Shown one piece after another: positions 1 through 64,000 of a stretch of 64,000 nucleotides of DNA. Under the pieces are notes generated by a model that was given only the letters and a program-made list of their open reading frames with translations, was not told the DNA's origin and did not search any database. The translations under genes were made by a program, and so were the position numbers. Each line of letters starts with the position of its first letter. The first letter of the stretch is position 1. The DNA is from Ectobius pallidus (taxonomy: Eukaryota; Arthropoda; Insecta; Blattodea; Ectobiidae): assembly GCA_964059195.1 (NCBI GenBank), contig CAXKWD010000003.1:197432174-197496173 (forward strand), in the 5' to 3' direction.

Positions 1-433
1 TTAATATGCGGCTTCATAGAGCTACACAAGTTTCTCCAGCTGCAGGACATAACTTACTATTGACCCTTTTAAAATGTTGGTTTAAAGTTTCTGGTACATG
101 CATTCGGTATGAAGGGTCCCGTCAGTATGGAGCTTCTTTTTGATCCAGCTGTTGCGTAACTCCCGGTAGCTGTTCAATACACAGCCGCCTGCCAGGAATT
201 GATTATCCTGAACGCAGTGCTTCTGTGCTCAAGAAATTTCTTCCCTACCTTAGTCCTATTACCTTTTACAAATAGAATGGCTTTCATTCATGAACATGTT
301 AGCACGAACTATCAACTTACCATGGATTGTTGCATGGATAACATTTGTCGTATGCATGAATCAACGCCTAGGGTCGAGGATTAAACAATCTCAGGTCGGC
401 AGAACTTTAGCTTTATTCTCATGATAGGATGAA
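1..433. other. No recognisable feature
   Basis: AT-rich non-coding sequence. The 61-codon reading frame at 199-384 shows no domain, splice pattern or similarity I recognise. Confidence 0.5.
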
Positions 434-990
434 AACGATTATTAAGTACCAGAATGGTACTTTATGAGATTGTGTGGGAGATGGGAAAAGTCTGTCCCTC
501 TGTCTATCCGTCCGTCCGTGTGTCTGCGATAACTTAAATATGCTTTATCTGATGTTCATGAAACTTGGTATACGCATTTATAACGTCCGTGAAAAAAAGC
601 CTACAGATATTGGACCAAATCAGTTGACCGGTACCGGAGTAATGCACAATTTAGTGCCTATTTTATGGTAATATATTAGCAAGAATTTATCAAATGCATA
701 TCAGTTATCATGACAACATATTGTTTTACAGTTTTCATATACGGTTTTGGAAGTTACAATACAGGTAGCCTTGACAAATAACACTACCCACAAGTTCCTT
801 CATGTATAGGCTACTTATCAAACTTTAGACCTTTGTTCTTCCGTAAACCCTGCTTAATGAATCGATTTGGAGCTTAACTCTGAAATCGATTTAAAAAATA
901 ACTTATTTTCTACATATCATAATTGCAATTATCACTGATAAAGCAAAAGCTTTCTGGCACTTGGTTACATCAGTTTACCTGATTTGATTT
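434..990 (+). mobile_element. Helentron/DINE-1-like repeat, copy A (near complete)
   Basis: This copy begins with TTATTAAGTACCAGAATGG. It has a GTCY-rich core (runs of GTCTGTCC), one ~138-bp unit containing CATGAAACTTGGTATACGC and ACCGGTACCGGAGTAA, and ends in CTGGCACTTGGTTACATCAG followed by a T-rich tail. AAGTGCCAG at the start is inverted as CTGGCACTT near the end, and ATCAG...CTGAT forms a short terminal stem. GTCY core, subterminal inverted repeats and a 3' stem-loop are the textbook traits of non-autonomous Helentrons (DINE-1/mini-me). The class assignment is inference; the repeat is certain, since at least seven copies lie in the window. It has no coding capacity. Confidence 0.75.
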
Positions 991-1424
991 TATTTTATTG
1001 AAAATAAGAAAACCCCAGTGAGCAAAGCTCACCTTAAAGGGGCTGTATAGAATATGACATGCATTTTGGTACAAGAGGTACAATACATAGGCATATAAAA
1101 TAAAATAATTTGATTATAGGAGTGAAGTGAAATTGCACATAACGAAGTAAAACATAGTTACATTTTATTCCCATTATAAAATTAAAATTGTGTTTGTATG
1201 CTATCAAAAGAGCAAATAATAAGATTTATGTAAAATACCGGCTGGGTGGAACTTCTAGAAAGTTCGCCAATTTCGCCAGTTAATATACTTACAGAAACTG
1301 ATACATCTAAACTGTTTTTCTTTACATTAGTTACGGGAGTTCGGCCGCTGATTGGCTTCCCGCGAGCCAATTAAATTGCTTCGGATATTCGGAGAACGAA
1401 GATTATATTATAATAGATGTGACC
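991..1424. other. Intergenic, nothing recognised
   Basis: AT-rich spacer between two Helentron-like copies in opposite orientation. No reading frame or repeat I can assign. Confidence 0.5.
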
Positions 1425-1654
1425 GTTAATTAGTCGTTATTTCGGTACCGGTTAACCAATTTGGTGCTAAATCAATACGTTTCTCCACTTGGACGTTATA
1501 AACGAGTATACAAAGTGTCATGAAAATCCGATTAGCTTATTCGAGTTATTGCGCGTACAGGCACACGGACAGACACGACAAACAGGCAGACAGACATTTT
1601 CCCGCCCATCACACAGTCTCAGAATGTACCATTCTGGCACTTAATAATCTGTCT
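1425..1654 (-). mobile_element. Helentron-like repeat, copy B (5' part only)
   Basis: Reverse-strand copy containing the first 138-bp unit, the GTCY-rich core (here GACA/GGCA runs) and the terminus CTGGCACTTAATAAT. The 3' half is missing. Its 5' end faces away from copy A. Confidence 0.75.
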
Positions 1655-3839
1655 AAAAACATATTGATTACCCAACTATTCGGAATTTAACGTTTTCAAT
1701 TTTGAAAAACTTTACAAACTTTACTAAAATACTTTCACAAACATCGTCCAAAATACACATCCAGGACAATACAATGCACAATAAGCTTGTAAGTAACTAA
1801 TTGTAAAAGGAAATGCTGTTAATTTCTTTTTTAGAAACAATGTTAATAATAATAATAAGAGGAAGAAGAAGAAGAAGAAGATGAAGAAGAAGAAGAAGAA
1901 GAAGAAGAAATGCCTTTCAAAAAGTGAGATTTTACATGATTCTGACATTGTAAACATTAAATTTCTGTTAGGTTATTGTAATTACTATTATTATTAGTAG
2001 TAGTAGTAATATTTTTATGATATAATTTTGTTGTTATTATTGCTGATATTATTTATTATTATTTTTATTATTATTATTGCTACTATTATAGTGGTATTGT
2101 AACATTTAAAAGTGAAAAGGAAGCAGAGAATCAAAATAATATTATTCAAGAGCTTTAGAGACTTGCCTCTTATACACAAAATGAATGCGCCGCTTTGTTA
2201 ATAATACCGCTGCTGACACGTGTGTGATATCATGCTAAAGCTAACTCTTGGAAATTATGAAGCACACATGTCGAGGAAGGCATTGCTAGAAAAATCAACT
2301 TTCTCTTTCAAGATATGCGTCTTGCTAAAATATATACCCAATTGTTAGTTCCGATCTAATAGCGCGAGCTATCGCGGGTTAATATCTTAAGCGATAAAAT
2401 AATGTTCAAAGTTGAAATGGAATTGAATAGTTACAAATGAGAAAATAAATCCCTTAACGCTGTGAATAAGAAACAAGTGAATACGTCCAATGCTAGTACA
2501 TAGAAACCATTTTACACCATTTTAATGTCATCTCAATGTTTTCAGTGATTTTCACCGCCTGATTATACGCTTATATAGCGAACTAGATGGCGCTGAATGG
2601 AAGGTTTTGTTGCGGAGGTTTACTCCAATGCTCTCATGGTTTGATCTTTCCGGATTTCTCATGTTATGTAGAAAAAAAAACGAAAAACTCCAGCAGAGGA
2701 TTATGGCTTTCCTAAAGACGCATTTCTGAATGAATTTGCTTTATACATTTTTTATTCGAGATAAAACCTCAAGACGCTTCCTGGAAGACATTCAACAAAG
2801 CGTACATGTAAAAGTCTGTTTTTTTAAATATTTCTCGTTTAACTGATTATAATAAGGAAAATGAAAAAGAGATCTGCAGTGGTTATATTTATACCAGAAT
2901 ATACAGTGTGTTTCACGTATGAGTTGGCCAATCGTGCGGGTTTCTGCGTCGCGGAGGCCACAGCTCTACCACCCGGGTGATCCAGTGTTATTTCTAAGTA
3001 AATAAAGCCGCTAACGGTATAATGACTCAGGTTCTCACAATTACAATTAAAATTACAATGTAAATAACGACGTTCCTCATCACATGAGATGTTGGAAATG
3101 TCCTCCTCTTGCATACGCACAACACTGGCACCTTTTTAGGAAATTTTCTATCACGCGTATAAATTCAGTTTCCGAGATAGAGTTAACTTCTCTTGTGTTA
3201 GTCTTTAATATATGGGGTCCCAGTTACGTAGATATTTGAGCCGAACTTGAACTTTATAAATAAAAGTGTATGCGTCAAACCGCGTACATTTATGCAATTA
3301 TGTTCCGTGTGTTTTGCTATAATATTAGACCAACATTTTCGAAAGCAATTAAAGTAATAAAAAAATTCAAGGAATGAATTGTTGAATATTTAAAAGTCTG
3401 CTGTATTTTTATTGTTAAAACCGGTGCCTGTTTGATAGGCACATCACTATGCGATTCCTACAGTTCATGGTGAATTCGTATCACACACTACACAATACAA
3501 TATAGTACATGCATGTTCTGTATTTCCAATATACAACGAACACGTGTTATTTAAGCGTGCAGTTGAGTCGAGTCGTTCAGATAAAATGTTTTATTCTATT
3601 AAGTTGTAATGATTGTTTTATTTCATTGTTTTATGATATTTTAAAATATGTCCATAAAATCATGTTCACATAGGATGTGAGGACTAATACAGACTTCACT
3701 TGTGATGTTTATATTATTACAAAAAATGTACGCAAGGCGAAATCGGGGTACGTGAAACGTTTTTGCGTGCTGCCTAAACTGGAACACTAGTAGTGTTGCC
3801 TCTTGTATGTTATATCCTAACTAGCACAAACATAATTTA
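1655..3839. other. Intergenic, with two microsatellites
   Basis: No gene recognised. Near 1855-1910 is a nearly pure GAA tract, which explains the poly-Phe/Leu reading frame on the reverse strand as an artefact. Around 1978-2095 is a looser ATT/TAG-rich tract. The rest is ordinary AT-rich sequence. Confidence 0.6.
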
Positions 3840-3890
3840 AACTTTATAGGCCTATTTATGAACACTGACATCGTTTTTATATAAATTGCA
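3840..3890. repeat. Fragment of an interspersed repeat shared with 14.2 kb
   Basis: The stretch around AACACTGACATCGTTTTTAT recurs inverted at 14247-14273. The same repeat appears to resume at 4375-4500, whose partner is 14010-14200, so the LINE end at 3973-4372 seems to have inserted into it. Confidence 0.5.
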
Positions 3891-3972
3891 TGAATTACAT
3901 TATTTTATTTTTAAAATATTGATAGACTAAAAAATATTTTAATAATATTGATAGACTAATCTGAGAGTGTTT

Positions 3973-4372
3973 GAATGCAGGGTGTTTAGGTATATATTGG
4001 GACCTAAAAGAGTTGAAAATGGGGACAGGAGAAAACTGCATAACGACGAGCTTCATGACCTGTGCTCTTCACCGGACATAATAAGGTAGGACAGACATAT
4101 ATAAAAAGTATTGACTGGGAGACCCGAAGGGAAAATACCACGTGGAAGACCTAGACGTAGGTGAGAGGACAATATTAGGATAGATTTAAGGGAAGTAGGA
4201 TTTGGGAGGAATGAATGGATAGAGTTAGCACAGAATAGGGTTTAATGGCGGGCTCAGGTAAGCGCGGCAATGAACCTTCGGATTCCATAAAATAGATAAT
4301 ATTCCTTTAGCTTGCTGAGGAATTGTATATTGGCATTGAGTAAATAAGTAAGTAAGTAAGTAATATTGACAT
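3973..4372 (+). pseudogene. LINE 3' end: degenerate reverse-transcriptase C-terminus and tail
   Basis: One frame reads through LGPKRVENGDRRKLHNDELH, DLCSSPDIIR, then GRPEGKIPRGRPRRR, DLREVG, WIELAQNR and AAMNLRIP before its terminal stop. This is the characteristic end of an insect non-LTR retrotransposon ORF2, where the arginine-rich GRPRRRW segment and the closing AAMNLRVP-like motif are typical. Several in-frame stops show it is dead. The stop at about 4288 is followed by a short 3' UTR ending in (TAAG)n at 4341-4362, a normal LINE tail. The copy is heavily 5' truncated. Clade (RTE or CR1-like) is not settled. Confidence 0.85.
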
Positions 4373-4374
4373 AC

Positions 4375-4510
4375 TAGTAAATTGACCTAAAACGATAAAC
4401 CGAATCATGTGCTGCCATATTCGAAATGAAACGATTAAAACAAACCAAAGATTCATTAACCTTACCCTCGACCCGGGCGAACGAGCTTGTACGAGTATGT
4501 TTCGGTGAAA
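4375..4510. repeat. Interspersed repeat copy (partner at 14.0-14.2 kb)
   Basis: ATTCGAAATGAAACGATTAA and its flanks recur inverted near 14115-14165 with moderate divergence. No coding potential. The closing edge is unclear. Confidence 0.5.
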
Positions 4511-4643
4511 ACAACCATAAAGCAGAATAATGATTCGCGCAATGTAGAGTACGATTACTTCCACAAAGTCTCTGGATTTTTACGTACATACGTTAGGAGC
4601 GAGTGTCACAGTTCCTAGAGTTCCTGCCTAGGGGAGGTAGCTG

Positions 4644-6645
4644 TAGTGATGGGAACCATTCGAATGAATTCATTCGAAATATTCGATTGTTAAAATCATT
4701 CGAAATGTTCGAGATGTTAAAAAAATCATTCGAATGATTTTGCTCTGCTCCAGACTAGGGTTAGAGCGCTTCGCTTACTGAACTGAAGTGTGGAAGCGAA
4801 TGAATTCATTCGAATGCTTCTTCAACCTCTCGGATTCTGGCTTCTCGCTCGTTCTCTCGTTCATTCGATTGTTTTCGTGTTCCATCGTGTCCCAGTTAGC
4901 AAAGCGTTCGGTAACTTCTGTCTCTCCCATTCCAAGTGGGGATGGCATGACGCAGAGCTAGTTTCAACCCCAGGCTACAAAATATATTTTGACAATAAAA
5001 TAGCCGTTCTCTCGAATATTGAAAAGTTCAATTTTTCACAGATTGTTCCTATTTTACATCCATCATTAGCTTCTACATGAAACATATGCATTTTCAAATG
5101 GATTATTTATTTGATTAATTACCGTATGTTATGAATTATGATATTAAATACAGCCATTCAAATTTTTATATTTGATACATTTATAAGATTTTTAAGCAGT
5201 ACCAACATTAGCTATTTACATAAATGCATATCTTCAACAACCTAAGCTATGAGTATTTACAATCTTACAAAGTTAATTATACCAGTCAAAAGTAATATTC
5301 TAAGTTATACTTTAATTATTGACTCGAGATCAGATTACTTAATCAGGAGGCAACATTGCAACATGTTGTTGAGTCCATTTAGATATCAATCATAATTAAT
5401 AATTCTATACCACATTGAACTGTTGAATTAGTTAACTGAGACATGTTCCAATTACCTTCATATTTTATAAATTATCAAAGTAAGAGCATATTTTCCGCGA
5501 CAAATTATAATATGGGTATACTAATTTAACCTTTTCACTTCTGTTGTTTCTACTATTTTTGTCTAAAGATCTGCAGTGTTCCAACATGTCAGAGAACTGG
5601 CAACATCTAATTTATTTTAATGGTATTGCCACCAAAGTGGGAATGCTTGCATTTTTTCCCTTTTAAAATCAAAAAAATCATCCACCCCTAAAGGGTTGTG
5701 TTCAGAAGGTGAATGGACTTGCAGTCTTTTCAATTTCCACATCCTAATAAAGGGGAAAAAATTAGGAAGAAAGGAAGGAAAAAAAAAACCAGACCCCATC
5801 GCCAACCTACATGTGCTCAATCACGGCTCAGTTTACTCAGGCGGAAATACTCTTCGGCCAGGCTTTGCAGAGACCTTGAATTGCTTTTGTCGGTTCCTAA
5901 TTATACAAGAAAATTATATATAAAACAACAAACATACTTCTTTATAAAATTAATAATTATTGAGATACAGATTAAAGAGCCACGACCTATAGTGCATGAA
6001 AATAGCATTGTACTAAACTTTATTCTACTGTTTATTAATTGAAATGTTCGTGTTATTTCTTGTCTTGTTTTGATTCGTTGTCTTTGAACAGTTATGTCTG
6101 CATTTATCCAAAAATACTGCAATATGACGTAACACTACCTTCAGTATGCTATTATAACACACTAATAAAATAAATAGTACTAAATTTGTTTCACATATGC
6201 TCTCACATACGTGTTATTGAATTTCTTAGTTAAACGAACGATGTCTACCCTATTAAATAATAATTTGAAATCTTCAGATTTAAATAGATTTGGAGATCTT
6301 ATCGAATTAAAGATATAATTACTTTACAGCATCGCATATAACTGACAATATAGTTATTCGGATTTCCGAACGTAATAAAATAAACTGAAGAATACACTGT
6401 ACATAATCAATTTAATAACTTATTTACCTTAATTACTATTTATTAAACTTGAAAATTTGAATGGACCTAATACTAAAATTAGATACATTTCATTTCGTTG
6501 TATTCAAATTTGGTCGTGAAAATATATTTATCTATTTTAGGCCTACTATTCTCTTTTTGTGTATTACATTTATCCTTCCATGCTTTAACTTCATATTACT
6601 TATTACATCGCTTAATTAGAAGCTTAGGGTATACCAATAAGCCGT

Positions 6646-6699
<54 letters not shown>

Positions 6700-7584
6700 T
6701 AATCTGTTGTTGTTGTCTTTATGTTCTCTATTCATTGGGATTGATAGGCCTATACAGTTATAATGATTATGATAATATTATTAGGTGAATAGTAACGATA
6801 AGTCGTGATAAGTAAATATTCAATCCTTTGTGAATGGGATATTAAAATTAACCTACGGGCAAATGATTTTTTATAGTCAAAGATAATGATGCAAACTTAT
6901 TTTTGTTATTAGGAAAGTCATATGAGCTTTTATTGCAAGACAAAAGGATTGACTGGTATTTTATTTAAAATTGTAAGTCCAAAGAGAAAACTAATATGAA
7001 CAGATTTTTTGTTATTTATGATTGATTTAAAGCTTTAAGAACGTGTCTTGAAATTACATAATTTTTACTTTTTCGTAAATTGAAAAGTTATATTATTTTG
7101 TACTTGATTGTATTATGCTTGTTATTATTAAACACCACAGATATGCAAATGCAAATAATAACTACGAAGTTGCCTGGTTATTGCTGCATTAAGCAATTTA
7201 TATTTGTAGGACTTCAAGAAATTTCATGTTAGGCCTCATTTACTGTATTTACTACAGCACTTGTTCGAGACTACATGACTAAAATAATAATCATCTCTGG
7301 AGGCCGTGTTTGTTGTAAGCTGGCCGCATTGTTCTCTGCCGGAAATGTGCGCACTAAATTTAAATCTACCCGCTTTCGAATGCCAATGAAGTGAAGTGAG
7401 AACGGAAGATTTCATTCGAAAAATATTGAAGCTAGCGAATGAACATCTCGTAGGTTGCATGTAACTATCCCTCTATGAATAAAACACTTCGAATGAATTC
7501 ATTCGAAATATTCATTCGAAATGTTTAGTTCTGCATTCGAATGATCATTCGATTGTTAAAATCATTCGATTTTTCCCATCACTA
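4644..7584. mobile_element. Non-autonomous hAT transposon, 2,941 bp, with 8-bp target duplication
   Basis: It starts TAGTGATGGGAA and ends with the inverse TTCCCATCACTA. The 8-bp duplication GGTAGCTG lies at 4636-4643 and 7585-7592 and is perfect. An 8-bp duplication and a TAGxGATGGG-type terminus are hallmarks of the hAT superfamily. Subterminal regions are dense in the short palindromic motif CATTCGAATG, plausible transposase-binding repeats. No transposase reading frame survives inside; the small frames (such as 4790-5080 and 5713-6042) match nothing I recognise. An AAT microsatellite sits at 6647-6698. Confidence 0.88.
6647..6698. repeat. (AAT)n microsatellite
   Basis: About 17 uninterrupted AAT units within the hAT element. 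It creates an artefactual poly-Asn reading frame. Confidence 0.95.
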
Positions 7585-7704
7585 GGTAGCTGCACCCTGA
7601 TTTGTCCAGCTCTTCTATCCCACTCAACGTGTTGTCTGTCTCTGTCTCGCTGGCTGGGTTAAGCCTTCAAGGCCAGAGACTTTGTGAAAGTAATCGTACT
7701 CTAC

Positions 7705-9059
7705 AATCACCGCTTGTGACGTAGAATGCTAGTCGGAAAAGAGAAGTGAAAGAGGCAATGATAAATATGCTTGAAAGTTTCAAGATGAATAATCAACAAG
7801 AAGTGACTCCAGAAGAAATGAAGAGCCTAGTGTACAGCTGTCGTTTTTTATCTGTGCCTCTCGTTGACCGTTGGAATTTTGTTACAAGTGCTTGTGCAAG
7901 AGCAGGTAGTCCGTGTATTCCAATACAAAAGACATCCAGTTCCCTTTCTAGTCATAACTTGTCAGAGCTCCAATCTGTTCACATCTGCTGCCCGTTGTAA
8001 ATTTAAGAAATGTTTTTGTGCACGCTAGTAGAATCGAGCCTCTCTCTCTTCTCCTACCAGGAAATAGTCACGTGACAGACCGGCAGAGATATAATACGAT
8101 GTCTGTACGTAACTCCTGTCGAAACTAATATGGACCTGGTTGCTAGTGAGTCGCTGTGGAAGTTATCGTGATCATGGGAGTCGACATTTTAAACAGTTAC
8201 TTTAACAGCGTGTAATTTGAGTTGAACAAAAGTAGTTAGGTTAGAAATGAAAGCAATGAAGTTACTCTGTACTGAGCCACCGGAGACCATGGGTTCCTTA
8301 TATTAAAACACTCAGAAAACATCCCTGAACAACTTGCGAAATATTGTTTTTCAAAGTTTTCCCGATTCATCCTGTATGCGTATATATTGGTATGTTTGTT
8401 ATGTGCACTAATGCTTTATTGTATGGTATTTTTTGTAGTATGTAATTTTGTGATTTATTCAATTTCTTTATAACTTGTAGCATCTTCTCGGCATATTAAA
8501 TTAAATTCTTTTTTTTAAATTAATTCAGTGTCCAACATCATCCAAAGAAATGTGTACGTATATTTAAAGTTCGCCCTGTATTTCAGGGATAATTAATATT
8601 GTAAAAACTGTTCTGATAAAGCTTGTGTCCAGCTGTTGGAAATCCGCATTAGCATTACTAAAAACGTTCCCTCAAAATCACTGCTTTGATTTTTCTTGTC
8701 CTGGCTTAATCGTTAAGGAAAGCTGGTAATGTTTACAATAAGCCCTGGAAACCATTATTTAATGCCTACATAAACGAGTACAAAACAGAAGAAGACCTCC
8801 CTTACTAGACGTCATAAACATCCCGTTGCCAAGGTAACTAACACGGTCATTCACACGTAGTCTTCTACCATCAGTGGTTTCACCGCTTGCGCTAGAGGAT
8901 TTCCTTCAAATTGGCTTGAGAATCATCTTTCAGAAGGCAAACAGCAACCATTTAATTTCCATACACGGTTAAATTTCTGCTGATGTATTTTCTTACTTAC
9001 AGACTTGATAAAAAAAATCTTTGGAAGCAGTGCACAACCGTCGTTAAAAAAAAACAATT
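7705..9059. other. Intergenic; one unrecognised reading frame
   Basis: The only notable frame is 7746-8000 (+), 84 codons, whose first half (EAMINMLESFKMNNQQEVTP onward) has protein-like composition. I recognise no family, splice site or neighbour that supports a gene. Elsewhere ordinary AT-rich DNA. Confidence 0.4.
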
Positions 9060-9612
9060 GTAGGTTGTAGAGTTAGGTTTACGAGAACACAGGTTTACCA
9101 CACTCATTTAGGCTCAAAGATATTTAATAACTTTCCAGTGGATTTTCGCAGTTTGCCTGTTGAAGTTTTTTCAAAGAATTTGCTTGTCTGGTGTAAAACT
9201 AATCCTTTTTATAGTATTAATGATTTTTTTAAACGTACAGTTTTTAAATAATAAACTAGACTTTAAAATTGTTTGTAAATAAATGTATTATAGTATTAAT
9301 GACTTTATAAATGACAATTTTTAAATAATAGGTTTGTCTTTAGAATTGTTTACGCATAAACCCGTTAGGCCTATAGTTTAATGACTTTTTAAATGCACAG
9401 TTTTTAAATAACTACCTTTAAATAGCAATATTTAAACAAGATACTTTTAAGAGTTGTTAGGATATAAATCTGTTACGTAGCCTTTTAAAATTAGCCATAT
9501 TGTATCAATGTAGTAGGCTGGTAGCCTACAAATTACTCTTGCATGACGAAGTCTATTGCATTTCTTGTGAAGTGCTTAGTGACGAATAAACTTGTCTATT
9601 GTCTATTGCCTG
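9060..9612 (+). pseudogene. LINE ORF2 C-terminus with tandemly repeated 3' tail
   Basis: A 53-codon open frame at 9093-9251 reads HTHLGSKIFNNFPVDFRSLP ... NPFYSINDFF then a stop. This is the usual end of a CR1/jockey-type ORF2, where a KLFNxLP motif is followed by a closing NPFYSIxxFF-like motif. The stop region then repeats about three times with a ~100-bp period (AGTATTAATGACTTT ... TTTTTAAATAAT) to about 9430. The copy probably ends in the TTGTCTATTG repeats near 9590-9607. It is strongly 5' truncated. Confidence 0.7.
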
Positions 9613-9769
9613 TCAAAGAAAATGATGGGCTTCATTTATTTTATAGCTTATCCTCTTCCGTGTCGATGCTAGTTGAAAATACAGCGTACAGTAACTTCCG
9701 CATTTTATAAAATGATAATTTTGCCCCTATCGGGAAGTTCCTCCGTTCAAACTCAGCATGACTCATAAG

Positions 9770-10307
9770 TAGGGTTCGGATGTTTATGAGTATGAAATGT
9801 CATATTTTTATCCTGACCTCCATTCTTGCCGAAAACACAATTAAACACGAATTACACGCGTGTTATCCTAATCGGATCGTTTTTATTTTGCATACAAAAT
9901 CATATTTTGGTAATTTTTGTAGTCTTGGTCATATTTTGACCATATTTGTAATTTAACGTCATATTTCAGTCATAAATTCGGTAAAGGAGCACTGTTATAA
10001 AGTGTATGTGCTACATGGTCGATTTAAATTTGAAATTTATTTAATTAATTTAATGTTTATGATAAATTAATTGGTGACTTACATTTTAAAATAATGCAAT
10101 AATTTTTCATACTTTATAGGACACTCTACTCTGACTGAATTCACGTGATGTAAGAATTTAGTGTCTTTAAACGTTTTAAATTAAAATTTATTGTTTATTT
10201 TTTTTATTGGGGTCATACTTAAGGTTTTTGTGTCACATTTGGTCTTTCTAAGGGCATATTTGCAGTCATATTTTCCACTTTTTTAGGTCATAAACATCCG
10301 AACCCTT
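9770..10307. mobile_element. hAT-type MITE, 538 bp
   Basis: Ends are TAGGGTTCGGATGTTTATGA and its inverse TCATAAACATCCGAACCCTT. The flanking octamers CTCATAAG (9762-9769) and CTCATAGG (10308-10315) match at 7 of 8, fitting an aged 8-bp hAT duplication. The interior is AT-rich with repeated GTCATATTT motifs and no reading frame. Confidence 0.8.
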
Positions 10308-11659
10308 CTCATAGGGTAGTGTCAGGAGATAGAGAGAATATTGTAAAGATAAGGGTGAAGCAGTTCACCCCCTTGCTATTGGGTAATGCCACTATAAAGG
10401 TTCACACTCAATAAGTAATAATGTTTTTATGAAGTACTTACAGTTGATGAGTTTCTTTTGAACCTGCCTCGGAGTCAGTCGAGCTACAAGACTTAAACTC
10501 TTACGTTTCTACAGGGAAAATCTGGGTTTGGTGAATGGCTATACTAGTTACTGTAATTAGATATCAAAATATTTAATACTGGTATGAGTTGATTTATTAT
10601 TCAATCAATATTAAGTCCAATTAATATATGCTAAATCTACTCGTGGTGGATACTGTATATAACGTCTCGATTGTAGAACGTAGCCACTAAAGTTTATCAG
10701 TTATTACTTCTTCCTACTTATTAGCACGTGATGTTATAATGACCCTCCTTGGAGTAATTATAGTAATATTGATTCGTCGACCAAGTACTTACTGCGTCAC
10801 ACTGAATTTAAGTTCGGTAATAGCCGTAACTTAGCTATTACCACAAATCGCGAATACTGGGTGTGTTTACTGTAATAGATTAATTATCCAAGCTGGTTAA
10901 CTGCCCAACGTGAATATAAAATCGAGTGGAATACTATTGTATCCACTCGGAAGAATTTAGCTGACCAAGAATATGCGTCCGACCGGGTACGAGTCCGGCA
11001 GAACAGTCTTCTATTAAAAATGGCGAGGTTCTACAGCCGTTGCAACACACAGAAATCCCCCACTCTTACACCAACAAATGAAATTCTATGTTACAGTATT
11101 TTAACCATATTTTAGCTAGTAGCTCATTTTTGATTGGCCCTTTAAACCAAGCTTTTAGGACGCTCCGAGATCCATCTCTGAACTTCCACTGTCTTCCTGT
11201 TCTCGCTATTAGCTCTGGTTTCTTAGTACGGGCATTCAGTGTTCATTTCCCAAGTCTTTTTCCAAGTATGTTCCTTTGATCAAGCTCAAGTCGTCTTTGT
11301 ATAACTTTTTGCATAAAGGAAGTACTGCTGGGTGACAATAAGTGTCTCCGAATCCCCGCAGTGACTGAATAGTACAAGCAAGCTAGCCTTTGTGAGGTAC
11401 TTGGAATCTTGTCTGGTACTTTCTACACCCCGTAATATTCTTATGTTTAATATTAACTTATTTTATCTTTAATCCATATTATTCATTTATTCATTGCATG
11501 TTAAGCGTGATTTAATAGAGTATCATCTGAGATTCAATTTGATATAAAATACTAATAGGTCCCATCATTTTAAGGTTTTATATTCAATTTAATTTAGCTT
11601 GCTATTTATCATGATTATAGTTTTATATTCAATACTAGAATCAGGATTCCCTCAAGGGT
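10308..11659. other. Intergenic, nothing recognised
   Basis: No gene, RNA or mobile-element end identified. The frame at 11088-11279 has no recognisable similarity. Confidence 0.5.
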
Positions 11660-12540
11660 AAGTGTATTAAGTGCCAGTATGGTACTCTATGAGATTGTGT
11701 GTGGGGGACGAAAAATGTCTGTCCGTGGGTCTGTACGCACCATAACTCAAATACGATTTATCGAATTTTCATGAAACTTAGTATACTCATTTATAATGTA
11801 CATGGAAAGAACCCTATTGTTATTGAACCAAATCGGTTCACCGGTACCGGCGTAAAACCCAATTAAGTGTTACGCTTTATCGCATTTTCATGAAACTTGG
11901 TATACACATTTATAATGTCGACTGGAAGACGTCTGTTGATATTGGACAAAATCGGTTGGCTGGTACCGGAATAATGCTCAATTTCGTGCATTTTTATGGT
12001 ATTATATAACAAAAGGCCCCATAACGCAGATATGCTTTATAGGATTTTCATGAAACTTGGTATACGCATTTATAACGTCGATGGCAAGAAGCCTATTAAT
12101 TTTGGACTTAATCGGTTGACCGGTACCAGAGTAGCGACTAATTAAAGGTCACATGTTTTTTTTTATTTTTGTCTGCTGGTATAATTTGACAGTTAACACT
12201 ATTCCTTCACTTATATTTGTCAAACGACACCGTCAAGCTCACTGAGTTGGCCAAATGGTAACGCCTTGGACTCGTATTATGGAGGTCCCCGAATCAAATC
12301 CCGGAGTCGGCCGATTTGACATGGATTTTTATTTTATTTCATTTTTTATTTTTATGTGAGTGCGAGATTGTCAAGGTATCACAAATCTGTAGTTCTACTG
12401 ACGCTGGTCGATTTTAATCTGATTAGAAAAACTTATTTTCTGCATATCATAATTGCAATTATAATTGATTCAACAAAAAACAAACTGGCACTTTGTTATA
12501 TCAGTTTACCTGATTTTATGAAAATATATTCAATTTTAAC
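11660..12540 (+). mobile_element. Helentron-like repeat, copy C (three internal units)
   Basis: Starts ATTAAGTGCCAGTATGGTAC at 11669. It has the GTCY core and three tandem ~135-bp units (TTTTCATGAAACTTRGTATA recurs near 11767, 11889 and 12045), then the shared 3' region ending CTGGCACTTTGTTATATCAG and TTTACCTGATTTTA. A tRNA-derived SINE is inserted at about 12224-12367. Confidence 0.8.
12224..12367 (+). mobile_element. tRNA-derived SINE inside Helentron-like copy C
   Basis: The head GAGTTGGCCAAATGGTAACG resembles a tRNA A box, and GAATCAAATCCCGG a B box. It continues into GTCGGCCGATTTGACATGG and a T-rich tail. TTGTCAA occurs at 12217-12223 and 12368-12374, a plausible short target duplication. 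The same family is found inverted at 62.8-62.9 kb. Confidence 0.65.
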
Positions 12541-12746
12541 ATAAAAAAGGAACTTTTAACCCATACAAGCCATGGATGTTATTATAGTTCCAGAATTTTG
12601 AGAATCCCAAAATCTTAGACAATCCCCCATTCCTTTTATTTATTCAACCCTACGATCCCAAAAGGGTCTAAAAAGGAGGCAATACCTAAAATACAAGATT
12701 TTGGAGAAATGCTAACATAAAAAAATTACATAATACATCAAGCGTT

Positions 12747-12832
12747 GAAATCATTAGAGAAGTTGTCCGGGCTCTTAGGCCCTGCTGGGATCATATCAAA
12801 CCCCACTAGCTGGAAAACTTCTCTAATGATAC
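12747..12832. repeat. Short palindromic element
   Basis: ATCATTAGAGAAGTT near 12750 is inverted as AACTTCTCTAATGAT near 12816-12830, enclosing about 55 bp of relatively GC-rich sequence. Possibly a tiny fold-back MITE; no target duplication seen. Confidence 0.5.
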
Positions 12833-12984
12833 AATAAATTATTTATATGGAATAACATTAAAATACCTTAAAAATTACTATTATCATAGGCAATCCCATG
12901 AGAGTGACGAGTTTATCGATAGATTCGCGACTGCGCAGCAGGAGCGAATTTATCTGATGAAACTCGTCAACTCTAGCTGGAATT

Positions 12985-13515
12985 ATTAAGACAATCCCAT
13001 GAATAAAATGTAAAGGATTATATAAATAATAATTACCTTCGTGTTTTGTTGTATAAAAACAAAACTAACAGTTGTGTGATCACGACATACTGTGAATCAA
13101 CCATCCATGAATCGATTCGAGGTACCTTGATGTCATCAGTGCTACCAATGGCGCATATAAAACATATTTAACTGCATTCGGGTAAGCTAACAGCAGAACA
13201 GAATAAAAGCACACGGACTGGCTTGCACCGAATCGAAATTGTGTTCTTAATCAATGTATATTTCTATTATTTCAATTTCCAAACAAGTTATGTTGTATAA
13301 AATAATCTGTTTTCGTGCCGCTTAGTGGCAGCATCTGACTATTAATGACTGCACACTGATACTCGCGTCTCCAGTAACGAGCAGACGATTTTATCACGAT
13401 AAAATACCCTGCTCGCGATTCCTACAAGAATATTGCAAGATAAACGGCCGTGATTGGTCTATATCCGTGGAATTGCCAAACGTTGTTTGTCAATATCAAA
13501 CACGCGGCGTATGAG
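12985..13515 (-). repeat. Interspersed repeat R2x, copy A
   Basis: Reverse-oriented copy of a repeat that also lies at 29148-29700 and 41453-41990 (+). Shared landmarks are CAACTCATACGCCGCGTG, CCTCGGATATxGACCA, GTTACTGGAGACGCGAG and AATCGATTCATGGATGG. No coding capacity or clear termini; superfamily unknown. Confidence 0.8.
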
Positions 13516-13527
13516 TTGAACAGTCTA

Positions 13528-13740
13528 TATAAAAGGCTTTGTCCTGACTGACTGATTGACAGAGAATCAACGTAGAGCCTAAACTATATTAGGTAGATAT
13601 TTGGAATTTTGACAGTGCTTTCGTTTCATAACGTAAGTGCTGACTAAGAAAGTATTTTGCAAAATTTTGATTTTGATTGTCAAAAGACAAATGTTTCCAA
13701 GGACACGAAATCTTCTATAAGAAACACACGTAGTAGGCTT
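13528..13740 (+). mobile_element. Helitron fragment (5' end)
   Basis: Begins TCTATATAAAAGGCTTTGTC and matches the first ~200 bp of the Helitrons at 57461 and 60385 (GAATCAACGTAGAGCCTAAA follows). The rest of the element is missing. It abuts repeat R2x copy A. Confidence 0.75.
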
Positions 13741-14009
13741 ATACCTATACAAGACCGTATTCAATTACAAAATTAATTATTAGCCTTGCTCGGTAGCCAT
13801 ACTTGATTGAATTGTTTATAACATCACGAGAGATGTATGATAATATTTTAACGAAGGTGGATAGAAGAAGATCATGAATGCATGAATGATACAGACGAAA
13901 ATCACTCGGGTGTTGTTTCGGGATGGGGGTGCTAGGAACACAAATTTTAGAAAGTTTTTTATTTTATATATATATTATATATAATATATATACCGGGAGT
14001 CTCACTTCA

Positions 14010-14290
14010 ATCGTGAAATTCACCTCGAAGCCGGGGTTTTATTGTTTTTTTTATTTTTTATATATTAATCGGTTTAATTGTTTATGCATGATTTGGCTAA
14101 GATACATGAATCTGTGGTACGTTTTAATCGTTTCATTCCAAATATGTTTGCCCATGTGGCAGCATAAGATCCATTTTGTTCGTTTAATTATTTACATTTA
14201 TTATGTACACCAATATAATTAAGGGAAACCTTATATAATTCCTTGAATTTATGTAAAAACGATGTCAGTGTTAACAAATAGAATATTTTT
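14010..14290. repeat. Interspersed repeat copy (partner at 3.84-4.5 kb)
   Basis: Carries TTTTAATCGTTTCATTCCAA and AAAACGATGTCAGTGTTAAC, both inverted relative to the 4-kb copy. This copy lacks the LINE that interrupts the other one. Confidence 0.55.
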
Positions 14291-14887
14291 ATTATTTTTC
14301 TGTTAAATAAATGTTTTAAATGATATAATAAAGTAAAGTGCACCCAATGGGCATTAAGATAAAATTAAACACTGTTATTCACTGCAGAGCTGCACTATTC
14401 ATATTGTTCTTTTTGTGTATGTCAACGCATGGTATTTTGTGCACAAACTTCCACACCATATACACTTGCATTCGGGGCTCGGGTCATGATACCTTTTTTC
14501 TGTGCACACTTTATGGTGGAAGCCATGAATAAATTGAAAAGCGCGTTATAAATGTTTTAAATAAAACATGCAGCAGTTGGGTAAAAATCGCGTGTGAAGC
14601 CGCGGGCACATGCTGCTATAATTGTAAATTGATATAAAAGTAACTTTACAGTTCGCATAAAATGAACAGACCTGTGTACACTCACAGGAATAAAGAATTT
14701 ATATGTACTTAACACTTATGTACTTGTATTCTGCTAAGACACATACGTTAATCGGCTGGAAGTGAATTTTGACTTAGGCAAAGTACTTTTCCCCTTTTCT
14801 TTTTATTGATCAAGAGTTTCTCATAAATCTGATTGTAATAACGACAGTAAAGCTTGCTTTCTAATGTTCAATAGTGAAATTGATACT
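14291..14887. other. Intergenic, nothing recognised
   Basis: AT-rich spacer; no supported gene or repeat edge. Confidence 0.5.
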
Positions 14888-16812
14888 GTAATTTTTATTA
14901 AGTGGTACTTTATGAGATTGTGTGGAGGACGTAAAAATGTCTGTCCGTCTGTCCGTGTGTCTGTACGCGTCATATCTCATACGCTTTGTCGGATTTTCAT
15001 AAAATTTGCTGTACGCATTTATAACGTTAATGGGAAGAACCCTATTGTTATTAAAACAAATCGGTTCACCGTAATGCTTAATTCAGTGCCTATTTTAATA
15101 GATTAGCCTATATCAGAAAGGCGCCCTAACTCAAACAAGATTTATCAGATTTTCATGAAACTAGGTATTCGCATTTATGACATCCATGAGAAGTAACCTG
15201 TTCAATTTGGACCTAATCGGTTGACCGGTACCGGAGTAAAACTCAATTTAGTGTCTATTTTGAAGACACGGTAACTCAAATACACTTTATTCAATTTTCA
15301 TAAAACTTTATATACGCATTTATAATGTCCATGGGAAGACTTCTATTGATATTGGTTAAAATCAGTTGACCGGTATCGGAGTAATGCCCAACATGGTTTC
15401 TATTTTATGGTGATATATTATTAAGAATTTAGCAGATGCAAATCTGTTATCCCGACAACATATCGATTTACATACTTCATATACGGCTTTGGAATAGTTA
15501 GCCATGACCACCGCCTCTCGAGAGTTACACGAGTAATACAGTCTAGAAGGAAGTGACCATGACACATCCCTTCGTATTCAAGCTGATACGTACGGTGGTA
15601 ATAACGAAGTAAATTGGAAGATTTAACTATCAAACTATTCCGTGTTTCTTTCGTTCATCAAGTTGAATACCGTTATATACAGAAGATATAAACTCTGAAA
15701 TAATTAGGCCTACATACATTAAGTAGAGTTCTTCGCCTGTGTATTTTGTGAAGTGTTGACATAATTATTTTAAGAATGTCTTATATCAGTGTATACGAGT
15801 TTGAATTAAGTTTAAGTATCAAACTATAGACCTTTATCATTCCATAAGCTCTGCTTAATGAATCGATCTGCAGCTTAACTCGGAAATCGATAACAAAAAA
15901 AATCTGATGTGAAAGTCACATAACTTCCTCTGCCCAAATAAAAGTTAGCAGTATTCACATATCCTTGTACAGAATCGCAAGACACAATTTTACGCTAATT
16001 ATCCTATAAATACCTCTTCTTTCAATGATGCGACTAAAAGCGCAGGCTATATAACAAACTTTAAAAAAAAGAACAAAGACTGCAGACGTTTATTGAACTT
16101 TCCGCCGTAAAATATAATTTCCGAAATTTATCGAATATTTCCCTCAGATACTTCTTTACTCTATGCATGGCCAACAATACATCTTTCTCACTTCACATTC
16201 TTATATAGAATAAGAGGTCGTGAAAGAGCGCGTATTCAGTTGTTCATCACGCAAGACAAACTTTCAACAAACAGTGAGTGAACAGTGGGTGGCTTGTAAC
16301 TACCCTCAGAGAATTTTTTCGAAAAAAAGTTTCAAATAAACATTTTAGCTCTCAGTAAAAGGAACACATGTGCAAATTTTAAAGAAAATCGTTAGAGCCG
16401 TTTTCGAGAAAATCGCGAAAAACGAAAATTTCTTCATGTAAAGTCCCCTTAAAAATAAGAGAAAATAGTCGCCAATCTTATCCTCACATCTTCAGAAGGT
16501 ACCTGGCCCAAATACGAAATTTTGTTTTCATACGATTTTCCGTTTCGGAGCTAGAGTGTTCACAGACAGACAGACACACAGACATGTTTCCAAAAATAGT
16601 ATTTTTGGATTCAGGGGGCCTTGAAACGTGTATATATGCTAAAAACTCAACTTCGAATTTTGGGGTCGAAAACAATACTTCCTCTACCTATAGTACCTAT
16701 GGTACGGGTAGAGGAAGTAATAACTTATTCTCTGCAATTCATAATTCCAATGAACTTTTTACTGATTAAACGAAAGCATACTGGCACTTTGTTACATCAG
16801 TTTACCTGATTT
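14888..16812 (+). mobile_element. Helentron-like repeat, copy D (three units, split by nested insertion)
   Basis: Starts near 14898 (ATTAAGTGGTACTTTATGAG, lacking seven bases of the usual terminus). It has GTCTGTCCGTCTGTCC, three ~138-bp units at about 14960, 15120 and 15260, and the common 3' region up to about 15893. The matching 3' end resumes at about 16717 and closes with CATACTGGCACTTTGTTACA and CAGTTTACCTGATTTT. Confidence 0.8.
15894..16716. mobile_element. Unclassified nested insertion within Helentron-like copy D
   Basis: About 820 bp separates two halves that are contiguous in copies A, G and H. Near its edges ACTTCCTCTGCCC (15924) is inverted as GGGTAGAGGAAGT (16705-16717). The last 45 bp form a hairpin with stem ACTTCCTCTACC. 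It contains the phrase TCGGAGCTAGAGTGTTCACAGACAGACAG. No transposase frame. Family unknown. Confidence 0.6.
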
Positions 16813-17425
16813 TGTTTAGATGCTATACATTCGGAGTGATGACATGCCACATCAGTTTTCCTAATGCTTGAGCTATACAGTCACATGTGGATGAGCCATC
16901 GCCATTTTTCGATCATCTGTTTAGGTAGCATTTCATCGTCAAATAAATCTCATAAATGATAAACTCTCTCTCCAGAATGAATAACTATTTAATCATTTTT
17001 ACAGTCAGATAACAGACGTGCTGGTATTCGCGATTGAATTTATACAGGTCAGGAATGTAATGTAAACTATAGAACACAGGTGGCTTTGAAGTTGGTCCGG
17101 GTAATTGGAAGGGAACTCTTGCTGAGTAACAAGGGTACTTGTGCTTCAAGAGCTCTGGAGCGCCAACCACTCTATGTGATTTGTTGTGTTGGCAGCCGTG
17201 CTTCATAACTCACAGTGATATTTCCCTCATAAAGCTGTCTGGTTGCTGGGTGGATGACATCATAGAGCCGGCTGAATTTTCCTTATGCATGATTGGGAAC
17301 AACTATATTGTCTGTCTCAAATTTCATCCTGATAGCCCAATCACTTAGGTCAAAATTTAATTTTTAATTTTGATTAAGGTTATTTGTACAGTCATGGCAA
17401 GGACGGTCTTTTGTCATTTTTTTGA
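16813..17425. other. Intergenic, nothing recognised
   Basis: No convincing gene. The overlapping small frames at 16985-17348 show no domain. Confidence 0.5.
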
Positions 17426-17889
17426 AGTGAAACTTCTTTAGGCGCGCTAGGAGTAAATCGAGAGCTAACCCAAGGTTGCGTTACGAAGTATATATATATG
17501 GGGGTAAGTAGCAAGCATAGAGTTATCAAAAGAGTGGGGCCACGGGAGCGCGTGGGGTAAAGATATCAGGCATTCAGTGGGGGCTATTACTGCTTCGAGC
17601 AAGTGGCGTGGTAAGCCCTTCACCATTATAGATGGCTCTACTCGTTGCGTGAGCATCGTTTACACGTCATCAACGTTCTCGGGAACTTAACCAAAGCGTC
17701 CCGTTCATGTAAACAAACACAGAGGCTACGATTGGTGACAGTTTGGGCATTAGTTCATCACAACTGTGTTATTGTTTTATAGTGAATTTCTTATTTTATT
17801 TTTTATTCAGATGATTTCCTTCTTCCGTTCGACATAATTATGTGTATTTCTCTATTTCACTCTCAACGTTACCAAAGAAGTTTCACTTC
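17426..17889. mobile_element. Inverted-repeat-bounded element, ~464 bp
   Basis: GAAGTGAAACTTCTTT at 17426-17441 is inverted as AAAGAAGTTTCACTTC at 17874-17889. No target duplication is evident and the interior has no recognised protein, so this is a candidate MITE only. Confidence 0.5.
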
Positions 17890-18181
17890 TGTCGCGTGGT
17901 GTTCCACGCATCCGATTTTTGTGCTTTACGTAGGCATCTATCCATGGTATGGATAGTGTTTTGTCAATATTTTTATAATATTTTTCTGTAGCCTTTACAC
18001 AGCCTCCTGTCACCTGCTACGTCATCCGGGCCATGTTTGACAGAGTTCATCCCTGATTCAACCAATCAAAAGGCGCCATTATAAAGTTACGTCGGATGTT
18101 CGAAGCAAACAGCCAATCAGAACCCTTCTTTTGGAAGCAACGTCAGCCTTCGCCAAGCACGCGTTCCAAGCTGGTCATGTA

Positions 18182-18423
18182 CAGGTAGGGGGAAAAAAAG
18201 CGGACCGACTAAAATATCCAAGTTGCTGATATGAGCCAGGGAATAGCAGGGAATGTATTGAAATTCGTTGTAGACAATATAGACAATCAATTGAGAAATA
18301 ATTTCACATAATTTGCATTGCTTGTGAAAACAAACGTTTCCGTTACATCTCTTACATTTATTTACGTATCACAAGGCTCTGAAATCAGCTACAAGAGTCG
18401 GTCCGCTTTTTTTCCCCTACCTG
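18182..18423. mobile_element. TA-flanked MITE, ~242 bp
   Basis: Termini CAGGTAGGGGGAAAAAAAGC and its inverse extend over ~29 bp with almost no mismatch. They are flanked by TA at 18180-18181 and 18424-18425, consistent with Tc1/mariner-type mobilisation. A second, partial copy lies at 54736-54793. Confidence 0.8.
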
Positions 18424-18653
18424 TACGTAAGCGGTGCTGTTCAAAATGCGATTCACTTGTTACAGTTCGTTCCGTCAAAATTAAAATTTTAAATTCACTT
18501 AACGTTATTTTTTGTGCTTTATGCAGTCCCTAAAAGTCATGGTATTAGTTGCATACAACGTATTGTAGAGGCGGTGTTGCTGAGTTGTAGCATTGTGAGC
18601 GCTTCGATCATTCCTGTCCGGAACCTCAATGTTGTCAATATTCCAGATTGATA

Positions 18654-18886
18654 GGGAAAAAGCGAATAAGTCGAAGTGCCAAAGTTTCAGGAAAGTCACA
18701 AAACAATTTATTTGCACAGCATTGTTAAACTACTTACATTAGCCCACCAAGATATTTTTACATAGGATAAGATACTGTGTAATAATATCTGGTGGGCAGA
18801 ACTAAATATTGTAACAATGCTGAGGGAATAAATTGATTTTTGTCTCTCCTAAAATCTTTGGTATTTTGACTTATTCGCTTTTTCCC
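18654..18886. mobile_element. TA-flanked fold-back MITE, 233 bp
   Basis: Ends GGGAAAAAGCGAATAAGTC and its inverse, with TA at 18652-18653 and 18887-18888. Further inverted pairs lie inside (CAGCATTGTTA / TAACAATGCTG, then GCCCACCAAGATATT / AATATCTGGTGGGC), so the whole element can fold into one long imperfect hairpin. The GGGAAAAAGCG terminus resembles that of the preceding MITE. Confidence 0.75.
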
Positions 18887-19119
18887 TATCACTCTAGTAT
18901 TTACGTTTCGGTTTTTAAAATTCCACTGTTATATCGGTAAAGTTTACTTAATGGTAAACTTATTTTCACAGCCCATGTAACGGACTTAATTATTTAATCA
19001 TACAAAAATTGCTTCTAATCGGGGAAAATGGGGAGGGTTGTAGAATTTTCAAATGTTGGAGGTGAATGATTGAGGTTAATTAGAATTTTAGTCATGATTT
19101 TAAGTTAATCAATAATTAT

Positions 19120-19420
19120 TAAAAGGACCCGGATTTTGATGACATGTCATCTTTAACTGGTACATCATAGACGTTGCCCACTTATGCAGATATTCTGATG
19201 ACTCCTACATTGTAGAAACTGTAATTTTAGGGAATTTTTTAATAACTTCATTTTTATTTTAGGTATTTTTTTTTAAATTTCAATGTATTTTTTTTGGAAA
19301 GTTTTTGGCCATTTTACGGTATCTTTTCGACATTCATATTTTAGTCAATTTTTAAAAATAATAAGTCATTATGTTTTCATTTGTGTTGTTTCTCGCATTG
19401 TAAAGAGTTTTTTGTGCATT
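19120..19420 (+). repeat. AT-rich interspersed repeat (unfilled relative of 45.3-46.3 kb)
   Basis: GATTTTGATGACATGTCATC ... GATATTCTGATGACTCCTA matches the reverse complement of 46195-46270 and of the sequence left of 45752. The 45-kb copy carries a SINE at the position that is uninterrupted here. Confidence 0.65.
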
Positions 19421-19811
19421 TATTTGCATTGAATATTATGAGCTCTCCAAATAGGCATAAAAAGATCCTGCTTTGGCCAACGAATGGGTTTTTAATTCGT
19501 CAGTCATCATGAATCCATCGAGAAAAAATTGTGAAATCCAGCCATTCAATCGGTCGAATAAACCGCTCATCAGTCCGATGAATTTAGAAACTCGTCTAAA
19601 ATGGGTGGTCTTGGGAAAATGAAGAATCTAGTTGCTGCACGATTTAAAGGAAAAAAGAAAATACTCGTGGCTGTAAGAGGATGTCAAGAATATAAGAACA
19701 TGAAGAGTAAAATATGCAGAAAATGATTAATGACCTGCCCATGTGCAGAACAATTAATAATTAATTGACGTCATCGCCATTCCACCAGGCTCAACCAATG
19801 ATATAGGCCTA

Positions 19812-20290
19812 TAATCGATCCTACAATCATGTTTGAAACATCCAGCACCTAACCTGCAGAAGTTCATGCTGAAAAATGTCGTATCTACGAACCACCATTG
19901 CATACTACAAAGGAAAATACTCCCTTTCTTCTATTACTATCTTTGGTCTGATGGTGGGTGCAAGAGGGACAATTCCTTCACTCTTTGTGGATTTCTGCAG
20001 ATTCTTCTATCTGAACAACATTTTAATAAAAGTGTCTCTGAAAGCCCTGAATGGTTCCCTCTCTATACTCAGAAATCACTTATATTCCTAATTTGTATAT
20101 ATTTGTCTTCTAGTTTTTTCTTGTTTCATAAGGTTTCTTGATATAGGCCTAAGTAGTTAATGTGAGTTTTTCTTAATGTTTATTGTAAATGCTTGTAAAC
20201 ACTTCTTTGTGATGTAAATTATCTTTTTTCTATTACGCTCTGTCTTAGGGCAACCCTTAACTGAGGGAAGCTGAATGTAAATAAATAACA
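19812..20290 (+). pseudogene. LINE ORF C-terminus, possibly R2/NeSL-like, with 3' UTR
   Basis: Two overlapping frames read IDPTIMFET ... EVHAEKCRIYEP and then YYKGKYSLSSITIFGLMVGA, RGTIPSLFVDFCRFF, SILRNHLYS with a stop at 20091. From memory, the DPTVRFE ... IYEP ... GLLVGARGTIP ... QILRHHLY pattern ends polyproteins of non-LTR elements bearing a restriction-like endonuclease; that clade call is tentative. A frameshift near 19905 and a stop after SST show it is dead. A ~190-bp 3' UTR ending GAATGTAAATAAATAACATT closes the copy. Confidence 0.7.
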
Positions 20291-20933
20291 TTAAAATATA
20301 TAATAATAAATAAGTATGAGAGAACTTTTCAATATTTAATAGTGCAATCGTTTTCATTTCAACGTAAAGTAACAAAGACATGGCATAAAATAATATTGCG
20401 TTCCCTTAACTCGGGTAGGTTCCTTTGTTCAGTGTCTGGACTTCATATAAAGCCCCTTCCAGAAGCAAGAAAACGTAATAAAAGTTATTTTAGTGCATCA
20501 AAGAGCATCATTTCATCCCATTCAACAAAAAGAAGAAGAAAAAGTTCTCTGAATAATAAGAATTGTAATCATCTTTCTTACCATTGCTGTTGAATCAGTT
20601 GGGATATGGATAATTCATCCAAGGAGAATCCTTGGGGAATATTATGAATGAAGTTGATTGCGTTTGAAAAAGTGAATACTTTTCTTTTTTTATAGTAACA
20701 GTAACGGAATCACTTGAAATTCTAACTAAGTAATAATTTTATAAAGGAAACTGGAAACTCATTCTGTTCTCGTAGACTAAAAAAAAAAATACTTTCTCCG
20801 TATTCTGTAGCCATGGTTACGTATAAGTCATTTTTGTTAATGACTGTATCAAGAGGAGGACTTTGAACGCCATAAGTACGATAAATTAATTAACCATTTT
20901 GTTAACGCAGAATCGAATAGGCTACATTATATC
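20291..20933. other. Intergenic, nothing recognised
   Basis: AT-rich; no supported gene. Confidence 0.5.
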
Positions 20934-21359
20934 TAGACCTGGGATTTTAAGGCAAATGCCTATTTTGTTCCTTCTGAAATAACATGAATATTTTTTAAAT
21001 TTTGGGCGTTTAGTGATACATCACTTACATTTAGAGAGTTTTATAGTGCCCTAAAATGCCTATTTGGATCTTTAGAGCCTATTTTACTATTTAAGTGCCT
21101 GAAATGCCTATTTTGTACATTTAAAATAAAGTTCAACTTCTGCAATTTTTAAAATAATATAATGGATATCTCTCAATGAAAAGCAGAACAGCAGAGGTGG
21201 GTTTTTCACAGAAACTTGATTATTCCAAACAATTGTCGCTAAAGGAATGCTGACTGACAGGGGAGGGGGAGGATTAAGGGGGAAGGACGATTTAGGCCTA
21301 TGGCCTAGGCCTATTTAGGTGCCTAAAAATAATTTTTAGAGCCTAAAATCTCAGGTCTA
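20934..21359. mobile_element. hAT-type MITE, 426 bp
   Basis: Ends TAGACCTGGGATTTTAAGGC and the inverse of TAGACCTGAGATTTTAGGC. Octamers ATTATATC (20926-20933) and ATTATATG (21360-21367) match at 7 of 8, fitting hAT. The interior is built of diverged GCCTATTTT motifs in both orientations and has no coding frame. Confidence 0.82.
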
Positions 21360-21607
21360 ATTATATGTCACGTCATCACATTATGTCATGTTTGTAAGCA
21401 TAAACTATGTGAGTTTGCATGAATGACATGCATATCGAAATGTTCCTTCACTCCGATTTGAATTATTTACATTCTGCTGTGTTTTAGTAAATATTTCTAG
21501 CTAAACTTTAACGTTACAATTGGACAAAACTTTGATATTTTAAAAAAGTATCTTAGGTACACATTTTGAGCTTTTAAACAGCTAATGTGTTATTATAATA
21601 TAATAGC

Positions 21608-21865
21608 AAGAGCTACAAAGTCATGGCTTTTCTACATAATCCCCTTGCTTTTCAATGAACTTGATCCATCGTTGCACATGCTTCCTGATGTCCACAGAAA
21701 AAAAAAAACTTTTTCGGCTGAGTAGCAAACCACGTATGCACCGCTTCCTTAAGTTCTTGGTCTGTGTGAAAGCATCTTCAAGAGGGCCAAAAAAAGATGG
21801 GAATATGCCAGGGCAAGATCGGGACTGTAAGCAGGATGCTCGTATTATTTCTTATTCTACATAGA
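21608..21865 (-). pseudogene. mariner transposase C-terminus (relic)
   Basis: Reverse strand reads DQELKEAVHTWFATQPKKFF ... WIKFIEKQGDYVEKP then a stop. This matches the close of mariner transposases, where the WxxCIEKxGDYVEK motif ends the protein. Upstream the frame is broken but fragments of the PDLAP/FFGPLED region remain. The catalytic domain and the other end are missing. A relic with the same HTW segment lies in opposite orientation at 22553. Confidence 0.8.
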
Positions 21866-21875
21866 TTCTCAAATG

Positions 21876-22260
21876 TAGTAGTAGTAGTATTCCTTCGAGT
21901 CGCGTGCGACTCCTGGAGATCCACACGGATTTTCTAGCAAGATTGAGGGTTTGCTATGCCTAGAAAATGTTTGTTCTTATTCTATTTTCCACTGCTTTAT
22001 GTACTTCAGCTCTCCACCGCCTTCTGTCTTGTGGGACTGTTACCAAGTCCTTCCAATTCCGGTCCATGATGACTTGTATTCCTTTGAGCCATCTTGTTCT
22101 TTTTCTGCCTCTTCTTCTTGTCCCTTCCATGTGTCCTAACATCAAGTCTTTTTCTAACGAGTCGTTTCATCTCATGATGTGTCCAAAATATGATAATTTT
22201 AACTTCATAGCCATTGCTTCGAGTGAGTATTTTGGGTTTATTTCTTTAATTAAAACCGTC
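21876..22260 (-). pseudogene. LINE 3' end (RTE-like reverse-transcriptase C-terminus)
   Basis: Reverse strand reads KLKLSYFGHIMR, then a stop, NDSLEKDLMLGHMEGTRRR, GRKRTRWLKGIQ and DRRRWRAEVHKAVENR before its terminal stop near 21960. The arrangement (YFGHIMR, GRxRTRWL, DRRRWRxxVHK) is the standard C-terminus of widespread insect non-LTR elements often misannotated as host genes. The left end has a short TAG/CTA tail at about 21877-21890. Severely 5' truncated. Confidence 0.82.
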
Positions 22261-22552
22261 GCTTTCCTGGAAGTTAAATAAAACTTTATTTTTCATCTTC
22301 AAAACTTATGATAAAATTCAGCAGTATTTTTTGCAATGTAAGTGTGAATTACATATCTACAATATATCTAAAGCGTTCTTTATTTAATAATACCAGTAGT
22401 CGTTACAATAACCTGTACCCTGGTGGAGCCTATGTAAGAAAAGCTATTGCAAAGCATTTAACTTCATCTTTCTAAGATGTTATTATTGAATTTACTTCTG
22501 CGACAAGGACAAAAATCGCTAACACATAATTTATCATCCAAAGAAGAACAGC

Positions 22553-22672
22553 GGGCTGAACTGAAGGAAGCGGTGCATACGTGGCTTTTCTGAGGTCATG
22601 AAGAAGGTTGTGCAACGATAGATCACGCTGCATTAAGAAGCAAGGGGACTGTGTTGAAAAATGAAGTAATTA
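22553..22672 (+). pseudogene. mariner transposase C-terminal fragment
   Basis: Reads ELKEAVHTWLF, then is frameshifted with remnants of the WxxxIxKQGDYVEK closing region (AAGCAAGGGGACTGTGTTGA). It is inverted relative to the relic at 21608-21865, so the two may be the ends of one rearranged locus or two insertions. Confidence 0.6.
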
Positions 22673-23013
22673 AAATTTTGTATTGTTGTTGCAATAATTT
22701 TAAAAAGGAGAGTTTGGATACTTATTTTCTTATCGATACTACGTCTATGGAATTCTGCTCCTGGTAATCCTTCAAACGACAAGAAACAGATAATTGCACG
22801 CTCTTCTTCTTAGGTGCAAACGCTGAGCGGTGCAGCCATGTTTAATGTGCAACAGCGCAACACGCAGTGGAGTCATAACGGTCAATCGTTCCACAAGCGG
22901 ATATAAATGAACAACTTTGTCTGCGTGAGCGAGCAAAAAGCGCTACAGCCAACCTTAAAAGATTAAACAAAAAGTGCGAATAGTTATTGACTTACCCTCG
23001 CAGTATTCAATTA

Positions 23014-23967
23014 CCGTATTTTTCCGACTATAAGACGCACCTTGATTTTAGGATGGAATTTTAAAAGAAAAAATAATATGATTCTAAACGAAAATCCGCG
23101 AAAGACTGAAATAGTATATTGCGACACAAGGGCGGAAAGGCACGTTTACGGGTCGAGGAAACAGATTGAAAACCCGAGGCGCAGCCGAGGGTTTTTAAGT
23201 TTTCGAGACCCGTAAATGCCTTTACGGTCCGTGTGTTGCATGCTATTTTTTGCACGACGGTTACTTATATCAATTTAATTATATTAATTGTGATATTAAC
23301 TGAAAATATTATGTATATACAGTCTTGAAGAATGGTGCTTATTTCAGAAAGGGATTCGCATTTGTTATTGTTTATGACAACCGAATATTTATAAAGCGGG
23401 GAGGCCTTGGTCATTTCTGCTTGCAAATAAGCATTTGCGGGCGGTAAAGTAACTTTCCGCCCGTCGCCCCTAGCAACAAGTCACTTTCTGCCCGTCGCCC
23501 CTAGCAACAAGATTGCGTGTGGTAATGTCAAGTTACGATCCATGTAAACAACTTTCGTAAGTAACACTTACTAGCTAAGGAGTGCAAAAATGTTTTTACA
23601 CTCTCTCACAATCAATACAGCACACGATAAATATAAGGGAACAAGACTGTTAGAGGTCAGTACCACCCCGTGGAGACATCTTTTGTATGAAAGAACCCAA
23701 CATTTCTTTCTTTTCGCGTTGTATACCTGGTTTCTGACTACTCTCATTTTATGATTGTCACAAATACGCCGATGTACTGTCTGTGTTACAATTTGCAACT
23801 AACTTAATATTGTACAATACCTTGTTTATTATTTTGGTATTACCATCAATAGGCTTATTTACCGCAATTTATAATTTTTTTCGTTTACTTCAGACCATTA
23901 GACGCACTGAACTTTCAAGGCTCTGTTTTAAAGTAAAAAAGTGCGTCTTATGGTCCGAAAAATACGG
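23014..23967. mobile_element. TA-flanked DNA transposon, non-autonomous, 954 bp
   Basis: CCGTATTTTTCCGACTATAA at the left matches the inverse of the right end over 25 of 27 bases (through AGACGCAC). TA lies on both sides (23012-23013, 23968-23969). Small frames inside (23571-23798, 23783-24067) resemble no transposase. A separate fold-back element is embedded at about 23119-23240. Confidence 0.78.
23119..23240. repeat. GC-rich nested fold-back hairpin
   Basis: GCGACACAAGGGCGGAAAGG, then TTTACGGGTCGAGGAAAC, then AAAACCCGAGGC run inward. Their inverses GCCGAGGGTTTTT, GTTTTCGAGACCCGTAAA and TGCCTTTACGGTCCGTGTG run outward. The whole ~120 bp can fold into one hairpin with loop GCA. Much more GC-rich than its surroundings, so probably a separate insertion. 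Confidence 0.75.
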
Positions 23968-23969
23968 TA

Positions 23970-24835
23970 CTAACTTCGTTAGTAACAAAATAAGAATGTT
24001 TTCTATTGTAAATTTATATCTAACACACTGTCATCCACTAAATTGCTCCCTAAAGTCATCTTATTAATTAAAAAAAAAAGAATTTTAAGAAGTAATGGAT
24101 AATTTATTGGACATTTTTTATCTATTTTTTTGGGCATAAATGCATTTTTATTTCACGTACTTTCACTATTTTATGGTCATTAAACGCCTTGCTCTAATAA
24201 TTACTCATTCTGACTCCTTTAAAGTTTCCATGTCACGTTCTTGGAATGTGAACTGCAGAAACTGTCAAAGGCAAACAGAATCCCAACGAATGCTGTAGAA
24301 CTTTAACTTCTCTTTTTCTTTAACTTTGAAACTGGCTTAGACCACTGTTGCGCTGACCACCTCAATTTAGTGTGAAACCATCAATGGTATTTAACTATGT
24401 ATATAAGCTCAGCGGTTTTACATTACTTTCCAAATACTGTATGCAGGATAAGATCGTTCATACTCATATGAATCGATCTAAACTTGGAGGAAGGGTCTTT
24501 TATGAAGAGGATGGGAGAAAAAGTTGAAAGCCGTTGCATGGTGACGGAAAACACAGGTGGCCATGATAACAGCATATGGTAATATCATGATGGATTGTTT
24601 CTAGATTGCATTTGAATTACTTTTCACCCGAGTCAATCCTCCCGGCCGTGATTGATGTAGTTTGGTTATGATTGATGCTTGATGACAACCACGTGATTGG
24701 CAGGCGTTGTCTACGTTATATTTTATCCTAGCGTTGACAAGGTTGTAGGGAATAAATAGAGTTACTACATTTAGTATAGTTACATTTAGTTCTACACAAC
24801 ATTGGATCTTTTAAAAAATGTCGGGTCCGTTGAAC
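23970..24835. other. Intergenic, nothing recognised
   Basis: No supported gene. GTCGGGTC...GACCCGA near 24820-24845 is a small hairpin at the edge of the next block. Confidence 0.5.
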
Positions 24836-25390
24836 AAGACCCGATTTTTATTGAGAAAGAAAATTAAGTAAATCACTATATAGGAAAATAGCAAATGATT
24901 TCTTGAATAATTTAATCCCCGGATTAGCTTTTTAGAAGCAATAATTGTGAATTTACATTAAAACGATTGCCGAACTATATAGCGCGGATGAACATTAAAA
25001 GACGAGGTTAAGAGGCCGGAGAGAAGCAATACACGTGCAAATGATACCGCGAATGCGCACAATGTATATAGCACCAAAAGTTCACTCTTTTGTCTCTAAC
25101 TTATATGGTAACAGAAACCTTTTATATTAGAGTCTTACAACTATAACTGTACCTACCATCTACCACCGTATATTAAAGTCTCATGCAAGTGTTATACGCA
25201 AAAAAGAGGGACATCTGGATGGAATTATATAGCACAGATACAATGACAACAGCGGATTGGACTCTAGGGAAACACGAAATAATGCATATAATGACTCCCT
25301 TTGTTGTCCATGGCTGCCACCACTAACCTAATTGTCTTTAACCTAGTCATGACTAACAAAAATAGTACCACTAGGATGAAACGGGCAAAC

Positions 25391-25712
25391 AAACCTAACC
25401 TAACGAAACCTAATCTAACAAACCTAACCTAACCTAACCTAACCTAACCAAACCTAACCTAACCTAACTTAACATAACATAACAAACCTAACCCAACCTA
25501 ACATAACAAACCTAACCCAACCTAACATAACAAACCTAACCCAACCTAACATAACAAACCTAACATAACAAACCTAACCCAACCTAACAAACCTAACCCA
25601 ACCTAACATAACAAACCTAACCCAACCTAACATAAAAAACCTAACCCAACCTAACATAACACACCTAACTCAACCTAACAAACCTAACCTTACCTGACAA
25701 ACCTAACCTAAT
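25391..25712. repeat. Degenerate (CCTAA)n interstitial telomere-like array
   Basis: About 320 bp of CCTAA units and variants (CCCAA, CATAA, CAAAC). It starts with five to six near-perfect units and then adopts a higher-order period of about 24 bp. TTAGG is the ancestral insect telomere repeat, read here on the other strand. Degeneration and higher-order structure argue for an old internal array, not a live chromosome end. Confidence 0.9.
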
Positions 25713-25795
25713 TCAATCGTCATGACTTCTGGTATGAATGAGCAGAAAAATAATCCGATATATTTATATTTTTAATTAACGAAATCTGTCTAAAC
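25708..25795 (+). repeat. Left part of a local duplication (filled copy)
   Basis: TTCAATCGTCATGACTTCTG and following bases match 27094-27190. The right part of the same copy resumes at 26902-26935 (GTATAGAACGCAAGTCAT), after the hAT. Confidence 0.7.
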
Positions 25796-26893
25796 CAGGG
25801 GAAGTCAACTACGTCTTGTGATGACGTTTGTGGAGCAAGAGCATGCGGATCCCATGTGTGTGACGTCAGTAAGAGCGCACGGTAGTAGGGGTGTTTAGAG
25901 TACGCTAGATTTAGGTACTAGAGGACCTATTCACTTTAGCTCTGTGGGTAGAACAACTTCTGGTTGGAAATACGGAGCATTTTTCAAAGTTAATGCAAGA
26001 TGCGATCCTGATAGTGTTCTCTCTGCAGAACATGTGTTAGTTCTGCAAAACATTCTTCTTCAGTTCGAATCGAGGTTTCAGGATATGGAAAACCTTTCTC
26101 CAATATTTAAACTTTTTGCTACCCCATATTTAGTTAATGTCAAAGACGTTCCTTGCCCGTATCAGTTGGAACTGCTAAACTTACAATGCGACGATCTGTT
26201 AAAGGACAAATACGAACGTAAAGTGGTCTTGGGTAACTTTTACAGAAATTTCTCTGAAACCAGATTCCCGAAACTTGCCGCACGAATATTATGTAATTTT
26301 GGATCGACATATGTGGCCGAACAATTTTTTTCACTAATGAAATGTGCAAAGCTCAAATCAAGAAGTACATTGTCAAATCACAACCTAAATGTAGTCTTCG
26401 ATTAAATATTGCTCAAACATTACGTCCCAACATTGATAAACTTGTTAAAGAAAAAAGAGACAGGAAAGTCAGAAAATTGTTACTGTAATCTTGTATCATC
26501 TAAGGTGCAGACGAGATTGTATGGTAATTAATTCAGTTCATTTTTTTAATTATTTTTATAGTAGTGAATTATGTTAATTCAAATGATAGTATTGTCTATT
26601 TTTGTCAAAGAACATAGATTTTGTGGAAAGGCAATTGTTCTCACAGAATAGAAAACTACTGTGCTGTAATTAACCGATAAACTATCAAGAAAATCGATTG
26701 ATGTTTCATTAACTCGGAAACACGTATTACGTAAGTTCTAACCCCCTAAATTCCCCCTGCCCGCAATACTAATACCCCTCTCTTCCCCCCTGTTCACTGA
26801 TGCCTACATTTCACATACTCCTCGCAGAGGTACAACGCGAGCAGTGAGAGCAGAAAGCAGTGACGTCACAGAGCAACCTTCTGTCTTCCCCTG
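25796..26893 (+). mobile_element. hAT transposon (GTF2IRD2/Charlie-like), deleted, 1,098 bp, perfect 8-bp target duplication
   Basis: Left end CAGGGGAAGTCAACTACG; right end is the inverse of CAGGGGAAGACAGAAGG. GTCTAAAC flanks it exactly at 25788-25795 and 26894-26901. A paralogous copy of the host sequence at 27094-27240 lacks the insertion. The element keeps only the C-terminal part of its transposase, so it is an internal-deletion derivative dependent on an autonomous relative. Confidence 0.92.
25944..26490 (+). pseudogene. hAT transposase C-terminal fragment (dimerisation domain)
   Basis: The open frame (no ATG; it simply enters at the deletion edge) encodes SPIFKLFATPYLVNVKDVP, LELLNLQCDDLLKDK, FPKLAARILCNFGSTYVAEQ and FFSLMKCAKLKSRS. 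This is the hAT C-terminal dimerisation domain in the form found in GTF2IRD2 and related Charlie-family proteins: LQCDxxLKDK, then LAxRxxxxFGSTYxCEQxFSxMK. After NVVFD a stop and frameshift follow, and the remainder (NIDKLVKEKR) is in another frame. The N-terminal BED finger and first catalytic residues are absent. Inactive. Confidence 0.88.
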
Positions 26894-27093
26894 GTCTAAA
26901 CCATACCTTTAAAAAAGAGTATAGAACGCAAGTCATGTCATTTTTCAATAAACCAGAATTTTCAATTGAATAATAATCTCTATTTCTTTTGCCGAAAAGA
27001 ACGTCACAATTTGCTCGTAATTTTGAACGTTCAATATGCCCGCCTTTACTGTACAGACCAGTCGCACGATACATGAGAATCGATTATCGAGAG

Positions 27094-27240
27094 GTAACAT
27101 TCAATCGCCATGACTGTCGGATGAATGCGCAGATAAAAATAATCCGTTATATTAATATTTTTAATACATGAAATATACAATAAATCGCTTTAATCCGGGG
27201 CTGAAATAAAAGTATACAACGCAAGTCATAATATGTTGAT
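27094..27240 (+). repeat. Local duplication, unfilled copy
   Basis: Matches 25708-25795 joined to 26902-26935 and so shows the pre-insertion structure of the hAT target. Moderately diverged with small indels around the insertion point. Confidence 0.65.
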
Positions 27241-27281
27241 AGTTATAACTTAATTCTGTTTGTAAATAAAAATCGGGTCTT

Positions 27282-28108
27282 CGACTCCCATGCCAAAATG
27301 TCTAATTACTTACCTAAAACAGTTCCTTTTTAAATCATCGAACTTAACTTTGCGGGTATCAGTTTTTCCTCAAAACACATTTTCATCAAATTTTGAAGTC
27401 CCATTACAATGAGATTTTCCTACATTGATTTCCAGGTTAGAATGTCTTGCTCAGTTAGTTACAGTTTCAAAATTATCATTAATTTAATTTTTAGTACACG
27501 CTCTCTAAAACAGTTGCTTGTCGGACTGGTAACACGCCGAAAAATTGCATTTTAGCAATCAAGGCCGCTAAAATTGCATAAAACTGCACTCAAACTGCAT
27601 TCAAAATGCAGTTTTATCGGCCTAGTACTTAAAGTCATCATGGCAATCTATAAACAAAATCCAGATGGCATTGGCCAGTCACACCAACTTAACATGGATT
27701 TTTGCATATAATTCGTTATAAAACAACAAATTTAAGCCAACATGTTTCTTTATGATAATCAGAAACTTTACCAGGGTTTTTCGCATACAAGGTAGCCTAC
27801 TTCATCACATAACAAATATAAGCCAACAACTTTTCACATCTTCGTTCATTACTTACCATCTTTGCACCAGCATTTAATTGCAATATATTACGTCTACTGC
27901 TGCCGTATTGTTGGCTTGTTGCTGGCACCAGCTCTAATTCAATGTTTCTGGCTTGGATTGAAATTTCCTCGGGATTATCATTCATATTTTCATAAATACT
28001 AGTTCGTAAGCATTATTGTTTACAAAAAGCGACTCATATAATATATTGCATCTGCATTTCGTATTGGTACGTACGGTTCATTGTTCGGCGATTCAGGGGG
28101 CTGTGAGA
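27282..28108. other. Intergenic; one weak exon-like frame
   Basis: The reverse frame 27797-27985 begins MNDNPEEISIQARNIELELV and contains AAGATG|GTAAGTAATG, a good 5' splice consensus, at about 27853. I recognise no family. It could be a captured or decayed exon; support is weak. Confidence 0.3.
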
Positions 28109-28400
28109 TTAAGACGGTGACAAATTATAATTATACGGTATTTTTGTTTCGTTTCTTAGGCTATAATTTAGAGAGCTTTTAGTAAAAAATATTGTATGCA
28201 CCACGTACGCAAAAGCTTTATCGGACTCATCCAGTATTTCAGCCTCGGCTGCTATACTGGATTCGTCCGCTAAAGCGTTATTTTGCGTACTTGATATATA
28301 AATAGCTATTATAGTGTTGTTGATGGTTATGTCAAGTTGTGTATGTTTATACAACTGCAAATTAATTGCATAGTTATGGGTAGTTTGTGTCATTTCTAAT
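28109..28400 (-). pseudogene. Unrecognised coding-like fragment, duplicated at 61.7 kb
   Basis: The reverse frame contains SSTQNNALADESSIAAEAEI and LDESDKAFAYVVHTIFF. A diverged copy at 61690-61900 (+) preserves the first segment as SSTQNNALADESSIAA before a stop. Similarity continues some 200 bp beyond the frame, so this is a dispersed repeat that may carry a piece of a gene. No family recognised. Confidence 0.45.
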
Positions 28401-29147
28401 TATCTTACAGACATCATTTATGCCTAACGTAAACAGTAGGGGTCCCAGCACTGCTTCCAGCATACCAAGCTCGACGAGCTCCGAAGGTAAGACCGGTTTG
28501 TCCAGGGCAGGAGTCGAATTTTGAACCTGGTACACTGAGGCCAACACCTCCTATGAACCCTCACGCCTTCATAATATGTATGCATTAGCAAGTTTCTTTA
28601 TGCCACTTTTACATTGGGACAGGTAGAAATAATTGGCTCACGGTAAATTGCACATAATCTCGTTATAAAGGGGCATGATGTTTCCATGGTAACGTAAACA
28701 AAAGACAGTCTTCCTTAAGATCCTGCTTTCAGAGTTAGTCACGACTAGGACTGATTATCGGGAACCTGCAATACAGCAGACCGAGTGGAATGTCTTCACC
28801 TCATTAAACTTTCTGACACACGCATTAACACATTGTAAATGATAATTACACTGGAATATTGCTTTCATCTTAAAGACGTTGCTGTAGCAACTTCTCTTTG
28901 TGAGTTTGGCAGTGAAGCGAAAAATGTTCATTATTATGGTTTTGAGAGAAAATCCACATGAAACAAAATTACGTTTTTCTGTGTAAACAGGAGAAAATAT
29001 TATTTTAAAAACAAATAAAAATTCAGATTTAGTACTCAGCACATGAAATTGGCTGTAAGGGCTAAATTAAAATATTTTAAAACTATCTGCTGTTGGGAAA
29101 TAAGCTATAACGCAAATATTCATTATTGGTTATATTAATAAAAACTA
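28401..29147. other. Intergenic; possible SINE relic
   Basis: Around 28440-28560 the reverse strand has AGGTTCAAAATTCGACTCC, weakly B-box-like, but no A box is convincing. Nothing else recognised. Confidence 0.35.
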
Positions 29148-29700
29148 TTCAACTCATACGCCGCGTGTTTGATATTGACCAATAACGTTTAGCAATTCCT
29201 CGGATATGGACCAATCACGGCCATAAAATGTTATAGTATTCTTCTTGGAATCGCGAGGATGGTGTTTTATCGTGATAAAACCGTCTGGTCGTTACTGGAG
29301 ACGCGAGTATCAGTGTGCAGTGATTTATAGTCAAATGCTGCCACTAAGCGGTACAAAAACAGATAATAATCTGTTTGGAAATTGAAATAATAGAAATGTA
29401 CATTAAGAACTCAATTTCGCTTCGGTGCAAGCCAGTTCGTGTACGTTTATTCTGTTCTGCTGTTAGCTTACCTGAATGAAGTTAACTATGTCTTATATGC
29501 ACCATTGGTAGCTCTCATTACACCATGGCAGCTCGAATCGATTCATGGATGGTTGATTCACAATATGCCGTGGTCTCACAACTGTTAGTTTTCTCACAAC
29601 TGTTAGTTTTACTCTTATGCAACAAAGCACGAAAGTCATTATTATTTACATAATCCGTTATATTTTATTCATAGAATAGTCTTAATAAATCCAACTCTCG
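29148..29700 (+). repeat. Interspersed repeat R2x, copy B
   Basis: Full-length relative to the other copies, from CAACTCATACGCCGCGTG to about AATAGTCTTAATAAATCC. It shows an extra local duplication TCACAACTGTTAGTTTT at 29576-29612. Non-coding. Confidence 0.8.
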
Positions 29701-30411
29701 TGGGATTACATATGAAAAATCTGTCCTACTTTGACGGAAAGAAAACACTGTAATAAAGTCTAGTTTCCAACAAAAATAATTACAGTATAATCCGAATAGG
29801 AAGGAATTATACCTCAAGTCGATGTACTTAAGGTGATTTGTTTCTGATTGAGAACTTGAGGTATTTTTCTTCGATATGAAGTAAATAAATGGTAAGGAAA
29901 TATACAATAACTCAACATATTCGATAATTGAACACATTTTGAATGTTTTAAGGCTCTTATGTAAATTTTACACATTATTTCAACTCATTTATCATATTAG
30001 AATATATAATACACATTTTAAAAGTTGTCAAAATGCAATTAGAGGATTTACTTAAAAACCGTGACAGCTGGAATTAAGATTTTCTGGCATAGCAGAGCAG
30101 TATGGCACCTAGATGACTCTACAGTCTCTCCCAGGGTAAGTTCCATTTTACATGTTCATGTTCATTAGCAAGCATATTAAATCTTGCCATTTAGAAACCT
30201 TCAATTTAAAAATTAAATTAGAAAATAATAACTTCTGATATTTTTACGACTGCGGGTAGGCCCTAAAGCGCGCGAAGTTTTTAGTGCTACATAGCTTCTG
30301 CAATTCGGTATTACTTAGGTGTATACTGGGGAATTGTTATCTTCCTTTAGTGTGTAGTGTGGATATAATAGATAATAAATATCTTTCATTAGCAAGTTGA
30401 GCCTTCAACTA
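29701..30411. other. Intergenic, nothing recognised
   Basis: AT-rich; the reverse frame 29665-29937 has no recognisable similarity. Confidence 0.5.
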
Positions 30412-30570
30412 TATTAGCTTATAATGTGTGTAATCAATTACATGTTCATATGAAGTTCATAAGAAATGTAGCGTTATTAATTTGATAATGTCAATTCTTC
30501 GATAATCCAAGCGTGAACACTGCAAACATTTGAAACCCCGTAAACAATGGGAAACTGCCAGGCCGTTGAG
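30412..30570 (+). repeat. Interspersed repeat, 159 bp (partner at 38373-38526)
   Basis: From ATTAGCTTATAATGTGTG to GAAACTGCCAGGCCGTTGAG. The second copy is in the same orientation with about 85-90% identity by eye. Nature unknown. Confidence 0.75.
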
Positions 30571-30854
30571 ATTCTACCATAAAGAGTAGTGTGCAGATTG
30601 AACGAGGAAGCAAATTACATTAAAATAACTATAAAACCCATTTGGCGATTTGTTATTCATTCCATGGCTTAAGAGATAATTACAGCATTACAGTACACTG
30701 AGATGTAACGATGCTCTGTCAGATTGTGGAAACGAAAGTGATGGCCTTGTCTGCCACTCATTGTCACTCACATAAGAAGTAGACATTAATTATACTAAAC
30801 TAACTATACGAGGGTGTATCAAAATGTAACGGGAAAACTTTTTTGTTTGGACAC

Positions 30855-33800
30855 TAGTGGGAGTTCCTGAAAACATTGTAAATAGTGTGTTAAGTGCCAA
30901 TTACTGGCCATTAGGAACACTAGTCAAAAAGTTCTATCAGCCTAGAAATGAGCACTCTAAGGTTGACAGCAATGTTTTTTTTAAGAAGAAGTTAAGCACA
31001 AAACTTACTAAAAAAAATGATGGTGAAAAAACTGGTTGTGATGAAGATGACATATTATCTGTATTTCATATAAATATACAAAGCCTAAGGAACAAGATAA
31101 ATGAAATTGAAGCGTTTCTAAATGAAAAAAGGTTTAGTGTACTATGCTTCAGTGAACATTGGTGTACTGGTGATCAGCTAGAGGTTCTTAAACTCAGTGG
31201 ATATACTCTTGCTAACAAATTCTACCATTACGCATGGAGGTGTGTGTGTATATGTCTCCGACTGCATAAAGTGGACTACATTTCCTTCTGAAGAATTAAG
31301 TGCTGAAAAGGACTTTGAAATAACATCTGTTATACTTGAGGATTTACAATATTGTATTACAGTTATATATAGATCTCCCAATAGTGACCTCAATATTTTC
31401 CTAAATAATCTTGATCTTCTTCTGAAGAAAATAACGAACCAATATGCTCATTTCAGATCGATAATATGTGGGGACATAAATATTAATGTTCTAAAAACAG
31501 ATAAGACGGTATTAGACCTCAAAAACCGGTTAAGAAGTTATGGATATTATTGCACTATAGATAAACCAACAAGAAATTTGAACTGTATTGATAATATTAT
31601 GACTAACCTAACTATCAACACATACGTCCCAGATGTCATTGAGCCGGGCTTATTTGATCATATGGGTGTATTTATAGAGTCAAAAGTGGAGGTAGGCCTA
31701 TGTAAAAACAATGATCCTTTCTCAAAGTATATACAAAAACGAATTTTTAACAGTTATGGTGTGCTAGTGTTTTTATCAGTGCTGAATAATATGAACTGGA
31801 ATTCAATAATTTTTACAAATGATGACAAACATCAAAACTTTTACAACAATCCGTTTGATTGTTTTTTAGACTGGTTCTATGATATGTTTAATAAGTTCTT
31901 TCCAATTAAATCTCTTAAGAGATCAGAACGGAGTAAGACATCTAAAGCTGTCACATGGTATAATAATAATCTAAAAACAATGAAGCATAATATGATGGGA
32001 TACCTAACAAAATACAAATGCACTCAAGCTGAGGCAGATAAGACTTCGTACAAGAATAGTCGAATACGATACAAAAGGGCTCTAACTGACGCAAAAAAGG
32101 AAGCAAATGTACGGTATATTCAGAATCCCACAAATAAAACAAAGGCAGCATGGTCTTTAATTAAGACCAATATAGGGGCAGGTAATAGCAAACAAGACAT
32201 GTGTATTCAGCCGAACACTTTTAATAACTATTTCATAGATGCTCCTGGAACCATAATGAAAGGCATACAGAAAACCAACGTCGGTGTGGAAGAACTATTG
32301 TACAACAATCATCAAGCAAACTCTCAGTTCAAATGGCAGCCAGTAACCAGCTCAGAAGTACGTAAGGTGGTACAAAAAATGAAAACATCTCATAGCTGTG
32401 ATTACTATGGCCTGTCTAACTCATTTATGAAATAAATCATTGGCAGCATACTTGAACCTATAACCTATTGTATTAACACATGTATGCAGCAAGGGATATA
32501 TCCAGACAGTCTTAAAATTGCGAAAGTCACACCTATCTATAAGAAAGGTGACAAAGATTTGCCCAGCAATTATCGCCCAATATCAGTGATACCTATATTC
32601 AGTAAAATATTTGAGACTTTGATCAAAAACCAACTAATGGGCTATTTTGAAGACAATAACCTGTTGACAGAAGCACAACATGGTTTCCGTTCGGATCATT
32701 CCACTACTGGTGCAGTGAGTGAACTAGTAAAATATATTTTAAATGCTTTTGAAAACAAAGAACATACAAGAGCTGTTATCTGTGATCTCAGCAAAGCGTT
32801 TGATACAGTAAGCCATGACAATTTAATAACGAAATTGAAATATTACGGAATTAGGGAGAATGAATTAGATGTCCTGGTATCGTACTTAACTGATCGCAGG
32901 CAGGTAGTTCAGATAGAAGACCACATTTCTGACATCAAAGTGGTAGAATTTGGAGTTCCACAGGGATCCGTTATGGGTCCGCCATTATTTTTGATATGCA
33001 TAAATGATCTTTCTTGTAATGTAGCGTGTAAATCGATAAATTTTGCAGATGATACTTGTTTGCTCAACAAAAATAGCACTTTAATAGAGCTGGGAAACTT
33101 AACAGAAGCTTCCATTAAACAATCCAAAGAGTGGTTTGCTGCAAATAACCTGTTTTTAAATTCTTACAAAACTCAGAACATTACATTTAGTCTAAATAAA
33201 TGTGCGGCTAGCTCCAGCAGTGTGAAACTACTGGGTATAGATCTTGACAGTACTTTATCCTGGGATCATCATACTGTCAATCTAAGTAAACGACTCAGTA
33301 GAGTTATTTTTCTACTGAGTAACCTCAAATTCATACTACCTGACCAGTACATAAGAATGTCATACTTTTCATACTTTCACAGTATTATAAAATATGGAAT
33401 TATTTTATGGGGTAATAGCAACGAGACAGAAAAAATCCTAAAACTTCAGAAGAGAATTATAAGAGTCTTATCAAATTCTGATATTAATGCACCGTGTAGG
33501 CCTCTATTCAAACAGCTAAAGATTATGACAGTTGTTAACCTGTACATTCTGGAATTGCTCATACACGTAAAGATGAAGTACTCGTATAATAGCGAAACAT
33601 CTAGAGCCAGTATTCATTCCCATATGACTCGGAACTCACATCAAATTGATCTTCCACAACATAGATTATAAGACAGAGGTAAATTTTGAATATGTGGGTT
33701 TTAAACTATTCAATGCTCTGCCTGAAAACACTGTTAACTTGCCTTTTAACTGTTTTAAGAATAAACTAAAGGGCTGGCTTACATTAAACCCAGTCTATAG

Positions 33801-34062
33801 AATAGATGAATTCTTAAATTGTTATTTGAACTTAATTTAAGAAGGATGTAAATTGAATGTAGTGATGTGTGATGTAAACAATGTGGATAGAATGAAGTGC
33901 AATGACTTTAGATGAACTGTATGTAAGGTATGTAGGTTGCGCTTGAGAATCAATATTGTATGATGTAATCGTTAGAGATAATCTTTCGTATTGTATCAGT
34001 GTAATGACATTGCCTATTGTTTTATACTCAATGGCTAAAAATAATAATAATAAATAATAATA
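30855..34062 (+). mobile_element. Jockey-like LINE inserted in the mariner
   Basis: The insertion comprises endonuclease and reverse-transcriptase coding sequence, a ~200-bp 3' UTR and an (AATAA/AAT)n tail at about 34035-34062. Mariner sequence resumes immediately after the tail. The 5' end is truncated within or just before ORF2. I could not define a target duplication. Relatively few disabling changes (two frameshifts and one stop) suggest it is among the younger LINEs here. Confidence 0.85.
30857..33840 (+). pseudogene. LINE ORF2: AP endonuclease and reverse transcriptase, disrupted
   Basis: Three frames join. 30857 to ~31225 gives the start of the endonuclease (FHINIQSLRNKINEIEAFL, CFSEHW). 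After a frameshift, ~31225-32435 continues it (HGGVCVYVSD, VIYRSPNSDL, ICGDININVL, then DHMGVFIES). An in-frame TAA at 32433 interrupts. 32436 onward is the reverse transcriptase: KVTPIYKKGD, NYRPISVIPIFSKIFE, EAQHGFRSDHST, DLSKAFDTVSHD, VPQGSVMGPPLF and the catalytic FADD in NFADDTCLL (~33040). A frameshift near 33655 moves the closing segment (FEYVGFKLFNALPENT, YRIDEFLNCYLNL) into the third frame. The order AP-endonuclease then reverse transcriptase with no RNase H matches the jockey/CR1 group. Confidence 0.92.
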
Positions 34063-34069
34063 ATATGAT

Positions 34070-34729
34070 TTATTTTTATTCAAATTTAATTACGAACTCT
34101 CAAAATGCTCTCCTTCTGAGGCTACACATAGGTTCCAACATTCTATCCACTTTTCAAAACATTCAGATAAGCCCTTGTTTGACTCCCTGTTCAATATACC
34201 CGAAATAACACTATTTAGTTCGTTATCGGTTTGAAAATGGTGCCCACGAAGTAATTTTTTCACTCGTGGAAACAGGTAGAAGTTTCAGGGTGCAAGATCC
34301 GGCGAATATGGTGGATGGGGCATGATTTCGATGATTGCCTCTTGTGTTGCTTTGGCTCAATGAGCAGGGGCGTTGTCCTGGTGGAGGATCCACTTTTCTG
34401 TAGCCCAAATGATTACGAATTATGTCTTCAACTGACCCAAACAAAATGTGCATCATGTTTATAATCTTCGCTATTGTTAATCGTCGATCTTCGTGCGGCA
34501 TGGCGTCAATGGTGTTGCCGTTCACCTCAGTTTTTGGTGTGGAGGGCCATCCTTCACGTGGAGCGTCTTCAAGATTTGTTTCACCATCTTTAAATTTCTT
34601 ATGCCATTCAAAAACACGTGTTTTTGATAATTCTTGGTCTCCATATGCTTTCTGTCTCATTTGCAGCGTTTCAGTTCCTGATTTTTTCAGAAAAACACAA
34701 AACCAAATTGACGCTCCATGTTGGGTCAC
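34070..34729 (-). pseudogene. mariner transposase with internal deletion
   Basis: The N-terminal half reads FCVFLKKSGTETLQMRQKAY, KTRVFEWHKKFKDGETNLED and the second helix-turn-helix region to NHLGYRK, as in mariner/GVQW3-type proteins. The sequence then jumps, in another frame, to WILHQDNAPAH (the second catalytic Asp) and PPYSPDLAP (the third Asp), FPRVKKLLRGHHFQTDNEL, and a closing WNLCVASEGEHFES. The first catalytic Asp and its surroundings are deleted, so it cannot be active. Confidence 0.9.
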
Positions 34730-35171
34730 TGAAACACGTGCTTATAAAATGGCTCCCTCAGACAAACTAAACAGCACAAGGTTAGTGTCGCGCATATCCC
34801 AGTATCAGTTAAGGTCAGGCCTCTCCATTACCATAATTGGTGAAATTTGACGCGCGCGTTTAAACAGAAAAAAAATATTCCCGTTTCTTTTTGATACACC
34901 CTCGTATAAGCATATATAATAAACAGAAAAATCAGCCGTTGTATTAGACAGTTAAACATAAGCATTTTAAATTCTAGAATATACAGTATTGTAAATGAGA
35001 TAATACCAAGGCATGTAGTAATACACGACATGGTAATGGAGCATGCCGTAATAAATAAAAAAAGAATCCTTACAGAAGTCACTTGCCAAACTGCGCCACG
35101 TATGTGGTCCACTTAATCTCTGAATTTAACTTGCATGAAAATTACAAACTTTATTAGAAAACAGCAAAGGA

Positions 35172-35380
35172 AAAAGTTATTAAGTGCCAATACGGTACTA
35201 CATGAGATTGTGTGGGAGAGAGGAAATTCCTGTCTGTCTACCAAGGTGCCTGTACGTGCGATAACTCAAATACGCTTTATGGAATTCCGTGAGATTTAGT
35301 ATAGACATTTATAACGTCCATGGAAAGAAGCCTATTCATATTGAACCAATTCGATTGACCGGTACCGGAGTAACGATTAA
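35172..35380 (+). mobile_element. Helentron-like repeat, copy E, left part
   Basis: Starts TTATTAAGTGCCAATACGG, has the GTCTGTCT core and one unit ending ACCGGTACCGGAGTAACGAT. It is interrupted at TTAA by the element at 35381-37735. The right part continues from 37736. Confidence 0.85.
35377..35380. other. TTAA target duplication, left
   Basis: TTAA directly abuts the left terminus TTACACTATGCAACAT; the matching TTAA is at 37736-37739. In intact relatives of the host repeat (e.g. near 12137 and 40182) the same site reads ACTAATTAAAGGTCAC or similar, giving the empty-site reference. Confidence 0.8.
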
Positions 35381-35683
35381 TTACACTATGCAACATTTTA
35401 AAATTTTTGGTATGATGTTTTAAGACTGTAAAGTGATTTTAGAAGTATTTTTCATGCTGATTTTAAATATGATTTTACCTTTGCTGTATCACGTAATTCG
35501 ATTTTGAATTTTTTTTTAATCGAAATTTTTGAACAGGGAAAAATATTGTTCCCGTTTAAGTTATAAATTGTGTAAGTTTTAACTTTGTATTTAATTACAA
35601 TGCACTGCATTACAGTGGAGAATGGTATATACTCTCTTAAAAATGTGATAACTATTACGAAAAAACAACACATATATGGCAAT

Positions 35684-37412
35684 TTACATCCTCTTCTTCG
35701 CTGATTTCACTACTTCAAGATCTTTCTGACGTGGGTTGAAACTTCTCTTCCTCGATTGTCCTCCTTCAGCAGTGCCGTCCCTTTCAAGCATAAAACAGTA
35801 GTCGGCCATCATGTTTGCATTCCATCTTCCCTGGTATCTCTTTTCCATGTCCTTTATGTCCTGGTGAAAACGTTCTCCTTGTTCTTCACTGACATCACCG
35901 AGGTTCGCAGGGAAAAAATCAATATGTGAATGTAGGAAGCGCAGCTTCACACTCATATTACATCCTAATTTCATAAAACTAAGCAACATTTTTTTAACAA
36001 TGGTTTTGTACTTTGGATATTTGTTGTTGCCAAAAAAGTTGCCTACAACTTCTTTAAACGAAACCCAGGCCTTTTTTTCCACAGGATTCATTGTACTTTC
36101 AAACAAATTGTCTTTCATTAACTTTCTGATCTGTGGTCTCACAAAGATCCCTTCTTTCAATTTCTCATAATATACTTTCGGAAATTTTGTTACCAAGTAC
36201 TGGAAGCAGTCACCTTCTTTTGGAAGAGATTTAGTGAACTGCTTCATTAATCCGAGTTTGATGTGCAGAGGAGGTAATAGTATCTTGTTTCGTTGAACGA
36301 GTGGTACATTTATTATGTTCTGTGAACCGGGTTGGAGGGTTTTCCTTTTGGGCCAGTCTGTCTTCTTCCAATGCTTATCTTTGGCTCGACTGTCCCATTC
36401 AAAAATGAGACACGGCATTTTTGTGTAGCCTGATTGTTGACCAAGTAACATGCAAACTACTTTTAAATCTCCACAAATTGTCAAAGAATGTTTTTCATAG
36501 TTTACGTATTTTAGCAGAGCTTTGAGATTTTCATACGTCTCCTTGAGTTGTACTGAATGTGCAATGGGTGTTGAACCAAACAAATTTCCATTATGTAAAA
36601 GTACACCTTTGAGGCTAGTGTTGGACGAGTCTATAAATAACCTCCACTCACTTGGATTGTAAGTGACGTTAAAGAAATTCAATAAACCATCAATATCACA
36701 ACAATAAACCATCAATATCACAACAATAAACCAGAGAGTCTTCTTCTTTAAAGAATTTTATTAATTCCTTCTCTCTGGTCCTATACCAAGAGAACGAAAC
36801 TCCGGGTAGTAGAAGATTTTTTCCTTTTAATCTTGATCCAAGAAATTAGGCGGCATCCTTTGTCAGATTCAAGTCACGAGTTAAATCATTAAGTTCATTT
36901 TGACTAAATAATTTTGGTGCAGAATGTTCTTCCAGCTTGTAATCATCGGAATGATCGCTCTCGTTTTCTGAACTGCTCTCCTGTGGCACATCTTCAAGAA
37001 CGAGAGGTGGAATTGGGATAGGAAGAGATTCACAATGAGTAACTGGCCGTAAGGCCGAAGGAATATTCGGATAATGTATATCCTTCTTACTTTTTGCGTT
37101 ATAACCTTGAACGTTAACCATACAAAAATAATAATCGTTAACATGATTCTGTGGCTCTCTCCAAACCATTGGGATTGCAAAAGGCATTGATTTTTTCGCA
37201 CCATTTTTCCACAGTCTCAGTCCCTCAACACATGTACGACATACCTTGTGCGGTGCCCAGCTTTTGTCTTCATCACCAAGCCTTATACCGAAATATGCAT
37301 AATAGACATTTCTCACAAAACTATTGATGTCTTGTCTTTGCTTAGCAATTACGTAGCTACCACAAATATAACAGAACACGTTTGGGCTATTCAAACACTT
37401 GCGGGAACTCAT
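35684..37412 (-). pseudogene. Candidate transposase of the TTAA element (uncharacterised arthropod family), disrupted
   Basis: N-terminal part, 188 codons from ATG at 37412: CYICG (C14, C17) and HKVCRTC (C58, C61) form a C2...C2 pattern like a ZAD zinc domain, then an acidic Ser-rich linker (SSSENESDHSDD). A TAA at 36846-36848 interrupts. The frame continues with LGSRLKGKNLLLPGVSFSWY until a 22-bp tandem duplication (36687-36708, 36709-36730) shifts it. The remaining 345-codon frame carries EWRLFIDSS (D31), LTICGDLKVVCMLLGQQ (D85), PCLIFEWDSRAKDKHW, KIKLGLM-like PPLHIKLGLMKQF, FLHSHIDFFP and SEEQGERFHQDI (E279-E283), ending in basic NLS-like residues. I recall this SEEQGERFHQDI family as common and uncharacterised in arthropods. 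D...D...E in an RNase H-like fold is my inference from strand-like contexts. Confidence 0.75.
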
Positions 37413-37599
37413 TTCTACAGAAACTTCACAAACTATATGTATGACTCAGCAATATGACATGTTAGCAATGAAGTATTGTTTCCCGCCTAATAGCCAGCTG
37501 GGTGTAATAAGTATGACCAATTGTTCCCTCTTAACAAAATAAAATTCCCCTACCTCGCAATAAAATGTCCCTTTTTTTAAATTTATGTTTAAGTAAAAA

Positions 37600-37713
37600 A
37601 TGAATTCACTTGATTTGCAAAAAAAAACTGTACGTGATAGGAAAAAACGGATTGCTGATCTAGAATCAGCGCAAGAAACTACTTTGGGAACACCTAACAC
37701 TGCAGAGTCATAG
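37600..37713 (+). CDS. Small divergent reading frame inside the TTAA element
   Basis: 37 codons, MNSLDLQKKTVRDRKKRIAD then LESAQETT..., ending at TAG 22 bp from the right terminus. The charged, helix-prone sequence and its placement head-to-head with the large gene (start codons ~190 bp apart) are suggestive, but it may be a chance frame or the truncated start of a second gene. No family recognised. Confidence 0.25.
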   Translation: MNSLDLQKKTVRDRKKRIADLESAQETTLGTPNTAES

Positions 37714-37735
37714 AAAATCATGTTGCATAGTGTTA

Positions 37736-37850
37736 TTAATGGTCACAAGCTTTTTAAAGAAAAATTATCATTATACTACAAAGCCGCGTTGCTAATCACT
37801 GATGTTCTTGACTACAATACAGTCAGATGTTTGTAAATTTATTATATCAC
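37736..37850 (+). mobile_element. Helentron-like repeat, copy E, right part
   Basis: TTAATGGTCACAAGC followed by TACAATACAGTCAGATGTTT parallels the region after the unit array in copy G (40190-40275). The true 3' terminus with CTGGCACTT is not found, so the copy is truncated. Confidence 0.65.
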
Positions 37851-38372
37851 TCCTTTCATTAGATCTCAGGCATTTGTTTTAATTTCGTCCTGTTAATATT
37901 TTAGTTATCCTACTTATTCCTTCACGTTATGTTTATCAAATTTTCTCAAGTAACCATGGCGTAATACTCAATAGTTTCTGAAATATGGCCTATTCAGTCC
38001 ATCTAGCACTTTATTATATTTGTTTACCTAATTTTATTTATCATTATTTCCTCTGCTGATGTGGGTAAAATAGAACTTATACTTATCAAGTAAAGCACGG
38101 TTAAGTTTTAGGACTTTTTCCTGCAGAGAAACGTGGTATTGGAAACTTCTGTTGTTTCTAGGGAAGTGCAGTTTTTAAAATCTGCTCAGGTATACCACTC
38201 CCACTCTGTACATAACTATATAGGCCAGTGTAAAGAGTGTAATTAACTAACTGTATACCTGTAAGGCTCTATGGTAAATGGAGTTATTCTTTATAAACCA
38301 ATGTCGGGCAAAGCTTTTGTAAAAAAAAAAAAAAAAAAAAAAGCGTTTCCCGACATTGCAAATTGAGTGTAT
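37851..38372. other. Intergenic with an A22-loop hairpin
   Basis: CAATGTCGGGCAAAGC (38299-38314) is inverted as GCGTTTCCCGACATTG (38343-38358), with 14 of 16 pairing, around a run of 22 A (38321-38342). No gene. Confidence 0.7.
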
Positions 38373-38526
38373 AATTAGCTTATAACTTGTGTAATCAATT
38401 AAACGTTCATATAGAATTCAAAACAAATGTAGCGTTATTAATAATCTCAACTCTTTGACAATCCAAGCGTGAACACTTCAAACATTTCAAACCCCGTAAA
38501 CGATGGGAAACTGCCAGGCTGTTGAG
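38373..38526 (+). repeat. Interspersed repeat, second copy of 30412-30570
   Basis: Same landmarks (ATTAGCTTATAAC, AATCCAAGCGTGAACACTTC, GAAACTGCCAGGCTGTTGAG). The two copies flank the mariner and TTAA-element region on either side in the same orientation. Confidence 0.75.
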
Positions 38527-38654
38527 TGTGCAAATGCAAGGTGGCATTAGTTAACATTAACTTGCACTCCGTTACATTTCTTTAGCTAGGGTGAGTGAAG
38601 ATCCTGTAGGAGACTCCCGTGATATTGTGGCAAGTAATGCAATAGCAACTGGAA

Positions 38655-39732
38655 TAAAATCAGGTAAACTGATATAACCAAGAGCCAGTATGTTTTCTTA
38701 ATCAGTGATAAACGCAATTATGATAAGCCCATGCAGAAAAGTTATTTTTGTAATAGATCTCCGAGTTAAACTCCAAAAACAAAACGTACTGGCAATAATA
38801 ATAATGATGCAATAGACCTACGATTCGCTGATATCTCTGTTTCAAAGGTTTAAAGGTTACGAATGAATAAAAAGTCAATATAAAATCTATCTGTCAGGAA
38901 TTACATTAGGTATATTGCTGCACAGAAACTAATAAAAAAAATACTCACATTAAAATATAGCCTAATGTAAATATCGGTAGTCTACATAACCATTGAATAC
39001 ACAATATAATATCAATATTCAACGGCTAGCTGTTATAAATAGTTTATTTACATTATTTAAATTATTATTTAGCCCACAGTGACATCGTTATGAAGAAACA
39101 AATCAATCAAGGTTGCTAACAATATCAATATACAATTGGCAATTTCTTACGTTCTTTAATATATTGAGGGCCATGAAAGAATATTCATTACACATTTAAT
39201 ATTGATATACTAGTTATTTCGGTACCGGTCAACCGATTTGGCCGTAACCCAATAGGCCTGTACCCAAGAACGTCATAAATTCGTATACCAAGTTTCATGA
39301 AAATCTGATAAAGCGTATTTAAGTTATCCGCGCATTTGTGATATATTATCATAAAAAGGCACTAAATTGAGCATTATTCCGGTACCGCCCAACCGATTTG
39401 GTCCAATATCAACAGAATTCTTCCCAGGGACATTATAAATTCGTATACCAAGTTTTATGAAAATCCGATAAAGCGTATTTGAGTTATCGCGCCTTTAAAA
39501 TAGACACTAAATTGGGTTTTACTCCGGTCCCGGTCAAACGATTTGGTCCATTATCAATAGGGTTCTTCCCATGAACATTATAAATGTATATACCAAGTTT
39601 CATTAAAATCCGATTAAGCGTACTTGAGTTATCGCGCGTACAGACACGCGGACGGGCGGACGGACGGACGGACAGACAGACATTTTCCCTCCCCACACAC
39701 AATCTCATTAAGTACCATACTGGCACTTAATA
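38655..39732 (-). mobile_element. Helentron-like repeat, copy F (three units), interrupted
   Basis: The 3' end lies at 38655-38766 (AATCAGGTAAACTGATATAA, GAGCCAGTATG). The unit array and 5' end lie at 39205-39732, with three ~140-bp units, a GGAC/GACA core and the terminus CTGGCACTTAATAAC. About 440 bp between the parts is AT-rich and unlike other copies, presumably a further insertion or rearrangement. Confidence 0.7.
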
Positions 39733-39967
39733 ACAATAAGAGATCGACATTAGATAACAGGTGATGCAGAAAGTGTATAGACGTTTGAGCAACGGTTATA
39801 AAGTTTTGTGCGCCTGCCTAAGTTCTCGTCGACATTTTGAATATCCTAGCATATGGGTTTGTAATTTACTTGTCTTAGAGCCTTGTAACCAGTGGCGCAG
39901 TTTGTAGAATGTACCTAACTAATGTTAAAATAATTTCCATTAGCTGTCATCATCATCATAATCACCA

Positions 39968-40632
39968 TTATTAAGTGCCAGTATGGTGCATTATGAGATT
40001 GTGTGGGGGATGGGAAAATGTCTGTCAGTCTGCCTGTCCGCCCATGTGTCTGTACGCGCGGTAATTCAAATACGCTTTACCGGATTTTCGTGAAACTAGG
40101 TATACGCAATATACCTACGTATATGGCAATAAGTCTGTTTATTTTGAAAAAAATAGGTTAATCGGTACCGGAGTAACGACTAATTCAAAGTCACATACTT
40201 TTTAAATGGAAAATCATGACTATAGGCCTACTATAATTCCGCTTCACTCCAATGCAGTCAGATGTTTATTTCGATGTTCAAGTTAATACGAGTACTAAAT
40301 GAATACTCTTATATACAGAAGGTATATTACTGTGAAATAAATAAGCCTACATGCATTAAGCGGAGTTCTTTGCCAGTGCATTTTCTGAAATGTTGACATA
40401 TTTTAAGAAATTATTATATCAGTGCATACGAGTTACGAATTAAGGTTAAGCATCAAACTTTAGGCCTTTATTTTTTCGTAAGCCCTGTTTAATGAATCGA
40501 TCTGGAGCTTACCTCGGAGGTCTATCACAAAATAACTTATTTTCTGCATATCATAATAGCAATTATCACTGATTAAACAATAGCATTCTGGAACTTTGTT
40601 ACATCAGTTAACCTGATTTTATTTTAATATTC
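39968..40632 (+). mobile_element. Helentron-like repeat, copy G (one unit, near complete)
   Basis: TTATTAAGTGCCAGTATGG at the start, GTCY core, one unit with CCGGAGTAACGACTAATTC, the shared 3' region, and CTGGAACTTTGTTACATCAG then TTAACCTGATTTTATTTT at the end. Confidence 0.8.
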
Positions 40633-41452
40633 AATGACAAATAGATTTAAAATCCCTTGAAACAAAATACAAGCAAATTCCATAAGTAAAAGAAAGCCTA
40701 TGGTTAGAAGTAATATCTTGTTTTCCAATCATCTGCATGGCGTGGAGCCCACATCCCTTCCCATGCTTCCAGTTTTAGCCACATAATATTGGTTTGTTCA
40801 GTGTGCGAGATTACTTCCCAAACTGTTTGAATGATTCTAGGTTGTCATGGTAATTAATCCCCAGATGGATGTATGGGGCTTCGCACCGTCATACTGAAAA
40901 TATTCATTAATTAGACTCGTAACATCAAATGGACGCCAAATTCCCTTTCATTAATTACTATCGTAGAAATGAAAAATTGATGTTCATATTGAAGCTGTAG
41001 GATGCTGTAGGTTTCTTCTCTATCAACAAAACCTGATATAATGCATCTATACAGCCGTATCCACCCTTCACGTTGAGACATAGCGTAAGCATCACATTGC
41101 AGAAGTACTCATTCAATTGTTCAGGCATCATCTACAATAGAGCCTATTATTCGGGAGCCAATACTAAATAAGTGGTGCTAAAGATCTGCACATTCTTTCC
41201 CAAAATTTCATGTAAACTACCTACTTCCTACTACCTTCTACTTCATGACAAAAAAATTCGTATACAGTTCTCCTATAATGGTAATTAAGATGCTGGTATG
41301 AAAAATATGCAAATAGTTTTACTCGTATATTCATTGTAGCATTGCATCACTATAGGCTTTATTAGGCTATAGAGCTCATTTAGCTCAACAACATGGTATA
41401 CAAAACGGCTTTTTAAAATCACATTTTGCCCCTGAGGTAAAACTTTAAGTGA
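40633..41452. other. Intergenic; possible decayed coding sequence on the reverse strand
   Basis: The reverse strand of ~40850-41110 has broken protein-like stretches (MSQREGWIRLYRCI, then YDGAKPHTSIWGLI in another frame) reminiscent of transposase debris. I cannot assign a family. Confidence 0.3.
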
Positions 41453-41988
41453 CTATTCCACTCATATGCCGCGTGTTTGAGATTGACCAATAACGTTTAG
41501 CAATTCCTCGGATACAGACCAGTCATGACCATTTATCTTATAATATCCTTCCTCGGATCGCAAGGAGGCAAATTTATCTGATAAAACGTAAGCCCGTTAC
41601 TGGACACGTAAGGAATCAACATGTGGTGATTAATACGTCACATGCTGCCAATAAGCAGAATGAAAGCACAGTATTTAACACAACATAACTTGTTTGGAAA
41701 TCGAAATAATATAAATGAAAATTTATTAAAAACATAATTTCGATTCGGATTTTTGATGTAAGCAACTACCACGACGTCCTCAAATTGTGATGCGCTCTAT
41801 TGGTAGCACTGGGAACTCGGATCGATTCATCGAATCGATTCATGAACTGTTCATTCATGTAGTATGCCTTGTTCTTATAGCTGACAGAATACTAACAACA
41901 TAGTAAGAAGATAAATGTTATTTACAAAACCCGTTACATTTTAATCATGGAATAGTCTTAATATATCCTACACGATGTTACTTATGAT

Positions 41989-42473
41989 CAGGCTTTAAAA
42001 CTTAGTGCCCGATCGAATATGTTAACAGCAACTGTACTGTACAGACTTTGCTCGGCGTATGCGCTAGCTACTATATACTAGTTCACGTGATAGTAAACAA
42101 ACCGGATTACATGTATAGGAAGACCACAAAATAACTTCTCATTCTCTAAACTCACATTACAAGCATGCAAAACGATACGTTCTCCTGTTTTTGTGTAATA
42201 GTCCCTCCCAAATGTTTCAATATATGTTTGCGTTTTAGAACACTTTACTTTGGGTATTCCGAACACGTATTATACATTTATAAACACGCATGATGACAAG
42301 GAACACTGTTGACCAATTTGAGAGGCACCGTACTACCAGCGCATTGACTTCTCAGTACTACTATCAATGACTGTCTTATCAGCATACGCAATCATCCCCA
42401 CCCCCTATACTCAGGTTGTTGGTAACCGGAATCATCTCCCTCTGTGGGTTCGGGCACTAAGTTTTAAAGCCTG
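41989..42473 (-). mobile_element. hAT transposon, 485 bp, perfect 8-bp target duplication
   Basis: Both ends start CAGGCTTTAAAACTTAGTGC and match over 24 bases. CTTATGAT flanks it at 41981-41988 and 42474-42481 without mismatch. It keeps only a short N-terminal coding remnant, so it is a deletion derivative. Confidence 0.92.
42078..42266 (-). pseudogene. CGGBP1-like / BED-type zinc-finger remnant
   Basis: The reverse frame reads KTQTYIETFGRDYYTKTGER then HACNVSLENEKLF and PIHVIR. This resembles the DNA-binding N-terminus shared by CGGBP1 and the hAT transposases it derives from: FGxDxxTxxG, LFCxxCNVxxxxEKxF, HxxxxxH. The first cysteine of the LFCxxC pair is lost (IVLHAC) and the final histidine pair is degraded, so it is probably non-functional. 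Its position inside a bona fide hAT supports the assignment. Confidence 0.55.
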
Positions 42474-42500
42474 CTTATGATAAACAAATAGGTTGTAGAA

Positions 42501-43960
42501 CATTATACGTTCATATGATACATTACGGTTAATCTTCCGTCAAACTATAATACCTGTTTCGCTGAATATCCTTGGATGTACTTCATCAATTCAATTTCAA
42601 TATTATGGTTAAGGAAATATTATAGACATAATAGAAACATACATTTCAAAAATGTCCACTACTTTTTTGTCTCACTAGAGTGTTGGGCAATGTTTCTTCC
42701 AGTATCTACTACTTCTAATCTTTGATGCCAGGCTTAATCAGACTCATTTCCTAACACAGACGACTTTGCTCTGGTTTTTCATTTTATCAAATATTTGATA
42801 ACATCATACACATATAGGTCAAATATTAAAATAACACTTTAAAAATGAGCAAATAGATTCAAACTCGGGAAGAACGTAAGGCACATCAACAATCCAAATA
42901 CGGTTACCTCCTCGTGATGTTTCTAGGATAAGGCTAAAAACGAGCAAAGTACTTTTTCACCTGTGCAAAGGACGGGTAACTGGCTAGTACAGTAAATGCC
43001 GCTTAATGTAATAGGGGATAATGTTATCAGCCTGGTAATATTATCACTTTTAAGAAGTCATGTACGGATTAATACTGGTACATTGAAGAAATGCTGTTGA
43101 TTGTGATCAAAGATTCTGTTTCTGTTATCACATTTTCGTTTTTGGGGCTTTATTTCAAAGTATTGTACGTCACTCAAAATTTCGTTTTTAAGGGTTTCAT
43201 TTATAACTCAACTGTATTGTGTTGTACTGTTCCCAGCTCACAGGATGACCAGTTCGAAGGGGGGGTTGCATTACCTAACTTTCTCTTTTAAGCAATAAAA
43301 CATGTTCCACTCATCAGTTAAGCTGCAGCTTTTGATTTATGAAGATAACAGTATTGCCATGCACTGATGGCTAGTGTAAAATGAAAACTTGAACAGACTG
43401 GCGTTAGATCGTTTGCTGTGCAGTGTTCACCACAGATCAGCATAGCTATCCAAAAACACTCGTAATTCATAACTGAGTATGGAGCACTGGTTAGTATACC
43501 ACTAAAGTAAAATAAAAACAATTAAAAACTTTGTTCCTGGTTGAGAAAATAGTTGCTTGCAGTCTATTAGTGTATTAGCCTATGAGTGGTTCAGTGATTC
43601 ACAGTTATGTATATTTTTTTTATGAATAAATGAGTTTTGTTTCTGTTTTGTAGTGTATTATCTTACATACGAATGAATAATCTTCAATTTATTCTTTCTG
43701 CTACTGTTATCAGTCGGTTATTATTATCAGACTAGCTGCATCCCGAAGTGATCATAATAAGCGGCGTGCACGGTGTATTTATAAAATTACAAGAAAGGGA
43801 GTTAATATTTAAGACAATAATTTCATAACGTAGCTGATTATTAATTGTTCTCCACACACAATTTTGTGGAGGCCTAACTACAATTACGATCTAATAAGTT
43901 CTTCTTAAATTAAATAGATCAAGAGTCTTATGCTCGAAATAACATTTTATAATAATAATA
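42501..43960. other. Intergenic, nothing recognised
   Basis: Several small frames (43091-43291, 43318-43521) without recognisable domains; no repeat edges found. Confidence 0.45.
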
Positions 43961-44685
43961 AAATCAGGTCAACTGATATAACAAAGTGCCAGAATGCTTT
44001 TGTTTAATCAGTGATAAATTAATTGCAATTATGATATACAGAAAATAAGTTATTTTTGTAATCTGTCTCCGAATTAAGCTGCAGATCGATTCATTAAGCA
44101 GGACTTGTGGAAGAACAAAGGTCTGACGTTTGATGCTTAACCTTAATTCATACTCGTGTACACTGATATAAGACATTCTTAAAATATGTCACAAACGAAG
44201 AACTCCACTTAATGTACGTAGGCCTAATTATTTCACAGTAATATATCTTCTGTATATAACAGTATTCAACTTGATCAACGAAATAAACATCTGACTAGTT
44301 TGATAATCAATTGCGAAAGGATATGTCATGGCTAACTGTTTTGCAAATTCAAAAGCTGTATATGAACAGTGTATAACATAGCCTATGTTGTCAGGATGAC
44401 CGATTTGCATTTGTTAAATTCTTTATAATTTATTACCATAAAAAAGGCACTAAATTGGGCATTACTCCGATACCGGTCAACCGATTTGGTCCAATATCAA
44501 TAGACTTCTTTCCATGGACATTATGAATGCGTGTACCAAGTTTCATGAAAATCCGATTAAGCGTACTTGAGTTATCGCGCGTGCAGACACACGAATGGAC
44601 AGACGGGGCGACGGAAGGACGGACGGACAGACGGACAGATATTCTCCCGTCCCCCACACAATCTCACAAAGTATCATACTGGCAC

Positions 44686-44692
<7 letters not shown>
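43961..44692 (-). mobile_element. Helentron-like repeat, copy H (complete, one unit)
   Basis: The most complete copy. 3' end AATCAGGTCAACTGATATAA with subterminal AAGTGCCAGAATG, and 5' end CATACTGGCACTTAAT, giving the inverted 13-bp pair. One unit and a GACA/GGAC core lie between. The 5' end runs straight into an AAT array. Confidence 0.82.

Positions 44693-44752
<60 letters not shown>
44689..44752. repeat. (AAT)n microsatellite abutting Helentron-like 5' end
   Basis: About 21 AAT units beginning in the element's own terminal ...ACTTAAT. Responsible for poly-Ile and poly-Leu artefact frames. Confidence 0.95.
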
Positions 44753-44754
<2 letters not shown>

Positions 44755-45109
44755 TAGTATGACATTAAATTGAAACGTTAACAAGGGACAAGACAAGGCG
44801 AGACGAGACGAGATTGATGTAGGCCATGACAAGTGATCGCATGAATGCTTGTCTGTTCAGTTCGCAGCAAATGAAACACAGCTATGCAGTTAGAAGGCAC
44901 TTACAAAAGAATGAGAACGAGAAAAACAAAACAAGTGACGCGTGATCCTGCGATGCTCTTTCTGCAACACAGTTTGTCAGCTCTGCTCTCTTGATCGGAG
45001 AAAATTCATTGCAAAGGAAAAGAGCGAATGTGGACTTCAACTGACATATCAGAAATTTTGCAATCTAAATAGAACTGAGTTGTTTATTTATTAGGATGAT
45101 AAAAGTCTA

Positions 45110-45119
45110 TTATTATTAC

Positions 45120-45209
<90 letters not shown>
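45110..45209. repeat. (ATT)n microsatellite
   Basis: About 33 ATT units with one C interruption at 45119. Confidence 0.95.
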
Positions 45210-45210
<1 letters not shown>

Positions 45211-45289
45211 ATTTCTGTTATCGGGATCGTCCCAAGATGGTTTTCGTTAAAACCTCGTTACCAGGGCCCGATTTTGGTGACTTAAAAAT

Positions 45290-46280
45290 ACTTAAAAAAT
45301 GAACTATAAAATGACTGCAAAAGATACAAATAATGACCAAAAAACTTTTAAAAATGTATCGAAATGCTAGTAGGATTCATCAGATTTGTGTCTATTATAT
45401 ATTTATATATTTATGTTGTACTGTTGTAGACTTGTAATTATTTCATTGGTGCACATGGTTAAATGCAAGCTGCATACACCGTCTTTCTGTATCCAAACTG
45501 TATTTATAACAAGATCTATTTATATGCTTATTTAGAGTTCTGATAATATTCAATGTAAGTAATTGCACGAAAACTCTGTATAATGCCATAAACAACACAA
45601 AATGATAACATAATGATTTTTATGTTTAAAAATTGCCTAAAATAGATCGTAAATAGCCATAAAATGACCAAATAATGACATTAAATTATAAAAAAAACCT
45701 AAAATAACAAATGGAAAAATGATACAAAATGACCCTAAAAGTTACCATTTTTATAATCTAGGAGTCCACCGCTGTGGCTCAGGGGATGCGTTCGCTGCTC
45801 TCATGCAGCGGGCCCGGGTTCGATTCCTGTGAGACAAATGTCAGGTAACTTTGGCCCTTGTGATCATCTGGCCGTCATTGGTATCTTCATCCCATCCTCG
45901 CCTTGTACAGAGTGAATGTGTGTGTGTGTGAATAGGCCTAATGTGTCTCGTCTTAAGTGTTCGTGTTGTCTCGGACGTGGCCCCAGCATCGGGCTGATCA
46001 CCCATCCGGAGTGGCCCTCCATGTCCTTGTCTTTTCAAAAAAGTATTTCTGTGTGTTGTGATCCATAGTTCATTCCTCTCCCGACAGGTTGCGGTCCGGT
46101 AAGGCTCGGGTGGCGCGGGCCGCAAAAAGGTCGCTTACAGTATATGGGAGAGGTAAAACTACGAAAGAGACAAAAAAATAATAATCTAGGAGTCATTATC
46201 AGAATATCTGCACTAGTGGGTGACGTCCATGATGTTCCAGTTAAAAGATGACATGTCATCAAAATCCAGGCCCTTCTCAT
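45290..46280 (-). repeat. AT-rich interspersed repeat, SINE-filled copy
   Basis: Reverse-oriented relative of 19120-19420, rich in AAAATGACC motifs; GATGACATGTCATC at ~46248-46261 is shared with the 19-kb copy. A SINE sits at 45767-46180. Confidence 0.6.
45767..46180 (+). mobile_element. tRNA-derived SINE, 414 bp, 14-bp target duplication
   Basis: The head contains TGGCTCAGGGGATGCG (A box) and GGGTTCGATTCC (B box), followed by a GC-rich unique body and a short A-rich tail (CAAAAAAATA). ATAATCTAGGAGTC is duplicated exactly at 45753-45766 and 46181-46194, the product of LINE-driven target-primed insertion. The tRNA-like part could drive Pol III transcription. The overlapping protein frames are artefacts of its GC content. 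Confidence 0.92.
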
Positions 46281-47250
46281 TACGTATATGGATTGGTTCT
46301 CCGCATGAGATCATGTTGGATAACTTATGCCCGGTTTCTACAAACTTGTGAATTACCTATGGACAAATTAGTTCCATTTCACCCACAATGTTATAATGAG
46401 CAAGGCCTTGGAGTTTTACAGTTAATTTAATTCAGAAGGCTTTGAATCTCATTGTTTAAATTATTATTGATCCTACAAAAAGGTTAAATTTTATCCAGCC
46501 ATCCATGAAAGGATAAATTAACCCGACGATTTACCCTTGGAAAGATCTAGCCTGAGTTTGTAGGAACATTTTTTCTGTCATTTTCATATTTACCCAGAGG
46601 ACATTTATCTAGAAACTCGCCACAAGTGTAAGTGATTGCTATCTTTAAATTATTTGTGTTTGTGTGGTGTTATTCTTGTGTAAATTCTGTGCATTGGATA
46701 ATTTACCCATAGGTAATTCGCGAGTTTATAGAAACCGGCCATTAGTCAGTTCTATAGATATCTTAAAAATGATTTCAATAATAAAAACATTAATGTTTAC
46801 GTAATATTAATAATAATTTTCATTGTAATCTATAGAAGAAATGTTGTCCTAAGTGGGAATCAACTCGGAACGCTGACGACGGGAACACTGAACTTCCAAA
46901 TATTCGTCTAAACCCCTATTGACCTAGCTATTTAAATAATTTGTTACCCTTGATGGATTACTAGTATTGCTATCACTGAAGTTACCTGGAAGCGGCAGCA
47001 CTACTCCACCCCAATCTTTCCACTCCCTAATCCTTCTCACATCATCCCACCACTTTCCTTCTTGCAGGTCACTTATGATTAACACGAGAATATTGTGCGC
47101 TTCTTCCAATCTCCCGTTCCTGCTAGATCACCTGCGACATCTATAATGTACGAGCTTAAAAGGCTCGCCGTCGCCCGAGTTTTGTATTTTGCGTGCAATT
47201 CAGAATTAAATTATGGAGGACTTTTGATTTTCAAGCTATGAGTCCTTATA
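46281..47250. other. Intergenic; one unrecognised reverse frame
   Basis: The reverse frame 46924-47109 (LEEAHNILVLIISDLQEGKW ... WGGVVLPLPG) has protein-like composition but no family I recognise; it may be a decayed repeat-encoded protein. Confidence 0.35.
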
Positions 47251-47949
47251 TATGAAGGGCCTAGTTCCATAAGGGCGTAAGGCACAAGGACATAGTTCCG
47301 AGAAATCTTGATTTTTTAAACAGTGTTACCACTCACAAGTAGGTGGTTTAAAGTTTAATTTTATAACATACATTTTTGAAGGACAGGCTAAATTAGTGTT
47401 CTGCAAATTTACAATGTAGAATGTATTGGGATTTTTTACAACTAGAGGTACCTAAACATGTTGAACAAAAGCTGAAGTACTTTTACAGTAGCAAAATCGT
47501 TTTACTTTGTATCATATTATTTGTTTTTACTTTATTTTAGTAAAAGCCTGTATTATACAGTAACAATTGCATGTTTGCCAATAAATACCAGGATAGTCAT
47601 TAATACAATAGATGATAAGCAAAACAATCTATTTTGAATGAAGTTACACTTCAGAAATGCAAGTTCAGTTTTTATAAACATTTGCTTGGATGGTAGCACT
47701 GCAGAAAATAAAAACAGTTGATAACACACCTCAATAACAGATAGGAAGTGTGCCTTACGCCTGTATGGAACTGTCATGAAGTAGAATGAATGTGCAGTCT
47801 CACATGTCTTTTCTTATAACTTAACAAAGGTTTAAGGCACAAGTACAAATAGTTCACTGAGTATTTAAAAGATATGAGAAGGCATAAATGTTAAAAACTC
47901 AAAATTAAAGATTTGTGCCTTACGCCCTTATGGAACCAGGCCCTTCATA
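47251..47949. mobile_element. TIR element, ~700 bp
   Basis: TATGAAGGGCC then GGTTCCATAAGGGCGTAAGG-like sequence at the left is inverted at the right (GCCTTACGCCCTTATGGAAC ... GGCCCTTCATA) over ~38 bp. A third partial copy of the terminus lies inside at about 47750-47778. Flanks are TA-rich, so a TA or TATA duplication is possible but not provable. Confidence 0.7.
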
Positions 47950-48119
47950 TATTAGTTTATAAATTAATTTTAATAGAAGGCCAGGGGAAATTATTATAAT
48001 ATATTCGCTTTAAACAAATGTTAGTAATTACTACTTTCCTTGTAATCATCAATCCTTGTTACATTAACGATGATAGGCTATGTCAGAGGATGCGTAAAGA
48101 TTGTGTAGCCTATTACATA

Positions 48120-48400
48120 ATACGAAGGAGAATCAAGTGAAAACCACAATTAATTTTTTCCCACTAATTTTACTCCAGAAACAATGTATTCTTGTACATT
48201 ATTTTGCTACTTAGTCCCCTCCTAGTTCAACGCACTTAAGTCATAGGATAGGAAGTGCTTCGATACCGCGTGAGAAAAATTATTTTCATTGATGCTGTAG
48301 CCACTCATACACCGCCGATTGGATTAATCGGATTTGAACTTCTGCCCTCCAAGGTGCTCCTTTAGCGGGCCAAAGATGTGGAAATCCGATAGTGCCAAAG
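48120..48400 (-). pseudogene. mariner transposase C-terminal fragment with TIR
   Basis: Reverse strand reads ALALSDFHIFGPLKEHLGGQ, KFKSD with a stop after it, later LKCVELGGD, and closes with a TIR-like TACGAAGGAGAATCAAG at about 48120. SDFHxFGPLKEHLGG and the KCVELGGDYV motif are standard for mariner. The 5' two-thirds are absent. Confidence 0.78.
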
Positions 48401-48429
48401 CGAAGGAGATTGCTGAGTGCAGGTGTTAT

Positions 48430-48545
48430 GTTTCAACATGATAAGGCCGTCCTCATGCTGCTCGTTCAGCAGTGAAAACCGTCGATGACATCCGCCATAA
48501 TTGCCAGATTTGGGACCATCAGATTTCCACATCTATAAAGAATAA
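48430..48545 (+). pseudogene. Second mariner-like fragment, opposite strand
   Basis: Plus strand reads FQHDKA then, in a shifted frame, PDLGPSDFHIYKE, recalling QHDNARPH ... PDLAPSDFHLF. It meets the preceding reverse-strand fragment tail to tail, so two mariner pieces lie inverted around ~48410. Confidence 0.55.
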
Positions 48546-48790
48546 ACACTTCCTCCAGGCCTGAGGATTCAGCAAAGCATTTCCACGCTGTAGGGCGGTG
48601 CCAATTCCCTGCATACAATTCATTAATACCTTTCAGGACAGGCTAAAGCAAAGCCACAAATGTGCATGACATTACATCCATGAAAATGTTTTACAAAATC
48701 TCATCTCTGCTGAAACAGCTGAAAACCGGATTCCAAAAACAAGATTGCAATACTCTGCAAATTCCCTCATCTTTCACACAATTACCACTG
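48535..48790 (+). repeat. Direct repeat, copy 1 (partner 50439-50712)
   Basis: From AAAGAATAAACACTTCCTCC to CATCTTTCACACAATTACCA, almost identical to copy 2 but lacking 19 bp after CAGCAAAGC. Not recognised as coding. Confidence 0.9.
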
Positions 48791-49404
48791 AAGTTTCTAT
48801 GCACATTAACCTTGTATATCGCAAAGGTTATTTCCTGTCTTATTTATATTTAAGTCTTTCCGTAGGTAAAGGACTTACCGTTCATCACTACAGATCTCAA
48901 AGTCCATTGTTATGGATATGAGAAAAACCTTTCGTGGCTAACGCCATATTGTGAAAGCATTGCTTTTCTCATGAAATAGTTTATTTGCTTTTTATACAAA
49001 AACGAGATACATTTCTAGCCTGGCTTTAGAAGACAACGGGTTCATTTTTATCCCTGGCGGTTTTCAGCTTTAGGATGACAAGAATCCTTTAAAAAAACAA
49101 ATTTCATGTTTTATTCACGGCACGGAATAATTTCGCCGGATTAAGGTGCTGCTAGCTTTAACAAGTCAGACGTCTTCTCATTTCCGTTCTAATACTTAAA
49201 ATGCAATTTTCGTGCCGTAACTGCCAATCAGAACACCGCGCTAAATGCTATAAGCCAATCCCATCCCGAGTAATTGAGATTAGCAACAGACCTGGAAGTA
49301 AGAACTTGTGGATTAGGTTCAAATGCGTCTTGATACATTTGTTTGAGTTACAATTTAGTACTCAAGTTACATTTCAGTTATATTAAATACCATTCTAGTT
49401 CTCG
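48791..49404. other. Intergenic, nothing recognised
   Basis: AT-rich spacer with no supported feature. Confidence 0.5.
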
Positions 49405-49500
49405 ACGTAGTTGGATGTTTAAGCACATCTGTTCATATTGCCCAGGACTGAAGATGGCTAAGTTACGATATGTGCCGAAATACGCATATCCTTGACGATA
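49405..49500. repeat. Possible Penelope-like element terminus
   Basis: GACTGAAGATGGCTAAGTTA ... GCCGAAATACGCATATC follows the CTGAAGATGGCxxx...GCCGAAA pattern common at ends of Penelope-like and some non-LTR insertions. A similar motif lies inverted at 53280-53360. No coding sequence adjoins it. Confidence 0.4.
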
Positions 49501-50438
49501 GCTTTAACCAGATTATTTGACTGATACAGGGTGCTAAGAGGTAACAACATCCACCATCAATAGGACTGCCAACTGTAAGAAACTTCCAGTGTATTTATAA
49601 AAGAGAATAGACACTGTACTCTTTTAATTTTAATTTTAATACAGTTGAATGTAGTCAGAGTTATAAGATTGGCATTCTTTAGTGTTGTACCAGAACCACA
49701 GTTGAAACATTGTGTATTGGCTACCATACATTTAGGGGTGTGCTATATGTTATCATATAGGATGTAATGTATAGGCTATAATATATATTGTATATATATT
49801 ATGTTTATTTTATGTTATTTTAATTTTTTTGACTGAAATTAGAATGGTTAACATAAATACTATTCATGGTTTCTTTTCTTCTACTTTCCCTTACCATTTC
49901 TTCTTGACAATGAGAAGAAGCTTCTCTATTTTTATAACTGTTATATTTATGGAATTGCACAATTTCTCTTCTAAATTAAATTTTTTTCCCTGTAGTTGGT
50001 TACTGTACATTCTATCTTTATTATTACAGAGCGGACAAAACCTTTCACTCTATTGCCCTCTTATACCTTAATTTCCAAATTCCAATATCCACCACGATAA
50101 CCCCTACTGTTCTTTCTTTGGTATTTCTTGGTAAATAAGTTCCTAATCTCCACCTAGTTTTCATTTTCAAGTAATTATCTGAATACTTATAATAATAATT
50201 CCTTAATTATTTATATAAATCTTGTCTTTTTATTTCATTACAACGGTTTTTTATAATGTAAAATTCATTTCACTCTTAATCTCCCATAACCAAGCTAAAC
50301 CAATTTCAATGACATTTTCTTCAGTGTTTTTTTTTCACCAATTATTTACTAGATTGTCAATAGCCTTTTATAAAACTTTTAAACACTCCTTTTCAATAAC
50401 ATATTTGTAATTTTCTACAATACTTCCTATATATTTAT
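49501..50438. other. Intergenic, nothing recognised
   Basis: AT-rich; frames at 49829-50071 and 50222-50410 carry no recognisable domain. Confidence 0.5.
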
Positions 50439-50712
50439 AAAGAATAAACACTTCCTCCAGGCTTGAGGATTCAGCAAAGCTGTCCTTGATGCTGGCAGCA
50501 TTTCCACGCTGTAGGGCGATGTCAATTCCCTGCATACAATTCATTAATACCTTTCAGGACAGGCTAAAGCAAAGCCACAAATATACATGACATTACATCC
50601 ATGAAAATGATTTACAAAATCTCATCTTTGCTGAAACAGCTGAAAACCGGATTCCAAAAACAAGATTGCAATACTCTGCAAATTCCCTCATCTTTCACAC
50701 AATTACCATTGG
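50439..50712 (+). repeat. Direct repeat, copy 2 (partner 48535-48790)
   Basis: Carries the 19 bp TGTCCTTGATGCTGGCAGC that copy 1 lacks; otherwise only a few substitutions. High identity indicates recent duplication or a young mobile family. Confidence 0.9.
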
Positions 50713-50799
50713 TCTTATTATTTCCTCTTATTATTTTTAACTGTGAGATAAACAATCTATATTATAAATGGCTAGTTATTTTTAATATAAATTAAAAAT

Positions 50800-51245
50800 A
50801 ACCATAGTCAGTGAGTTTGTACAACTGATTCTATATCTAGTACTTCCTAGTACATGTATTGTCCAACAGAGACAATAATCTGTGCTTAGGATGGAACTGG
50901 CCCAGGGAGAGGGACCGAGGGAGTAAGGGGAGTACTCCGATGGGGTAGTCGCTGTATATAGGATAATATGTAAAATATATTTGGTTGGTGTTTTTAAGGG
51001 TATTGCTGGTGTATGTGCTATTTTTGTGGGGTGTGTGTGTGTGTGTGTGTGTGGAGTTTTGTTTGTATATTTACTAGTTTTTAACTGTTGTCTGTGTGTT
51101 TTTATTTTTACTTTTTGGGTACATTTTTCCTTGTTCACAGTTAAAGCATGGACAGCCTAAGGGCTCATGCAACGGATAATGTAAAAAAAAATAGTTTTTC
51201 TTGTTAACAATAAAATCACTTCATTCATTCATTCATTCATTTAAT
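50800..51245 (+). repeat. Possible LINE 3' UTR with (GT)n and (CATT)n tail
   Basis: Contains a (GT)n run at about 51032-51052 and ends TAACAATAAAATCACTTCATT followed by (CATT)n at about 51215-51240, a common LINE tail form. No coding part is attached, so the assignment is weak. Confidence 0.4.
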
Positions 51246-51480
51246 AATCTGTGGTTCATGAATGCATATGCATATATATTTTGTTCTTGTTTGGGTAATG
51301 TGAGATTAACACAACACGTTGAGTTGATCATTCGGAGTCTTGAACATAGAACTGTTCCGTGTACTGACCAATAACTCGTATAAAAAAGATACGCCTATTA
51401 TTGTTGTAAATGTTTGTGTCACAAAGTAAACTGCACGGAAAATTCGAACTGAAATTGTTATTAATATGTTATTGTTGCAG

Positions 51481-51649
51481 AGATAGTGGAAAACGTGAAG
51501 AATGGACAAAAGCCGACTTTCAGGCCGACAGTGGACGAGTTGACGTGTGAAGATGAAGTTGTCAATCTCATGAGGCGATGCTGGGCCGAGGAGGCCGCCG
51601 ATAGGCCCGACTTCCACGCGCTCAAGGCTGCCATCCGGAAGCTCAATAG
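51481..51649 (+). CDS. Internal exon of a receptor guanylyl cyclase (kinase-homology domain)
   Basis: A 169-bp exon between TTATTGTTGCAG (acceptor ends 51480) and AATAG|GTGAGT (donor from 51650), open in one frame: 2 nt, 55 codons, 2 nt. It encodes IVENVKNGQKPTFRPTVDEL, then EVVNLMRRCWAEEAADRPDF and ALKAAIRKLN. This is the C-terminal lobe of the protein-kinase-like domain of membrane guanylyl cyclases (NPR-A, insect Gyc32E/Gyc76C type), with CWAExxxxRPDF as kinase subdomain XI and KLN leading to the dimerisation helix. Such proteins sit in the plasma membrane and make cGMP from GTP on ligand binding; this domain regulates, it does not catalyse. No other exon is recognisable in the window. GC content exceeds the surroundings. 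Paralogue not resolvable from one exon. Confidence 0.92.
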
Positions 51650-51795
51650 GTGAGTACTCTATTTAAATTTCTAGTCACGAAAACCATCAACCTCACTATA
51701 TGCACCTGTAATAAGGATATTCCAGTGCTGGTATATGATTTTCCATTTAACAGCTTCCGTTATTATTACTCAACAAATCCAGCGACACCATATCC

Positions 51796-52424
51796 TGATG
51801 GGCCGTACCCTTTTGCGTCCCAAAGCGAGTGGTCGCTTCATCAAAACAACGCCCGGTTCAATTGGACGTAAACAACCCTCGTGCGTCCCGTCTTTCTTTT
51901 ATAACACGATCTAGCGAAAAGTAGCATGAATTCCGCCATATTTCTCTCTCCCTACGATGATGAAACTCGTGATTGGACATTAGAGGTGTGACGTCACATC
52001 ACCAGAGCACCTAGAATTCTGGGTAAACAGGTTCAAAACACGACGAACCTCGCGGGAGATGTAATGTGGCACATTTACGAAACGGGGGATTCAGAATGCC
52101 CTACTAAATTAATAACACTGTTCATAACCTAACAGAACCTGTCACTAACACTAATATTACCTTTCCTAACCTAACTGCCACTAAACTAGAATTTCGGGAT
52201 AATTCAGAATGCCTTACTAAATTAATATCACTGTTCATAACCTAAGAGAACCTGTCCCCAACACTAACATCACTAATCACTAACATTGCCTGTATTCCAT
52301 GGGACGCATTTTGGTCATTGCTCTAGAGAGGCCCGGGACGCAAACGGGTCATTGGATCTGAGGATCTATGGACGCAAAAGTCCTAGTTTAGTGGTTTTGG
52401 GACGCAAAAGTCCAGACCCCATCA
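51796..52424. mobile_element. TIR element in the guanylyl cyclase intron, ~630 bp
   Basis: TGATGGG ... CTTTTGCGTCCCAAA at the left is inverted at the right (TTTGGGACGCAAAAG ... CCCCATCA). No clear target duplication. It contains a tandem duplication at 52089-52275 with period ~113 bp (ATTCAGAATGCC ... AACCTGTC) and short CCTAAC motifs. It starts ~150 bp downstream of the exon's donor site. Confidence 0.65.
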
Positions 52425-53264
52425 TGATTATGTAGAATCTAAATTTTGGAAACTGTGGAAGATTGACGCTATTCGACATGAGACCCGGTTGTAAGAACCA
52501 ATTGCTTTATATAAATGGTTATCCTCTTGTGTAGATACAGGGCAAGGAGTCTGCAGTTCTTAAGTTCTTTTCAAGTGAAAGTTGCGGCCTGAAGCGGACA
52601 TGAAATAAATACATTCCTGCTATAGAAACTTCCTGTTGAATTCAACGATCTCCCTGCGGCATTTATTTGTGCGTCTGAAGAACAATATATATGAAAAGTA
52701 GAGTAGATATTCAGCCTTAAGCACTAGAATATAAGCTTTATTACAATCTATCAGGAAATCTGAAGCTGGAGACGTAGAAAATTACAATTTACATAATTTA
52801 TTGTTGGTACCACAGTGTGCATTAATTGTAAATTGACATAGTTCTTTGTTACATGTAAATAAAGTAGGCCTATTTTATAATAGAGTTATCCTTTAATATA
52901 ATCAATAAACTGGATAATCACTAGTAAAGTTATATCAATAAAATTAATTAAAATAGGTTGAACATCAACTAGTCATATAGAAATTAGCATATTAATAAAA
53001 TAAATTAAAACGCAGTTGAATATCAACTAGTCATAAGATAAAATAAATTCCAGTTATTACAAATATTTATATGATGTCAAATAATTACGATCACTATAAT
53101 ATTACATTCAGTAATATTATTAACACTTGAAAGCAGAGACACAGTAGTTGTGGGATCACTAGATGACATCAATTGTTCGAAAAATAGTTTCGTTAGTGTG
53201 GTATATAGGCTTAACCTGCATTAATTTAAAGTTGTCAGAAATTGTTGCTGATGCGCACTTTTAT
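52425..53264. other. Intronic, nothing recognised
   Basis: AT-rich presumed intron. A short tandem duplication near 52965-53025 (GTTGAAxATCAACTAGTCAT, twice). No exon-like segment found. Confidence 0.5.
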
Positions 53265-53370
53265 TCGTTTCCAGCCCAATGAGTCTGTAGATTCTTTTAA
53301 TTTTAATTTACGATATGCATTTCGGCATAAAATATGCCATCTTTAGTCGTGGGTATCCAACAGTCTTAGT
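53265..53370. repeat. Possible Penelope-like terminus, second copy
   Basis: Reverse strand has ACTAAAGATGGCATATTTTA then GCCGAAATGCATATCG, the same motif pair as 49405-49500. Confidence 0.4.
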
Positions 53371-53499
53371 AGATCTGTTGTGGATATGGCCGGTATGTGA
53401 GCAGGTTAGCTACTCAATATATATAATTTAAATAGTGATTTATTGTTACTGTTTATAGTGGAACATGTTTATTACACGTTGCGTTCAACATTAGCACCA

Positions 53500-53860
53500 T
53501 TCATATCTCGACAGCACTCCAATCTGTCAAGAAAACCATTCCGGAGCATTTGGGAGCATTTGTGGTATTATGGCTGCAGCAGCTTGTCTAATTCATTCTC
53601 TTAGACCCGTCAGTGAGTCAATACGTTTCTTAATAATTATCCACACAAAGAAGTCCATGGATGTGAGGTCGGGAGATCGCGTCTGCCAGTTCATGAGTCC
53701 TGCGCGCCCAGTCCATCTTGCAGGAATCACATTTAAAAAACGTAGGAACATCTATGGCGTATTGGCATGGCGCACAGTTCTGCTGGAAGTAAACAGTGCT
53801 GACATCATCTTGCGCTTGTTAGCTAACTGTTCAATTTCCTTAGAAGTAGGTCCATGTTTA
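53500..53860 (-). pseudogene. mariner-superfamily transposase relic (catalytic domain)
   Basis: The reverse strand reads VYFQQNCAP (for FQQDGAP, catalytic Asp changed to Asn), then, one frame over, FLNVIPARWTGRAGLMNW, RSPDLTSMDFFVW and IIKKRIDSLTGLRE before a stop. The R-SPDLTxxDFFxW block holds the third acidic residue of this mariner-like group. A frameshift, the D-to-N change and missing ends show inactivity. Confidence 0.78.
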
Positions 53861-54735
53861 TTAAATCTGTGGTCAAATTTAGTTCGAATCTCATATTAAC
53901 GTACTACAACCTCTTCAACCTCCACGTTACAGTGGCTAATCTCATTCACGTCTGTGACAACGAAAGATAATTATGTTTAGACGTGTATTGAAGCCAATGC
54001 GGTGTTTCCACCAACATTTACATCTACAATGCACCTGCAATGCCCTAGCATTTACGCAGTACATTCGGTACTTAATTTCTGAACACCGGGTATATAACTC
54101 ATATAAATAGGTTTCGACACATCCGGTCTTTTCAATTTCCATTCCCAGTTAAACGTTCTGAATGCTGTGGAAATTCTGTAAATCTACATCAGAATGAACC
54201 ATTAACGGCCTGATATTGACTGGTTTCAAATCACTGACCTCAGCTACGATATCAGATGAACCATAAAGCCGGAGGCACAAAACACGCAGTCTGCGGGAAC
54301 TCGATAAAAGTTAAGTTGGTAACACTACCTGTGGAGTTTCTAATTAAGTTGGTAGGTCTGATAGCTCTTGATCATCATTATCTCGATCCCACTTTGCCAA
54401 GTCCTGGAGCTGCTATTCTGATTTCTGCTGTCACAGGACTTTCTCGTTGGAAATGATTTGTAATCAGTGAGCCGTAGTACCAGTATGGCTCACATCTTAA
54501 ATATATTATTATTCAACCAGGGAATCAGGTTTGACTCATATAATGCTCATATAATCATTCTTTTAACCATTTTATTTTGTTCGTATTTATGCCTAACATA
54601 AAAGTACTCTGAGATTTTTAATATTACCAAGGATGATGCAAGAAATATTTGCTATGAAACCCAGTTAAAGGAACTGACCTCCAAAAATAAAGCTAGCATT
54701 AATTCTAACCTTAGTGGGTTCTAGGCATGCGCAGT
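53861..54735. other. Intronic, nothing recognised
   Basis: No exon or repeat edge identified. Confidence 0.45.
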
Positions 54736-54793
54736 GGCTCATATCAGCAACTTAGATATTTTAGTAGGTTTGCTTTTTATTTCCCTACCTGTA
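54736..54793 (-). mobile_element. Partial copy of the TA-flanked MITE at 18182
   Basis: GGCTCATATCAGCAACTTAG ... TATTTTAGTAGG and the terminus TTTCCCTACCTG followed by TA match one end of the 18-kb element. The other end is missing. Confidence 0.7.
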
Positions 54794-54799
54794 CATATT

Positions 54800-54960
54800 A
54801 GTATGTAGTCTTCCACGGCCGGTGTCATACATAAACTGATTGTACTGTCTATCCGGGTTGGGCCGCGTCGTGTTTTTAGCGTCTAACGTTTCGGACGTCA
54901 TGTCGTGTCCTTCGGAGAATGATTCACATTAAAAAGAAGTGTATGTGTACGACTATAGTC
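54800..54960. repeat. Penelope-like element end (tentative)
   Basis: CCACGGCCGGTGTCATACAT, CTATCCGGGTTGGGCCG, CTAACGTTTCGGACGTC and TCCTTCGGAG follow the arrangement seen at ends of Penelope-like elements (the ACGTTTCG ... CTTCxGAG motif). No coding sequence accompanies it. Confidence 0.45.
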
Positions 54961-55254
54961 GTACATATGGCAGCACTGACTGAAGAACAAAAGCTAGCAT
55001 GCATGCAGGAAGCTTCCTACCGCCAAGAACTGTTGCTTGGTGTCAAACTGCCATGAGCCGCTAGCGTGCAATTCAATAATTGTAAGATATTAGCCGTGCG
55101 CCAACAACCAGAATTACTGCAGTGACCAGTATGCTTTTCTACATCCTTCAGTCTCAAATGTTTTAAATTAAATTGACATGTCACCAATCGTGTTTTTCCC
55201 GATACACTGACAAATGAGGGATGTATGAGCAAATCCGGCAATCTCCACTTTGAA

Positions 55255-55966
55255 CAATTATTGGCTGGGGTAGCGTTTCTAAGACCATTTGTACAAAATT
55301 AATTTTGCTTCAAAAGAGAATAACAATTATTTTTTTTAAATAAACCTATTGATTGCCCATCAAAACTATTTATTATATGTTGAATTCAATGTTATGAAAA
55401 TCGAACAGCTTTATGAGTTAAAATTATTAATATATTATCATAAAAACATATCTAAATTTATTTCCTACAGTCATTGTCAAAATACAAGAAGAAACGCCAT
55501 CTTTCGTTTCGCTGAATCAAACTGTACGACGACCAAGGGGCAATTACATGGTCAAAACTATGGTTTGAAATTGTATAACTCGTTTATTGCTGAGCACCCA
55601 GAATATATAAATTACAATTTCAAACATTTTAAGAGGAAAATAAAAAAAAGTTATTAGATAATATTAATAACACACTTTAATTTTGTTTGGTCTTTCAATG
55701 TTTCAGTCCAATTTATTCTATTTTTTTGTTGTAAATGCTATTTTTAACCATTGGTTAGTGCTAAAAATTATTTTTATTTACATGTACTCATAAGTTTAGA
55801 ACTTTTTCGTGTATAGTATACTGTGCAGTGATATGTAATTATATTTATATTAATCTACTATATCCCCTAAACACGAGCGTTGCTCATATAGGGGCATGTT
55901 TGGTTTTAGTTGTTTTACTTGTATTAAATATGTAATAATGATAATAATGTAATGTAAGTAAGTAAT

Positions 55967-55967
<1 letters not shown>
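55255..55967 (+). pseudogene. LINE ORF2 C-terminus and 3' UTR
   Basis: Reads GWGSVSKTI ... KLILLQKRITIIFF, then the open stretch 55349-55657 (YELKLLIYYHKNIS, QNTRRNAIFRF, NYGLKLYNSFI, FKHFKRKIKKSY). WGxxxKT...LQKRxIRII followed by xYELxxxxYxxKN and a LYNxLP-like motif is how CR1/jockey ORF2 proteins end. Two stops and a frame change precede the open part. A ~300-bp UTR runs to an AAT tail. Confidence 0.78.

Positions 55968-56037
<70 letters not shown>
55968..56037. repeat. (AAT)n microsatellite, probable LINE tail
   Basis: About 23 AAT units directly after the LINE 3' UTR; likely an expanded LINE tail. Confidence 0.9.
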
Positions 56038-56039
<2 letters not shown>

Positions 56040-56040
56040 T

Positions 56041-56205
56041 GATAGAGATGCTAGCTTCTAATGAAGTTTAATGCATTTCGTGATACATATTTAATGTATG
56101 TTTTGCAAATCCGACTTCTCACAGGAACTCAGATTTGCAACATATACACTAAATATGTAACAGGAAATGCATTAAACTTTCATTAGAAGCTAGCGTCTCT
56201 ATCTT
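56041..56205. mobile_element. Fold-back element with ~65-bp arms
   Basis: GATAGAGATGCTAGCTTCTA at 56041 is inverted at 56187-56205, and the pairing continues through TTTAATGCATTTC, TACATATTTA and GCAAATC to a ~35-nt loop. It inserted directly beside the AAT tract. No coding capacity. Confidence 0.8.
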
Positions 56206-56330
56206 TTATCAAAATGGGATTGCGGGGTTCGCTAACACACCCCTCAAATACAAATCCAGTTTCTGCGATTTAGAAATAATCTTCCTTTACGTCAACCTTT
56301 ATGTGGGCGATGCATACTTCGTGATCAATT

Positions 56331-56896
56331 GAATTGAATAGGCGTCCTTAAGGCGGGAGGCGGGGTGGGAACGCCCCTAAGCACCGAAGCCACAGGCGTT
56401 TTGTACCACAGGCGTTTTGTACCTACCTCCGGGATGGAATGATTTGCGTGCCCACAGGCCGCCCGGGACCACAGATCCCCCCGCTGGCCCCCACAGAGCT
56501 CCTCTACATCCAACAAGCCTTAGTACCATGCCACGTGTGCGCCACCCTCTTCGATCCCTCCAACCGGAGCCCCGACAGGTCCGCGACACACACCACCAAC
56601 AACCTCTTGACCACAAGCAGCGGGGAGAACGGGAGAGGCCCCAAAGGGCGCTGACTGCCAAAGCAGGCCCGGTACCGGAAGTGGAAACGGGATGATGATG
56701 AAAAGGGGGAAAGGTGAGATGAAGTGGAGAGTGTTACTGGTGGAATAATAGGGGGAAACGGGAGAACCCCGAGAAACCCCCCCCCCAAGGCACGACTTCG
56801 TCCACCACGAATAACACACCCGCCGGCCCCGAGATTTGAACTCAGGACCGCTAGCATGCTAGGCTCACGCGCTACAGCATGAGCTACCGCGCCGGT
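56331..56896 (-). mobile_element. GC-rich tRNA-derived SINE, ~566 bp
   Basis: The reverse strand begins with GCGCGGTAGCTCATGCTGTA (A-box-like) and GAGTTCAAATCTCG (B box) and continues into a GC-rich body. CGTGATCAATT (56320-56330) and CGTGATCAGTT (56897-56907) are an 11-bp duplication with one change. Several long protein frames on both strands here (56377-56857) are artefacts of its composition. Confidence 0.82.
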
Positions 56897-57004
56897 CGTG
56901 ATCAGTTACCCCAGTAATTGAAGTACGTGCTTCCTCTCAGCCCTGGTTCCACGAAGGTTTGCAGAAACATGACTGACTTTCAAATTCAATAGTTATTCTT
57001 GTCT

Positions 57005-57211
57005 TCAACATCCAGCAGATAAGCCAAACATAACTTTTAACATAAAAAATGTTTCATTCGAATCTTTATGGATGAACTCTATTTTTACCTCTTCTTTTCG
57101 ATTTCTTCCTTTCCAATACACTTTTGAACTTTGCTTTAAATATTCCAGTAATTTCCGATAGTTTGCAATATCAACACTCTTGCTTTTGTCTGGATACTTA
57201 TCTGATGTCAT
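57005..57211 (-). other. Unrecognised 68-codon reverse frame
   Basis: MTSDKYPDKSKSVDIANYRK ... LLEYLKQSSKVYWKGRNRKE is hydrophilic and protein-like. TTTTACAG precedes it at about 57230 and could be an acceptor. No family recognised; may be a decayed exon or repeat protein. Confidence 0.25.
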
Positions 57212-57460
57212 CCAGATGAGATAAGCTTACTGTAAAATCGTGTGATGGGTGTCTAGTAGGTTCTTTTGCTACTCCATCAGATTTAATGTCAGGGATACCT
57301 GTGAGAAGGGATTAATATTAAAGTTATGTTCCGGCTTTTTGTCATCAGTTCGTTAGGTAATTGATGCATTTCTGGAACTGTTGGTGGAGAGTATGTGTTG
57401 ATTTGAATCAACATGGAGAAGAGAGCATTCCTCTTCTTTTGTTTTTGAAACTTGGTCTAA

Positions 57461-58258
57461 TCTCTCTATATATAAAAGGCTTTGTTCTGATTGACTGACT
57501 TCATGAGAGAGAATCAACGTAGGGCCTAAACTATATTAGGTAGAGACTTGGAATTTGGACAGATTCTTCGTTTCATAATGTAAATGCTCACTAAGAAAGG
57601 ATTTTTGCAAAATTTTGATTTTAAATGCAAAATCAAATGTTTTTTAGAAAACTTAATCCCTTTTTATACAGAATTATGAAATCAAAATCACAGTTCACAT
57701 GACAACATATTGTTGCCAGTGGTCTCAGATGGTTTTGGAAATAAATGAAATGGGACTGTAACAAATTAGAGAAGCTCTCAATATAATTCATGTTATAAAT
57801 ACATATTAAAGAATGAAATCCACGAAAATAATGCAGTCACATAACTTTCTCTACCCTGGAAATAGAGAAAACAATAAGAGGTATGATAATAGGCCTATGT
57901 TTTGAGAAGAGAAATATGAAAGTGATATTGCATTTCTGTTTAATTTCATCCCCAAAACGGTTTTATAGTAACATGAGAGTGAGAAATAAATATTCCACAA
58001 AGACAATACAATTTTATGTTACCGGAATTTCTGTTTCTTCTTATTTGATCCCCTACCAGGCTTGCTGTGTAGGCTACCGTACAAACGATGGGATGCAAAA
58101 TTGTACATCCTCTATGAGCCATTAAAAGGTATAGGCTATCAAGCATTATCTGAGGGAATTTTTTTAGTGTGATAAATCGTTCTTCCTATTTGAAATTATA
58201 AATACCTACATAAGGACCTAGAATTTAAAAATCGAAAGTCCTTCATAAGTTAAGCTAG
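57461..58258 (+). mobile_element. Non-autonomous Helitron, 798 bp, 3' hairpin deleted
   Basis: Starts TCTCTCTATATATAAAAGGC after an A and ends AAGCTAG before a T, the expected A|T insertion context with 5' TC and 3' CTAG. It aligns throughout with 60385-61194, but the 46 bp holding the 3' hairpin are missing between two TTAA tetramers. No Rep/helicase gene. Confidence 0.85.
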
Positions 58259-59130
58259 TGATTTATAATGATTTATGATTTATAAGTGAAGACGAATGTA
58301 GAGAAGGCAATGCACACATCCACAACTGCATTCAGAGTAAACCCTAGTCTCTGCAGAGTTTGTTGTATGTGAATTCATTTGACCGCGCTTAGTAAAACAG
58401 CTTAAGTTCATATTAATTTCAGGTAACTCTATCCTCCAAGGCGGGAATTGTATACTTTGGTATGTTAGAGACTAGAAAATGTTTAAATATGAAACGTATA
58501 GGTCTAGTACATGTGGCCGAGATGTTTCAATGCTTCTTTATCTGGATATAATACCCCTTTTCCTTTAGAATATGATTCGTCCCTACCAGTACGTAGATTC
58601 CAGAAATGAATTATATCGTAAGTTTTATGCAGTTCCAAAGCTACTTCGAACACTTATAATACGTATCGTTTCTCAACTGTTTGTTGGCAGATGAATGTGA
58701 TGTGCATTTTATTTGATAAATTCAGTGTAATTTTCAGAAATTATTTAATTTTTCAAGGGAAGGATTTTGGACTTTTATTATCCGCGATACTTCTAGTGTT
58801 AAACTATCAATATATTATACGCATAGCTGGTGTCCGCGGCTTCGCTCGCCATTATTAATTGACTCCAGGATTTTTAAGAAATTTGCACTGGTAGTTTATT
58901 AAAAAAGTTTGTGGTTCAGAGCTATGAACATTGTAAGTAAAAATAAAATTAGAATATTTGTTCATTGTGTTCATTTCACTTAGGCCTTATATAATAAAGA
59001 AGTGGTTTTCGTAATTTTGTACTCTTCGTGAAAGTTTACACTGCGAGAGACGAACATCGCCGAGTATACCCGATGTCTCACGAAGTGAGGGAGCGAGTGA
59101 GCACGCTATTGACAGCCGTTGAATTGTATA
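58259..59130. other. Intergenic; possible Helitron-like 3' end
   Basis: Around 58815-58850 GGTGTCCGCGGCTTCGCTCGC resembles, reversed, the GC-rich hairpin end of other insect Helitrons. No full element is visible. Confidence 0.35.
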
Positions 59131-59414
59131 ACGCTCTTTGCACACTACACGATTTCGGTCGGACGACAAAAAGTCGGACGGGCAATTTTCTTTAGTCGAC
59201 TGATAAAGAGAATGAGACCTTTCACATTGGACGGTAACGACACGACAACGATTTTTTGTCGGGTTGCAGTCGTCCAGTGCCACTGCATCCAGACGACTGT
59301 CGTGTCGTCTCTCTGCTCAGTGGCCTATGTAATCAAATCAAAAGCAAGTCGGACGACTAAAACCCGTCCGACTTTTGGTCGTCCGACCGAAATCGTGTAG
59401 TGTGCAAAGAGCGT
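59131..59414. mobile_element. MITE with ~53-bp near-perfect TIRs, 284 bp
   Basis: ACGCTCTTTGCACACTACAC then GATTTCGGTCGGACGAC and AAAAGTCGGACGGG at the left are inverted at the right with one or two differences. TGTCGTGTCGT-type motifs repeat inside. No obvious target duplication. Non-coding; the small frames are artefacts. Confidence 0.85.
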
Positions 59415-60014
59415 CAGACTAGATAGCTGCAGTTGGCATGTTTAATTAATCTAAATATAGTTTCAATCTGGTTGATAAGGGTACTGAATTTAAGCTGCAT
59501 TCCCGTTCTGCTCTAAATGTTGTATAGCTGTAAAGTTGCTGCAAGCTTGGAAACGAAAGCATTAGTTCCCTTTGCAGTCTTCACCAGGACTGAAAAAAAA
59601 AATACTGAAAAAGGGATATTGTAAAAACCTCTCTTTTTAGCTCCACAATAATGCCAATCAGGAATTTAACAAGCTGATGCTTCCGGGCATTGTTAGCTAA
59701 TCCTCTTTCAGTTTAAAAGTACGGGTAACACTCCATTCGATACTTCATTCTATAGGATACAGGGAGTTCAAAAATTCTTCGCACAGTACCTGCGCACTTC
59801 ACGGTCCTACCGCTTAAAAAATACAGAACAAATTCAAAAGTGGAAAACGAAATATCAGTGCACGGTTTAAAAACGGTCTATTTCTCAATATTCCCATTCC
59901 TAAAACATGTTTACTTTTTGTAGTTAGGTACATTGTATTTATGTGACAGTGAATGTGACTTATGTTAACGAGCTCGTGTGATAGAAAATTCCGGCACACC
60001 GGCGACAGCTGCAG
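59415..60014. other. Intergenic; SINE-like inverted fragment at its end
   Basis: AATTCCGGCACACCGGCGAC at about 59989-60008 matches, inverted with one change, an internal part of the SINE just downstream. Otherwise nothing recognised. Confidence 0.5.
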
Positions 60015-60026
60015 GCCTAAGTAGGA

Positions 60027-60252
60027 TTGTTTTTTTTACGGTTATTTAACGACGCGGATGTACTGCTATGTAGGCCTGCGACCGTCGCTGGTGTGCCGGA
60101 ATTTTGTCCCGCAGGAGTTCTTTTACATGCCACATGGGCCTGTCACATTTAAGAACACATAGCCTAAATGCCATCGGCTTGGGCCGTGTTCGAACACGCA
60201 GTCTTCGGCACTGAAAGCCAGCGATACTAACTGCGCCATCCAGGCCGACTAA
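60027..60252 (-). mobile_element. tRNA-derived SINE, 226 bp, 12-bp target duplication
   Basis: Reverse strand head: TGGCGCAGTTAGTATCG (A box) and GTGTTCGAACACGG (B box). The tail on this strand is AAAAAAAACAA. GCCTAAGTAGGA is duplicated exactly at 60015-60026 and 60253-60264. A typical LINE-mobilised Pol III retroposon. Confidence 0.92.
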
Positions 60253-60264
60253 GCCTAAGTAGGA

Positions 60265-60384
60265 GTATACGACCGTTGTTATATAACCATCAGAAATCGA
60301 GAGATGTATTAACTGTACTGTAACCTGTCGTTTTGAAGAGCAAAAGCGACCTACTTAGGCTTCTCTGGTTTAAGATTTTATAAA
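60265..60384. other. Short spacer, nothing recognised
   Basis: Non-coding spacer between SINE and Helitron. Confidence 0.5.
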
Positions 60385-61194
60385 TCTCTTCTCTATATAT
60401 ATATAAAAGACTTTGTCCTGACTGACAGGAATCAACGTAGAGCCTAAACTATAACAGGTAGAGACTTGGAATTTTGACAGTACCTTCGTTTCATAATGTA
60501 GGTGCTCACTAAGAAAGGATTTTGAAAAATTCTTATTCTAAATGCCAAAAATGAAATGTTTTTGAAAATACTTAATCCCTTTTTACATAGAATTATCAAT
60601 TCCAAATCACAGAATATATTGTTGCCAAATGGTATCAGATGGGCTTGGAAAAAACAAATGAAATGCACTTTTGACAAATAAGAGAAGTTATCAAAATAGT
60701 TCATGTTATAAATAAATATTACAGAATGAAATCCACTAAAATAATGGAATCACATAACTTTCTCTACCCTGGACATGGAGAAAACAAAACGAGGTATGGT
60801 AATGTGTATATTATTATATTATATCGCAGGTTTTTGGAGAGAAAAGTATGAAAGTGATAATGCTTTCTATTTAATTTCATCCCCAAAACGGCTTTATGGT
60901 AACATAAGAGGGGGAAATTTCCGGCCTCGATATTACAATTTTATGTTACAGGAATTTCTGTTTCTTCTTATTTAAACCTCTACCAGGCTTGCTGTGCACT
61001 GTACAAGCGATGGGATTCAAAATTCTAGATCCTCTATGAGCCATAAAAAACTATATCAAGCGTTTTCTGAGGGAATAGTTTGAGTGTAATAAATGCCTAT
61101 ATAAGGACCTAGAATTTAAAATTGAAAATCCTTCATAAGTTAATTTCCAATTACAAAATACAAAACCCGGGCAACGCCGGGTCTTTTAAGCTAG
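60385..61194 (+). mobile_element. Non-autonomous Helitron, 810 bp, complete
   Basis: 5' TCTCTTCTCTATATATATAT after A (60384); 3' hairpin CCCGGGCAACGCCGGG (stems 61166-61170 and 61177-61181), nine bases, then CTAG before T (61195). These are the three Helitron hallmarks. No Rep/helicase gene, so mobilised in trans. Related copies at 57461 and 13528. Confidence 0.92.
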
Positions 61195-61689
61195 TGTAGA
61201 TATAATACGACAAAGTGTTAGGTAAGAATTTCACATAGACTAATTGATGTAACATTTTGATTGCAACAAAGAGTAATCGACCGCACTGCAGGAATCCGCA
61301 TTCAGAAATCTAACCTAGACCAGAGTTGTATTTTTCACTAGGCAAGGCCTAAAAAATCTTAGTTTGTTCACGAGATGATACGTTATAATAACTCGAAAGA
61401 ACGTTTAAAAACAAAGTTTTAGTTAATAATAAATTCAGTTGTGTACAAAATTGTTAAAGCGTTTTCGACAAATTCCCTCAAAATTATAACATTTTCTTCA
61501 AGTAAGGTTGTAGTGAAAATAAGTCGTCACAAACTCCCGGCCACATTCTGGCCAGATGCATATGTAATTTTGAAATTCATGGTTTACACTATAATTTGGA
61601 TCTTTTACCAGCCTGTTCACAAATACACTCACACAAATACGTTTTTCCGTAAATTGTTTGTTTAGACTCAAAGTATCTCAATGGCTTTT
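61195..61689. other. Intergenic, nothing recognised
   Basis: AT-rich; frame 61441-61665 has no recognisable domain. Confidence 0.5.
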
Positions 61690-61900
61690 TATGTATCAAG
61701 TACGCAAAATAACGCTTTAGCGGACGAATCTAGTATTGCGGCCTAGGCGTAAGCCTAAGCTAAGTTTCTACGCACGTCGTGCATACAATAATTGTTAGTA
61801 AAAGCTCTGTAAATTATATGAAATGAAATAAAAATGCGGTGTGATTAATTATAAAAGGCATAGTCAGCCATTTTGTTGACGCCATATTCTCACAGCTGCC
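61690..61900 (+). pseudogene. Second copy of the 28.1-28.4 kb coding-like fragment
   Basis: YVSSTQNNALADESSIAA followed by a stop matches the 28-kb copy. Nucleotide similarity continues through CGCACGTCGTGCATACAATA and AAAGCTCT. This copy is more diverged. Confidence 0.5.
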
Positions 61901-62794
61901 TTAATTCTGTGCTATTACCCAATACGAAATACGGATATTTCTTATGAATAATATGGTTGTTGACTTAGGCCTATATTAATTGTTGTTATATTTTTAAGTG
62001 TTTTGTAAAAAAAATTAGTAAAGTTTCTGATTAACGTACAGAAACAATGTTGCCTTAATTTTTTTTGTTTTAAGGTCAAGTATTTTGTTTCAAACCTGTT
62101 ACGGTTGGTGTGACTGTCATCTTGATTTTTCAGTTGCCATGACGGCTGGTAAAGTGCTACTTTTTGGCGTGTTAACAGTCCGGCAAGCATCTGTTTTACA
62201 GAGCGTGTAGGCCTTCTAAAAACTTAATATTTAACAAAGCTTAACACTGCCACAAGAAAGCAGATGTGGCGTTTTTTAACTGCCATCTCACTTCCTTTAC
62301 AATATCTCCAACAATGCTTTTCCACTCACCCCTCAACACGATTTTGTATTCTCTTAAGACCTGCATGGAGAGTAAACTCACTTGATTTGTATTTGCCAAG
62401 CACGTGAGCCTATCCCATAAACTACTTTCATGTGGAAGTTATTCTCCCGTTATGGTTTTAACTACGTTATTATGTGATGTTATAATAACGGTATACAATG
62501 TACGCTAATCTCTTAGCTTCATCTTTGTATCCTTCCAGTGATCTGCGTTGGAAACATATGAACGATTTACCTCCATTTTATTCTTTTTTTTTATTTACTT
62601 AATTGAGCTGTGTTTATACTCCTTTTAGCTATGAGGTCATATCAGGAGTTCGGGATCTGTGTCTATACAGTAGGTAGGCCATGGAACTACTGATTGTCAA
62701 TTATTTCTATTGTTAATGTACTTTGTGGAGTAAATCTCAACTGATACTAATTTAAATGGATACGATAAAGGTTGAAACGGTGAGAATGATTCAT
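61901..62794. other. Intergenic, nothing recognised
   Basis: AT-rich; no supported gene. Confidence 0.45.
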
Positions 62795-62940
62795 GGTATG
62801 TAAATATCCAATTCGGAATTTGCCTTTACGACTGGGGAAACCATGCAAAACCCATGTCAAATTTGCCACCCACGGGATTTAAACCTGGACCTCCCGAATG
62901 CTAGTTTAAGATGTTACCATCTCGCTCGGTCTTTATTCTG
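62795..62940 (-). mobile_element. tRNA-derived SINE, same family as 12.2 kb
   Basis: Reverse strand reads GAGATGGTAACATCTTAAAC (A-box region), GGTTTAAATCCCGTGG (B box), AAATTTGACATGGGTTTTGC and ACCATG-rich tail sequence. It parallels the 12224-12367 copy and extends further 3'. No target duplication pinned down. Confidence 0.75.
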
Positions 62941-62999
62941 TCTTGATATATACATCTTGTGTTATGATATTTTCCCAATTTTCTCCTTCAGTTTCCACA

Positions 63000-63250
63000 T
63001 CTTTTTGTGATCTGATTCAGCCACCTCTTCCTTTGTGCCCTCCCTCATCCAAACCATTTGAGTAGTGCATCTCTCTGCCATTGATAGGACCACCTGCATC
63101 TCTTCTCAGACATCCTCATTCCTAATTTTGTCTCTTCTAGTCTTCTGGATGGCTGATCGCAGAAGCTTCATTTCAGACGCTTGTAATTTGCTCACATCTT
63201 CTTTATTGATTACATAGTCACTAGGCTGTATGACATGATAGGCAGGATAT
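63000..63250 (-). pseudogene. LINE reverse-transcriptase C-terminal fragment
   Basis: Reverse strand reads LQASEMKLLRSAIQKTRRDK, IRNEDV, a stop, EEMQV ... TTQMVWMREGTKEEVAE. This parallels the closing MKFLRRxxGxTRRDRIRNExIRxEL ... QLRWYGHVxRM region of insect RTE-type elements often found in host annotations. In-frame stop and divergence mark it as dead. Confidence 0.72.
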
Positions 63251-64000
63251 TTGTTTAAACATGGTCTGATTGGCTCTCAAAGGAACTCCCTTGTCCCACA
63301 CCACGTCGCGCACTATTCTGTACTTCTATGCCAGAGACGAGCTAAGAAAGAAACCTGAAGTAAACAAAAACCAGTACGTCTGTCTCACTTTAAGTCATAC
63401 GAGTAATGTGTTAAATCCTAAAAGTTTGACGTAGGCTGTCTTTATGTGTGAATGTGAAGAGAGAGAATCGCATCTCTGTGCTTAGAGGAAGTCATGTGAT
63501 TGTGCTTCATTAGAATGGTTCACATTCATTTTTATGCGGGTATTAACATTGCCGTACTAGGCCTACATGTAAGTTAATCCTATGCATTAAGACATCTTCG
63601 TGTAGACTACACGTATCCTGGTTGGGAAATTTCCGCCTAGAGTGTAAGCAATACAGCACACAAATGAGCCTACGTGCGGAGATTGCAAAGAACAGGCCGC
63701 GAATATCGACCTGGTCCAGCACAGCATCCCTTCTTACTGGGTCACTCTCTCTTCTGTCTGTTTAGGCCTACGCGTTGAACTTACTTGTTACTGTTGACGT
63801 ATATAGGCTACTTAACTGATTACAACGAAAATTATGACGAATATAAAAAATGAAATCTGATATCACAAGGAATATTTGTCTCCTATAACGTTCTCTACCG
63901 TAATAATGGGAAGTAATTAGCAATACGATTGTCTTGCTCCACATTCTGATATTAATACTTATGAATGTTCGAAAGTAACTTACCAAGAATGTTTATTAAA
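63251..64000. other. Intergenic, nothing recognised
   Basis: AT-rich; the reverse frame 63768-63986 shows no domain. Confidence 0.45.

Follow-up and report, generated by a model that had tools for sequence, protein, structure and literature searches.

Chapaev elements, which belong with CACTA/EnSpm and Mirage to the CMC group of DNA transposons, invariably have the ends 5′-CAC/GTG-3′, and those of the Chapaev3 kind duplicate TWA and insert between an A and a T, as described in the available part of PMC4079192. According to the same partial text (PMC4079192), the insect Chapaev3 element Garfield_BM is 2,289 bp long and encodes a transposase of 556 aa, most Chapaev3 genes appear to have a single exon, and the proteins carry the motifs C(2)C, LH, and H(4)H. 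The passages available from PMC4411706 describe Chapaev3 as only distantly related to the other Chapaevs and the Chapa zinc finger as common to Chapaev, Chapaev3, TransibSU, and RAG1. In the wider CMCT clade, which includes RAG1, the motifs C(2)C and H(3-4)H between the second D and the E are common property (PMC12730594, in the part available), and the Pfam family PF06918 (DUF1280) is assigned to Chapaev transposases in the portion of PMC3985635 at hand.

The window, by which we mean the whole analyzed stretch of 64,000 nucleotides from Ectobius pallidus, contains a degenerate DNA transposon copy that we assign, with a probability of about 0.96, to Chapaev3 (Table 1). This name is given on the strength of the ends, the target site duplication (TSD), the size, and the motifs, compared with the published description of Chapaev3. 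The element is an ordinary decayed member of a transposon kind that was known from animals before and is distantly related to the RAG1 recombinase, and not a new TTAA-targeting element. The original prediction for this locus had chosen well in its acidic residues and in guessing at a transposase, and had been wrong about the superfamily.

Table 1. Features of the element and of its insertion site in the window. Residue numbers are those of P0001, an intact 567-aa relative.
Feature	Coordinates	Strand	Basis
Element assigned to Chapaev3	35384..37732 (2,349 bp)	- (coding strand)	ends set by 29/30 genomic loci
5′ terminal inverted repeat (TIR), 13 bp, CACTATGCAACAT, end distal to gene start	35384..35396	+	13/13 identical to other end; exact in 29/29 copies
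3′ TIR, 13 bp, CACTATGCAACAT, gene-start end	37720..37732	-	13/13 identical to other end; exact in 27/29 copies
TSD, TTA, with A before it at 35380	35381..35383	.	TWA in 27/29 copies
TSD, TTA, with T after it at 37736	37733..37735	.	TWA in 27/29 copies
Older dispersed repeat hosting the insertion, left part	35174..35380	+	paralogous copies in window
Transposase pseudogene, no intron seen	35684..37412	-	tblastn against P0001, two frames
N-terminal Cys-rich zinc-finger region (Chapa/ZAD-like)	37083..37412	-	C14-C17, C58-C61, C94-C97
Codon for D254, presumed to be the first catalytic Asp (D31 of the original prediction)	36629..36631	-	D in 161/161 homologues
Codon for D308, presumed to be the second catalytic Asp (D85 of the original prediction)	36467..36469	-	D in 161/161 homologues
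Codon of candidate catalytic Glu (E502; E505 three codons on)	35882..35884	-	E502 in 160/160, E505 in 159/160 homologues
In-frame stop at residue 189	36846..36848	-	tblastn alignment to P0001
22-bp tandem duplication at the frame shift	36680..36723	-	exact duplication in 1/29 copies, window copy only

The element has at least 47 matches, fragments among them, in the source genome (2.12 Gb in 410 contigs), a count that is a lower bound with 40 of 751 candidates scored. We fetched 30 loci, all near full length and all aligning from the first bases of the element to position 2345 or beyond, gene included; one of them, L016, has no 3′ end. Identity to the window copy is 93-96% for the remaining 29 loci, and gap-free divergence among the copies averages 2.1% (0.5 to 3.0%; 2.5% for the window copy). 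Beside the ends of the 29 two-ended copies, a perfect 3-bp duplication is found 27 times (16 TTA, 11 TAA) and a 4-bp match never, with L021 and L024 showing no matching duplication beside their ends as found. An A precedes the duplication in 28 copies, a T follows it in 27, and 26 have both. An exact genome search for TWA joined to the 5′ end returned 49 matches, against 0 for the backwards control; this search counts ends and is no test of TWA, because TWA was part of the pattern. Thus, the element ends are certain from the comparison of many copies.

The inverted ends themselves are also real within the window, where 24 of 27 positions are complementary between 35370-35396 and 37720-37746. 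Such a pair is not rare evidence here, because the window contains 47 exact inverted 14-mer pairs with 0.5-6 kb between their members. Of these pairs, 20 consist of TTA/TAA microsatellite, and, by hand count, 20 of the 47 reach a complexity of at least 1.7 bits, the mean over 20 simulations being 1.35. It is the genomic copies with shared ends that bear out the idea of a TIR transposon. The further expectation that copies across the genome would have in common both their ends and TTAA flanks held for the ends (29 of 30 loci) and failed for the flanks, as detailed below. An open frame of at least 550 aa survives in 1 of the 29 copies, and we infer a fairly recent, modest burst of copies that are now mostly dead. 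Elsewhere in the source genome, a diverged relative at C3:143655924-143657430 (80-84% identity over two stretches) suggests an older lineage in the same genome.

The gene had been described as lying in two parts on the reverse strand, and the two pieces (stop-to-stop frames 37445-36846 and 36757-35684) do together align with residues 1-566 of P0001 at 89-90% identity. The window copy is dead, because it has an in-frame stop, a 22-bp duplication that shifts the frame, and, in the alignment to P0001, losses of three conserved Cys/His residues, C94 (now Tyr), C330, and H483.

We counted conservation over 161 homologues of at least 480 aa, taken from 182 family members returned and leaving out the 21 shorter ones, and used two alignments with 14 sequences in common, A1 (41 sequences, lowest pairwise identity 45%) and A2 (77 sequences). 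The residues singled out earlier map onto P0001 as follows: D31 to D254, D85 to D308, and E280/E283 to E502/E505. With D254 and D308 identical in 161/161 homologues, E502 in 160/160, and E505 in 159/160, these acids are very likely catalytic. C327, C330, H340, H376, H483, and H488 are likewise identical in 161/161, while L375 is invariant in A1 and its equivalent position invariant in A2. Between the second D and the last E, the family therefore has C(2)C (C327/C330), LH (L375-H376), and H(4)H (H483/H488), the motifs reported for Chapaev3 in the available text of PMC4079192. The combination of C(2)C and H(3-4)H in this interval is also shared with CACTA/EnSpm, Mirage, Chapaev, Transib, and RAG1, as the available part of PMC12730594 describes them.

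The original prediction had read a Cys/His insertion after the second D as hAT-like. The Cys/His context is indeed conserved, but the motif set is that of CMC transposases and RAG1. The C/DxxH motif of hAT, P, MuDR, Kolobok, and Dada was considered and rejected: read by eye, uncounted, off the A1 consensus and rows, the invariant His 340, 376, 483, and 488 as a rule have no C or D three residues before them (PPLH at His 376). Chou-Fasman propensities, averaged over the alignment, put strands before D254 and D308 and a helix over much of 499-516, a weak pattern that is compatible with the RNase H order. Points of difference from the CMCT clade are a spacing of 54 residues between the two D residues (D254-D308) and the outcome of PDB searches with the family profiles, in which no chain with a transposase core matched at E up to 10. 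D308 and C327 are separated by 19 residues, the same spacing as between D708 and C727 of RAG1.

The element resembles the Chapaev3 elements Merrow, Garfield, and Conan in its CAC..GTG ends and in a TWA duplication set between A and T, and full-length Garfield and Merrow elements measure 2,289-2,455 bp and encode 556-562 aa, compared with 2,349 bp and ~567 aa here (available part of PMC4079192). It agrees as well with the CMCT clade, most members of which have CA..TG ends and whose TSDs are 2-5 bp long (available part of PMC12730594). Unlike Merrow and Garfield, which have two exons in the part of PMC4079192 at hand, the window element has no intron that we could see, which agrees with the single exon of most Chapaev3 genes. 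Ends, TSD, length, and motifs all match published Chapaev3 elements, and the statement of the original prediction that the family is uncharacterized is not supported.

The nearest alternative is a CMC lineage close to Repbase Chapaev3 and outside it, for example a sister lineage with the same TWA rule. In its favor, no Pfam transposase family matched the window gene pieces or the 41 members of A1. However, the element has the ends, TSD, A/T flanks, size, and motifs published for Chapaev3, and the length of the empty sites is the sole hallmark that is not clean, so that we consider a sister lineage very unlikely. PF06918, in particular, matched 0/41 A1 members and, for A2, was absent among the best 25 of 35 families; this agrees with the distant kinship of Chapaev3 and Chapaev and is not positive support.

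Less probable still, to the point of being hardly credible, is the superfamily placement first proposed, a TTAA-targeting element (piggyBac/Kolobok-like or of a new TTAA superfamily) with the TIR TTACACTATG.. between TTAA flanks. The window itself invites it, as literal TTAA stands beside both ends at 35377-35380 and 37736-37739 and the 16-bp ends match at 15/16 positions; the interval proposed for the element, 35381-37735, is exactly the Chapaev3 element plus both 3-bp duplications. In the genome, however, TTAA occupies the proposed position on both sides in 2 of the 29 copies (the window copy and L006), on the left side in 8, and on the right side in 4, and with TTA or TAA as the duplicated bases in 27, this multi-copy flank test refutes TTAA as the TSD. 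Unlike piggyBac and Kolobok, which duplicate TTAA, the element has a TWA duplication and CAC/GTG ends, and its protein carries CMC-type motifs instead of the Kolobok signature C/DxxH. That TTAA stands beside the ends of the window copy is a coincidence in an AT-rich target, and a supposed new TTAA superfamily is removed.

The insertion site gives a less tidy picture. The joined flanks of the element align across the junction with three empty copies of the host repeat in the window (near 40180, 12138, and 1433), in which the anchor ACGA stands 9 bp from the anchor GGTCACA (AGTCACA in one of the three). The spacing predicted is 12 bp under a TTA duplication and 5 bp under a TTAA duplication. Neither fits, so an indel in the target copy in the window is needed: a 3-bp gain has to be assumed for TTA, and a 4-bp deletion relative to the three empty paralogues would be needed for TTAA. 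By empty-site length alone, a duplication of 6, 4, or 2 bp fits better than one of 3 bp. Because the three empty sites in the window could not decide, the size of the TSD was decided by the other genomic copies alone.

The host repeat is older and dispersed through the window in many copies on both strands (430-1650, 11660-12160, 14900-15420, 35170-35380, 39210-40230, and 43940-44710). By eye, it has internal tandem units ~120-160 bp apart with the common core CCGGTACCGGAGTAA. Copies face each other around 39949-44711, with 4.6 kb between the outer arms.

The zf-AD-like N-terminus of the protein, which resembles a host transcription-factor domain, might suggest that the element carries this protein as a host gene or cargo and is moved by some other protein, but this is exceedingly improbable given that the frames of at least 100 aa inside the element are the two gene pieces plus one antisense and one other-frame ORF that both overlap them, that 30/30 fetched loci carry the gene, and that its DDE-type residues are invariant. 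The only gene seen in the element thus looks like its transposase, as the original prediction had guessed.

The protein database returned 3,128 family matches, with a precomputed Pfam domain in 0 of the 120 matches listed, and the named sources among the matches listed include Trichinella and ants. Many unnamed family proteins can now probably be called Chapaev3 transposases. No homologue turned up in viral, prokaryote, phage, and plasmid collections, in a search that was partly by short peptide patterns and to that extent insensitive. One viral contig (L001) with the 5′-end motif has no second end within 7.7 kb, and the motif was taken as a chance occurrence. Four peptide words of the family were not found in paper texts, and one of six words from the end sequence occurred in each of four papers, which are off transposon topics as far as their titles and abstract openings tell.

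The N-terminal region is rich in conserved cysteines (C14 in 140/140 homologues, C17 in 143/143, C58 and C61 in 152/152, C94 in 160/160, and C97 in 158/160). Its multi-cysteine pattern lies in the N-terminal place expected of the Chapa zinc finger (available passages of PMC4411706), with weak E-values to RAG1. The Pfam family zf-AD (PF07776), the ZAD of insect ZAD-C2H2 transcription factors, matches the first two Cys pairs (C-x2-C ... C-x2-C) in register, over profile positions 2-60 of 75 in the best cases. With E up to 10, zf-AD matches 26/41 members of A1, and the runner-up family 2/41; with E up to 1, it matches 46/77 members of A2 (best 7.4e-6), and the runner-up 5/77. Further matches in A2 included RAG1_imp_bd (4/77, best 0.011) and FYVE (4/77, best 0.18). 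The record of one homologue in the protein database, P0125, lists PF07776. The N-terminal piece of the window copy gave no zf-AD match at E up to 1, and the best whole-protein zf-AD score is 26.6, under the Pfam gathering cut-off of 28 bits. Unlike the ZAD-C2H2 factors, the family has no run of C2H2 fingers that we could see, apart from one weak zf-C2H2_12 match (E 0.011, 1/77).

Among 14 N-terminal pieces that were picked by hand, partly for existing zf-AD hits, 13 match zf-AD (best E 3e-7). Their profile gave four matches at E up to 10 among 177,635 PDB sequences; one is a ZAD domain (0.061) and the other three are RAG1 chains (0.14, 0.30, and 0.31), none significant alone. In two PDB searches with whole-protein profiles, a ZAD chain came first of three (0.63) and second of four (0.52), a FYVE-domain chain scored 0.91 and 0.34, and RAG1 appeared at just 2.2, in the second; these ranks count against homology with ZAD and RAG1. 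We also compared the ZAD and RAG1 pieces with shuffled sequences (2000 shuffles made per set), using a profile of 137 of the 161 members, those that fit an imposed cysteine pattern. The 17.5 bits of the ZAD piece were reached by 0/1967 scored shuffles, by 0/2000 with Cys fixed, and by 6/2000 with C, H, W, and P fixed; the 16.3 bits of the RAG1 piece were reached by 1/1955, 6/1999, and 15/2000, respectively. Much of the signal in these comparisons comes from the cysteine pattern.

It is thus a tentative and rather doubtful proposal that a single homologous module is present in the N-terminal finger of Chapaev3, in the zinc region at the N-terminus of RAG1, and in the insect ZAD. The Chapaev3-RAG1 half of this link is already known, because the shared Chapa finger is stated in the available part of PMC4411706. 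A literature search that included the available parts of PMC7655104, PMC9822104, PMC9810180, PMC8576890, and PMC4411706 found no link of ZAD with Chapaev or RAG1, which is no proof of absence in print, and a ZAD query of the protein database gave two short proteins and no lead. If the proposal were true, the most abundant class of insect transcription factors and the V(D)J recombinase would share one domain, which CMC/Transib-type transposons would either have distributed or have acquired from a ZAD gene of a host. It would also provide a testable origin, with ties to RAG1, for the domain that marks a very large family of insect transcription factors.

By analogy with its family, the element may move as follows. 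Its one gene would encode a transposase of ~567 aa that combines an N-terminal zinc finger with a core of probable RNase H-like DDE fold, in which C327/C330 and H483/H488 are the presumed zinc ligands. The finger would recognize, hold, or help bind the 13-bp ends, and the DDE core would cut the element at its CAC/GTG ends. In such a cut-and-paste scheme, the excised element would then be joined to a 3-bp staggered cut in A-TWA-T, which would produce the TWA duplication.

The surrounding window contains further mobile DNA. A non-LTR retrotransposon remnant at 31182-33671 consists of an endonuclease-like ORF, to which Exo_endo_phos_2 gave a weak match below cut-off (E 0.0067), and, immediately after it, a reverse-transcriptase ORF (RVT_1, E 5.6e-31). 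A mariner/Mos1-type transposase fragment lies at 34223-34741 (HTH_48, E 0.0024, below the Pfam cut-off), and an ORF at 25899-26405 looks by eye like the C-terminal region of a hAT transposase, with no Pfam match at E up to 0.01. Two long repeat pairs were also seen, 57461-58253 with 60392-61143 at 77% identity and 12975-13533 with 29696-29135 at 83% identity.
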